A stretch of DNA of 43,765 nt from an uncultured Oscillospiraceae bacterium (GTDB taxonomy: Bacteria; Bacillota; Clostridia; Oscillospirales; Oscillospiraceae). Every line of letters starts with the position of its first letter. The stretch's first letter is position 1. The stretch is from contig CANQQO010000008.1 in the NCBI GenBank assembly GCA_947625965.1, positions 1 through 43,765 on the forward strand, read 5' to 3'. Of the stretch, positions 1 through 43,765 are shown in pieces. Under the pieces are notes generated by a model that saw nothing but the letters and a program-made list of their open reading frames with translations, did no database searches and was not told the DNA's origin. A program made the position numbers and the translations under genes.

Positions 1-59
1 CAAATGTTATAATATGCGACAGCATAGGCTGCCGCGTGCCGCGAAGCTATGTATTCACC

Positions 60-111
60 ACATTATGCAGATAATGTCGTGGGAGCAGACGCTACATTAT
101 GCAGATAATGT
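60..111. repeat. Tandem pair of palindromic repeats at the integrase 3' end
   Basis: The 18-mer acattatgcagataatgt occurs at 60-77 and again at 94-111. Each copy is a perfect 7-bp inverted repeat with a gcag loop, and a 16-nt spacer separates them, giving a 34-bp period. The second copy contains the integrase stop codon. Short palindromes directly beside a tyrosine recombinase gene could be its recombination or binding sites. The second copy also forms part of a terminator. Function is inferred; the repeats themselves are directly visible. Confidence 0.8.
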
Positions 112-121
112 GGCGTTTTTT
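90..121 (+). terminator. Rho-independent terminator, rightward
   Basis: An 11-bp stem (90-100 with 105-115, one T-G wobble) closes a gcag loop and is followed by six T at 116-121. It would end a rightward transcript entering from outside the window, and it overlaps the last codons of the opposing integrase. Confidence 0.6.
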
Positions 122-990
122 ATTTTCGCGAAAAACCGTGGAGCCACCACCATCTCCACCCGAGCGCGGACCTCTTCTTCTGTGGTCTTGACATAGATCT
201 TCGTCGTGTTGATGCTGCTGTGGCCGAGAAGAGCGGCCAGCTGAACGATGTCATGAGTTGCCTCGTAAAAGGTCCGGGCGAACAGCTTCCGCAGATTATG
301 GGGGAACACCTTCCCCGGGGCCACCTGGGCGCTGGCGCAGAGACCCTTCATCTGCTTCCAGATGTTGCTCCGGTCCAGGGGCTTCCCACTTTTGGTGCGG
401 AAAATGGGGCCGGAGGTGATGCCCTTCTCCCGAATATAGGCGATGAGCATTTCCTTCAATCCGTCGGACACCAGCACCCGGCGGTTTTTCTTTTTGCAGC
501 GCACCATGACCCTTACAGAGTCCAGCTTGGAACGGAAGGACTCCACAGTAAAATATTTCAGCTCCGATACCCGGATACCGGTGGAGAAGATCACCAGCAG
601 CAGCAAATACAGCCGCCGGTCCCCCTTGGCGGCCTCCAGCAGGCGCTCAAATTCCTCCTGGGTCAAGCATTTTTCCTCGGGGTTGAAGGGCATTTCCTGG
701 ATACGGAGATTCTTCACGGCGCACTCCCCTCGGCCGAGGAATTGGAGCAGCGCCCGGATGGAAGACAAGATGGAATTGACGCTGGAATCCAGATACCCGC
801 CGCAAGCCATAAGATGGGCCTTATAAGCCAGCACCCGCTCCTTACTCAGGGCCTGTCCCCCCAGAAACGCCGCGAATCCGGCGGCGTCCCGGAGGTATTT
901 GTTGATGGTGAACTCGGACTTTTCCTCAAAAACCAGATGGTCGCGAAAAGAAGCCAGCGTTTCGGCGGTGATCGTCATAATTTGGGACAT
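97..990 (-). CDS. Tyrosine recombinase/integrase (XerC/XerD type)
   Basis: A 297-residue site-specific recombinase. The N-terminal ~95 residues look like the SAM-like core-binding domain, and the C-terminal part is the catalytic domain. Visible catalytic residues are R140 (STGIRVSEL), H231 and R234 (HNLRK), H257 (LGHSSINTTK) and the nucleophile Y266. It is short, with no extra arm-binding domain, so it resembles Xer or stand-alone recombinases more than phage or Tn916 integrases. The ATG at 990 has AAGGAGAG 7 nt upstream. No excisionase, relaxase or phage gene is visible nearby, though the window edge is close. Its stop codon lies inside a palindromic repeat. It could mobilise a small element or invert a segment; the substrate is unknown. 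Confidence 0.9.
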   Translation of the reverse strand: MSQIMTITAETLASFRDHLVFEEKSEFTINKYLRDAAGFAAFLGGQALSKERVLAYKAHLMACGGYLDSSVNSILSSIRALLQFLGRGECAVKNLRIQEMPFNPEEKCLTQEEFERLLEAAKGDRRLYLLLLVIFSTGIRVSELKYFTVESFRSKLDSVRVMVRCKKKNRRVLVSDGLKEMLIAYIREKGITSGPIFRTKSGKPLDRSNIWKQMKGLCASAQVAPGKVFPHNLRKLFARTFYEATHDIVQLAALLGHSSINTTKIYVKTTEEEVRARVEMVVAPRFFAKIKNATLSA

Positions 991-1091
991 CGTATTTCTC
1001 TCCTTATTATAATAGAATAGGAAAATCGCGGGTCCCTTTTATTTTACCGAAAAACGGAGATTTTTTTCGCGTTTGATCAAAGGAAAAGAAA

Positions 1092-1121
1092 AATGCCGGT
1101 TGGGGAGATCCAACCGGCATT
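1092..1121. terminator. Bidirectional hairpin terminator
   Basis: A perfect 12-bp stem (1092-1103 with 1110-1121) closes a 6-nt loop. T-rich sequence follows on both strands (cctgttttatttt rightward; tttcttttccttt leftward). It lies between two divergent genes, an odd place for a terminator. It may be left from an earlier arrangement or insulate against incoming transcription. Confidence 0.6.
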
Positions 1122-1187
1122 CCTGTTTTATTTTCAGCATAGCCGCCACGCTGGGCCTTGCTCTTGGGGCAAGGGGCGATTTGGGGG

Positions 1188-1216
1188 TTGATTTTTTCCT
1201 GTTTTTGGTGTATAAA
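1188..1216 (+). promoter_or_regulatory. Sigma-A promoter for the small membrane protein pair
   Basis: TTGATT at 1188-1193 and TATAAA at 1211-1216 are separated by exactly 17 nt. The expected start is about 1223, giving a leader of roughly 27 nt before the ATG at 1250. Confidence 0.6.
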
Positions 1217-1249
1217 AGAGAAAAGCGCCTTTGGGGGGAGGAAAAGAAA

Positions 1250-1549
1250 ATGAATGTCGCTGCTTTGATTTTGGGGGTGGCGCTGGTGTTTGGCCTCCAG
1301 TTGGCGTTCTGCTGGAAGGCCAAGCGGGCCGCTGTCAAATGTATTCCGCTGTACCTGCTTATTTTGGGTTTTTTGTATGGAGCCGGGACCTATGTGGGCC
1401 TTTTTGGCACCTATTCCTTCGGGGATATTTCGGGGAATGCGCTGGCGGGGCTGATCGTGCTGGTATTTTTCGCCGTCTTGTCCCTGGGCGCGGCCCTGGC
1501 CTGGCTGGTCTACGGGATTGTGAGCCTGGTAAAGAGGTGGAAAGCGTGA
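1250..1549 (+). CDS. Small multi-pass membrane protein, unknown function
   Basis: I do not recognise this 99-residue protein. It has three hydrophobic segments: residues ~3-21 (LILGVALVFGLQLAF), ~30-50 (IPLYLLILGFLYGAG) and ~64-93 (ALAGLIVLVFFAVLSL), ending in the basic tail VKRWKA. The ATG at 1250 is chosen because ggggggagg lies just upstream and the region before it contains the promoter; the same frame is open further upstream without a good ribosome site. The next small membrane gene starts 46 nt after its stop, so the two may be co-transcribed. Confidence 0.6.
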   Translation: MNVAALILGVALVFGLQLAFCWKAKRAAVKCIPLYLLILGFLYGAGTYVGLFGTYSFGDISGNALAGLIVLVFFAVLSLGAALAWLVYGIVSLVKRWKA

Positions 1550-1595
1550 GATACTTTATTCAAACCCATCAAAAAATAGGATGTTGGAGGTAAAA

Positions 1596-1880
1596 ATGGA
1601 CTGGTGGAATATATCGTTGTTTGGCATAATACCTGTTTTTACTGTTGTTCTAATCTTCTTAGTTAAGAGAAAACTTCTGTGGACAGCGCCGTTCATTTCA
1701 ACAATCATTTCTGTAATCATTAGCATAGTAGCGATGCCGGACATTCTAATCGAAGGCGAATATCGGGCGCTTTTTGGCATTAGTATGCTTTTTCATCTTG
1801 CAATCGTTGTCTTTTTGACGATGATTGCCTATCTTGTCGCTCATATTATAAGGAAAGGCGCGGCTCATGGCCGCGCCTGA
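1596..1880 (+). CDS. Small AT-rich membrane protein, possibly DUF2651-like
   Basis: A 94-residue protein with three hydrophobic stretches (FGIIPVFTVVLIFLV, APFISTIISVIISIVAM, ISMLFHLAIVVFLTMIAYLV). The start at 1596 is preferred because ttggagg ends 5 nt upstream; an in-frame ATG at 1581 has no such site. Size and layout recall the small YbeF-like DUF2651 membrane proteins of Bacillus, but this is a weak resemblance. Its DNA is clearly richer in A and T than the neighbours, which suggests recent acquisition. The last codons form the left arm and loop of the terminator at 1856-1878. Confidence 0.55.
   Translation: MDWWNISLFGIIPVFTVVLIFLVKRKLLWTAPFISTIISVIISIVAMPDILIEGEYRALFGISMLFHLAIVVFLTMIAYLVAHIIRKGAAHGRA
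1856..1878. terminator. Terminator between convergent small genes
   Basis: A 9-bp GC-rich stem (1856-1864 with 1870-1878) closes a 5-nt loop. Leftward it is followed by tttccttataat, which suits the gene ending at 1911. Rightward the T-run is poor and the hairpin overlaps the stop codon of the gene at 1596. Confidence 0.55.
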
Positions 1881-1910
1881 TCTTTGCCTGTTATGCCTGC
1901 GTGCCCTTCT

Positions 1911-2231
1911 TCAAAAAAGAAAGAAGCCGATGATCAGCAGGAGGGACAGGGTAATTCGTATAATATGGTGCTGAATGTGAAAATTGCCGCTTTTTAGGCC
2001 GTTGGCAATGGCGGCGGCGCAGATGCTCACGCATCCGAGCAGAGCCAGGAGAAAATCATAGGACTGCTTCGCAATGCCGCAGGCAGCGGCGGCGATCAGG
2101 AGCGCGGAACCGGCGAGCATCCAAACGGCGGGAAAGGGCCCCTTCTCCGTTTTCATCTGACTGACCGCAGCTACCGCCGACAGGCCGCCGAAAAGAACGC
2201 TCACGATCCATAGGCAAAGGGCGATGGGCAT
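1911..2231 (-). CDS. Small four-helix membrane protein following ftsH
   Basis: I do not recognise this 106-residue protein. Four hydrophobic segments span nearly the whole length (IALCLWIVSVLFGGLSA, AVWMLAGSALLIAAAA, FLLALLGCVSICAAAIA, IIRITLSLLLIIGFFLF). It begins 3 nt after the ftsH stop codon, and its ribosome site ggagg lies inside the last ftsH codons, so it is almost certainly co-transcribed and perhaps translationally coupled. Small membrane partners of FtsH are known in other bacteria, but a functional link here is only inferred from the spacing. Confidence 0.65.
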   Translation of the reverse strand: MPIALCLWIVSVLFGGLSAVAAVSQMKTEKGPFPAVWMLAGSALLIAAAACGIAKQSYDFLLALLGCVSICAAAIANGLKSGNFHIQHHIIRITLSLLLIIGFFLF

Positions 2232-2234
2232 CGT

Positions 2235-4142
2235 TTATTCCTCCACCTGCTGGCCGCCGTTATCTTCCGTCCCCTCCGGGAGCTGCTTGGATTCGGCGTT
2301 GACATAGGCCATGAACTCGTCGCCGGTGATGGTCTCCTTGACCAGAAGGAAGTTGGCGATCTCGTCCAGCAGGGGGCGGTGGGCCAGAAGAATGGCCTTG
2401 GCCTCTTCATAGCAGGTTTGCAGCAGCGTCTGGGCCTCCCGGTCCACCAGAGCGGCGGTCTCCTGGGAGCAGTCCATGTAGCTCTGGCCTTCCAGATAGG
2501 GGTTGCTGACGCTGGAGGGGGCCATCAGGCCCAGCTTGTCGTCCATGCCGTACTGAGCGATCATGTTCCGGGCCAGAGCGGTGGCCCGCTGAATGTCGTT
2601 GGCCGCGCCGGTGGTCTTGACGCCGAAGACCACCTGCTCCGCCGCCCGTCCGGCCACCAGGGTCCGCAGCTCGATCATCAGCTCCTCGCTGGTCTGAAGG
2701 TACTTTTCCTCCTCCGGCATCTGCATGGTATAGCCCAAAGAGCCGGTGGTGTGGGGCACGATGGTGATCTTGGACACGGGCTGGGAGTGCTTTTCCAGGG
2801 CGGCCACCAGGGCGTGGCCCACCTCGTGATAGGCCACCAGCCGCTTTTCCGTGTCGGTGAGAACGGAATTCTTCTTCTCCGTGCCGGCGATGACCGTCTC
2901 GAAGGAGACCATCAGGTCCTCCTGGTTCACGGTCTGACGGCCCTTCCGGACCGCACGAAGGGCGGCCTCGTTGACCAGGTTGGCCAGGTCCGCGCCCACG
3001 GCGCCGGCGGTGGCCTGGGCGATCTTCCGCAGGTCCACGTCCTCCGCCAGGCGGATCTTCCGGGTGTGGACCTTCAGGGTGTCCAGACGACCCTGGAGAT
3101 TGGGCCGGTCCACGATGATCCGCCGGTCAAAGCGGCCAGGGCGGAGGAGGGCCTTGTCCAAAATTTCCGGCCGGTTGGTGGCGGCCAGGCACACCACGCC
3201 CTTGGAGGAGTCGAAGCCGTCGATTTCGCCTAGCAGCTGGTTCAGGGTCTGCTCCTGCTCGGTGTTGCCGCCGAACCGGGCGTCCCGGGAGCGGCCCACA
3301 GCGTCGATCTCATCAATGAAAATGATGCAGGGGGCCACCTTGGCGGCCTGCTCAAACAGATCCCGCACCCGGCTGGCGCCCACGCCTACGAACATCTCCA
3401 CAAAATCGGAGCCGGAGATGGAGAAGAAGGGCACGTTGGCCTCCCCGGCCACCGCCTTGGCAAGCAGGGTCTTGCCGGTGCCGGGGGAACCCACCAGCAG
3501 CACGCCCTTGGGCAGCTTGGCGCCGATGTCGGTGTATTTCTGGGGGTTGTGGAGGAAATCGATGATCTCCTGGAGGGATTCCTTGGCCTCGTCCTGGCCG
3601 GCCACGTCCCGGAAGGTGACGCCGGTCCGTTTCTCCATATAGACCTTGGCCTTGCTGGAACCGAAGCCGCCCATGAGGCCGTCGCCGCTGAGGCGGCGGG
3701 TGAGCATCCGCATCATGCCGAAGATCAGGGCGATCATCAGCACGTAGTAGAGCACCAGAATGATGCCGGAGTTGTCCTCCACGATCTGCTGGTCCACCTT
3801 CACGCCCATGGCGTTCAGCTCCTCCGCCAGGGCCATGGTGCTGCCGCTGGGCAGGCCGGTGAAGCAGGCCCGCTGCTCCGCGGCGGGCTTGGCGGCCTCG
3901 GCCTTGGTCAGGTAGACGATCCGGTCCACCCGGATCTCCACCTCGGCAAGCTGGTCATCGTTCTTGGCCTGGAGAAATTCGGTGTAGGTGGTTTTGGTAT
4001 ATTGACTGTTGATCACAGCGTTGACAACGGAGCTGATGAACAGCACCAGTACCACGGTGACGATCAGGGCGACCCACAGACTGCTCTTTGGGCGCTTATC
4101 GTCAGGCTTGTTGTCCTTGGGGGGCTGTCGATTCTGATCCAT
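2235..4142 (-). CDS. ftsH: ATP-dependent zinc metalloprotease FtsH
   Basis: A 635-residue membrane-anchored AAA+ protease that degrades misassembled membrane proteins and short-lived regulators. Two membrane helices (residues ~21-43, [17 protein letters not shown]; ~126-146, [16 protein letters not shown]) flank an extracytoplasmic domain. The AAA module has Walker A GSPGTGKT, Walker B IIFIDEID and the second region of homology [10 protein letters not shown]. The protease domain has the zinc site HEVGH near residue 440. Length is normal for the family. The start follows AAGGAGG, and a promoter lies at 4181-4209, divergent from rlmB. The C-terminal tail is short and acidic. Confidence 0.97.
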
Positions 4143-4180
4143 GGAAATGCCTCCTTGGCAGGATATTCGGATTTTCCCCT

Positions 4181-4209
4181 ATCATACCACATTTTTGCAC
4201 ACGGCGCAA
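4181..4209 (-). promoter_or_regulatory. ftsH promoter
   Basis: Reading leftward, TTGCGC (4204-4209), a 17-nt spacer and TATGAT (4181-4186) precede the ftsH ribosome site by about 30 nt. Confidence 0.6.
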
Positions 4210-4271
4210 TGAATGATTCGGAAAAAGCCGGTGAATTTTCTGTTAATTTCCCCCTGGGACGAAAAAACCAG

Positions 4272-4300
4272 TTGTCCCTGGGGGGAAAATCTGTTATAAT
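4272..4300 (+). promoter_or_regulatory. rlmB promoter
   Basis: TTGTCC at 4272-4277 and a perfect TATAAT at 4295-4300 are 17 nt apart. The transcript would begin near 4307, about 28 nt before the chosen rlmB start. Confidence 0.75.
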
Positions 4301-4334
4301 AAAGAACAGCGAAAGAAAAACGGAGATGAGGCGT

Positions 4335-5108
4335 ATGCGTGACCGGCGGCGGGAGCCGCCCCGGGAGGAACCCGAGGATATTTTGGAGGGCCGCAACGCG
4401 GTGGCCGAGGCCATCAAGAGCGGCAGGCCCATGGATAAAGTGCTGATCGCCGCCGGGGACACCGACGCGGCGCTGCAACGTCTGGCGGCCCTGGCAAGGG
4501 ACGCCGGGGCGGTGGTGGTCCCGGTAGACCGGCGGAAGCTGGACGCCATGAGCGTGACCCACGCCCACCAGGGCATTATCGCCCAGGTCGCCGCCCGGGA
4601 ATACGCCTCCATCGAGGATATTTTGCAGACGGCCCGGGACCGGGGGGAGGCGCCCCTGATCGTGGTATGCGACGGGCTGTCGGATCCCCACAATCTGGGA
4701 GCCATCCTGCGCTGCGCCGAGTGCGCCGGGGCCCATGGGGTCGTTATCCCCAAGCGAAGGAGCGTGGGCCTCACCGCCACGGTGGCCAAGACCTCCGCCG
4801 GGGCGGTGGAGTATATGAAGGTGGCCCGGGTGACCAACCTGGCCGCCGCCATCGAAACCTTGAAGGAAAAGGGCGTCTGGGTCTTCGGCACCGCCGCGGA
4901 GGGGTCCGTCCCCATGTATCACGCGGATCTGAAGGGTCCGGCGGCCATCGTCATCGGCTCGGAAGGAGAGGGTATGAGCCGCCTGGTCCGGAGCCGTTGC
5001 GATGGGATGGTCCACATCCCCTTGAAGGGGCGGATCACGTCGCTGAACGCCGCCGCCGCCGCGTCGGTGCTGCTCTATGAAGCGGTGCGCCAGCGGCTGG
5101 GAGAATAG
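4335..5108 (+). CDS. rlmB: 23S rRNA 2'-O-methyltransferase, TrmH/SpoU family (RlmB-like)
   Basis: A 257-residue SPOUT methyltransferase, predicted to transfer methyl from SAM to a ribose 2'-OH in 23S rRNA (Gm2251-type). The N-terminal substrate-binding domain begins with LEGRNAVAEAI. The knotted catalytic domain shows all three SpoU motifs: SDPHNLGAILR (motif 1), IVIGSEGEGMS (motif 2) and ITSLNAAAAASVLLYEA (motif 3). The ATG at 4335 is preferred because GGAG lies 9 nt upstream; the ATG at 4326 abuts that GGAG. The next gene starts 11 nt after the stop, so they form an operon. RlmB versus another TrmH-family paralogue cannot be settled from sequence alone. Confidence 0.88.
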   Translation: MRDRRREPPREEPEDILEGRNAVAEAIKSGRPMDKVLIAAGDTDAALQRLAALARDAGAVVVPVDRRKLDAMSVTHAHQGIIAQVAAREYASIEDILQTARDRGEAPLIVVCDGLSDPHNLGAILRCAECAGAHGVVIPKRRSVGLTATVAKTSAGAVEYMKVARVTNLAAAIETLKEKGVWVFGTAAEGSVPMYHADLKGPAAIVIGSEGEGMSRLVRSRCDGMVHIPLKGRITSLNAAAAASVLLYEAVRQRLGE

Positions 5109-5119
5109 GAGATGATTCC

Positions 5120-7228
5120 ATGAACGAGAAAGACGAGTCCCAACAGTTTGATCTGGAGGACATCATGCGGGAGTTCGGGACCGGGGAGCCTCCCACGGTC
5201 CCGGAGCCGGAACCGGAGCGCGCGCCGGAGCCGGTCGAGGTCCCGGAGCCTGTGCTGGAGCCGGAAGAACCGGAGCCCCCGGCGGAGCCCGAGGCCCCCG
5301 CGGAGGAGGCGCCGGCGGAGCCCACCCGGGTGCTGCCCGGGGAGCCCGAGGAACCGCCTGCGGAGCCGCCCGTGGAGCCGGAGATGACGGACGACACCAT
5401 CCGGGTGGACGCGCTGTCCCAGGTCCGGGAGGCCATGCCCCCGGTGGAGGACAGCTACCGGGAGATGCCCCCGCCCCCGGAACCCAAGGTGGAGCCCTTC
5501 TCCAAGGGCTGGGAGCCGGAGTACGAGGAGCCCATCGGCACCTACATCCCCCCGGAGCCCATCACCTTCCGGCCCAAGTCCCGGCTGGGAGAGCTGAAGC
5601 GGAAGCTCATCGCCGGGCCGGAGAAGCGGTATTATGAGCTCAGCGAAATGGGGCTGGGCCGTCTACAGATCATGCTGTTTCTGAGCTTTGTGGTGCTGGC
5701 GGTGTCGGTGGCCTCCACCGCGCTGTACGCCCTGGACATGGTGCCGGAAAACCGGATGAAGCTCATGGTCTACGGCCAGTTCCTGGCCCTGCTGATCTCC
5801 GCCCTGCTGGGCAGCTTTCAAATGATCGACGGGCTGGGGGAGCTGTTCCGGGGCCGGTTCAACCTCAATACCATGCTGGCTTTCACCTTCATCGCCTGCT
5901 GCGCAGACGCCATTTTGGGCCTCCAAGAGCTGCGGGTGCCCTGCTGCGCCGCCTTTGGCCTGCAAGTGACCATGGCCCTCTGGGCGGAGATCCACCGCCG
6001 GAATACGGAGATGGGGCAGATGGACACCATGCGGAAGGCCATCCGTCTGGACAGCGTGGTCTGCCAGCCGGATTACTACGAGGGCAAGAAGGGCCTCCTC
6101 ACCGCCGAGGGCCAGGTGGAGGACTTCATGGACCACTACACCGAGACTTCCACGCCCGAAAAGGTGCTGAATATCTACGCTCTGGTGGCGCTGCTGTGCG
6201 CCATCGCCGCCGGCGTCACGGCGGGCTTCCTCCATGGGGTGTCCCTGGGGATCCAGGTGGTGTCCGTGTCGCTGCTGGCGGCGGTGCCCGCCTCGGCCTT
6301 TATCTGCCAGACCCGGCCCATGGCCATTCTGGAGCGCCGGTTCCACCGGCTGGGCACGGTCCTGTGCGGCTGGCGGGGGGTCAAGGCCCTAAAGGGAAAG
6401 GCCGTTTTCCCCCTGACCTACTCCGATCTCTTCCCCGGCCGGGCCACCAAGCTCAACGGGGTAAAGTTCTACGGCGCCAGGGACCCGGACCAGGTGGTGG
6501 CCTACGCCGCCTCCGTCATCGACGCCGACGGCAGCGGGCTGGCGCCCTTGTTCGATCAACTTCTGGACAGCCGGAACGGCAGGCACTACGATACCGTGAA
6601 CCTGACCAGCTATGACGGCGGCGTTGGCGGCGAGGTCAACGGCGAACCCGTGCTGGTGGGCGCGCTGTCCTTCATGCGGAACATGGGCGTGGAGGTCCCC
6701 GATGGGACCCGGGTCAACCAGGCGGTGTACGTGGCGGTGGACGGGGAGCTGTGCGGCCTGTTTGCCGTGAACTGCGAGAAGGTCTCCGAGGCCGCGGCGG
6801 GCTTGACCACCCTCTGCTCCTACCGGAGCCTGACCCCCACGCTGGTCACGGGCGACTTTATGCTGACGGCCAGCTTCCTCAGGAGCCGCTTCGGCGTCAA
6901 CCCCAAGCGGATGGCCTTCCCGGACCGGAAGGAACGGCTGGCCCTGGCGAGCCGCCGGCCGGACCCGGACTGCGTGGCCGCCGCCCTGACCACCCAGGAG
7001 GGGCTCGCGCCCAGGGCCTTTGCCGTCACGGGAGCCAGGAGCCTCCGGCGGGCCTCCCTATTGGGCGTAGTCGTCCATATGCTGGGCGGCATCGTGGGCC
7101 TGGTGATGATGATGATCCTGGCGGTGCTGGGCGCGTCCCAGCTCCTAACGCCGGTGAATATGCTGCTCTACGAGCTGGTGTGGATGCTGCCTGGCTTCCT
7201 GGTGACCGAGTGGACCCGGGCGGTGTAA
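5120..7228 (+). CDS. Membrane protein resembling a catalytically dead P-type ATPase
   Basis: A 702-residue protein. Residues ~25-130 are a Pro/Glu-rich, probably disordered cytoplasmic region. Then come four hydrophobic helices, a short loop, two more helices, a large soluble region (~419-640) and two C-terminal helices. This 4+2+2 pattern is that of P1B-type ATPases. The soluble region keeps ATPase-like landmarks: VLVGALSFMRNMGVEVP, AVYVAVDGELCGLFAV and TLVTGDFMLTASFL followed by FPDRKERLAL. The phosphorylation motif DKTGT is absent (PLTYSDLFPG stands there), and no TGE actuator motif is visible in the shortened loop. It is probably not a pump; it may be a regulatory or structural pseudo-ATPase. 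Co-transcribed with rlmB. Confidence 0.7.
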   Translation: MNEKDESQQFDLEDIMREFGTGEPPTVPEPEPERAPEPVEVPEPVLEPEEPEPPAEPEAPAEEAPAEPTRVLPGEPEEPPAEPPVEPEMTDDTIRVDALSQVREAMPPVEDSYREMPPPPEPKVEPFSKGWEPEYEEPIGTYIPPEPITFRPKSRLGELKRKLIAGPEKRYYELSEMGLGRLQIMLFLSFVVLAVSVASTALYALDMVPENRMKLMVYGQFLALLISALLGSFQMIDGLGELFRGRFNLNTMLAFTFIACCADAILGLQELRVPCCAAFGLQVTMALWAEIHRRNTEMGQMDTMRKAIRLDSVVCQPDYYEGKKGLLTAEGQVEDFMDHYTETSTPEKVLNIYALVALLCAIAAGVTAGFLHGVSLGIQVVSVSLLAAVPASAFICQTRPMAILERRFHRLGTVLCGWRGVKALKGKAVFPLTYSDLFPGRATKLNGVKFYGARDPDQVVAYAASVIDADGSGLAPLFDQLLDSRNGRHYDTVNLTSYDGGVGGEVNGEPVLVGALSFMRNMGVEVPDGTRVNQAVYVAVDGELCGLFAVNCEKVSEAAAGLTTLCSYRSLTPTLVTGDFMLTASFLRSRFGVNPKRMAFPDRKERLALASRRPDPDCVAAALTTQEGLAPRAFAVTGARSLRRASLLGVVVHMLGGIVGLVMMMILAVLGASQLLTPVNMLLYELVWMLPGFLVTEWTRAV

Positions 7229-7229
7229 A

Positions 7230-7270
7230 GAGAAAAGCGTGCGCCCCGGGAAACGCCGGGGCGCTTTTCT
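7230..7270 (+). terminator. Terminator of the rlmB operon
   Basis: A long hairpin. An inner GCCCCGG/CCGGGGC stem (7243-7249 with 7256-7262) is extended by AGAAAAGC pairing with GCTTTTCT after a small bulge. It lies just past the stop at 7228. Confidence 0.7.
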
Positions 7271-7291
7271 AAGGAGATCAGGAGGCAAGAA

Positions 7292-7831
7292 ATGTACTTA
7301 AGGCCCTATAAGGCGGCGGACGCGGAAACCATCCTCTCCTGGTGCCGGGACGAGCGCGCCTTCCGAAAATGGACGTCGGACCGCTATCCTTCCTATCCCA
7401 TCACGGCCCGGGAGATGAACGAAAAATACTTTGACCACAACGGCGACTGCCCGGAGGCGGACAATTTCTACCCCATGACGGCCTGTGAAGACGGCCGGCC
7501 CCTGGGCCACTTCATTCTGCGGTATGTGGGCGGGGACCGGCGGGTCTTGCGGGCAGGCTTTGTCATCGTGGACCCGGAGAGGCGGGGCCGGGGCGTGGGC
7601 CGGGAAATGCTTCGGCTGGCCCTGGAGTACGCCTTTCGGATCTGCAGGGCGGAACGGGTGACCATCGGCGTCTTTGAGAACAATCCGCCCGCCCTTCGCT
7701 GTTACCGGGCCGCCGGGTTCCGGGAGGTCCCGGCGGAACCGGAGACCTGCGAACTGCTCGGCGAGACGTGGCGGGTCGTGGAAATGGCCGCCCGCCGGGA
7801 GGACTTCTTTTCGTCCAAAGGCAGGGCGTGA
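7292..7831 (+). CDS. GNAT-family N-acetyltransferase
   Basis: A 179-residue GCN5-related acetyltransferase, expected to move an acetyl group from acetyl-CoA to an amine. The acetyl-CoA pyrophosphate loop is visible as RRGRGVGREM (residues ~96-105). The later motif VFENNPPALRCYRAAGF is typical of the RimJ/RimL and sugar-antibiotic acetyltransferase branches. The start follows aggaggcaagaa. It stands alone after the rlmB-operon terminator with no clear promoter of its own seen, and it converges on the DUF4279 gene. Substrate unknown. Confidence 0.85.
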   Translation: MYLRPYKAADAETILSWCRDERAFRKWTSDRYPSYPITAREMNEKYFDHNGDCPEADNFYPMTACEDGRPLGHFILRYVGGDRRVLRAGFVIVDPERRGRGVGREMLRLALEYAFRICRAERVTIGVFENNPPALRCYRAAGFREVPAEPETCELLGETWRVVEMAARREDFFSSKGRA

Positions 7832-7872
7832 CGGCTTCGCGCCTGGTTTTCAGCGTTCAAAACAGACCAAAT

Positions 7873-7922
7873 AAAAACCGGCTGGAAATCGGGCATTTCC
7901 CCCACTTTCCATCCGGTTTTTT
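7873..7922. terminator. Bidirectional terminator between convergent genes
   Basis: AAAAACCGGcTGGAAA pairs with TTTCCAtCCGGTTTTT across a 17-nt loop, leaving T-runs on both strands. It serves the GNAT gene from the left and the DUF4279 gene from the right. Confidence 0.8.
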
Positions 7923-7965
7923 AACTTTTCAGAAGAAATCCGCATTTTACGGCAGCCGCTTTTCC

Positions 7966-8430
7966 TCAATCCCGATCGTATATGTATAAGTCCACGCTGA
8001 TCTGCGTCTCCGTCTCGTGGCAGAAGCGGATCACTTCGTTGTCAAAGTCCAGCGTAGGCGCGATCTCGCTGTAAATATGGGGTACGACCATCAGGTAATA
8101 GCGCACGTTGTACTCGCTCTTGATCTCCCGCAGGGTGGGAATGTGGGGGGCGAGGGCCTGGACGATACCGGCGCATTGGCTGCCGGCGTCCATGGCCGGG
8201 GCGGTCTGCCGGCAGGCGGCCCATTCGGAAAAAGCGCAGGTCCCGCAGCCCGTGTCCCCGGGCTCGCCCAGCTTCCTGGTGTGAACCGGCTGGATGCCCA
8301 GGCGGTTGGTGATTTCGTCGGGATCGAAGCCGCCGCCCTCCGCAGCTACGAAACCGATCCCTTCTTCGATCTGCCCTTCACTACAGATCATGAAATAGGA
8401 GTAGCAGGTGGATTGTTCCGCAAAGTCCAT
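7966..8430 (-). CDS. DUF4279 domain protein
   Basis: A 154-residue protein matching the layout of DUF4279: an early FDPDEITNRLGIQP block, a central SEW, a predicted helix with HIPTLREI, and the closing LDFDNEVIRFCHETETQISVDL-type block ending in a tyrosine-rich tail. The family has no established role; members often sit near toxin-immunity or phage loci, which is not the case here. The start at 8430 has GGAGAG 10 nt upstream; in-frame ATGs at 8448 and 8463 are possible. It lies just after murA on the same strand, so it is likely co-transcribed. It has several cysteines, including CGTC. Confidence 0.65.
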   Translation of the reverse strand: MDFAEQSTCYSYFMICSEGQIEEGIGFVAAEGGGFDPDEITNRLGIQPVHTRKLGEPGDTGCGTCAFSEWAACRQTAPAMDAGSQCAGIVQALAPHIPTLREIKSEYNVRYYLMVVPHIYSEIAPTLDFDNEVIRFCHETETQISVDLYIYDRD

Positions 8431-8477
8431 GTGTTTCGTTCTCTCCATTTGTACGGGGCCCATGGGGGCCCCGGTGA

Positions 8478-9746
8478 TTAAACTTCCTCGATCCGTCGGA
8501 TATTCGCGCCAAGGCTGGTGAGCTTGGCGACGATGCTCTCATAGCCCCGCTCGATGTAATGTACGTCCTCCACGATGGTGGTCCCCTCGGCGGCTAGGCC
8601 CGCGATGACCAGCGCCGCGCCGGCCCGCAGATCGTGGGCGTGGACCAGGGCCCCGTGGAGCTTCTCCCGGCCGGTGACTGTGGCGGTCTTGCCGCTGATG
8701 AGAATATCGGCCCCCATGCTCTCCAGCTCCGCGCAGTAGCCGAAGAAACGGGTCTCGTAAACGCTCTCCGTCAGGCGGCTGATCCCCGCCGCCAGGGACA
8801 TACACACGCAGATCTGCGCCTGCATATCCGTGGGGAACCCGGGGTAGGGCCGGGTCTTCACCGTGGTGCAGCGCAGGCGGCCCGTGGACTGGACCCGCAC
8901 CGCGTCGTCGTAATTGATGATGCGGACCCCCATCTCCCGGAGCTTGGTGGTGATGCACTCCAGATGCTTGGGGATCACGTTGCGGATCAGCACATTTCCG
9001 CCGGTGGCGGTGGCCGCCGCCAGATAGGTCCCGGCCTCGATCTGATCGGGGATGATGGCGTAGCTTCCGCCCCGGAGGGAGGAGACGCCCCGGATCTTCA
9101 CCGTGTCGGTCCCCGCGCCGGAGATGTTGGCCCCCATGGTGTTTAGGAAGTTGGCCAGGTCCACGATGTGGGGCTCCTTGGCGGCGTTCTCAATGACGGT
9201 CAGGCCCGGCAGCAGCACCGCCGCCAGCATGATGTTCACGGTGGCGCCCACGCTGACCACGTCCAGGCTCACCCGGCCGCCCCGCAGGCCCTCGGGGCCC
9301 GGCTCCAGGGCCACGTAGTCATCCGTCTCGTCCACGTCGGCCCCCAGGGCCAGGAAGCCCTTGATGTGCTGGTCGATGGGCCGGGAGGCAAAGTTGCAGC
9401 CTCCCGGAAGAGCCACATGGGCCCTGCCAAAGCGGCCCAGCAGCGCGCCCATTAAATAGTAGCTGGCCCGCATTTGCCGCACCAGCTCCGGGTCGGGGCG
9501 GGTGCAGTCAACGGCGGTACAGTCGATCTCAACGATGTTTCCCGGCTCCCAGGCGATTTGGGCGCCCATGCCGGTCAGGATATCCAGCAGCACCCGAACG
9601 TCGGAGATGTCGGGCACATTCTCGATCCGGCACTTTCCGCTGACCAGCAGCGCCGCCGGAAGAATGGCCACCGCCGCGTTCTTCGCGCCGCTGATGGTGA
9701 CGGTCCCGGAAAGGGGAGTTCCGCCGCAGATTTCATATCTTGCCAA
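8478..9746 (-). CDS. murA: UDP-N-acetylglucosamine 1-carboxyvinyltransferase
   Basis: A 422-residue enzyme making UDP-GlcNAc-enolpyruvate from UDP-GlcNAc and PEP, the first committed step of peptidoglycan synthesis. The substrate loop SGAKNAAVAILPAALL is near the N-terminus. The catalytic cysteine is C117 in LPGGCNFASRPIDQH, matching Cys115 of the E. coli enzyme and the target of fosfomycin. Length is normal. The start is TTG at 9746, supported by AAGGAGAGG 7 nt upstream and a strong promoter at 9805-9833. Firmicutes often have two murA copies; which one this is cannot be told here. Confidence 0.96.
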   Translation of the reverse strand: MARYEICGGTPLSGTVTISGAKNAAVAILPAALLVSGKCRIENVPDISDVRVLLDILTGMGAQIAWEPGNIVEIDCTAVDCTRPDPELVRQMRASYYLMGALLGRFGRAHVALPGGCNFASRPIDQHIKGFLALGADVDETDDYVALEPGPEGLRGGRVSLDVVSVGATVNIMLAAVLLPGLTVIENAAKEPHIVDLANFLNTMGANISGAGTDTVKIRGVSSLRGGSYAIIPDQIEAGTYLAAATATGGNVLIRNVIPKHLECITTKLREMGVRIINYDDAVRVQSTGRLRCTTVKTRPYPGFPTDMQAQICVCMSLAAGISRLTESVYETRFFGYCAELESMGADILISGKTATVTGREKLHGALVHAHDLRAGAALVIAGLAAEGTTIVEDVHYIERGYESIVAKLTSLGANIRRIEEV

Positions 9747-9804
9747 GGATGATCCTCTCCTTGATGATGTTTTTCAGAAAATGGAATGTCAGTCGCGCGG
9801 AGAC

Positions 9805-9833
9805 ATTATAACACACGGAGTTAATTATGTAAA
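9805..9833 (-). promoter_or_regulatory. murA promoter
   Basis: Reading leftward, TTTACA (9828-9833), a 17-nt spacer and a perfect TATAAT (9805-9810) give a transcript start near 9798 and a leader of about 50 nt. It begins just past the stop codon of the upstream rsmF-like gene. Confidence 0.75.
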
Positions 9834-9842
9834 GTAAAAAAT

Positions 9843-11129
9843 TTATCGACGAAGGCCCTTCGGATAGTGATTTTTCAGCCAGGTCCCGTCTCCCTTGGCC
9901 CAGCCCAGTCCGGCGCCGTCCACGGCTACCAGCACCCAGCCCCGATCCGGGGATGGGAGCACATCTCCGTGGAGATAGGCGGCCGCCTCTGCGCTTCCGG
10001 CGGGGAGAGAGAGGGTCCGCGCGCCCTCCGGCTGCCACAGCGCCAGGGCGTGGGCGGGGAGAAACCGCCCCGGCAGCGCCTGCCCCAGCTCCAGCCCCGG
10101 GCGGGCGATCTTGAGTCCGGCGATGTCCGGCGTTTCCGGCGGCGCCCAGAACAGGGTCCGGCCGAAGCGGACCGCCTTTCCCGGCGGCAGACTGATCCCC
10201 GTCTCCTGGGCAAACGGGGTCCACTCCCTGGGCGGGGGCCCTCCGGCGGGAGCCGGCGGGTCCTCCGGGACGCCGTCCCTGGTGAATACGGCGGCAAAGT
10301 GCCCCTCTCCCAGCAGCTTGTGGGGCCACAGCCGGCAAGTCCCCGGAGGCCCGGGGGTGAACCAGGGCGCGCGTATTTCCGCCGGGGCGAAGTCCGGATG
10401 GGTCGCCAAAAACCAGGCCGCCACATCCTCGTCCTCCTCCACAGAAAAGGTGCAGGTGGAGTAGACCAGCCGCCCGCCGGGGCGGACCATTTCCGCGGCC
10501 TGCTCCAAGATTTCCCGCTGCCGCTGGGCGCAGAGGGCGACCGTTTCCAGGCTCCAATCCGTCACCGCCGCCGCTTCCTTCCGGAACATCCCCTCCCCGG
10601 AGCAGGGGGCGTCCACCAGCACCCGGTGGAAATAGCCGGGGAACCGACGGGCCAGCCGCTGGGGCGTCTCATTGGTGACCAGGGCGTTGGCCACGCCCAT
10701 CCGTTCTATATTTTGGCTGAGAATCGCAGCCCGCTTGGGCTGTATCTCGTTGGCGACCAAAAGCCCCCGTCCGGCCATCCGTCCGGCGATCTGGGTGGCC
10801 TTCCCGCCGGGCGCGGCGCAGAGGTCCAGGATCCGCTCGCCGGGCCGAGGATCCAGCAGCGCCACGGGCGCCATGGCGCTGGCCTCCTGTAAATAGTATA
10901 CGCCCGCGTCGTGATAAGGGTGCAGCCCCGGCCTCTCCTGGGGGTCATAATAATATCCCAGCGGCTCCCAGGGCACCCTTTGCCCCAGAAAGGGCACTTT
11001 GGCGTCGGGCCTCTTGCGGGGATGGAGCCGCAGGGCCACCGCCCGCGGCCGTTCCAGGCTTGCCAGGAACGCGGGATACTCCGGCCCAAGCTGGCCCTCC
11101 ATCCGCGTCAAAAATCCCTCCGGAAGCAT
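9843..11129 (-). CDS. rsmF: rRNA cytosine-C5 methyltransferase, NOL1/NOP2/Sun family (RsmF-like)
   Basis: A 428-residue SAM-dependent RNA m5C methyltransferase. SAM motif I is LDLCAAPGGKATQIA. The two cysteines of the mechanism are in DAPCSGEGMFRK (motif IV) and YSTCTF (motif VI). The C-terminal ~150 residues fit the RsmF-type accessory and PUA-like region. The ATG at 11129 is chosen because a consensus promoter at 11160-11188 rules out the longer upstream open frame and because a G-rich ribosome site (aaagggggg) precedes it. RsmF normally modifies 16S C1407; the exact target here is inferred from family membership. Confidence 0.88.
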   Translation of the reverse strand: MLPEGFLTRMEGQLGPEYPAFLASLERPRAVALRLHPRKRPDAKVPFLGQRVPWEPLGYYYDPQERPGLHPYHDAGVYYLQEASAMAPVALLDPRPGERILDLCAAPGGKATQIAGRMAGRGLLVANEIQPKRAAILSQNIERMGVANALVTNETPQRLARRFPGYFHRVLVDAPCSGEGMFRKEAAAVTDWSLETVALCAQRQREILEQAAEMVRPGGRLVYSTCTFSVEEDEDVAAWFLATHPDFAPAEIRAPWFTPGPPGTCRLWPHKLLGEGHFAAVFTRDGVPEDPPAPAGGPPPREWTPFAQETGISLPPGKAVRFGRTLFWAPPETPDIAGLKIARPGLELGQALPGRFLPAHALALWQPEGARTLSLPAGSAEAAAYLHGDVLPSPDRGWVLVAVDGAGLGWAKGDGTWLKNHYPKGLRR

Positions 11130-11159
11130 GGCAAGCCCCCCTTTCCCAAAACTTTTCCC

Positions 11160-11188
11160 ATTGTACCACAGGAACGGACGGGTGTCAA
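11160..11188 (-). promoter_or_regulatory. rsmF promoter
   Basis: A consensus TTGACA (11183-11188), a 17-nt spacer and TACAAT (11160-11165) read leftward into the rsmF-like gene, with a short leader of about 25 nt. Confidence 0.8.
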
Positions 11189-11731
11189 AGGGAAATCCAT
11201 TTGGGCGGAGGAAAAATACCCGCGAATTAGAAACGCGTCCGCGCGCAACCGCCGCGAACCGGGCCGGAAGGTTAGAAAACATAGGAAAAGCACCCAAAGC
11301 CTTGGTTTGAGTGCTAAAAAGTTTGTATAACCACAATCAAAAAGATATTGTCGGCAATCGGGGATATCGATTTGAACTTCTGCGCCGCAAACGCGGAACC
11401 GAAATGGGGTAGCAGAGCAGCAAAGCCGTCGTGAGCGCGCTTGCAAGCGAACAGGCGACTTGCGCGCGCCTCGTTTCGGAGAGGAGGAGCAATGGAACGA
11501 TACGCGGTTTTTAGGCGGTCCCACAAGGGGCCGCCCGAAAACGCAGATTGTCAAAAAACCCCTGTTTTCATGATGCGAAAACAGGGGTTCTTCTGTTAAT
11601 TTTGGAAAAGACAAGCAAAATCCGGGAAAAAGAGGCGTTGTTCCAACTCCAATTCGCCAGCTTTTTCAGATTCATGGCAGCATATTTGAGCCTGACCCAT
11701 CTCGTGACTACTACCAAGCCTCTGTGATGTG
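11189..11731. other. Gene-poor stretch, partly unexplained
   Basis: No convincing gene is seen. Open frames on the minus strand (up to 168 codons) lack ribosome sites, run through the rsmF promoter and have unlikely composition. The stretch contains GC-rich inverted segments, including the perfect palindrome CGCTTGCAAGCG between matching gcgcgc blocks (about 11437-11470), and a strong hairpin at 11557-11589. It is probably a decayed or insertion-prone junction at the left edge of the catabolic island. Confidence 0.5.
11557..11589. terminator. Strong hairpin terminator in the junction
   Basis: A 13-bp stem (aacccctgttttc at 11557-11569 with its complement at 11577-11589) closes a 7-nt loop. 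Leftward it is followed by TTTTTTGACA; rightward by cttctgtt. It could stop read-through from the right before rsmF. Confidence 0.65.
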
Positions 11732-11877
11732 TATATTGAACATTTGGATTACTATAACAACCGTCGCATCAAAATAAAGTTAAAGGGCTTGCCGCCCGCA
11801 GTTCGCAGGCAACAAGCCCTTTCGGTAGCTTGAACAATTTTTAATTGAAAATATTGTCTAACTCTTTGGGGGCACTT
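11732..11877 (+). mobile_element. Relic of an IS3-family insertion sequence (transposase tail and right end)
   Basis: Frame 11732-11833 encodes 33 residues ending the way IS3/IS150-group OrfB transposases do: YYNNRRIKIKLKGL followed by PPAVRRQQALSVA and a stop. About 20 nt on, tgtctaactctttgggggcac (11855 onward) resembles the inverted-repeat end of such elements. The frame is blocked by a stop at 11705-11707, and no DDE catalytic core or left end is recognisable upstream. This is therefore a dead remnant of the extreme 3' end. It marks past insertion at the island edge. Confidence 0.7.
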
Positions 11878-12087
11878 CTCACAGACCCGCCGGTATTCAT
11901 GTTCCTTATCCGGGGTGATGATGATTACCTGGGTCAATAACTGCCGCGACCGTAGAAACAAGTACCACGACATTGCCTCCGCTAGAGGAATTGGCCTGCG
12001 CTCCTGAGCAAAATAGGACTAAATTACGAAAGGCCATGCACCTGAATACACCGCACAGCGTTCCCGGCCCGGAAGGGGAAGAAAAAC

Positions 12088-13107
12088 TTATGCGAAAACG
12101 GACGTGTCGGCGCAGAGTGCTTTCAGCGCGTCCCGGACCGCAAGTATATTTTCTTTCGGCGTCTCCATCGAGGCGCAGCAACCCGGCGTAAGGATGAATC
12201 CGGTTCTCCCTGCCATCTGAAGCGCCTGCTCCACATGGGCCCTGATCTCCGGCAGGGAGGCGGTATGGAGCCATCCCTCGTTGATGCCGCCCATAAGGCA
12301 CTTATCAGTTCGCTTCCTGGCTTCCGCCAGATTCGGCGCGACCCAGCGGTCATGCCAGTTGACTGCATCGACCGGATAGGAAGAAAGCAGATCAAACATT
12401 GCGTGATCCCCATGGATATGGACAATGTTAAAATATGTAGCGTCTTTGACTGCGTTCAGGACCTGAAGATCATATTTCATGCCGAATTCACGGTACTCGT
12501 CCTCCGTCATCAGATCGTAGGTAGCACATTGTGTGGCAAAGAAAAATCCGGATACGCCCACGTCGATATTCTCTTTCATAAAATTGACACAGGTTTTCGC
12601 GATCTCGGAAAGCGCATGATGGAGCAGCGCGGGTTCTTTTCGCATATCGTCAAAAATCCGATCGCCCGCAAGCTTCTTGGCGATTGTAAGCGGACTGAAA
12701 ACCGTCTGGACAAAGGGAATCTCCAGTCCCTTCTTTTTTTGTTGGTGCGCAATTTGTTGCGCCGCCAGCAGGGTCTTGCCATGGTTGCCGAAACAGCCAG
12801 GCAGCTCGTGGACATTGCCCCATTCCTCCACTGTTTCAATGGCGAATTTTCTCTCAAACACCGCCTTGGTCGGCGTGCAGTAATAGGTACAGCTCAAGCC
12901 GTAATCCGCGGCTTGATAATTGCCAAATGGCATCATCTTTATAAAATCAAGATCATAGTCCTGAGCCATTTGGATTTGCGCTTCCGCAAGTGCAACCGCG
13001 TCCTGATCCACATGGGGCATATGGTACCACATCCCAAAGGGTACCCGATCGACTTCCTTGTGGCTCAGTGCTGCCTGAATCCGTTCCTTTTGCGTCATTG
13101 TCATCAT
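12088..13107 (-). CDS. Uroporphyrinogen decarboxylase-family protein (MtaA/CmuA-like)
   Basis: A 339-residue TIM-barrel protein of the UroD superfamily. It opens with the family signature ERIQAALSHKEVDRVPFGMW and keeps a metal-site-like HIHGD (where methyltransferase members usually have HxC) and the C-terminal TPGCCASMETPKENI, much like the PGC...TP.EN block of MtaA/MtbA. Such proteins move methyl groups between a corrinoid protein and a thiol, but no corrinoid protein is present here. The start at 13107 (ATGATG) follows GGAGGG; the more distal ATG overlaps that site. It is the last gene of the leftward liv operon. Confidence 0.8.
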   Translation of the reverse strand: MMTMTQKERIQAALSHKEVDRVPFGMWYHMPHVDQDAVALAEAQIQMAQDYDLDFIKMMPFGNYQAADYGLSCTYYCTPTKAVFERKFAIETVEEWGNVHELPGCFGNHGKTLLAAQQIAHQQKKKGLEIPFVQTVFSPLTIAKKLAGDRIFDDMRKEPALLHHALSEIAKTCVNFMKENIDVGVSGFFFATQCATYDLMTEDEYREFGMKYDLQVLNAVKDATYFNIVHIHGDHAMFDLLSSYPVDAVNWHDRWVAPNLAEARKRTDKCLMGGINEGWLHTASLPEIRAHVEQALQMAGRTGFILTPGCCASMETPKENILAVRDALKALCADTSVFA

Positions 13108-13162
13108 AAATCCCTCCATTTTTCACTCTATATTTCAGATAGGGTATGTACCTGAAAGCATC

Positions 13163-14458
13163 TCAGCATTTTTCCTGCATGATATCGACGATAACACGAT
13201 CGGTCGAGACCATCCCCTGTACGGATACCTTCGCCATATTGATGATGGACTGCTCCGGCGACTCGGACAGGATCCCGTTGTCTCCCGGGATATGGACCCT
13301 CGCCAGCGCCATATTCGACGCATCAATCGCGGCGTCTACCGCCACCGCCAGCTTATAGGCACAGCCAAGCTTCGCGCCATCGCAGAGCATACCGGTCAGG
13401 CCAGCGATCATATTCAGGATCGAGGCTTCGATTTGATGCTCTGTTCCGCCGCGGAGAAATGTCAGCCCGGCGGCGCAGCCCACGCCAGCGGCCACGCCGC
13501 AGCCGCAGATGGGAGAGAGCGCGCCCAGGTAAGATTTGACGAAAATCGTGATCATATGGCTGAACGCCACGGCACGCCATATATCGGCATCCTTCATCTT
13601 CAGGGCCTGCCCATATACGCTAATGGGAATAATCGCGGTCAAGCCGTGGTTTCCGCTGCCAGCGCTGCTCATGACGGAAAGCGGCCATCCCACCATTCGC
13701 GCTTCTGATGCCGCTGCAGTATACGCCTTTGCCATGCCCTCTACCGTACCGTTGGCCTTGCGCATCATGTATTTCCCAATTCCGATCCCGATCCCGTCTC
13801 TGAGACCTACCTCCGCCATCTTCATGTTCATGTCGATCCCATCCTGCATGAACGACAGGGCCTCTTCCGGCATTGTCTTTGCGAGAGCGATCATCTCACG
13901 GACGGTAAAATCCTTGATCTGCTGCTGAAGTGACGGGGCGCCGGCTGTCTTCACCCCACCGTTGGTTTTCGACATCTCATCGAGCAGGACCGTATCGTCG
14001 TATTGCTCAAATGCAATGTTGGAATGGTTCCGATAGATGATAACCTTTGCGCTATGGCCCGCTCCCTCGGCTACCGCTGTGATCTTCAGGCACGTCGCGT
14101 CCGCGTCGTATGCTACCGTCACCACACCGCTTTTCATGTATTCCTCAGCCCTGGCAATGGCTTCCTGGTCCACATGCTTCAGGGCCTCCAGTCCAAGATC
14201 CGATTCGCCACAGGCTACCGCGAGAGCAGCCGCAAAGGCGTTGCCCCGCTCCTTCGTACCCGGAATGCCGACGCCAAGGCCGTTTTTCAGTACATTTTTG
14301 TCGATGCTGACCGTGACGTGCAGGACAGGCCCTTTCAGCAATTCCTTTGCCCGTGATACGGCCAGCGCAACCGCTCCCGGCTCCGTGCAGCCCAGCGCGG
14401 GTGTGACTTGGTTTTTCAAGATCTCAATGATTTTTTTCTCTCTTTGAGAAAGCTCCAT
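13163..14458 (-). CDS. L-cysteine desulfidase-like protein (UPF0597/CyuA family)
   Basis: A 431-residue member of the UPF0597/serine-dehydratase-alpha-like family, whose characterised members are L-cysteine desulfidases making pyruvate, ammonia and sulfide with an oxygen-sensitive Fe-S cluster. Conserved cysteines are visible: C24 in ALGCTEPGAVALA, the cluster PICGCGVAAGVGCAAG (~317-330) and MLCDGAKLGC further on. SSAGSGNHG and GIPGTKERGNAFAAA are also family signatures. It lies in an operon 42 nt after the EamA gene. It might act on cysteine or on another beta-substituted amino acid; the possible thiazoline hydrolase elsewhere in the island makes cysteine attractive, but this is inference. 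Confidence 0.82.
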   Translation of the reverse strand: MELSQREKKIIEILKNQVTPALGCTEPGAVALAVSRAKELLKGPVLHVTVSIDKNVLKNGLGVGIPGTKERGNAFAAALAVACGESDLGLEALKHVDQEAIARAEEYMKSGVVTVAYDADATCLKITAVAEGAGHSAKVIIYRNHSNIAFEQYDDTVLLDEMSKTNGGVKTAGAPSLQQQIKDFTVREMIALAKTMPEEALSFMQDGIDMNMKMAEVGLRDGIGIGIGKYMMRKANGTVEGMAKAYTAAASEARMVGWPLSVMSSAGSGNHGLTAIIPISVYGQALKMKDADIWRAVAFSHMITIFVKSYLGALSPICGCGVAAGVGCAAGLTFLRGGTEHQIEASILNMIAGLTGMLCDGAKLGCAYKLAVAVDAAIDASNMALARVHIPGDNGILSESPEQSIINMAKVSVQGMVSTDRVIVDIMQEKC

Positions 14459-14500
14459 GTTTTTTCCTCCTGCTCATATGCAGATCGAAAACGATCTATT

Positions 14501-15439
14501 TTATCGTTTTGCCCTGTCGTCAGGTTTCACCTGCCGTTCCCGCTCAGCCACCGAAACGCCAAGGCAAACCAGCGCCAGTGCGCCAAGGTTGCGCAAGTTA
14601 AACAGGTCCTCGCCCAGAGCCATTGCCGAAAACACCGCGCCAAACAACGGCGTTAGAAAATGATAGATGACCACGCGGCTGGAAGGGTTATATTTCAGTA
14701 AGCTCGTCCACAGGGCGAATCCTCCGGCAGAGACAAACGCCAGGTAGAGGATCAGGAGGATCCCGCTGCTATCCACATGGGGAAAGCGTCCGCCGCCCAG
14801 CAGTCCTGTAACCAGCAGTCCCGCGCCGCCCAGCAAGAGCTGATAGCCGCTGACAAAAACGGCATCCTTTTGATAGGAGACCCGCTTGCTGATTACCGAC
14901 CCAAGGCCAAAGCACACCGCATTGAGGAGAAGACAGCCCTCACCCGAAAGGGAAAAGCCCGAAGGGCCGCCGCCCCCATTCAGCAGGAGGATCCCCAAAA
15001 AGCCCAAAATACATCCCAGCGTCCTGGTCAATGTCAACGGATCGTCCCTGGTAAGAAAATGAGAAAAAAGGATCGTGGAAAAAGTGCTCAAGCTGCCCCA
15101 GATCGCTCCCTGGACACCGCTGGTATTGGCCAGGCCCACATGAAAGAACAGGTACGCCAGATAGGTCATCACAAAGCCCAGCAGCAGGAAAGAGCGGAAT
15201 TCCTTTCCGGTGGGAAGCGCGATCCGTCTCTTGCTAAGGAAGGACAGGGCAAGCGTCATGATCCCTGCAAGGGTGAATCTGCATCCCGCGAACAGTATCT
15301 GGGACCAAACCTCCTGACTTCCGATCCCCAGCGCCTGATAGGCAAGCTTGATCCCGGGATATGCGCTCCCCCACAGGATCGCGGTGGAAATGGCGCATAC
15401 CGCCACGCCTAACTTGGTTGTAATCCATTTTTCAGTCAT
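14501..15439 (-). CDS. EamA-family (DMT) transporter
   Basis: A 312-residue membrane protein with ten predicted helices in two EamA repeats, starting AVCAISTAILWGSAYPGIKLA. The second repeat begins around LLLNAVCFGLGSVISKR. DMT/EamA carriers commonly export amino acids or other small metabolites; some import. In this operon, next to a high-affinity Liv importer, an exporter that relieves build-up of a product or analogue would make sense, but the substrate cannot be read. Confidence 0.85.
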   Translation of the reverse strand: MTEKWITTKLGVAVCAISTAILWGSAYPGIKLAYQALGIGSQEVWSQILFAGCRFTLAGIMTLALSFLSKRRIALPTGKEFRSFLLLGFVMTYLAYLFFHVGLANTSGVQGAIWGSLSTFSTILFSHFLTRDDPLTLTRTLGCILGFLGILLLNGGGGPSGFSLSGEGCLLLNAVCFGLGSVISKRVSYQKDAVFVSGYQLLLGGAGLLVTGLLGGGRFPHVDSSGILLILYLAFVSAGGFALWTSLLKYNPSSRVVIYHFLTPLFGAVFSAMALGEDLFNLRNLGALALVCLGVSVAERERQVKPDDRAKR

Positions 15440-15478
15440 TTCTTACCTCTGTTGTTCCGGCACTTTTCGCGCCGCTGT

Positions 15479-16288
15479 CTATTCCCCAAGCAGATCCAGG
15501 TTCTCATAAACCCACTGCAGTTCATAGACGGCATCCACACCTCCGTCCGCCCGAATGTCCGTTGCGGTAGTGAAGCCAAACGCATCGGAGCAAAGCAGCA
15601 CAATGGGCGCTCCGATCTCCCGCGCCTGGCCAGGCCGTTTGATCAGGTACTCCTTAAAAAAGGCCCTGAACGCCTCAGTCCCCTCCTCCGGCACAAAGGG
15701 ACGGGACATTTCGCTCATAACCAGCCCCGGTGAAACAGAGTTGACCCGGATGTGAAACGGAGAGAGTTCTGCCGCGAACGCTTTCGTCATCTGGATCAGC
15801 GCCGCCTTATTGCAGCCGTACAGGGCTCTTCCCGCCGCGGGTCTCCAGGCCGCCATGGAGCCTACATTCACAATCGCGCCAAAGTTCTGCCGTTTCATGT
15901 ATCGCGCGGCTGCCCGGCATCCGAAAAAAGCGCTCTTAAAATTCATCGCCACAGCGCGGTCAAAATCTTCGGATGTCACTTTATTCAACGGCCGGGGCAT
16001 ACTGCCGCCCACTACGTTTACCCAATAGTGAATCGTTCCGTACCTCTCCACCGTTTGGGCCGCAAAGGCGTCTACCGCGTGTTCATCCGTCATATCCACC
16101 GACGCTGTGTAAACATCCGGGTAGCCGAGTTCCCGCAGTTCCTCACAGGCAGCATCCAGCTTCTGCCTGCTGCGGGAACAGAGCGCAACTTTGCAGCCTT
16201 CTTCCAAAAAGGTCAGCGCCGTTGCAAAACCAATTCCGGTACTGCCTCCGGCTACTACTGCCACGTGTCCATTCATTTTCAGGTCCAT
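15479..16288 (-). CDS. Short-chain dehydrogenase/reductase
   Basis: A 269-residue classical SDR oxidoreductase using NAD(P). The cofactor loop is GGSTGIG (residues 14-20), and the catalytic tetrad is N116, S144 (NVGSMAAW), Y157 and K161 (YGCNK). The structural motif usually NNAG is NVVGG here. R39 after the second strand (CSRSRQ) hints at NADP preference. The C-terminus FTTATDIRADGGVDAV is typical. Likely oxidises or reduces a secondary alcohol in the pathway. Gap to the upstream amidohydrolase is 18 nt. Confidence 0.9.
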   Translation of the reverse strand: MDLKMNGHVAVVAGGSTGIGFATALTFLEEGCKVALCSRSRQKLDAACEELRELGYPDVYTASVDMTDEHAVDAFAAQTVERYGTIHYWVNVVGGSMPRPLNKVTSEDFDRAVAMNFKSAFFGCRAAARYMKRQNFGAIVNVGSMAAWRPAAGRALYGCNKAALIQMTKAFAAELSPFHIRVNSVSPGLVMSEMSRPFVPEEGTEAFRAFFKEYLIKRPGQAREIGAPIVLLCSDAFGFTTATDIRADGGVDAVYELQWVYENLDLLGE

Positions 16289-16306
16289 ATGACATTCTCC
16301 GTTCCT

Positions 16307-17584
16307 TTATATTCCAGCTCCGGCCCTGTGCAGTTCCGCAGTCCGAGGATGGTCTGGGGTATGCCCCGGGGCCGCTGGATGGCGCCTGTCTTTTTGAAGC
16401 TCTAAGGCTTCCTCCAAGTCCGGGAGTCGCTGCCGCAGCTTCGTGTAGCAGTTCCGCGCATTCTCGAACAGAATCATCCGGCATATCTCCTCCGCGCGGC
16501 CAGCGGAAAGAAACTCCTCCTCCACTAGCTGCGTCATGACCTTGGCCATCATCTTCCGGAAATGCTCCGCGGCAAACCAGGATGTCTCTGGGAACATAAC
16601 GCCATCCGAGCCGTACATCACTTTGTCCAGGGGCGTGCGCTCCAGGAGTGTACGAAAGCTGCTGGCGCCGTTGAGCGTACTGAGGAAAAATGTTCCGCTG
16701 CAATCTGTGTACACATTGGAGAATTCCGCCGTCAGGAAGCTGGCGCTCGCTTCATAAGGATGCCCGCCGTGCAGCAGGATGATCTTAACACGATTAAGGA
16801 TCCGGCTGTCCCACAGGAAGTCCTTCAACCCCATGGGGTCGAGATTTTTGAAGTCCAAATAACTGCCGCCGCCTACGCCGGTATGGATCTGGATCGGGAT
16901 ATCATAGCGTACCGCGATCTCCGCGGCCAGCATCAGCGTATAGGCGTACAGCTTTTTCTCGTCCTCCGGCGTAAAGGTTCCGGAACGAATTCGCTCATAT
17001 GCCGCCCTGCTCTCAGTATCGGAGACAAAGCTATAGTTCAGGCCGCCATAATAAGCGATGGAAGATTTCAGCCCGATCGCATTCTCTTTTTCAACCCGTG
17101 CGCAGAGATCCTTCTGGAACTGGTCCAAAAAAGCGTCATAGGGCAGATGGAGTGCCAATGTTTCGTCCACAGAGCGCTCGATCCGCACAATGCAGCACCG
17201 TTTTTCCGGCGGAATGACGCTGTTGAAATAGGCGACTTCCTCCTGGGTAAACGCTTTCTTTCGCAAAGGGCTGCCGATCTCAAAGCAATACATTGCCACG
17301 TTATCCAGAGAATACAGTTCCCGCATATAGCCCTTGGGATCTTCGTTGAAGCGCCGGTGGCGCTCCTTTTCCACCGCCTGGAACGGTGTGCCCTCCGGCA
17401 TTCCGTAGAGCCGGCGCAGGCGCTCCATAATCATCCCGTAGAGAAGCGTCTGCCGGGAATGCGCCTCCTGGTCCGGTCCGGGGATATACCCTCCGGCAAT
17501 GTTGCCAAATTCCGGAGCATGGTCCGGATGTACCCTATGTACATGGGTGTCGATCAACGGAATCGTTTTCAAGTATTCATACAT
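16307..17584 (-). CDS. Amidohydrolase-2 family metal-dependent hydrolase
   Basis: A 425-residue TIM-barrel hydrolase or lyase of the amidohydrolase superfamily. Visible metal ligands are the HxH of LIDTHVHRVHP after strand 1, IQIHTGVGG, LLHGGHPYEA and the late Asp in MYGSDGVMFP. It resembles PF04909 members and uronate-isomerase-like or FluG-type proteins rather than urease-type cyclic amidases. The last ~25 residues are Pro/His-rich, beyond the usual fold. The upstream ribosome site (aagga) is weak. In a sugar-acid-like pathway it could be an isomerase, decarboxylase or lactonase; reaction unknown. Confidence 0.82.
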   Translation of the reverse strand: MYEYLKTIPLIDTHVHRVHPDHAPEFGNIAGGYIPGPDQEAHSRQTLLYGMIMERLRRLYGMPEGTPFQAVEKERHRRFNEDPKGYMRELYSLDNVAMYCFEIGSPLRKKAFTQEEVAYFNSVIPPEKRCCIVRIERSVDETLALHLPYDAFLDQFQKDLCARVEKENAIGLKSSIAYYGGLNYSFVSDTESRAAYERIRSGTFTPEDEKKLYAYTLMLAAEIAVRYDIPIQIHTGVGGGSYLDFKNLDPMGLKDFLWDSRILNRVKIILLHGGHPYEASASFLTAEFSNVYTDCSGTFFLSTLNGASSFRTLLERTPLDKVMYGSDGVMFPETSWFAAEHFRKMMAKVMTQLVEEEFLSAGRAEEICRMILFENARNCYTKLRQRLPDLEEALELQKDRRHPAAPGHTPDHPRTAELHRAGAGI

Positions 17585-17857
17585 GATTTTCGTCCTTCAT
17601 CTTAAATTAGGAAAGCTCTGATGCAATCGGCGGGAGATTTTTCGGTGGGAAAAGGAAGGGAAAAACACGTGGATCCTTTCCTGTATTTTCAGTCCGCATT
17701 CCCAGCGGAAAAGATCCGCCGTACATCATGACGATCGATTCAGAGGCGCCTTAGATATCTTTCAGGCTTTCTCTTCGCCGGAGCGCAGGATGCGGCGCAT
17801 CCGGTACAGTCATTCCATGGGAGGCTCCGGTGGGGCGCTCCCGCAAAAAGGGCGGGA
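17585..17857 (-). other. Intercistronic stretch between livF and the amidohydrolase gene
   Basis: A 273-nt gap on the operon strand. Just after the livF stop is a short hairpin (CCCGC at 17840-17844 with GCGGG at 17852-17856, leftward loop rich in T). No -35/-10 pair convinced me. It may partly terminate or stabilise the liv transcript, lowering expression of the enzyme genes downstream. Confidence 0.4.
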
Positions 17858-18568
17858 TCAGGCCCCCAGGTATGCCTTTTTGACCTCGTCATTGGCCAGC
17901 AGCTCCTTACTGGAGCCTTCGATATGGATGACCCCATTGACGAGAACATACCCATAATCGGCAATCGCTAGCGCCATGGAGGCGTTCTGCTCGATCAGGA
18001 GGACGGTCTTGCCCATTTCCCGTATGCGGACAATCAAATCGAATATTTCCTCCACGACGATCGGCGCAAGACCGAGCGAAGGCTCGTCCAGCATGATCAT
18101 TTTGGGGTCCATCATCAGCCCCCGGGCGATCGCAAGCATCTGCTGTTCTCCGCCGGACAGGCTCCCGCCCACCTGCTTCAGCCGTTCCCGCAGTCTGGGA
18201 AACAGCACAAGCTGTTCCTCCAGAAGCTCCTGCTGCCGCTTCTTGGTCAGCTTTTTATTCCCCAGAGTTCCTGTGACCAGATTTTCATAGACAGTCAGCG
18301 ACGGGAAAATCCGCCGCCCCTCCGGAACGTGGGCAATGCCAAGGTGAACGATCTTCTCTGGCCGCATCCGCGTAATGTTTTGGCCGTCAAAGGTAATCGT
18401 CCCACCGGCCTTTTCGACCAAGCCGGAAATTGACATCAGCGTGGTGCTCTTTCCGGCGCCGTTATTGCCGAGCAGCGTTACGATCTTTCCTTCCGGAACT
18501 TCAAAGCTGATGCCGTCAATTGCCTGGATATAGCCGTAGTTCACCCGTAAATCCTCAATTTTCAGCAT
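17858..18568 (-). CDS. livF: Branched-chain amino acid-type ABC transporter ATP-binding protein LivF
   Basis: A 236-residue ABC ATPase. Walker A is GNNGAGKST, the signature LSGGEQQML, Walker B MIMLDEPS, and the LivF-specific HVPEGRRIFPSLTV block is present. The start at 18568 overlaps the end of livG by 14 nt, so translation is coupled. It pairs with LivG to power the LivHM permease. Liv-type (HAAT) systems import branched-chain amino acids but also amides, aromatic acids and other compounds; the catabolic setting suggests a specialised substrate. Confidence 0.93.
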   Translation of the reverse strand: MLKIEDLRVNYGYIQAIDGISFEVPEGKIVTLLGNNGAGKSTTLMSISGLVEKAGGTITFDGQNITRMRPEKIVHLGIAHVPEGRRIFPSLTVYENLVTGTLGNKKLTKKRQQELLEEQLVLFPRLRERLKQVGGSLSGGEQQMLAIARGLMMDPKMIMLDEPSLGLAPIVVEEIFDLIVRIREMGKTVLLIEQNASMALAIADYGYVLVNGVIHIEGSSKELLANDEVKKAYLGA

Positions 18569-19352
18569 TCGCCTCAACATCCTTTCCGAATGTCCTTGAC
18601 CCGAAATAGGCCGTCTGGACCTCTTTGTTGCCGCTGACGAATTCGGGGGATCCCTCACAGATCTTCTCGCCAAAATTCAGAACCATGATCCGGTTGCAGC
18701 AATTCATAACGAATTTCATGTCATGCTCGATCAGAAGAATCGTCTGGCCTTTTGCGTTGAGCTCCTTGAGAAAATCACGCAGCGCGTCGGTTTCAAGCCG
18801 GTTCATACCAGCGGCCGGCTCATCCAGCATCAGGATCTTGGGACTAGACGCCAGGGAACGGGCGATTTCCACGCGGCGCTGGATACCGTAGGACAGATTC
18901 CCCGCCAGCGTATTCGCATATTGCTCCAGACCCGCGTTCCGCAGCGTCTCCATAGACTTTTCTTCCGCGTACTGTTCGTCCGCTCGATACGTCTTTGTAT
19001 GGAAAATCGCGTCGAACATATTCGTCTTCGTACCCATATGGCAGCCGATCTTTACATTCTCCAAAACAGACATAAACTGAAAAAGCTGTGTCGTTTGGAA
19101 TGTTCTGCCTACCCCCAAGTGACTGATCGCCTCCTGGGACATATTGCTGATATCCTGGTCGCAAAAATAGACTTTCCCGTGGGTCGGCTTATAGATTCCA
19201 GAGCAGACATTGAAAAAAGTCGTTTTTCCAGCGCCGTTTGGACCGATAATGCCGAAAATATCGCCAGGTTCCACCTGCATATCGACATTGTCTACCGCTT
19301 TCAGGCCCCCGAAATAACAGCAAACGCCTTCCGTCCTTAAAAGCCCGCTCAT
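18555..19352 (-). CDS. livG: Branched-chain amino acid-type ABC transporter ATP-binding protein LivG
   Basis: A 265-residue ABC ATPase with Walker A GPNGAGKTTFFN, signature LSYGIQRRVEIARSLA, Walker B ILMLDEPAAGMN and the LivG-type GVGRTFQTTQLF block. The LSYG form of the signature is normal in this subfamily. Its start overlaps the stop of livM by 4 nt. Forms the heterodimeric motor with LivF on the cytoplasmic face. Confidence 0.93.
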   Translation of the reverse strand: MSGLLRTEGVCCYFGGLKAVDNVDMQVEPGDIFGIIGPNGAGKTTFFNVCSGIYKPTHGKVYFCDQDISNMSQEAISHLGVGRTFQTTQLFQFMSVLENVKIGCHMGTKTNMFDAIFHTKTYRADEQYAEEKSMETLRNAGLEQYANTLAGNLSYGIQRRVEIARSLASSPKILMLDEPAAGMNRLETDALRDFLKELNAKGQTILLIEHDMKFVMNCCNRIMVLNFGEKICEGSPEFVSGNKEVQTAYFGSRTFGKDVEANAEN

Positions 19353-20356
19353 GAGATTGCCTCCTTTTTGCCACCGGTTTTTCCCGCCTTCCGCATTTTT
19401 ATCTTTGCGCCGGCCAGGATGCTGTTCGACTCACCCATCAGTCCCTGGGGACGGAACCACATCATCACAATGATCAAGGCGGCATACATGACAAAGCGCC
19501 ATACGCCGATCGGACGGAGCAGCTCCGTCAGACCGTTGACCACAATAGAGCCCACGATGGGCCCGATCAAAGTGCCCTGACCGCCGATGATGATCATGCT
19601 CATGATGTTAAAGCCCTCGTCCAGGGAGAACACCGCCGAATCGATATACTGCACATAAACAGCATAAATTCCGCCGATGATACCGGCCCAGAAGGCGCCG
19701 TAAGCAAAATTCATCATCTTTGCGGGGGCCGTCCGGACGCCGAGGGATTTCGCCGCCAGTTCATTTTCACGAATGGACATCCAACTCCTGCCTACTCGGG
19801 AGTGGATCAGGCGATAGCTGATCAGGAGGAAGATGACCGCCACGCCAAGGAACAGATAGTAGAATTTCAGGGGAGAATCAAAGGTAAAACCGAAGAAGGT
19901 GGGCCGGGGGATATCCTTGATCCCGAAGGAGCCGCCGGTAACTCCCTCCCAGTTGAGCGCAATGATCCGAATGACCTCAGAAGCCCCTAACGTGATGATG
20001 GAGAGATATATCCCCTTGAGCCTCAGGGTGGGAACGCTGATGATCAGTCCCGCAACCGCCGCGCCAATGCCGGATAGAAGCAGGACCGGCCAAAAACTGA
20101 TTTGAAATCTGGTGGTAAGGATCGCCATCACGTAGGCGCCAATGCAGTAAAAGCCCGCATGGCCAAGAGAGGTCTGCCCGCTGTAACCATTGGTGATATT
20201 CAGGGAACCGGCAAGGGTAAAATACATCAGGATCCGGCAGAAGATCCTGACCATGGACTTCTTGAATCCGAATAGCGGAAACACGATGGCAAAAACCAAC
20301 GCCGCAGTCAGCATCAGGCTGCGGTGCTTTCCGACAAAGGCTTTTATCTTACTCAC
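19349..20356 (-). CDS. livM: Branched-chain amino acid-type ABC permease LivM
   Basis: A 335-residue inner membrane permease with about ten helices. The LivM signature is clear: NITNGYSGQTSLGHAGF early, then LRLKGIYLSIITLG and GVTGGSFGI. The GTG at 20356 is chosen because it forms a GTGA overlap with the livH stop and has a purine-rich ribosome site. Heterodimerises with LivH to form the transport channel. Confidence 0.92.
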   Translation of the reverse strand: MSKIKAFVGKHRSLMLTAALVFAIVFPLFGFKKSMVRIFCRILMYFTLAGSLNITNGYSGQTSLGHAGFYCIGAYVMAILTTRFQISFWPVLLLSGIGAAVAGLIISVPTLRLKGIYLSIITLGASEVIRIIALNWEGVTGGSFGIKDIPRPTFFGFTFDSPLKFYYLFLGVAVIFLLISYRLIHSRVGRSWMSIRENELAAKSLGVRTAPAKMMNFAYGAFWAGIIGGIYAVYVQYIDSAVFSLDEGFNIMSMIIIGGQGTLIGPIVGSIVVNGLTELLRPIGVWRFVMYAALIIVMMWFRPQGLMGESNSILAGAKIKMRKAGKTGGKKEAIS

Positions 20357-21228
20357 GGCCGCGCTCCCTTCTTTACCGCAAAGCCCTGAGGTCTGATCAG
20401 CAGGACCAGGATCAGGAAGCAAAATGCAAAGGCATCCCGGAAGTTTGCGCTGGAGAAGGTGATGCCTAGGTTCTCAATAATACCGATGCAAAGCCCGCCC
20501 AGAGCGGACAGACGGACATCCGTCATACCTCCCAGAACAGAGGAGGAGAACGCCTTCATACTCATCGTTCCACCCATGGTTGCGTAGCAGGTCTGATAGT
20601 AGATCGCCATGAGCATTCCCGCGACGCCGCCGATGCCGCAGCCGATGCAGTTGCCGGTCATAGCGACCCTACGTACATTGATGCCGACCATATAGGCGGC
20701 TGTTTTCTCCTGGCTGACTGCCCGCAGCGCAATTCCGGCTCTTGTCCTGTTAAGGAACAGGGACAGTACGGCGGCAAGCGCGAAAACGACCAGCAATATC
20801 ACGATCTGAAGCAAATTGATTTTTACGGGGCCAAGGGAATATACCTGATTCTCGATGATGTTCAGCATAGGCAGACGGTTTGCGCCAAACAGGATTTGGG
20901 CCAGATTCTTGAGAAGCATACTGAAACCCACTGTGCAGATGAGTGAAATATGTCGCGGCGCATTGAAAAAGTGTTCATAGCATATCTTGTAAACGGCCAT
21001 ACCGACGATCCAGGATGCGGCAAAGGAAGCAATGATGCCCAGGAACAAATTGTTGCCCGCCCACAAGAATACGTAATAGGACGCAAACGCGCCCAGCATC
21101 ATAACTTCTCCGTGGGTAAAGGTCACCATTCCGGTAACGCCGACAACGACCGAATAGCCGATCGCCATCAGCGCATAGATCGCGCCTTGGCATATGCCGT
21201 TGATCAACTGGCTGATGATGTACTCCAT
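20353..21228 (-). CDS. livH: Branched-chain amino acid-type ABC permease LivH
   Basis: A 291-residue permease of about eight helices. It begins ISQLINGICQGAIYALMAIG, the LivH N-terminal signature, followed by GMVTFTHGEVMMLGAF. The later RAVSQEKTAAYMVGI and FSSSVLGGMTD blocks are also typical. It is preceded by a 136-nt gap with a strong hairpin that separates it from livK. Confidence 0.93.
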   Translation of the reverse strand: MEYIISQLINGICQGAIYALMAIGYSVVVGVTGMVTFTHGEVMMLGAFASYYVFLWAGNNLFLGIIASFAASWIVGMAVYKICYEHFFNAPRHISLICTVGFSMLLKNLAQILFGANRLPMLNIIENQVYSLGPVKINLLQIVILLVVFALAAVLSLFLNRTRAGIALRAVSQEKTAAYMVGINVRRVAMTGNCIGCGIGGVAGMLMAIYYQTCYATMGGTMSMKAFSSSVLGGMTDVRLSALGGLCIGIIENLGITFSSANFRDAFAFCFLILVLLIRPQGFAVKKGARP

Positions 21229-21288
21229 AGAAACCTCCCAGCGTTTTTAAGGGGTAATGATATCTGCGCTGTACAAATACCCGGGTCC

Positions 21289-21324
21289 GGCGGGAGAAAA
21301 TGACCGGATGCATTTTCTCCCGCC
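21289..21324. promoter_or_regulatory. Intercistronic hairpin between livK and livH
   Basis: A perfect 14-bp stem (ggcgggagaaaatg at 21289-21302 with its complement at 21311-21324) has no T-run on the operon strand. Such hairpins after a binding-protein gene commonly protect the upstream message and give more binding protein than permease. That role here is inferred. Confidence 0.6.
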
Positions 21325-21364
21325 TGGTGTTTTGGTTGCTGTCTCTCCCGGATTGTGCTTTTCC

Positions 21365-22594
21365 TTACTCGTTGGCGTAATCGTAGCCGCAGCGGATGAC
21401 ATACTTGCCGTCCACGATCTGGCAGATCAGATAACTTCTGATGATGTCTCCGTCCTCGGAGAATTTGATAGGACCGGTCAGATAGGTCCCGTCCGTCTTG
21501 GCAAGATTGTCGCGAATCGCAGCGCGCGTAATGTTGTCGCCGCAGGCTGCAATGGCCTCGGAAAGGATGATCACACCGTCATAGGCAAAGCCAGCCATTA
21601 CAGTGGCGCCAAAGCCGGCCCGGTCCGCGAACTCCTGGGCGAACGCATAGGCCTCCGGGTCCTCCTCGGAGTAGTAAACGGAAACGGTAGTCAGGATGTC
21701 TTCGCAGTTTTCGCCGCACAGGTCGATCACCTGCTGGGAAGTGCTCGGCCCAAGCATGGTAATCGGAACATCCCAGCCGATGCCGCGAATCTGGTTGATC
21801 ACGTTGGAGATGCTGGTCTGATCCACGATCAGGACATGATCAGGGTTCGCAGCCTGCGCCTTGGTGATCAGTGCCGAGAAGTCGGTCTCCGTGTCGGAAT
21901 AGCCCTCGCAGAAGACGATGTTCATGCCGGCTTCCTCCGCGGCAGGTCTGAAGTTCTCCACGATCGATGCGCCGAAATCAGTGTTCATATAGAATACTGC
22001 CACATCATGGGCGCCGGCATACTTGCCGACTTCATAGGTCGCGGCGTAGGAACCTTCATAGCTGGCCAGGCCCGCGATCTGGAACGCCCACTTACTGGAA
22101 GCGGCAAACGCGGCGTTGGAAGCCGTCGGGGAGAAAAGCACGATCTCCTCTTCATCGCAGATCGGCGCGGCGGCCATGGCGCAGCCGGAGGAGAAGTCAC
22201 CCAGAATGGCAACGATCCCGTCGTCATCGGCAAACTTGGAAGCAAGCTCCGCAGACTGGTTTTGATCGCCCTTGGAATCCTCGAACTCCAGCACAAGCTC
22301 GTGGCCGTTGATGCCGCCCTCGGCGTTGACTTTCTCCGCGGCCATCGACATAGCCACTTCATAGGTCTTGCCGAATTCAGCCATTGTGCCGGTCAGCGGC
22401 GCCAGAACGCCGACCCGGATCGGCGCCTTATCTTCCGAAGGCCCTTCGGACCCGGCGGTTCCTCCGCTTCCCCCGGTGGGCGCTTGCGTGCCCTGGGTCC
22501 CCGCTGGCTTGGTAGGCTTGGGGTCCGAAGCGCAGCCAGCAAGCAGGCCGAGCATCAGAGCGATAACGGTTAACATAGCGAATAGTTTTTTCAT
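21365..22594 (-). CDS. livK: Liv-type ABC transporter substrate-binding lipoprotein
   Basis: A 409-residue extracytoplasmic binding protein anchored by lipid. The signal peptide MKKLFAMLTVIALMLGLLAG ends at a lipobox with C21, followed by a Pro/Thr/Gly-rich linker to about residue 60. The periplasmic-binding-protein type 1 fold starts IRVGVLAPLTGTMAEFGKTY and includes FEDSKGDQNQSAELASKF and GDFSSGCAMAAAPIC, typical of leucine-binding proteins. The start at 22594 is fixed by AAGGAGATGG and the lipobox spacing. First gene of the leftward operon; its promoter carries an operator. Confidence 0.93.
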   Translation of the reverse strand: MKKLFAMLTVIALMLGLLAGCASDPKPTKPAGTQGTQAPTGGSGGTAGSEGPSEDKAPIRVGVLAPLTGTMAEFGKTYEVAMSMAAEKVNAEGGINGHELVLEFEDSKGDQNQSAELASKFADDDGIVAILGDFSSGCAMAAAPICDEEEIVLFSPTASNAAFAASSKWAFQIAGLASYEGSYAATYEVGKYAGAHDVAVFYMNTDFGASIVENFRPAAEEAGMNIVFCEGYSDTETDFSALITKAQAANPDHVLIVDQTSISNVINQIRGIGWDVPITMLGPSTSQQVIDLCGENCEDILTTVSVYYSEEDPEAYAFAQEFADRAGFGATVMAGFAYDGVIILSEAIAACGDNITRAAIRDNLAKTDGTYLTGPIKFSEDGDIIRSYLICQIVDGKYVIRCGYDYANE

Positions 22595-22708
22595 TTTGCC
22601 ATCTCCTTTTATTTTTTTGTTTTTTGGCAGCAGAAAACAGACAGCTTTCACAATTTTCCAAGACCAATTTCAAAAAAATTATGGAAATCTGCTCTGTTTT
22701 CTGTTTTG

Positions 22709-22737
22709 AGTATATCACATTATGAAACCGATTTCAA
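22709..22737 (-). promoter_or_regulatory. Promoter of the livK operon
   Basis: Leftward TTGAAA (22732-22737), a 17-nt spacer and TATACT (22709-22714). The start would be near 22702, giving a ~107-nt leader. The operator at 22723-22736 covers the -35 element and most of the spacer. Confidence 0.65.
22723..22736. promoter_or_regulatory. LacI-family/cre-like operator 1
   Basis: TGAAACCGATTTCA is a near palindrome with a central CG. It fits the catabolite-responsive (CcpA) consensus TGWAANCGNTNWCA at every fixed position and equally the general form of LacI-family operators. It lies over the livK -35 box. Confidence 0.7.
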
Positions 22738-22786
22738 ATACTTTTTTATTTTCTTTCCTGTTATAAAAAACCTCGAAATGAAATTT

Positions 22787-22810
22787 CGGAAAAATCGCCG
22801 GATTTTTCCG
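22787..22810. repeat. Perfect inverted repeat in the livK/dehydrogenase intergenic region
   Basis: CGGAAAAATC and GATTTTTCCG form a 10-bp stem around gccg. A smaller one (CGAAAT...ATTTCG) lies just left, and a third copy of gaaaaatccg lies to the right. It lies upstream of both divergent promoters, so it may be a site for another regulator. Remaining sequence of this 377-nt gap is A/T-rich without genes. Confidence 0.5.
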
Positions 22811-22907
22811 TAAAATAGTTGAAAATTCCTAGAAAAATCCGTAAAAATTTCGGATACTGACATTTTCGACAAATTATTTATTAAATTTTTTTGCATAACT
22901 ACCATTA

Positions 22908-22921
22908 GTTTACCGGTTACA
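22908..22921. promoter_or_regulatory. LacI-type operator 2
   Basis: GTTTACCGGTTACA; its complement TGTAACCGGTAAAC shares the first ten bases with the operator at 32810. It overlaps the -35 box of the rightward promoter, a position expected to repress. The centre is 185 bp from operator 1. Confidence 0.6.
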
Positions 22922-22945
22922 TTATTTACGATTCAGTGCTATAAT
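22917..22945 (+). promoter_or_regulatory. Promoter of the Ldh2-family dehydrogenase gene
   Basis: TTACAT (22917-22922), a 17-nt spacer and a perfect TATAAT (22940-22945), about 20 nt before the ribosome site AGGAGG. Confidence 0.7.
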
Positions 22946-22971
22946 CCTATTATTCTACAGGAGGTGTGCCT

Positions 22972-24048
22972 ATGCAGTACAGATACGTTGATGTCGAAAC
23001 CATGCAAAAATTCTCCGTCGATATGTTCCTCCAACACGGATTGTCCCGGCAGGACAGTGAAACCATCACGCAGGTATTACTGACCGCAGACCTGTTCGGG
23101 ATCGAATCCCATGGCGTTCAGCGTCTGATACGCTACCACAGGAATCTGATGAAGGGCCAGATCGCGGTGCAGCCAGAGATCGAGGTGCGGAAGGAAACGC
23201 CGGTCTCCGCCGTGCTGGACGCTCACCAATGCTTCGGTCATATTGCCGGATCACAGGCAATGCGGCTTGCCATTCAAAAGGCAAAGCAGGCGGGCATTGG
23301 CATGGTAGCCGTGCGGAATTCCACCCATTTCGGCATTGCGGGCTATTATACGGCCCTGACGCTTCCGGAGCACATGATCGGGATCGCCATGACCAATACC
23401 GAACAGATCGGCGTGCCGACTTTTGGGCGGCGGGCTATGATCGGCACCAATCCCCTGGCCTTTTCCATGCCGGCGGAGCCGTATCCCTTCTGGTTCGACG
23501 CGGCAACCACCGTCGTCACCCACGGAAAGATGGAGGTTTACGAAAAGGCCGGAAAGCGCCTCCCCGCCGGATGGGCCGTGGACGAGTCCGGCTGCCTGGA
23601 GATGGACCCGGCCAGTGTCCGCCGCCGGATCCGTCAACGGGAGCTGGGTGGGATCCTGCCTTTGGGCGGCCTCGGCAAGGAAAACGGCGGTCATAAAGGC
23701 TATGGCCTTGCCCTGATCGTGGAGATCTGCTCCGCTATTTTGGCCGGCGGCCCGGTCTGCATCGATATGGCAGACGGCAGCGGGGAAGAACACACCTCTC
23801 ACTTCTTCGCGGCGATTGACTACGGCATATTCTGCGACCGGCAGGAAGCGGAGGATGCGCTCTCCGCATACCTGCGGAGGATCAGAGCCAGTGAAAAGGC
23901 CGTCGGACATCAGAGGATCTATACCCCCGGAGAGCAGGAATGGATCTCCCTCAGGGAAAAAACGGTTTCGGGAATTCCTGTGCAGGAAAACACCGTCGTA
24001 GAACTGCGCGGGATCGCGGACACGTTGGGGATCAACTGTCCTCTCTAA
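22972..24048 (+). CDS. Ldh2-family malate/lactate/ureidoglycolate-type dehydrogenase
   Basis: A 358-residue NAD(P)-dependent 2-hydroxyacid dehydrogenase of the malate/L-lactate dehydrogenase 2 family, unrelated in fold to classical LDH. The opening HGLSRQDSETITQVLLTAD and ADLFGIESHGVQRL blocks, the catalytic histidine H119 in NSTHFGIAGYY, and NPLAFSMPAEP are clear. Around residue 240, GGHKGYGLALIVEI is the usual second signature. ATG at 22972 has AGGAGG 7 nt upstream; a GTG two codons earlier is less likely. Relatives oxidise malate, lactate, ureidoglycolate, sulfolactate or 2,3-diketogulonate-like acids; the substrate here is open. Divergent from livK, with an operator over its promoter. Confidence 0.87.
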   Translation: MQYRYVDVETMQKFSVDMFLQHGLSRQDSETITQVLLTADLFGIESHGVQRLIRYHRNLMKGQIAVQPEIEVRKETPVSAVLDAHQCFGHIAGSQAMRLAIQKAKQAGIGMVAVRNSTHFGIAGYYTALTLPEHMIGIAMTNTEQIGVPTFGRRAMIGTNPLAFSMPAEPYPFWFDAATTVVTHGKMEVYEKAGKRLPAGWAVDESGCLEMDPASVRRRIRQRELGGILPLGGLGKENGGHKGYGLALIVEICSAILAGGPVCIDMADGSGEEHTSHFFAAIDYGIFCDRQEAEDALSAYLRRIRASEKAVGHQRIYTPGEQEWISLREKTVSGIPVQENTVVELRGIADTLGINCPL

Positions 24049-24060
24049 ATTATTCCCACA

Positions 24061-24105
24061 AAAAATGCTTGGAAACAGCGCACAGCTCTGCTTCCAAGCA
24101 TTTTT
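24061..24105. terminator. Bidirectional terminator between convergent operons
   Basis: A 14-bp stem (24061-24074 with 24092-24105) closes a 17-nt loop, with A-run and T-run at the two feet. It ends both the rightward dehydrogenase transcript and the long leftward operon that finishes at 24153. Confidence 0.85.
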
Positions 24106-24152
24106 ATATTTTCGCGAAAGATACGCGGATGCGGCTCCTTCTCAATTTTCGG

Positions 24153-25043
24153 TTACAGTACGCCGCATTCCAGAAGCCGTTTCCGGATCTCTTCTTTCTC
24201 CTCCCGGCTCGCGGCAATAAACGGCGCTCTGGGCCAGCATTTCAGGATACCTCTGATCTCCAGCATTGCATAGATCGCCAACTGTGTAGAGCGGGCAATG
24301 TACATGATGTCCCGCAGCTCATTGATCTGGAACTGGGTCTCGCGGCAGGCGTCGTAGTCTTTTGCCATTCCCTCCCGGTACATTTTGCCGCAAATCTCCG
24401 GGAACACATTGCCGATGCCGGGGATAAACGCTTCGCACCCGAGCACGCAGGCAGATAGATACATGGCCTCCGTACCCAGCGCCACATCAAACGTATCGTC
24501 CTTCAGGAGGCGGCAATAGCTTGCGTGCGCCATAATGTCAAAGGTCGCGTCCTTCATGCCGTTGACATGGACCTCCTCCTTCAACCGGCGAAGCAGCGTC
24601 AGATCCATTTTGTAGCCCTGGAAATTCGGATTGTTATAAACATAGACCGGGACCGCCCCCTGGGCGGCAGTCACAAGATCACGGTAGAATCCGCAAATGC
24701 TGTCCGCGTCGTGCTTATAGTAATAAGGCCCAACAGCAGATACCGCGGCGGCGCCGCTTTTCACTGAAAACTCCGCAAGACGCGCTGTGCTGCGGTTGTC
24801 CGCCGTGCCCACATGGACGATCACCGGAATGTGTCCCCCGACGCCATTCAGCACTGTTTTCGTCACAAGCTCCCGTTCCTTCTCAGTCATCAACGCACCG
24901 CTGCCGTAGGAGCCGGTGATAAAGAGCCCATCGACCCGATCTTTCAAAAAATCCGTTAAAATCTCCAAGCCGTTCACATCCACCTCCCCGTCCTCGCGGA
25001 ATGGGACGATCATCGGTGGGATGACGCCTTTCATTCGGAACAT
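24153..25043 (-). CDS. DapA/N-acetylneuraminate lyase-family aldolase
   Basis: A 296-residue class I TIM-barrel aldolase that forms a Schiff base with pyruvate-type substrates. Visible are the Schiff-base lysine K164 (HVNGMKDATFD), the catalytic tyrosine Y136 (YVYNNP) and the substrate loop GSYGSG at 44-49, which differs from the GTTGE/GSTGE usual in true DapA and NanA. It is therefore unlikely to be the lysine-biosynthesis enzyme. Next to a DgoK-like kinase, cleavage of a 2-keto-3-deoxy acid is a reasonable guess. Start at 25043 follows GGGAG and overlaps the kinase gene by 13 nt. Last gene of its operon. Confidence 0.87.
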   Translation of the reverse strand: MFRMKGVIPPMIVPFREDGEVDVNGLEILTDFLKDRVDGLFITGSYGSGALMTEKERELVTKTVLNGVGGHIPVIVHVGTADNRSTARLAEFSVKSGAAAVSAVGPYYYKHDADSICGFYRDLVTAAQGAVPVYVYNNPNFQGYKMDLTLLRRLKEEVHVNGMKDATFDIMAHASYCRLLKDDTFDVALGTEAMYLSACVLGCEAFIPGIGNVFPEICGKMYREGMAKDYDACRETQFQINELRDIMYIARSTQLAIYAMLEIRGILKCWPRAPFIAASREEKEEIRKRLLECGVL

Positions 25044-26068
25044 CTTGCATTCTCCCTTTCTATTATTTTTTTCGCCACCGCGATCGCTCCGTCAACCGTC
25101 AAGTGCCCGATGGTATCCTGATCTGAGATACAGACAATTTCCCCATCGATTTGGAGCTTGTTCCGCAGCAGATATCGGTAAATGTCACAGCGGGCCGCAT
25201 GGCCAAACAAAATGATCGGCGCTGCCAGGCAGCCGTTTTCCCGCATGGCGCGGAAGGCTTTCATATCATCGGCGGCGATCGCAGAATCGGTAAAAAGCTG
25301 TCGCTCCTCCGCGTCCGTCTTCATCAAGACCTGCATGAACCGCGGCATCAGAAATACACGGATCACGCCTTCCCGTTCCACGCAGGAATACGCTGTTTCC
25401 ATGATTTCCTCCTTACTGTAGCCATGGGTCCTATCCTCCGGGCCATCCTTCAGGCTCTTTCCAATCATGGTGGCGGAGGTCAACGCCTCCCGGATCTGTC
25501 CGCTGAGCGTCGTCTTACTGGCGGTGATTCTGCCGTTGGCATCACAGCAGATCATCTTGGTATGGGAACTCAGAACAACAATCGTGCATGGCAGTTTTGG
25601 CCGCAGCCGTTCCAGAATACCGATACACTGAACCTCTTCCCCCCGCATGAAATCGATCTCACATAGCTCCCGAATCCCCGCATCCACAGGATAGGCGTTT
25701 CGAATGCCCCGGATAAAGTAGACCGGGCACGGCACGGGAAGCACCGCTGGGTCCGTGGATCTGTAGATCCCCGCGCTCAGCTCCTCCAGTCCCGCAGGCG
25801 CCACCAGGTGCGGCAGATCGATCAGACCGATCTCGGAGGTGATCATGCCGCTGGCAATGCAAAACCGGACCGCATCCGGCGGAAAATGCATCTGTTTCAG
25901 AGAATCATAGAACAGCGCTTTTAGGCCATTTCGCAGCGCGTCACGGCTGCCGGTGATGGAGGTATCTCTCACGCCCACCATTTTCGAGGCGGAAGCGCGG
26001 ACGGTTCCGTCCTCGTCCACCAGATAGATCCGGGAATTGGTGGTCCCACTGTCAATGACAGCAAACAT
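25031..26068 (-). CDS. 2-keto-3-deoxygalactonokinase-like sugar-acid kinase (DgoK family)
   Basis: A 345-residue kinase of the DgoK family (actin-like ATPase fold). The N-terminal phosphate loop is FAVIDSGTTNSRIYL, RGEEVQCIGIL matches the family RG-E-QI-G block, and VLSSHTKMICCDANGRI corresponds to the GTHSKW block. The start at 26068 follows AAAGGAG; the frame is open upstream but runs through the preceding gene. Such enzymes phosphorylate 2-keto-3-deoxygalactonate before aldol cleavage. Next to a DapA-like aldolase and under a KdgR-like regulator, a 2-keto-3-deoxy acid is the likely substrate class. Confidence 0.8.
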   Translation of the reverse strand: MFAVIDSGTTNSRIYLVDEDGTVRASASKMVGVRDTSITGSRDALRNGLKALFYDSLKQMHFPPDAVRFCIASGMITSEIGLIDLPHLVAPAGLEELSAGIYRSTDPAVLPVPCPVYFIRGIRNAYPVDAGIRELCEIDFMRGEEVQCIGILERLRPKLPCTIVVLSSHTKMICCDANGRITASKTTLSGQIREALTSATMIGKSLKDGPEDRTHGYSKEEIMETAYSCVEREGVIRVFLMPRFMQVLMKTDAEERQLFTDSAIAADDMKAFRAMRENGCLAAPIILFGHAARCDIYRYLLRNKLQIDGEIVCISDQDTIGHLTVDGAIAVAKKIIERENARCSE

Positions 26069-26081
26069 GATATCCGCTCCT

Positions 26082-27044
26082 TTACACATCGCGGGGATGG
26101 TTGACCATGTGCAGGGGCCGCCGGCCTTGCAGCACACGGACAGCCTCCTCGGCCGCTTTTCTTTGCAATTCTGAGACGGAGGACTCGGAGTACCAGCCAA
26201 TGTGCGGTGTCACCAGTACCCGTGGGTGATTCAGCAGCGGATGTTCCGGTGATGCCGGTTCTTCGTTCATCACATCCAGCCCAGCGGCGGCGATCCTGCC
26301 GTCAGCAAGCGCGTTGAGCAGCGCCTCCTCATTCACAAGACCGCCCCGGGCCGTATTGACAAGGATGGTACCAGTCTTCATTTTGGAAAATGCCGCTCGG
26401 TCCAGCATTTGCTTCGTTTGCGGGGTCAGTGGACAGTGCAGGCTGATGAAATCGCTTTGGGCATAAAGGGTGTCCAGGTCCACCAGACGGACGCCAAGCG
26501 CCGCAGCCTTATCCGCGTCCGCATAGGGGTCATAGGCGCAGAGTTTAGCGTGGAAGCCTTGCAGCTTCTCCGCCACCCGCTGGGCAATTTCTCCGAAGCC
26601 GATCAGGCCCACTTGCGATTCAGACAGCCGGCGCAGCGGCTTTGCCACGGTATAATCCCACTTTCCGTGCCTGACAGCGTCGAGATAAACGGGCAGCCCC
26701 TTCGCGCAGGCGAGCAGCAGCATGAGCGCATGATCGGCCACATCCTCCCGGCAGTAATCCGGCACATTACACACAGCGATCCCCGCGCTGTCCGCCGCTT
26801 CCAGATCGATCGTCTCATAGCCGACAGCGTAACGGACGATCACTTTGCAGCGCTTCATTGCTTTGATCGTCCTGGGGGTCACAGGGCAGAACTGAACGAT
26901 CAGCGCGTCGCAGTTCGCCGCCCGTTGGATCAGCTCCTCTTCTGTGGAGCTGCGGTACGCCTCAAGAACATAGCCGGCGCCCTCTATGACAGACTTTTCC
27001 TGGCAAAGGGATTCATAATAATAGTCCGAGATCACGACTTTCAA
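26082..27044 (-). CDS. D-isomer-specific 2-hydroxyacid dehydrogenase
   Basis: A 320-residue NAD-dependent dehydrogenase. The dinucleotide loop is VGLIGFGEIAQRVAEKL; catalytic residues are the Arg in NTARGGLVNEEAL, the Glu in DVMNEEP and the His in VTPHIGWYSESS. It is closest in layout to the CtBP/phosphoglycerate-dehydrogenase-like branch. The start is TTG at 27044, chosen because it overlaps the upstream stop (TTGA) and has AAAGGAGG 10 nt upstream; the upstream open frame lies wholly within the preceding gene. It coexists with an unrelated Ldh2-family dehydrogenase in the same island. Confidence 0.9.
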   Translation of the reverse strand: MKVVISDYYYESLCQEKSVIEGAGYVLEAYRSSTEEELIQRAANCDALIVQFCPVTPRTIKAMKRCKVIVRYAVGYETIDLEAADSAGIAVCNVPDYCREDVADHALMLLLACAKGLPVYLDAVRHGKWDYTVAKPLRRLSESQVGLIGFGEIAQRVAEKLQGFHAKLCAYDPYADADKAAALGVRLVDLDTLYAQSDFISLHCPLTPQTKQMLDRAAFSKMKTGTILVNTARGGLVNEEALLNALADGRIAAAGLDVMNEEPASPEHPLLNHPRVLVTPHIGWYSESSVSELQRKAAEEAVRVLQGRRPLHMVNHPRDV

Positions 27045-28243
27045 GATAAAATTGCCTCCTTTAACGCCGCGGTGCTGAACACTCTCCCCTGCTTCATAAC
27101 ATATTTGACACCGTTTTCCAGGCAGCCCAGTGTCTCCAAGGGGTTCCCTTCTACCGCGATCAGGTCCGCCCGGAGATCCGGCGCGATTCTTCCCCGGTCG
27201 GAGACCCCGATGCACGCTGCGGCAACGCTGGTAGCGGCCGCGATCGCTTGGTCCGCCGGCATTCCGTGGGTATGCATCAGCAGCAGTTCCTTGGCCGTCC
27301 GATCGTGACCATTGAACGGCGTTCCGGCATCGGTGCCACAGGCAATTTTCACACCGCTGTCCAGCGCCATTGAGAAGCTGGCGGCATGGGCGTCCAGGCT
27401 GGCATTCACCTTGTCGATAAATTCCTGCGCCAGCCCCAATTCCTTGCCCTTGGCCGCCATAAAATACGGCGCGCAGAAGGTGGGGATATAATAGATCCCC
27501 TGCCTAGCCATCTTGTCTACGCTCTCGCGGTCCAGGTAGAACCCGTGCTCAATCGTATCCACGCCAGCGGCAAGGGCATTGCGGATGCCCGTGTTCCCCT
27601 GGGCATGGCAAGCAACCCGTCTGCCCGCCTTATGGGCCTCCTCGCAAATGACCTTCATTTCTTCTATGGACAGTTGTGCGGAACCCGGCTCCACACCCTT
27701 TGTAAGAACACCGCCGGTCGCCATGACCTTCACCAGGTCCACGCCATCCTTGAGACGCTGCCGCACCGCCTTCCGGCATTCGTCCACGCCGTCCACCTCC
27801 ACGCCCACTGTATGGGCGTGCCCGCCGGTCATCGTAAGCATCGGGCCAGCCGCAAACATATCCGGACCAATGACCCGTCCGCTTCGGACAAGACTCCGAA
27901 TCTCAAGATCCACTTTGTCGTAGCAGCCCAAGTCACGGATCGTCGTTACGCCGGACGCCAGAAGTTGGATCAGGTGTCTTAGAATAATTACCACGCGCTT
28001 GGTGAGGGGACAACGCAAGATCAGATCGTTATCCGCTGTCGGAAGGATCCCCACATGGGTGTGGCAGTTGATCAATCCCGGCATGACCGTATAACCGGAC
28101 CAGTCCGTGAGCATATCGTATTGTTCGGGCGGCCGGTCAGTCACCGCGAGGATCTTTCCGTCCGCCACTGTGACACAGCAGTTTTCTTTCACATCAGAAT
28201 TCACGCCGTCGATCATACGGCCGCAGGCATATACTGTCGTCAT
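27041..28243 (-). CDS. Amidohydrolase, imidazolonepropionase/prolidase-like (PF01979)
   Basis: A 400-residue binuclear metal hydrolase. Metal ligands are visible in order: HxH in GLINCHTHVG, the probable carboxylated lysine in LVKVMATGG, His in VACHAQGN and IEHGFYL, and Asp in CGTDAGTPF. These signatures fit the Xaa-Arg/Xaa-Lys dipeptidase and imidazolonepropionase-like groups. The start at 28243 has GAGGGA upstream; an ATG at 28258 that overlaps the previous stop (ATGA) is also possible. It would hydrolyse a peptide-like or cyclic amide bond, consistent with an amide-containing substrate for the island. Confidence 0.85.
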   Translation of the reverse strand: MTTVYACGRMIDGVNSDVKENCCVTVADGKILAVTDRPPEQYDMLTDWSGYTVMPGLINCHTHVGILPTADNDLILRCPLTKRVVIILRHLIQLLASGVTTIRDLGCYDKVDLEIRSLVRSGRVIGPDMFAAGPMLTMTGGHAHTVGVEVDGVDECRKAVRQRLKDGVDLVKVMATGGVLTKGVEPGSAQLSIEEMKVICEEAHKAGRRVACHAQGNTGIRNALAAGVDTIEHGFYLDRESVDKMARQGIYYIPTFCAPYFMAAKGKELGLAQEFIDKVNASLDAHAASFSMALDSGVKIACGTDAGTPFNGHDRTAKELLLMHTHGMPADQAIAAATSVAAACIGVSDRGRIAPDLRADLIAVEGNPLETLGCLENGVKYVMKQGRVFSTAALKEAILS

Positions 28244-28254
28244 TTCCCGATCCC

Positions 28255-30093
28255 TCATACTTCATAAAAATCAATGCCGCCGGTCTGGACAACGGTCTGC
28301 TGCGCCTGGATGCCATAAAGGGTCTCAAAGTCGCGCATCGTTTTTTCGATGATCTTCTGCCCCTCAGGAAGCTCCATCAGCTTGTCGCACATGGCGCTGT
28401 AAATATGGCGGGTGTGATAGATCCAGTCCTTCTGGCAGGAAACTCCCAACGCCGCCTTTTTTTCGGCCAGAGCCTTTCTGGTCTTTTCGTCCATTCCAAA
28501 CCCCTTCCAGACAAACCGGCAGCACGATCCGCCTTGGGGCCGTGTGGTCTCCACGGTCAGCTCCATCTCCCTGTTAAAGCCCTTGACCAAGGTCCGGTCT
28601 ATGCAGCTACAATACGCAACGCCTTCCGCAAGGAATCCTTTCCGCTGCCAAGCCGTATACCATGGGCAGATATATGCCTCCGTAACGACGTCCGGCTCAT
28701 AGGCGACATCCTTCGCCTCCATCGTCCCAGGCAGCGGCGACCATTCCCCGTAGGCCATATAGCCGAAGGTATCCAACGGGTCCCCGTGGGCAAGGCATCG
28801 CTTTGCCATCCTGGCGCCCCGCTGATCCGCATAGAGAAGCGTCCCCTGATGCGCGGCTTCCGCGCCTCTCTCTCCGGCAAGGGTTGTCGCGTTACGGACA
28901 AACAGGGCATAAAGCACCGCGTGATGCTCCGGCGTAAAATGAACCGGGACCTCTGCTCCGGCAAGCCGCCTTCCGTGAATTGCCACGATCTGGCAGATCT
29001 CATAGGCGGCGTCCTGGCAAAACCGGAAAAATTCCCTGTCGGAAAGCAGCCGGTCCGGCGCCGCGAAGGTTTTCCGCAGCTTGCCTTCCACCAGCAGCTC
29101 GTAGCACCGCCTGCCCCGCTCGGCAACGCCGCCCTTGGTCGCGTGGGAACGGAGGGTCTGTTCGATCGTCTCCCTTGCTTCCATCTGGGCAATATGCAGC
29201 CGGAGGTCCACATTGGATACCATGATCCTTTCAGCGTCTTCGTGAGAGACCCCGGCATCTATCATATAATCGATCCCGCCCTGGGTCCAGGCGCGCAGGA
29301 AGTTGTCCAGCGCCTGCCGGACCGGAGGCGCCGCAGACTCCGCCGAGCAGGGCGTCGAACCGACAGGATGATAGTTCCAAGCCTGCTGATGTACCGCCCG
29401 CATGATCTGAGCAGTCTGGCAGGAATCCAAGACAAAGCCGCCGCGGGCAAGGCCGTCCGTTACCGCAAAACAGGCCAGCGGAAGCACCTCCGCCACACAC
29501 ATAGCCGCCAGGATATCCCGGATGGTCTTGGGGCTGGTGTATACAACGCCGCCCAGCGGAGCGAATACCGCTTCCAATCTGTCCAGATTTTCTCTGGGCC
29601 ATAACGGCGCTTCAGGCAGGGTCACATATGTGTCCCCCTCCGCGCCGTGCAGATCCTGTCCGGCGATCTGCCGTGTCATATTGGGCAGGATATTGCAAAC
29701 GTGAATATCGGCCCCAAGGAGGTCCAAATAAAAGTCCACCTGCGGGGATGGCGGAAACGCATAGAGATCGGGCAGAGGTTTCCCCTGCCGGCGAAGTTCT
29801 TCATAGTAGGGCTTCAGCACCTGCCGGGCCAGTTCCGGCGCAACCATAGGCGGCGGAGAATACAGGATCACGTCCGGCTCCACAGTATGCAGGGCCGTTT
29901 CATTGTCATTTAGATAAATAGGGAAGGGATACTTGCGGCGTTTTTCCTCCAGTGTCTCCCCATCGGCCGTTACGGCGGCGATCTGCTCCGCCATCTTCTC
30001 CGGTTTGCAGAACCGGCTGTAGCAGGGGAACAGATACCCTGCCAGAAAACCGAATCCGATGCTGACGAATTTCGTGTCTACAAGCTCTGTCAT
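28255..30093 (-). CDS. Fusion: ProC-like Rossmann domain plus ATC hydrolase-like domain
   Basis: A 612-residue cytoplasmic protein. Residues ~1-300 start with a Rossmann-like VSIGFGFLAGYLFP and continue PDVILYSPPP, ILPNMTRQIAG and APLGGVVYTSPKTI, recalling the P5C-reductase (ProC) family, including its helical C-terminal part. Residues ~400-580 recall PF14196, L-2-amino-thiazoline-4-carboxylate hydrolase: ICPWYTAWQRKG, then AYCSCIDRTL, then RPQGGSCCRFVW, giving the spaced cysteines and D of that family. ATC hydrolase opens a thiazoline ring on the way to cysteine. The cofactor loop GFGFLA is slightly unusual. Domain calls are by eye; the fused architecture is unfamiliar to me. Confidence 0.6.
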   Translation of the reverse strand: MTELVDTKFVSIGFGFLAGYLFPCYSRFCKPEKMAEQIAAVTADGETLEEKRRKYPFPIYLNDNETALHTVEPDVILYSPPPMVAPELARQVLKPYYEELRRQGKPLPDLYAFPPSPQVDFYLDLLGADIHVCNILPNMTRQIAGQDLHGAEGDTYVTLPEAPLWPRENLDRLEAVFAPLGGVVYTSPKTIRDILAAMCVAEVLPLACFAVTDGLARGGFVLDSCQTAQIMRAVHQQAWNYHPVGSTPCSAESAAPPVRQALDNFLRAWTQGGIDYMIDAGVSHEDAERIMVSNVDLRLHIAQMEARETIEQTLRSHATKGGVAERGRRCYELLVEGKLRKTFAAPDRLLSDREFFRFCQDAAYEICQIVAIHGRRLAGAEVPVHFTPEHHAVLYALFVRNATTLAGERGAEAAHQGTLLYADQRGARMAKRCLAHGDPLDTFGYMAYGEWSPLPGTMEAKDVAYEPDVVTEAYICPWYTAWQRKGFLAEGVAYCSCIDRTLVKGFNREMELTVETTRPQGGSCCRFVWKGFGMDEKTRKALAEKKAALGVSCQKDWIYHTRHIYSAMCDKLMELPEGQKIIEKTMRDFETLYGIQAQQTVVQTGGIDFYEV

Positions 30094-30110
30094 AATTCAC
30101 TCTCTCCTTT

Positions 30111-31067
30111 TTATGAAATATCCCAAAGCGTCTCTCCAACCCAGCGCAGATGCTCGTAAGGGATCTCTGGCGCCAGAGTACAGTCTGCGGACAGGATAAA
30201 ACCGGTACGGCCGCCGGCACACACATACGACCGTGTCATTGCTTGAATGAGATCCCTGCTCCCGGTGTAAAGCGCGGAACCTTCGCGGTGATCGAATCCG
30301 CCCATGATCGCCCGTTTATTGGGAAACAGATCGCGTCCCTCCGCCAGGCTGACCCGGTCCAGATGCTGGTCCCAGTGAATCGTAGAGCCCATATAGTCCG
30401 CCCATACCGAGACATCGTTTCTGCCGTCCGTACCGCCGCAAAGGTGGACGATGTTGTAGTTCCCAGCCCCTTCGCAGGCATGGATCTGTTTCTCATCCTG
30501 AGGGCGGATCCATTGCCGGTATTCCTGGGGCGAAAAGCGGCTGTTGGAGCTGTATGCCTCAAAAATACCTGTCGCGCCCCCGTCACGGAGCAGCGCCGTG
30601 CAAAGCTCGGCCACAAAATCGCCCATGGCGTCCAAGACGGGCAGTAAAAACGGCCTTGCCTGCTCGTCCCGCAAGTGGGCGTCGCAGATCTCCTTGCCGA
30701 AGGACCGCGTCAGGAAGCTGTACGCGGCATAGACAACATAAAATACACACGCCTCGTCACGGACGGCCTCCCGCATTTCCCGGATCAGATCGATCTGCTC
30801 CTGGAAATATGCGGAGCCTGATTTCGGAGGGACCACATATTTCCAATCCTCCGGCACGCGGACGGAGACACCAAAATCAATGGGGTAATAGCCATTGCTG
30901 TTCATTTTGATGAAGTCCAGATCCGCAGCGTCGAAAAGCTCCTTGTGCCGGGCGATACACGCCTTTCCGTAATTATCATCGCCGAAATAATGGCGCCAGA
31001 AAGAAAAAGGCACTTTATCGATGGGCTTTCCATCGATGCAGTCCAGGACCCGTTGTTTTTTGTTCAT
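30111..31067 (-). CDS. Uroporphyrinogen decarboxylase-family protein (tandem copy 2)
   Basis: A 318-residue UroD-superfamily TIM barrel, beginning KKQRVLDCIDGKPIDKVPFS. It keeps the zinc-methyltransferase style motif HLCG (H-x-C) and a C-terminal cysteine in ILSADCTLAPEIP, as in MtaA/MtbA/CmuA. The start at 31067 follows AAAGGGG; the open frame upstream overlaps the previous gene. It is closely similar to the next gene upstream, so they are tandem duplicates and may form a heterodimer or act on related substrates. No corrinoid protein or reactivase gene is in the window. Confidence 0.82.
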   Translation of the reverse strand: MNKKQRVLDCIDGKPIDKVPFSFWRHYFGDDNYGKACIARHKELFDAADLDFIKMNSNGYYPIDFGVSVRVPEDWKYVVPPKSGSAYFQEQIDLIREMREAVRDEACVFYVVYAAYSFLTRSFGKEICDAHLRDEQARPFLLPVLDAMGDFVAELCTALLRDGGATGIFEAYSSNSRFSPQEYRQWIRPQDEKQIHACEGAGNYNIVHLCGGTDGRNDVSVWADYMGSTIHWDQHLDRVSLAEGRDLFPNKRAIMGGFDHREGSALYTGSRDLIQAMTRSYVCAGGRTGFILSADCTLAPEIPYEHLRWVGETLWDIS

Positions 31068-31114
31068 AATCGCCCCTTTCATCCCGTTTGGCTCCGGTAC
31101 TGGGCGGAGCCCTG

Positions 31115-32080
31115 TCAGCCTTCCGCCGCCACTTCCTCCAGCGCTTCCCGAATCCACCCGGCTCGTTCCTCTGTCAGATGCTCCATCAAAGAGCAGTCCG
31201 CCGAAAGGATGAACCCGGTCCTGCCGCCGCTGCGGGCATAGGTCTTGGTCAGCGCCTGGATGTCCTCTTTGCTTCCGGTAAACAGCACGGTACCAGGCTT
31301 ATGATCGAAGCCGCCCATAATCGCCCGCTTGTTTTTGAACAGCACCTTGCCCTCAGCAAGAGAAATGCCCTCAGTGTGTTGATCCCAATGGATTACTGCG
31401 CCAGGGTAGTCGCCCCATGCCTCGAAATTGTTCTTCACCCGGTCCCAGCCGCAGAGATGGACGATATTATAGTCACTCAGCCGGTTGATCGTGTCTAACA
31501 GCTTGAGATCCTGGGGCCGGAGCCACGCGCGGTACTGCGCCGCCGTAAACCGGTAATTTGTGGACATCGCGGCGTCTATACCGGTAATGCCGGTTTCCGT
31601 CAGCAGCTTGGCGGCAAATTCCGCCACAAAATCTCCCAGGTTGTCCAGCAGCGGGAGCAGGTACTCCCTGGCACGTCCGTCCCGCATATGGGAGATCACC
31701 ATTTCCTTATCGTATTCTTTCCAGAGGAAGCTGAACGCGGCAAATACCAGGTAGAAAATGCACGCCTCGTCATGGATCATATCCCTGGTCCATTTGCAGC
31801 GGTCGATCTGGCCTTGGACAAAGGCGCTGTTCATATCCGGTACTTTCAGCTTTGCCCAGTCCGCCGGAACATTGACCGGCTCGTTAAAACCGATCTGGAA
31901 AAAGCCGTCGCTTTGCATCTTGATAAAGTCAATGCCCGTCTCGTCGTACCATCTTTTATGGGCGCGTACACAGCCCATGCCCTGGGCGTCCTCTCCGGAA
32001 AAATGCTCCCAGAAGCAATAAGGGACGCGGTCGATCGGTTTGTTGTCGATACAGTTCAAAACACGTGTTTTTTTATCCAT
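31115..32080 (-). CDS. Uroporphyrinogen decarboxylase-family protein (tandem copy 1)
   Basis: A 321-residue UroD-superfamily TIM barrel, beginning KKTRVLNCIDNKPIDRVPYC. Like its neighbour it has HLCGW (H-x-C) and ILSADCSLMEHL with the third potential zinc ligand. Shared blocks with the neighbour include KRAIMGGFDH and GRTGFILSADC. A GGAGG ribosome site precedes the ATG. True HemE is unlikely: the context is catabolic, and two copies plus the distant third (12088-13107) point to a methyl-transfer or lyase role. Confidence 0.84.
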   Translation of the reverse strand: MDKKTRVLNCIDNKPIDRVPYCFWEHFSGEDAQGMGCVRAHKRWYDETGIDFIKMQSDGFFQIGFNEPVNVPADWAKLKVPDMNSAFVQGQIDRCKWTRDMIHDEACIFYLVFAAFSFLWKEYDKEMVISHMRDGRAREYLLPLLDNLGDFVAEFAAKLLTETGITGIDAAMSTNYRFTAAQYRAWLRPQDLKLLDTINRLSDYNIVHLCGWDRVKNNFEAWGDYPGAVIHWDQHTEGISLAEGKVLFKNKRAIMGGFDHKPGTVLFTGSKEDIQALTKTYARSGGRTGFILSADCSLMEHLTEERAGWIREALEEVAAEG

Positions 32081-32107
32081 ACTGCAACCTCCATTTTTCT
32101 CGCGGTT

Positions 32108-32767
32108 TTAGATCACGCCGATCTGGGTATAGACCTTCTCCAGCGTCTCGCCGCTGCGCAGGCCGTCCCGCACGCGATCTTCTTTCTTGATCGTTTCCAG
32201 AGTTTGGGCCAGAACTTCGTCGGCGATCTGCCGGGGAATCACGACGACCCCGTCGATATCTCCGAATATCAGATCTCCGGGACAGATCGTGACTCCCTCA
32301 ATGACGATGGGGATCTGGCACTCATTGATCTCGCATCTGCCCTTGGACGTTCTGGGATCTGCTCCACGGTAAAACAGCGGGAAGTCCATGTTCTTCAAAG
32401 CCTTCAGATCCCGGGCATTGGCATCCAGCAGCACGCCCGCGCCGCCGCGCTGCCGGACAGCCGTAGCAAACAGCTCGCCAAATACGGCACAGTTATAATC
32501 GCCTCTGGTTTTCAGAACGTAAATCTCCCCAGCTCGCAGTTGATCGACCACTTTACACTGGGCGATCAATGGCGCCTCTGGCATGGAATAGACCTGAGTG
32601 CCAATGCTGGTAAAAGCCGGTCCGAAAATAACGGTATCGTCGTGCAGCGGCCGGATACGGGTCCCGATTGCTTGATTCCGGTAGCCCATACCGTCCAGGA
32701 CGTCGCTCAAAACGCCGGAATACAGAACCTTTTTGAGCGACTCAAGTTGTTGTTCATCCCATTTCAT
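32108..32767 (-). CDS. RraA-like/HMG-CHA aldolase-family protein
   Basis: A 219-residue member of the RraA-like family (once annotated as dimethylmenaquinone methyltransferase). The active-site signature GELFATAVRQRGGAGVLLD with the following ANARD supplies the R and D that bind substrate and divalent metal in HMG/CHA aldolases, and GDIDGVVVIP is the C-terminal hallmark. Catabolic members cleave 4-hydroxy-4-methyl-2-oxoglutarate or decarboxylate oxaloacetate. First gene of the right leftward operon, expected to act on a 2-oxo acid product. Confidence 0.87.
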   Translation of the reverse strand: MKWDEQQLESLKKVLYSGVLSDVLDGMGYRNQAIGTRIRPLHDDTVIFGPAFTSIGTQVYSMPEAPLIAQCKVVDQLRAGEIYVLKTRGDYNCAVFGELFATAVRQRGGAGVLLDANARDLKALKNMDFPLFYRGADPRTSKGRCEINECQIPIVIEGVTICPGDLIFGDIDGVVVIPRQIADEVLAQTLETIKKEDRVRDGLRSGETLEKVYTQIGVI

Positions 32768-32809
32768 AGATGACCCACCCTTTCATATTTTCAATTCTTG
32801 TGCCACTTA

Positions 32810-32823
32810 TGTAACCGGTTTCA
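32810..32823. promoter_or_regulatory. LacI-family/cre-like operator 3
   Basis: TGTAACCGGTTTCA, centre of the 20-bp near palindrome TTATGTAACCGGTTTCATAA (9 of 10 arm positions match). It fits TGWAANCGNTNWCA exactly. It lies about 45-60 nt downstream of the predicted transcript start, where bound repressor would act as a roadblock. Confidence 0.75.
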
Positions 32824-32874
32824 TAACGCCTTACACAATGGCGAACCCTGGAGAAAAAGACCGGGGTTTTATTA

Positions 32875-32903
32875 AGAATAACATATATTGTGTACATTGT
32901 CAA
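32875..32903 (-). promoter_or_regulatory. Promoter of the right leftward operon
   Basis: Leftward consensus TTGACA (32898-32903), a 17-nt spacer and TATTCT (32875-32880). Predicted start about 32868, leader ~100 nt. The leader contains a small hairpin (AACCCCGG with CCAGGGTT) before the operator. Confidence 0.75.
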
Positions 32904-33027
32904 TAATAATCTGGAAAATGTTCTGATAATTTCATCAATATTGTCGAAGTGCAACCGCGTTTCAAGGAACACAATTCCGTTTTGACTGCCAAAAACGTGA
33001 AAAATAGCGGTAATATTCCGGTATTTT

Positions 33028-33041
33028 GTTGACCGATTTCA
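33028..33041. promoter_or_regulatory. LacI-type operator 4
   Basis: GTTGACCGATTTCA; its right half plus flank (CGATTTCATAA) matches operators 1 and 3 closely, while the left half is degenerate. The centre is 218 bp from operator 3, between the two divergent transcripts. An auxiliary site for looping is possible. Confidence 0.5.
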
Positions 33042-33100
33042 TAAGCTGAATCCTCTACCGACAACCCCTGCCGTTTCGATTTGCCCATTGCCGCAAAAAT

Positions 33101-33114
33101 ACAGGCGCGCCTGT
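33101..33114. repeat. Perfect 14-bp palindrome ACAGGCGCGCCTGT
   Basis: A fully symmetric, GC-rich site in an otherwise A/T-rich 610-nt intergenic region (32768-33377). It lies upstream of the regulator promoter and could be a binding site for another factor. No T-run follows, so it is not a terminator. Confidence 0.45.
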
Positions 33115-33220
33115 TAAAAGGGACCCCGATGGTTCCCTTTCCCGCCGTTCCTTCCTCCGATGCCTTTGGCCTTTGACATTTTTTACACGCTGAGGTTTCT
33201 TAAAAATTTTTCGGAAATAC

Positions 33221-33249
33221 TTGCATTTCCTTCCTTTAATATATATAAT
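33221..33249 (+). promoter_or_regulatory. Promoter of the LacI-family regulator gene
   Basis: TTGCAT (33221-33226), a 17-nt spacer and TATAAT (33244-33249). The leader is about 120 nt, ending with the ribosome site GGAGG at 33369-33373. Confidence 0.7.
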
Positions 33250-33377
33250 TTTATTAGTAAAAATTGTGATCGCGGGATGTATGCCGGTCGATGGGTCAGG
33301 CGCTCCACCTGTAAAGAAAGCGTTTTACCCTAAAAACCGCAGCGTCAAGATCGATCCGGTCATTATGTGGAGGCACA

Positions 33378-34463
33378 ATGGCAAAGAAAAGAATTACAAT
33401 CGAAGAGATCGCAATGGCGGCCAGCGTCTCAAAAACGACGGTATCCCGTTACCTCAACGGCCGTACAGATCTCATGAGCGAGGCAACCGCTGCAAAGATT
33501 CAAAATATCATTGAACTGTGTGATTATCATCCCAGCGAGTATGCCCGCGCGCTTAAGAACAACAAAACAAGAATGATCGGGATCATCATTGCCAATATCC
33601 TGAGTCCTTGGTCCTCCGCCTTTATCGGCGGATGTGAAAAGGAGCTTTCGCGCCATGGATATACTGCGCTGTTTTTTAACAGTGACAACAGCATTGAAAA
33701 AGAAAAAGAAATGGTCGCCTCTTTAGACAGCCGCGGCGTAGAGGGATTGATCGTCAATCCTGTTTCCTACAGCGACCCATATCTGATGAATTATTCTTTG
33801 CATGGCGTTCCTGTCGTCATCTGTGATTGTCTGATCAAAGGGTATCCGTTCAGCGCGGTACTGGCCGAAGTGCGGGAACCGGTAAGGCGGCTCATTGCCC
33901 ACTTAAAATCTCAGGGATTCACCCGTCCGATCATGTTCACCTTGAAAAAGCGGGAGAATTATGCCCGTATCATGCGGGTGCAGGCGTTTCGGGACGCCAT
34001 GGTTTCCGAATATGGTTACTGTCACGAGGAAGATATCATTACCCTCGAGGATGACGATCCGGATGAGATCTCCAATATCTTGCAAAAGTTGATCGCAAGT
34101 GCTTCGGCGGAAGACCATATCGCCGTGTTTTGCGTGAACACCAGCATTACGCTTCGCGTATTCAGCAGTATTCAGCGCATGAAGCTATCTATTCCCGGAG
34201 ACATCGGCGTCTGCGGGCAGGACGACTGGTGCTGGGATAAGTCTATTTGCTTACCAACGCTCATCTATCCGGAAGTGACGACAATAAACGTCGATTCCCT
34301 GGAAATCGGTCGTCAATGTGCAAAAATGATCCTTCGAAAAATCGCCGCGGGGAACAGCCTGAGCGATGGCAGTTCCGTCGTGGAAGTGCCCTGCTCTTTT
34401 TCGCAGCGCGCTTCCACAACGCGAAATCAAGCGGATGAGGGCGGCACAAAGAACGGTGACTGA
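33378..34463 (+). CDS. LacI-family transcriptional regulator, KdgR-like
   Basis: A 361-residue regulator. The N-terminal helix-turn-helix is ITIEEIAMAASVSKTTVSRY followed by LNGRTDLMSEAT and a hinge helix YHPSEYARALK. The effector-binding type 1 periplasmic-binding fold follows (MIGIIIANILSPWSSAFIGG). The TTVSRYLNG-MSEAT form is typical of the KdgR subgroup that controls sugar-acid (2-keto-3-deoxygluconate) use, agreeing with the DgoK-like kinase and aldolase. It is divergent from the right operon, with two operator-like sites between them. Likely represses the island until an intermediate binds; self-regulation is possible. Confidence 0.9.
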   Translation: MAKKRITIEEIAMAASVSKTTVSRYLNGRTDLMSEATAAKIQNIIELCDYHPSEYARALKNNKTRMIGIIIANILSPWSSAFIGGCEKELSRHGYTALFFNSDNSIEKEKEMVASLDSRGVEGLIVNPVSYSDPYLMNYSLHGVPVVICDCLIKGYPFSAVLAEVREPVRRLIAHLKSQGFTRPIMFTLKKRENYARIMRVQAFRDAMVSEYGYCHEEDIITLEDDDPDEISNILQKLIASASAEDHIAVFCVNTSITLRVFSSIQRMKLSIPGDIGVCGQDDWCWDKSICLPTLIYPEVTTINVDSLEIGRQCAKMILRKIAAGNSLSDGSSVVEVPCSFSQRASTTRNQADEGGTKNGD

Positions 34464-34545
34464 TCCCCTCGGTGGTTTTGGCGGCTATCAAAACTGTGGC
34501 ATAAATGATAAGGTCGGATTGGCTATACAGTCCAGGCCGATGCGG

Positions 34546-34582
34546 CGGACGATCCTGCGCTCTGCGGGAATCGTCCGTTTTT
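34546..34582 (+). terminator. Terminator after the LacI-family regulator gene
   Basis: CGGACGAT pairs with ATCGTCCG, with an inner CCTGC/GCGGG stem, followed by GTTTTT. It lies about 80 nt past the stop codon. Confidence 0.8.
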
Positions 34583-34889
34583 GCTTGTGGAGGAAGCATT
34601 CCCCAGCCCGTTTGGCCGCACAAGGAATTGCGCGTCAGTACATCCCGGCGGGACACTTTCCCTCTGATATACTGTGCCGGCGGCCGGCTTCGGCGGCATC
34701 CCCGCCCGGTGGTGGACGATTCCAAAACACCCGCTGGGTGCCGCCGCGCGGCTTCTTGCCGAAAAGAAAATTGCATGAAACCGCTGTCACAGCGCAGATT
34801 TATGCACAGCGCAGTCCTACCATTCGGCAGCCCATTTTGGCTTTCCGGCAATTTTCATAAAATAAAAGCCTGGAAAATCTACAATTTTC
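34583..34889. other. Intergenic stretch, nothing recognised
   Basis: About 300 nt between the regulator terminator and the next promoter. Open frames on both strands overlap each other and known genes, lack ribosome sites and show no recognisable family. The right end becomes A/T-rich as the promoter is approached. Confidence 0.5.
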
Positions 34890-34918
34890 TTGCTTTTTAT
34901 GGATGTCTATGGTATAAT
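34890..34918 (+). promoter_or_regulatory. Promoter of the cohesin/protease operon
   Basis: TTGCTT (34890-34895), a 17-nt spacer and a perfect TATAAT (34913-34918) give an ~80-nt leader before the TTG start at 35005. Confidence 0.75.
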
Positions 34919-35004
34919 GCTTTTTGTCCATTTTATGCAGCCATAAAAATCAACGCCGGCTGCGCGGAATTCGGGCGAATTCATTCGAAAGGAAGGAAAC
35001 GAAT

Positions 35005-35661
35005 TTGAAGAAACGGAAGAGAGGCGCGCTGGTTTTACTGGCAGTATTGGTGGCGCTGTCCACAACTGCGGTGGCCTTCGCGGAACCGGCGCTGGGAGTG
35101 TGGATCGATTATTCCACCTTCTCCAACGCCGACGGCAGCCTGCTGGTGCCGATATTCACCGACGGCACCGCTACCGACGGTATTGTGACGCTGACCTACA
35201 ATCCGGAAGTGCTGAGCGTGACGCCGGAGGATCTGGAGGTCACGGAGCTGACCGTGATGCACGCCGCGAGCCTGGTCAAGCCGGGCGAATTGAAGATCAG
35301 TTGGATCGCGGACACCACCGAGGGTACGCTGATGTTCGTACATTTCACTGTCAAGAAAATCAGTGTCGACACGGGCCTGCGGCTCACGGGACAGGCTTTC
35401 GTGGCGGGGCGGGAGGACAACGTCTCCGTGGCCGTTGGCTCCTTAGGCGCGATCCTGCCAGAATTACCCCCCCCCGCTGGCGTAACGACCCCCGGCGGTG
35501 CGGCGGCACCTGGCGGCGCGGCAACGCCCAGCGGCAGCGACTCGATGAATGTGCCCAGGACTGGTGACGGTTTCCAGCCCCTGCTGTGCCTGATCGCGGT
35601 TGCCGCCTCCGCCGCCGGCGCGGCGGTATGCCTTGGAAAAATCAGAAAGGGGGCCAAGTGA
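35005..35661 (+). CDS. Sortase-anchored cohesin-like surface protein
   Basis: A 218-residue exported protein. The signal peptide (residues 1-~26, KKRKRGALVLLAVLVALSTT) is followed by one cohesin-like beta domain (~30-155): strands such as GSLLVPIFTDG, GIVTLTYNPEVLSV, GELKISWIADTTEGTLMFVH and FTVKKI follow cohesin order. A Pro/Gly/Ala linker leads to NVPRTGD, an xPxTG-type sorting motif, a hydrophobic helix and the basic tail KIRKGAK. The start is TTG at 35005 with AAAGGAAGG upstream; the longer open frame would include the promoter. Cohesins bind dockerins; the next gene, 1 nt away, has a dockerin-like segment. The cohesin call is by eye. Confidence 0.7.
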   Translation: MKKRKRGALVLLAVLVALSTTAVAFAEPALGVWIDYSTFSNADGSLLVPIFTDGTATDGIVTLTYNPEVLSVTPEDLEVTELTVMHAASLVKPGELKISWIADTTEGTLMFVHFTVKKISVDTGLRLTGQAFVAGREDNVSVAVGSLGAILPELPPPAGVTTPGGAAAPGGAATPSGSDSMNVPRTGDGFQPLLCLIAVAASAAGAAVCLGKIRKGAK

Positions 35662-35662
35662 T

Positions 35663-38600
35663 ATGCGGGTGAAAAAGTGGATCGCGTTCGCGCTGTGCTT
35701 TGCCATGGCGCTGTCGCTGTTGACCAATTTGGCCCCAGTTGCCCGCGCCGAGGAAACGCCCCAGACCCAGACCGAGGCGCCCACCGTCCCCGGCCCCCAG
35801 GAAACGGAGAAGACCGAGCTGACCGCCGGGGAGCGGGAGGCCATTCTGGCCGCCGCACAGGCCGTCGCCGCTCAGAAAATCGACCGGGACAGCCTGGATG
35901 TGGACCTGACCGGCAGCGTCCAACTGGACGACGCCCTTTTGAAGAGTATGCAGGCGCTAAAGCCCGACGAGGATCTGGAGGTGCCCGTCCTTATTTTGAT
36001 GAACGAGGACTCCGTGATTGAGGAAAACAGCGCCGCCGTGCCCAGCACGATCACCCTGGCAAAGGCCGGCGAGCTGGAAAACAGCCAGGACGCCGTCATT
36101 GCCTCCATTGAGCGCAATGTGCTGGACGCGCCCCTGGAGGTGCATTACCAGTACACCTGGCTGCTCAACGGCATCGCCGCCACCGTGCCCTACGGCAAGA
36201 TCTCCGAGATCGAGAATCTGCCCGGCGTGGACCGGGTCATTGTCCAGCCGGTATACTACCCCATGGACAGCGAGGTCCAGCCCCTTACCGACCAGGATGG
36301 CGGCATGATCGGCCGCTATGAGACTTGGGAGACCGGGTACACCGGCAAGGGCTTGAAGATCGCCGTGATCGACTCCGGCCTGGACGACGACCATCCCAAC
36401 TTTGCGCCCCTGCCGGAAGACCGCCTCACTTCTACCTCCGCCACCGTGAGCACCATCGAGGCCGTGCTCACCCAGCTCCATGCCTATGAGTCCTACCGGG
36501 GCCTCAGCGCGCAGGAGCTGTACCGCACCACTAAGGTGCCTTACGCCTTCAACTATGTGGACAATGAGCTGCGGTACAACCATGCCGACGGCACGACTAC
36601 CAATCCCCACGGCACCCATGTGGCCGGCATCGCCGCCGCCAACAAAATCGAGGGCTCAGATGTGGTAGGCGTGGCCCCCGACGCCCAGCTCTACATCATG
36701 AAAATCTTCCACGGCTCCGACGGCGCCATGACCCAGGATATCCTGGCCGCCTTGGAGGACGCCCTGCTGCTGGGCGCGGACGTGATCAATATGAGCCTTG
36801 GCACCACCGCCGGCTTCTCCAGCTCGGTGGAGGAAGTCAATGAGATCTACGCCCGGGTCAGTACCACCGATACGGTGCTGTCCATCGCCGCTGGCAACTC
36901 CGCCACTTCCGGTTATCAAAACCTCTTTGGCACCAACGCCAGCCTTACCAGCAACCCGGACAACAGCACCATCAGCTCCCCCTCCACTTATCAGAGCGCC
37001 CTTTCCGTGGCCAGCGTGGAGAATGTGGCTTACCGGGGCTATTACCTGGAGGTCGCCGGGAAGCACTACAGCTTCTACGAAGGCACCCGGGCCAGCACCG
37101 CCGTGGCTACCTTCCAGAGCCTGTCCGCCAACGGCCCCATGGGCTACGCGGTGGTGGGCAACATGGGCCAGACCTTGGAGGACTTCACCAAGGCCGGCGT
37201 GGAAGGCAAGATCGCCCTGGTGGAACGGGGCGTTACCTCCTTCAGCAATAAGTGTGAGCTGGCCGAGGCGGCCGGCGCCATCGGCTGCCTGGTGTACAAC
37301 AATGATGTCGGCACCTTCGGCATGGCGATGAGCGACTGCACCGCCGCCATTCCCTGCGCCTGCGTCACCCGCCTCACCGGCCAGGCGCTGATCTCCGCCC
37401 TGGAAAGCGATCCCGCCGCCACGATGACCGTGGCCGGGGAGCCGGGCCTTGTTCCCAACGACGCCGCCAATCAGATGAGCAGCTTCTCCTCCTGGGGCGT
37501 GAGCCCGGATCTGGCGCTGAAGCCCGACATCTCCGCCCCCGGCGGTGAGATTTACTCCACCATGGACGGCGGAAGGTACGATACCATGAGCGGCACCTCC
37601 ATGGCCGCCCCCAACCTGTCCGGCATCTCCGCCCTGCTGATGCAGTATGTGCGGGATCAGCTTCCCCAGTATGCCGACGGGAAGGGCGCGCTGCATGACT
37701 TTGCCAACGCTCTGCTCATGAGCACCGCCGTGCCCCTGACCTACAACGGCAACGGGGTGTACTTCTCTCCCCGGCAGCAGGGCTCCGGCATGGCCAACGC
37801 CTACAAGGCGGTGACGGCGCCGGCTTACCTGGAAGTGCCCGGCATGGACCTGCCCAAGGTAGAGCTGAAGGACGATCCCGCCAAGACCGGCCACTATCAC
37901 TACACCTTCCTGGTGCATAATTTCAGCGGCAAACCGCAGTACTACGTTCTTTCCACCAATGTGCAGACCGAGAGCGTCTCCGACGAGGGCGACGGCAACC
38001 TCTACATGGGCATGACGCCCCAGGCCCTGACCGCCCAGATCACCCATACCGCCGACGGGCTGTTCTACACCTACGACTACAACGAGAACGGCCAGATCAA
38101 TTCCCACGACGCCTACCTGCTGTGGCGGGTGGCCACCGGAAAGGACCCGCTGCCCGACGGCGAGGAGTTCCGCTATGACCTGCTGGGCAACGGCGGCGCG
38201 GGGCTGGACGATGTGCAGGCGTATCTGGACGAGCTGGTGGGCATTGAGCGCACCGACGCCGAGGACCGGCCCATCGACCTGTGGGAGCAGAGCCTCCAGG
38301 TAGGCGCCGGCGCCGTCAGCGAGGTGGGGGTGGACATCACCCTGTCCGACGTCAGCCGGCAGTACATGGACCGCAACTTTGCCAACGGCATTTATGTGGA
38401 AGGCTTCACCGTTCTTCGGGACCAGACCGGCGGCGTGGACCTGTCCCTGCCGTACATGGGCTTCTACGGCGACTGGTATGTGGCGCCCATGCTGGACTAT
38501 GGCTATTACTACCAGACCACGGACGAAATGGCCGAGAGCGGATGCAGCCAGTACCCCAACATCCTCTGGACCCAGTTGGGCGACAACGGCGCGGACTATC

Positions 38601-41600
38601 TTTTGGGCCTGAACCCCTACGTCAACGAGGATTATGATCCCGCCCACGCCTCCATCTCCCCCAACGGCGACGGATATGTGGACTACCTGGACGACATTTA
38701 CGTTTCCTTGCTCCGCAACGCCAAGGAGCTGACTGTGAGCTATATCCTGACCGGCACCGACACCGTGCTGTCCGAGGAAATCGTGGAGCACGTGGGCAAG
38801 ACCTACTACAGCGATACTTACCAGCAGATGGTCCCCTACATCCACTCCTGGTACTTTGATCCCTTTGACCTGATCGTGGACGGGGAGCCTCTGCCCAACG
38901 ACACCAAGGTGACGCTGCGGGTGGAAGCCGTGCCCGACTACGACAAGGGCGAAAACGAGAATGTCCACAACGTGTGGGAGACCGAATTTGTCATCGACAC
39001 CCAGGCCCCCGAATTGGTGGGCGAGCCCCGGTACGCCGAGGTGGACGGGCAGAAATACCTGGTCGTCACCGTGCGGGACAATGTCTCCGTGGCGGCGGTC
39101 AGCGTGCTCAGCAAGCTGGAGACCGTGGTCTGGAGCAGCACCGCCCTGGACGACAACGGTGAAAACGTCACCAAGGACGAAACCGGCCTGACCTACACCG
39201 ATGTGATCATCCCCATTACCGGCTATGGCAACGAGCTGACCCTGGTCCTGGGCGATTACGCCTGCAACGAGCAGGCCTATTACCTGGAGACTGAGGACAA
39301 CGATCCGGTCCTGGACCAGACCAAGCTCTACGGCTACCGGATCAACGACACCGAATACACCAACGAAGCCTTCTACGGCTGGCTGGCCATCGATCCGGTC
39401 AAACCCGCCGAGGGCGACAACGCCAACGTGCAGGTGCTTGACAGCGAGGCCTTCATGGACTACTCCCTGATCAGCGCCGCATATGTGGACGGTTACATCA
39501 TTGCCGAGGAAGCCAGCAGCCACCGTCTGGTGTGGCTCAAGCCCGGCTACTGGGACGAGCGGCACTCGATCGCAACACTTCCCTGCGAGGTGCGGGCCAT
39601 GACCTTCGACGCCACCACCGGCAAGCTCTATGGCGTCGCCGCCTCCTCCCCTCCTGGCTACGGCCGCCTTATGGAGATCGATCCCATCACCGGCGCTTCC
39701 CGCTATATTGGCAGGGCCAACAGCCTCATCTCCCTGTGGGCGCTGACCTGCGACGGCCAGGGCAATCTCTATGGCCTGGACAACACCGGCAAGCTGCGGT
39801 TGATCAACAAGACCAGCGGCATCTGGGGCGAGACCGTTATTGAAAAGGTGGAGACGGAGGCCGTCCCCACCGCCAGCTACAACTCCATTTACTTTGACGT
39901 TGCGGAGAACTGCATCTACCTGGCCATTTACTCCCATGGCACGGAGGGCGCGCTGTACCGCATCGACATGACCGACAATTATCCCACCACCCGCATCGGC
40001 ACCATCGCCGGCAACGCCCAGATCGTGGGCCTGACGAAGCTGGACGACCGGGGCTGGCACCTGCCGGAGGCAGAGCTGGAGAGCATCGCCTTCACTCAGG
40101 AGTCGGTGGATATGCTGGTGGGCACCACCGAGATCCTGGAGATCCAGGCGAACCCCTGGTACGCAAGCCCCGAGAAGCTCACCTGGGCCTCCGCCAACCC
40201 GGAAATCGTCTCCGTGAGCACCAGAGGCGTCCTCACCGCGAAGAGCGTGGGACAGACCACCGTTACCGCCACCTACGGCAGCCTGACGGCCACCACCACC
40301 GTGACGGTGCTGGAGCCCCAGGGCCAGTTGACCGGCTTCATCCAGTCCAGCTCGGACGATAGCCTGGGCCTGATTAACCAGTGGGTCGACTTCCCCGCCG
40401 TCAAGCCCAGCACGGGCGAGGTACTGACGGATATCTCCTTCACCACCTTCACCGCCGGTGAATATGTGGACGGCAAGGTCTACGCCTTTGACAACGCCAA
40501 CGCCTTCTACTCGATCGACATGGAGACGATGGAAGCCACCCGGATCGCCAACGGCACCATCAGTGTCTATATGACCCTGGATATGGCGTATGACTACAAG
40601 ACCGGCTTCCTGTACCTCCTGGCTCTGGATCCCATGGCGGGCTATCTGCTCTATCAGGTGGACGTGCTCACCGGTATCGCAGACCCTGTGACCAATGTGG
40701 ATGCGGTTGCCATCACCTTCGGGCCCGACGGGACCATGTACGCGATCAACATGACCGGTATGCTGGTGAAGATGGACCCGATGACCGGCGAACAGACGCC
40801 CATCGGCTACACCGGCTTCACGCCTGCGGAGATGTCCACCAACAGCCTGGCCTATGACCTGAACACCGACGAGCTGTACTGGGCCATGACCGCCTCCAAT
40901 GGGACCGGCGACTACTTTGGCATTTCCTATGTGAATCTGCGGACCGGTAAGGCCAGCTACCTGGGCGCTGTGGATGCAGAGCAGTCCATGTCCTGCCTGT
41001 TCTCCGCCCCGGAGACCGTGCCGCAGCGGGAGGAAGTGCCGGTGGCGGAAGTCATCAAGCTGACGGATAGCACGCTCACCCTGACCGATCACGTCATGGC
41101 CCTGCCGGTGCAGGTGAAGCCCTACAACGCCACCAACCGGACGCTGAACTGGACCGTGGCCGATCCCTCCGTGGCCAAGATCGAGGACAACCTCTTGGTG
41201 GGCCTGTCCGCCGGTACCACCACCGCCACGGGCACCTTGGACGACTTCAGCGTTACCCTGGATATCACGGTAAAGCCCGCCGCCGGTTCCCTCAGAGGCT
41301 TTGTCGTGATGGACTTCTCCGGCATGGGCCAGGGCTTCTGGGCCCGGATCGTGGACTTCGCCCCCAATGAGAGCAACGAGGGCCTGGTGGGCTACAAGGA
41401 CGACACCATCACCGCCGGCGAGTATTTCAATGGTAAGATCTACGCCTACGGCACTCAGGAGTCGGATTACAGCTACGACGGCACCATATTCTACGTGATC
41501 GACGCCAATACCTTTGAGATCGAAAAGCAGGTCAAGGACATGAGCATCGCGGACATTCACGACATGGCCTTTGACTACACCCAGGGCGTCATGTACGCCG

Positions 41601-43057
41601 TGGGCGGCCAGAGATATGGCGGCGACCCCGACCGGCTCTACTGCGTGGACATCAATACCGGCCTGACCTACCAGATCGCCCAGTTGGACGACCTGATCGG
41701 CGCGGTGGCCTGCGATGACAAGGGCCAGCTCTACGGTACCTCCATCACCGGCACCTTCTACAAGATCGACAAAGTTACCGGCGCCCTGGAGAAGCTGTCC
41801 GACCTGGGCTACCCTGCTTACTCCTACACCTCTATGGCCTTCGACCACAACACCGGCAACCTGTACTGGGCCCAGAGCCATACCGATTTTATGACCTACA
41901 CCCAGAACGGCACCCTGCTGCTCCTGGACCCCGAAACCGGTAATTCCACCAATCTCGGCCCGGTGGGCCTGGTGGGCTGCATGGTCACGAGTCTTTACAC
42001 CGTTCCCAAGACGGACCTGCCTGTGGGCAGTCCCAATGTTTCCAGCATCAGCCTGAACAGCACGGCAGAGGTCCTGGCTCCCGGCGGCACCTTCCAACTG
42101 ACGGCCCAGGCCATGCCCGTGGGGCTGGCGGGGATCAGCGGAAGCTGCGCCTTCACCTCCAGCAACCCGGCGGTGGCCACGGTCAGTGAAACCGGCCTGA
42201 TCACCGCCCTGGCGGGCGGCGTCGCCACCATCACCGTCACCTCCGGCAGCGCCTCTGCGGAATTCTCGCTGACGGTTCTGGACCCGGAAAAGGAGCTCAT
42301 TGCCTCCGGCTACAATCAGCTCTTCTTCTCCAAGCTGGTATCGCCCACGGAAGTTACCGAAACGGTAGACCTGCCCATGGAGTCATTGCAGGGCGTACTG
42401 ATGTGTGCCACCTACAATGGCAAGGACGGCTATCTCTACGGCATTGTCGGCGACGGCCAGAGCAGCTTCTCCCTGGCCAAGCTGACCGTCACCGGTGAGG
42501 CGGTCAGAGTGGGGGAGGACCTGATGATGCAGATCATGATGGTGTCCTCCGGCGACATTTCCGGCTGCCAGGTTGCGGACATCAGCTACAACCCCTTTGA
42601 TCAAAAGCTCTATGTCCTGGTCATGACAATGGACATGAACGGGATGCCCGGCGGCCGCATCTATGAGATCGACCCCGCAACCGGGAACCTGACCTTCACG
42701 GCCAATGTAACGGGAAGCGCCGCAACCGGCGGAATGATATATCCCACCTCCTTCACCTTCGTCAATGAGACGGAGTACTTGGTGTACGATATGGTGGCAG
42801 GCGGCTTCCTTCGCAACGGCCTGGACGGCAGCACTCGTGTTTTGGCCCCCTTCAGGGAGGTTAGCGGGATGCCCGCCATGGCTTACAGTAAGGAGCTCAA
42901 CACGGTCTATGTGGCCTTTGCCTCCTCCGGCGCGCCCATGATGACCCTCTCGCCCACCACCGGTGACATGAGTGAAGTCACCGAGGGCATGAGCGGCGAC
43001 GTGGTGGACCTGCTGTTCCCGGAGGGCGTGGCCCCCGCCGAATCTCTGAATCCGTAA
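35663..43057 (+). CDS. Giant secreted subtilisin-family (S8) protease with PA, dockerin-like and Ig-like repeat domains
   Basis: A 2464-residue lactocepin/C5a-peptidase-type protease. In order: signal peptide (1-29, ending ARA); I9-like propeptide (~110-205); S8 domain with D237 (AVIDSGLDDDHP), H316 (PHGTHVAGIAA) and S646 (SGTSMAAPN); protease-associated insert (~470-590); Fn3-like region from ~730, with a dockerin-like insert at ~803-860 (YDYNENGQINSHDAY, then a weaker second loop); then beta-rich region. From ~1270 to the end, beta-propeller-like blocks alternate with three BIG2-like domains (~1472-1549, ~1796-1871, ~2127-2206). There is no C-terminal sorting signal. The start at 35663 is 1 nt after the cohesin gene stop, with AAAGGGGG upstream. 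Likely digests host or dietary protein at the cell surface. Confidence 0.92.
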   Translation: MRVKKWIAFALCFAMALSLLTNLAPVARAEETPQTQTEAPTVPGPQETEKTELTAGEREAILAAAQAVAAQKIDRDSLDVDLTGSVQLDDALLKSMQALKPDEDLEVPVLILMNEDSVIEENSAAVPSTITLAKAGELENSQDAVIASIERNVLDAPLEVHYQYTWLLNGIAATVPYGKISEIENLPGVDRVIVQPVYYPMDSEVQPLTDQDGGMIGRYETWETGYTGKGLKIAVIDSGLDDDHPNFAPLPEDRLTSTSATVSTIEAVLTQLHAYESYRGLSAQELYRTTKVPYAFNYVDNELRYNHADGTTTNPHGTHVAGIAAANKIEGSDVVGVAPDAQLYIMKIFHGSDGAMTQDILAALEDALLLGADVINMSLGTTAGFSSSVEEVNEIYARVSTTDTVLSIAAGNSATSGYQNLFGTNASLTSNPDNSTISSPSTYQSALSVASVENVAYRGYYLEVAGKHYSFYEGTRASTAVATFQSLSANGPMGYAVVGNMGQTLEDFTKAGVEGKIALVERGVTSFSNKCELAEAAGAIGCLVYNNDVGTFGMAMSDCTAAIPCACVTRLTGQALISALESDPAATMTVAGEPGLVPNDAANQMSSFSSWGVSPDLALKPDISAPGGEIYSTMDGGRYDTMSGTSMAAPNLSGISALLMQYVRDQLPQYADGKGALHDFANALLMSTAVPLTYNGNGVYFSPRQQGSGMANAYKAVTAPAYLEVPGMDLPKVELKDDPAKTGHYHYTFLVHNFSGKPQYYVLSTNVQTESVSDEGDGNLYMGMTPQALTAQITHTADGLFYTYDYNENGQINSHDAYLLWRVATGKDPLPDGEEFRYDLLGNGGAGLDDVQAYLDELVGIERTDAEDRPIDLWEQSLQVGAGAVSEVGVDITLSDVSRQYMDRNFANGIYVEGFTVLRDQTGGVDLSLPYMGFYGDWYVAPMLDYGYYYQTTDEMAESGCSQYPNILWTQLGDNGADYLLGLNPYVNEDYDPAHASISPNGDGYVDYLDDIYVSLLRNAKELTVSYILTGTDTVLSEEIVEHVGKTYYSDTYQQMVPYIHSWYFDPFDLIVDGEPLPNDTKVTLRVEAVPDYDKGENENVHNVWETEFVIDTQAPELVGEPRYAEVDGQKYLVVTVRDNVSVAAVSVLSKLETVVWSSTALDDNGENVTKDETGLTYTDVIIPITGYGNELTLVLGDYACNEQAYYLETEDNDPVLDQTKLYGYRINDTEYTNEAFYGWLAIDPVKPAEGDNANVQVLDSEAFMDYSLISAAYVDGYIIAEEASSHRLVWLKPGYWDERHSIATLPCEVRAMTFDATTGKLYGVAASSPPGYGRLMEIDPITGASRYIGRANSLISLWALTCDGQGNLYGLDNTGKLRLINKTSGIWGETVIEKVETEAVPTASYNSIYFDVAENCIYLAIYSHGTEGALYRIDMTDNYPTTRIGTIAGNAQIVGLTKLDDRGWHLPEAELESIAFTQESVDMLVGTTEILEIQANPWYASPEKLTWASANPEIVSVSTRGVLTAKSVGQTTVTATYGSLTATTTVTVLEPQGQLTGFIQSSSDDSLGLINQWVDFPAVKPSTGEVLTDISFTTFTAGEYVDGKVYAFDNANAFYSIDMETMEATRIANGTISVYMTLDMAYDYKTGFLYLLALDPMAGYLLYQVDVLTGIADPVTNVDAVAITFGPDGTMYAINMTGMLVKMDPMTGEQTPIGYTGFTPAEMSTNSLAYDLNTDELYWAMTASNGTGDYFGISYVNLRTGKASYLGAVDAEQSMSCLFSAPETVPQREEVPVAEVIKLTDSTLTLTDHVMALPVQVKPYNATNRTLNWTVADPSVAKIEDNLLVGLSAGTTTATGTLDDFSVTLDITVKPAAGSLRGFVVMDFSGMGQGFWARIVDFAPNESNEGLVGYKDDTITAGEYFNGKIYAYGTQESDYSYDGTIFYVIDANTFEIEKQVKDMSIADIHDMAFDYTQGVMYAVGGQRYGGDPDRLYCVDINTGLTYQIAQLDDLIGAVACDDKGQLYGTSITGTFYKIDKVTGALEKLSDLGYPAYSYTSMAFDHNTGNLYWAQSHTDFMTYTQNGTLLLLDPETGNSTNLGPVGLVGCMVTSLYTVPKTDLPVGSPNVSSISLNSTAEVLAPGGTFQLTAQAMPVGLAGISGSCAFTSSNPAVATVSETGLITALAGGVATITVTSGSASAEFSLTVLDPEKELIASGYNQLFFSKLVSPTEVTETVDLPMESLQGVLMCATYNGKDGYLYGIVGDGQSSFSLAKLTVTGEAVRVGEDLMMQIMMVSSGDISGCQVADISYNPFDQKLYVLVMTMDMNGMPGGRIYEIDPATGNLTFTANVTGSAATGGMIYPTSFTFVNETEYLVYDMVAGGFLRNGLDGSTRVLAPFREVSGMPAMAYSKELNTVYVAFASSGAPMMTLSPTTGDMSEVTEGMSGDVVDLLFPEGVAPAESLNP

Positions 43058-43076
43058 ACCAGTCCAAGAAAAACGA

Positions 43077-43104
43077 TCTCCCCACACCTTCGGGTGTGGG
43101 GAGA
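43077..43104 (+). terminator. Terminator of the protease operon
   Basis: A perfect 12-bp stem (43077-43088 with 43093-43104) capped by the stable TTCG loop, 20 nt past the stop codon, followed by caatttatt. The T-run is weak. The next ~140 nt up to the second hairpin hold no recognised gene. Confidence 0.7.
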
Positions 43105-43248
43105 CAATTTATTGGTCCTACTCTCAAAATCTGTCCACTTCGCTTTTTGTGGATAACAATACTACGCTTATTAAATTTGTGCATAATTCTTGACAGTAGC
43201 AACGGATGTTCCGCGGCCAAAAATCCGGACACAAAACACACACAGCAA

Positions 43249-43274
43249 AACCGGCCACTTTCCAGTGGCCGGTT
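43249..43274 (-). terminator. Terminator of the GH3 gene
   Basis: An 11-bp stem (43249-43259 with 43264-43274). Leftward it is followed by TTTTGCTGTGTGTTTTG, matching the end of the leftward glycosidase gene at 43313. Confidence 0.75.
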
Positions 43275-43312
43275 CCGCTTTGAGAGAAGAAGGGGAGGTT
43301 TTGTCAATGGAG

Positions 43313-43765
43313 TTACTTCGTCTGCTTCGCTTTCTTTTCAAACTTCCAGCGCTTGACAATGGCTACCGTGCCCCAGACGATCAGGGCGGCGGCCAGAACG
43401 CCTTCCGCGATCAGGATGAAGTAGTAGTTCGGGAAGGGAAGCTGCCCGGCGGCCACGCCGTGGACGATGCCGTTCATGGCGTTGGAGTTGACGGTGGTGT
43501 ACAGGATGTGCTTCACCGCCTGGCGGGCATAGTACCGGGAGGCGGGATTGCTGATGTCCAGCTCCGCGTCGGTGTAGTAGCCCGTGAGCTTCAGGTCGCC
43601 GCCGGCCCGGATGCACTGTTCGGTGTCCATGACGCCGCCGCCGTCATAGTCGGTGATCACGGTGCCTCGGAAGCCCCACTCGTTGCGGAGCACGCCGGTG
43701 ATCAGATTGTAGTTGCCGCCGGCCCAGGTGCAGCCGATCCGGTTGAAGGCGGACATCACCGCCAT
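43313..43765 (-). CDS. GH3 family glycosidase, C-terminal part (runs off the window)
   Basis: The last 150 codons of a glycoside hydrolase family 3 enzyme, cut by the window edge. AVMSAFNRIGCTWAGGN and LLITGV-type LRNEWGFRGTVITDYDG are the end of the catalytic TIM barrel, with the nucleophile Asp in TDYDG. Only about 110 residues follow, and the last ~40 form a membrane helix (YFILIAEGVLAAALIVWG) with the basic tail RWKFEKKAKQTK. There is no room for the usual C-terminal alpha/beta sandwich, so that domain is either upstream (permuted, as in Ruminococcus albus type beta-glucosidases) or absent. Probably membrane-tethered beta-glucosidase or related activity. Confidence 0.85.
   Translation of the reverse strand: MAVMSAFNRIGCTWAGGNYNLITGVLRNEWGFRGTVITDYDGGGVMDTEQCIRAGGDLKLTGYYTDAELDISNPASRYYARQAVKHILYTTVNSNAMNGIVHGVAAGQLPFPNYYFILIAEGVLAAALIVWGTVAIVKRWKFEKKAKQTK

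Follow-up and report, generated by a model that had tools for sequence, protein, structure and literature searches.

Organization of the locus

The window, i.e., the whole stretch of 43,765 nucleotides that was analyzed, contains two genes on the forward strand, A and B, which are separated by a gap of 1 nt. The features of this locus, with coordinates and strand, are as follows.

34990..34996, +, likely ribosome-binding site of gene A, AGGAAGG (read from the sequence)
35005..35661, +, gene A, putatively exported cohesin protein with a sorting signal, 218 aa, TTG start
35083..35454, +, predicted cohesin domain of gene A, residues ~27-150 (hold-out profile, AF2 model and structural comparison)
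35551..35658, +, putative sorting signal of gene A: VPRTG, hydrophobic stretch and basic tail
35663..43057, +, gene B, S8 (subtilase) protein resembling cell envelope proteinases, 2464 aa, without recognizable anchor
36344..37741, +, Peptidase_S8 catalytic domain of gene B, residues 228-693, with D237, H319 and S646 (PF00082, E 3.7e-49)
37157..37390, +, PA domain inside the catalytic domain, residues 499-576 (Pfam)
38045..38260, +, predicted dockerin inserted in the Fn3-like region of gene B, residues ~795-866 (hold-out profile and alignments)
38273..38458, +, fn3_5 (Fn3-like) match 3' of the dockerin insert, residues 871-932 (PF06280, E 6.7e-8, profile positions 57-112 of 112)
42038..42262, +, Big_2 Ig-like repeat, the best of three in the C-terminal half of gene B, residues 2126-2200 (Pfam)
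43077..43104, +, 12-bp stem 20 nt past the stop of gene B, candidate end of an A-B transcript (pattern match only)

Terminator-like sites numbered nine in the region, with 5.7 expected. The promoter scan placed no site close to gene A, and its hits were no more frequent than in shuffled sequences; tRNA genes and Rfam matches at gathering scores were absent from the window. Ten neighboring frames were scanned: a LacI regulator, an amidohydrolase, two URO-D proteins, an RraA-like protein, Ldh_2, ATC_hydrolase, part of a GH3 protein and two frames without match, none of which suggested a link to the A-B pair. Judged by eye, the flanking genes appear to differ at orthologous loci.

Domain composition of the two proteins

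An earlier note on this DNA had read the short gene as an exported cohesin-like domain with an xPxTG motif, and our data bear this out. A hold-out profile, built without the window sequence, detected the cohesin of gene A with an E-value of 2.5e-8. The AF2 model of residues 25-164 comprised nine strands (pLDDT 79.4, pTM 0.72), and cohesin entries made up the first 39 structural rows when this model was used for fold comparison, the check which the note had proposed. The predicted fold of gene A is a beta-sandwich of the cohesin type. The Pfam scan gave no match at all for gene A, PF00963 included; this family was detected at E ≤ 0.01 in 27 of 42 aligned cohesin segments (window included) and at E ≤ 0.1 in 15 of 24 partner proteins. 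The C-terminus, NVPRTG...KIRKGAK, has the xPxTG motif, hydrophobic stretch and basic tail of a sortase substrate, and the search for sortases that had been suggested earlier yielded two matches to PF04203 above cut-off in the window's genome. Gene A is likely to be exported and fixed to the wall by its sorting signal. Among 5.8 billion proteins gene A had a single match, an identical 159-aa piece, and profiles were therefore needed for the comparisons below. Besides gene A itself, three weak matches in the window's genome (E 0.004-0.1) covered only residues ~151-215, i.e., linker and sorting signal, and were set aside.

Gene B has the S8 domain with PA insert, the catalytic triad and the Fn3-like domain that characterize S8 cell envelope proteinases (CEPs). 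Neither its sequence nor the anchor patterns revealed a recognizable C-terminal wall anchor, as the earlier note had held for this adjacent subtilase. Gene B is thus CEP-like in its core, yet not a classical self-anchored CEP. The dockerin-like segment reported in its Fn3-like region was recovered by the hold-out profile at E 4.4e-12, and at 7.5e-7 once its own clade was left out. It stayed below the PF00404 cut-off of 22.9 bits, scoring 10.3 bits (E 0.88) in the whole protein and 17.9 bits (E 0.0035) as a segment; 19 of 20 aligned dockerin segments, window included, matched PF00404 at E ≤ 0.01. In the alignment of 20 dockerins, calcium loop 1 of gene B is canonical and loop 2 is degenerate, with position 3 lost. 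An alignment of 13 S8 proteins supports the insert, opposite which the dockerin-less paralogue C11 has a gap, and the dockerin segment of one relative (L114) was predicted to form a three-helix unit. The profile matches indicate that the insert is homologous to dockerins. Both modules of the window are divergent, one through a degenerate calcium loop and the other through its lack of a Pfam match. The PDB entries 8x39 and 8x3a contain a 151-residue chain with calcium loops named 'Serine protease', for which a search of open-licence PMC full text found no paper.

Association of dockerin and cohesin among relatives

The S8 set comprised 123 frames of at least 700 aa, of which 116 remained after merging at 95% identity; one survey scored at most ~4 candidates per genome and hence undercounts, and another covered the best 80 of 535. 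There were 89 non-redundant 3'-complete proteases. Proteins with a dockerin in a later Fn3 loop (L124, L129) or at residue 1470 (L153) formed classes of their own, neither table nor tree includes L100, whose frames are broken, L072 was scored as insert-bearing after its catalytic start had been found mis-set, and the dockerins of L094 and L057 were first spotted by eye.

The pairing, whose absence from relatives the earlier note had named in advance as counter-evidence, is widespread. A cohesin accompanied all 56 of the 3'-complete proteases with a dockerin at this site (33 in the same chain, 23 in an adjacent gene) and none of the 27 without any dockerin, compared with 55/57 and 2/33 before reclassification by hand; the profiles were grown from the same loci that were counted, and controls were partial. 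These counts leave out 25 of 114 frames cut at the 3' end, of which ten had the insert and no visible cohesin, nine had both and six neither. On the S8 tree, where cut dockerin-less rows (e.g., L152) were entered as 'none', seven independent dockerin contrasts were available, and the cohesin changed the same way in six, the opposite way in none and not at all in one (sign test, p = 0.031).

The four rows nearest to the window on this tree (L092, L093, L057 and L094) share its gene order. Elsewhere the partner gene lies upstream in some clades and downstream in others, or is fused, and L153 and L172 have retained the cohesin with dockerins at other sites. In Pseudobutyrivibrio xylanivorans DSM 14809, the protease gene lies at L106:8329-12606 and the partner gene at L106:12587-13399. 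The two-gene arrangement of A and B is not unique, because many relatives have cohesin and dockerin in one polypeptide, and this fused form also occurs within the window's genome (paralogues C30 and C50).

Pairing at the genome level

The earlier note had asked for other dockerins in this genome, and besides the two fused S8 paralogues a C1 dockerin was found. The genome (92% complete) thus has three S8 dockerins and three cohesins plus the separate C1 dockerin, which lies beside its own Pfam cohesin; with these profiles, and at this completeness, it contained no multi-cohesin scaffoldin with several dockerin enzymes. Dockerins and cohesins were one-to-one and co-located in five of six profile-searched genomes. 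G195 has six of each on the same six contigs, and its three loci from no earlier set were S8 proteases with the cohesin in the chain (two) or next door (one). G049, G089 and G161 each have one dockerin and one cohesin, which are adjacent. For G066, which has an ortholog of the window's pair, the degenerate dockerin escaped the profile, and a weak match was obtained at another place (C23, E 0.002). All seven Butyrivibrio/Pseudobutyrivibrio-type genomes contained one Dockerin_1 match above cut-off, located in a protease-length frame, and in six of them the best cohesin of the genome was a partner-length frame 1-2 kb from the protease; the seventh (G205) had no cohesin by Pfam.

Distribution of surface anchors

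Anchors were called by rough patterns, and several of the sorting-like calls lack the P of LPxTG. In the 23 adjacent-gene pairs, 15 cohesin partners were anchored (seven by SLH, eight by sorting-like signals), and the eight without recognizable anchor were all of the Butyrivibrio/Pseudobutyrivibrio type. None of the 22 readable proteases in these pairs had an anchor; the protease of L092 was cut by masked bases and unreadable in this respect, and the one call of the pattern, in L109, was rejected by eye. This distribution, with anchors on cohesin partners and none on readable proteases, is the one expected of a tether. Among 30 3'-complete proteases that lack the insert, the same patterns called an anchor within the chain itself for 21. 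Of the 34 complete fused proteins, counting L153, twelve had no recognizable anchor, and at least one pattern call in this group, that in L075, was false by eye.

Co-variation of the two modules

Co-variation was assessed as the correlation of dockerin and cohesin distances given the catalytic-domain distances, and five control segments were treated alike. The fused proteins (n = 42) showed a correlation of 0.30, compared with -0.13 to 0.05 for the controls; three of the five controls belong to the region conditioned on, and their values are lowered by this. In the adjacent-gene pairs (n = 23) the correlation was not specific (0.35, controls 0.13-0.35), and over all 65 pairs it was 0.31 for the dockerin and 0.25 for the Fn3 segment after the insert. 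A 965-aa model of a fused protein (pLDDT 78.5, pTM 0.47) returned no cohesin or dockerin row in the fold comparison, in which a model of this length can miss single domains.

A probable cohesin-dockerin clasp for a surface protease

What we observed comprises the modules and their gene order, the pairing among relatives, the placement of the anchors and the co-variation in fused proteins. On this basis, we consider it probable that A and B form a dedicated two-protein proteinase, in which a one-to-one cohesin-dockerin clasp holds an S8 enzyme resembling C5a peptidase and lactocepin at the cell surface. Gene A would be exported and fixed to the wall by its sorting signal, its cohesin would bind the dockerin in the first Fn3-like domain of gene B, and the anchorless catalytic unit of B would be kept at the surface non-covalently through A. 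We infer that A binds B, that binding depends on calcium and that A is linked to the wall; the substrate of B is likewise conjectural. The idea of a protease docking system put forward in the earlier note is thus supported, with the addition that the partner's anchor in relatives may also be SLH or unrecognizable, besides a sorting signal. In the one-polypeptide relatives, the same contact would be retained and act as an intramolecular (or chain-to-chain) clasp. A broader reading, which we put forward tentatively, is that a family of CEP-type proteinases of the gut has replaced a peptide bond by a calcium-dependent clasp, with the part comprising cohesin and anchor in the same chain or in a neighboring gene. 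Contact with the Fn3-inserted dockerin, and not covalent continuity, could then be what holds the catalytic unit to the surface part, a proposal for which the chances fall slightly short of even. We know of no natural intramolecular cohesin-dockerin staple described before, and the single-chain members would be the first.

The fused proteins also lend themselves to a different interpretation, in which the contact is mainly a structural or regulatory clasp: cohesin on the Fn3 domain next to the catalytic domain would hold together a processed multi-part protease or gate its activity, and anchoring would be secondary. Both modules share one chain in 33 of the 56 complete cases, where an extra tether is unneeded; anchors were unrecognizable in the 12 fused proteins and eight separate partners mentioned above, at least one call among the fused (L075) was false, and dockerin and cohesin co-vary within fused chains. 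We nevertheless regard this as rather unlikely, as the separate pairs have their anchor on the partner (15/23) and on none of the 22 readable proteases, in agreement with a tether. Co-inheritance without contact, with a calcium-binding insert and a beta-sandwich that are merely old neighbors, would be consistent with the lack of specific co-variation in separate pairs, and common descent accounts for much of the association. It is made very improbable by the joint change of both modules on independent branches (six of seven contrasts), by a partner that is upstream, downstream or fused depending on the clade, and by the retention of the cohesin where the dockerin sits at other sites (L153, L172). 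Least probable of all is a scaffold on which the cohesin recruits several dockerin enzymes including the protease, as cohesins do in cellulosomes and as proposed for the mucinolysomes of Limousia (PMC12997984). It was already disfavored by the single cohesin per partner among the matches listed and by the one-to-one, co-located pairs in 5/6 profile-searched and 6/7 Butyrivibrio-type genomes.

If the binding within a dedicated A-B clasp is real, it accounts for an anchorless enzyme that stays on the cell, offers a natural route to displaying a very large proteinase on the surface without a covalent link and provides new pairs for orthogonality testing; the two small domains make the question directly testable.

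Comparison with known systems

Known S8 cell envelope proteinases (the C5a peptidases ScpA and ScpB, SpyCEP and PrtP/lactocepin) have their own wall anchor, whereas in the present pair the first Fn3-like domain is interrupted by a dockerin, and a second protein, with the cohesin, bears the anchor. Non-cellulosomal cohesin modules occur in Clostridium perfringens within glycoside hydrolases, where they join enzymes to each other; in contrast, the cohesin described here is combined with an anchor only and lies beside one protease. Cohesin-dockerin pairs are known chiefly as the plugs of multi-enzyme cellulosomes. In the Firmicutes of gut and rumen studied here, such pairs would instead serve to clip a single protease to the surface, with nearly one cohesin per dockerin, and they are also kept within one chain. 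Searches of open-licence PMC full text yielded no prior report of such a protease pairing. Subtilases with dockerins were surveyed earlier, namely Subt-(Dockerin_1)2 (NP_280653) and Sub_N-Subt-PA-Dockerin (NP_691157), and share this combination with gene B; the parts of that survey available to us mention no cohesin and describe no partner (PMC2605481). The proposed mucinolysome of Limousia resembles the present system in that it comes from gut bacteria, includes peptidases with dockerins and has a cohesin protein with LPxTG (cSca5), but differs by multi-cohesin scaffoldins and many CAZymes (PMC12997984). When cellulosomes are attached to the cell surface, by type II cohesin anchoring proteins (e.g., SdbA) or by LPxTG anchoring scaffoldins, the cohesin is likewise anchored outside and the client bears the dockerin (PMC5817068). 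Unlike in that attachment, no scaffoldin was seen here, there is one cohesin per dockerin, and a proteinase takes the role of client, with its predicted dockerin inside the Fn3 region instead of at a terminus.

Genes A and B and their paralogues

Genes A and B are separated by one base in the window, which is contig C8 of a genome of 2.03 Mb in 110 contigs.

35005–35661: gene A, TTG start with AGGAAGG ahead of it, 218 aa, short exported cohesin protein
35663–43057: gene B, 2464 aa, giant S8 (subtilase) protease with inserted dockerin

The gene A product comprises, in order, an export signal, a beta-rich domain, a linker and a VPRTG sorting signal. The gene B product consists of an export signal, a pro-region (assigned by eye), an S8 catalytic domain with PA, an Fn3-like region, and Big_2 and DUF4394 repeats; the nearest solved structures to its residues ~220–773 were C5a peptidase, SpyCEP and PrtP-type cell envelope proteinases. 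Based on the sequence and rough anchor patterns, no anchor was recognisable anywhere in its 2464-aa chain. The earlier note's description of an exported protein with a sortase motif, next to a subtilase lacking its own anchor, was confirmed. A minus-strand gene truncated by the contig end (43313–43765) gave a Glyco_hydro_3 match slightly below the cut-off.

Five giant S8 paralogues were found in this genome, and three carry the dockerin. Gene B has gene A as its partner; the proteins on contigs C30 and C50 each end in their own cohesin and a TPKTG signal within the same chain. The dockerin-less paralogues (C11 and C59) had no cohesin in either chain or in the flanking stretches examined. A further, separate cohesin–dockerin pair is located on contig C1 (L004:5407–9593). 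Its first protein carries Big_3 and, at the C terminus, a dockerin; it also has a CHAP match that is weak and falls below cut-off, and a cohesin-like stretch that our own profile detected without a Pfam call. The second, 5 nt downstream, is a cohesin–Big_2 protein with a PPKTG sorting signal at its end.

Pairing of dockerin and cohesin in relatives

The survey covered 200 family genomes (24 with a match; 37 stretches taken), the window's own genome and 80 of 535 loci from named genomes. We classified 114 non-redundant S8 frames, 89 of them complete at the 3' end. A cohesin accompanied all 56 3'-complete proteases with a dockerin inserted in the first Fn3-like domain, either in the same chain (33) or in the gene directly upstream (11) or downstream (12), versus none of the 27 3'-complete proteases lacking any dockerin. 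The pairing proposed in the earlier note hence recurs in relatives. No cohesin was found for the three 3'-complete proteases with a C-terminal dockerin or the two whose dockerin occupies an Fn3 loop further on (L124, L129); the one protease with a dockerin at residue 1470 (L153) had a fused cohesin. Ignoring common descent, Fisher p-values were 2e-23 (insert class vs all others) and 2e-22 (vs the 27 dockerin-less). The S8 tree, which was built from the region preceding the insert and for which no root was inferred, contained seven independent contrasts in the dockerin, with which the cohesin agreed in six, opposed none and was unmatched in one (p = 0.031).

Across the genomes examined, the sequence matches indicate a nearly one-to-one ratio of dockerins to cohesins. 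The search for other dockerins suggested in the earlier note yielded, with clade profiles, three dockerins and three cohesins plus the C1 dockerin in the window's genome. The same profiles detected six of each on the same six contigs in G195, a member of the same genus as the window's genome (three newly read loci: two fused, one adjacent) and one adjacent pair each in G049, G089 and G161. In G066 the cohesin was detected, its degenerate dockerin was missed and a weak dockerin match occurred on C23. In all seven Butyrivibrio/Pseudobutyrivibrio-type genomes, the only over-cut-off dockerin lay in a frame as long as the protease; in six, the best cohesin (three over cut-off) was 1–2 kb away, in a frame matching the partner in length, and the cohesin search of the seventh (G205) gave no match. 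Five other cohesin matches in these seven genomes had E-values of 0.04–0.09.

Dockerin and cohesin distances, conditioned on catalytic-domain distances, were correlated across 65 pairs (0.31, permutation p = 0.001; Fn3 segment after the insert, 0.25). For 42 fused proteins the dockerin value was 0.30, and the five control segments ranged from −0.13 to 0.05; of these, the two Fn3 segments (0.05 each) are the fair controls and the other three belong to the conditioning region. Specific co-variation was not detected among 23 adjacent pairs (0.35 vs 0.13–0.35 for controls).

Location of the anchor

All anchor counts rest on rough patterns. None of the 22 readable proteases of the 23 adjacent pairs had an anchor; the L092 protease, cut by masked bases, was left out as unreadable, and the sole pattern call (L109) was rejected by eye. 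An anchor was present on 15 of the 23 partners (SLH, 7; sorting-like, 8, several without the P of LPxTG). Own-chain anchors occurred in 21 of the 30 complete proteases that lack the insert and were called in 22 of 34 complete fused proteases, a count that includes at least one call false by eye (L075).

The eight partners with no recognisable anchor were all of Butyrivibrio/Pseudobutyrivibrio type and shared a short basic-aromatic tail, mostly KKFFGxF-like. In six partners of this type (L101:12464–13372, L103:12329–13183, L104:12590–13402, L106:12587–13399, L116:12278–13099 and L134:12110–12931), which contain an additional stretch, neither SLH nor a sorting signal was found. Their tail (for example, IKVKKFFGLFG) is possibly a new kind of surface-retention signal.

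History and variants of the arrangement

The window's gene B grouped with L092 and L093 (Roseburia MAGs), L057 and L094 (SH-aLRT 95–98), all of which have the cohesin gene upstream. The fused clade (support 100) sits among partner-downstream lineages (branches 85–94, not starred), which suggests, on this unrooted tree, that the fused form arose by joining of the downstream cohesin gene onto the protease. A natural 965-aa chain covering both modules (L114) was folded with a pLDDT of 78.5 and a pTM of 0.47; how its modules are placed relative to one another is not interpretable. The model comprised an Fn3 array resembling SpyCEP and C5a peptidase, Big_2, a beta-propeller, dockerin helices at 82–93, 102–105 and 115–126, and cohesin strands from 857 on.

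Other dockerin placements were also observed. The S8 protease of L172:1–3592 (G195:C13) carries a dockerin inside its catalytic domain (residues 320–371, Pfam Dockerin_1 E 5.9e-6), right behind the stretch that contains the active-site histidine, and the adjoining upstream gene encodes a cohesin plus SLH. It seems that the insert can relocate while the cohesin partner stays; the frame runs off the contig, and an assembly artefact is possible. In the S8 proteases of L124:8301–13163 and L129:8416–12771, a canonical dockerin occupies another loop, further along the first Fn3-like domain; no cohesin was found within the stretches examined, and the partner of each, if any, would be encoded elsewhere. 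The proteases of L123, L130 and L141, with C-terminal dockerins and more dockerin-bearing frames alongside on the opposite strand, likewise had no cohesin within the stretches examined and are perhaps clients of a conventional scaffold.

Proposed mechanism and known systems

The pairing and the partner-borne anchor make it most likely that the cohesin of gene A grips the dockerin of gene B and holds the protease at the surface. The gene A product would be sorted to the wall, its cohesin would bind the dockerin that the gene B product carries in its first Fn3-like domain, and the catalytic unit would thereby be kept at the cell surface. We infer the binding of A to B, its calcium dependence, the substrates, and that A is truly linked to the wall. 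In fused relatives, the equivalent contact would act as a clasp, either within one chain or between two.

Docking onto surface proteins through cohesin and dockerin is already known from cellulosomes (PMC5817068), and for mucinolysomes such attachment has been proposed, dockerin peptidases included (PMC12997984). A 2008 paper already listed dockerin-bearing subtilases in a table, and the word "cohesin" does not occur in its text (PMC2605481). Topical searches of open-access papers gave no description of a single-cohesin partner dedicated to a cell-envelope-type proteinase and interchangeable with a one-chain form.
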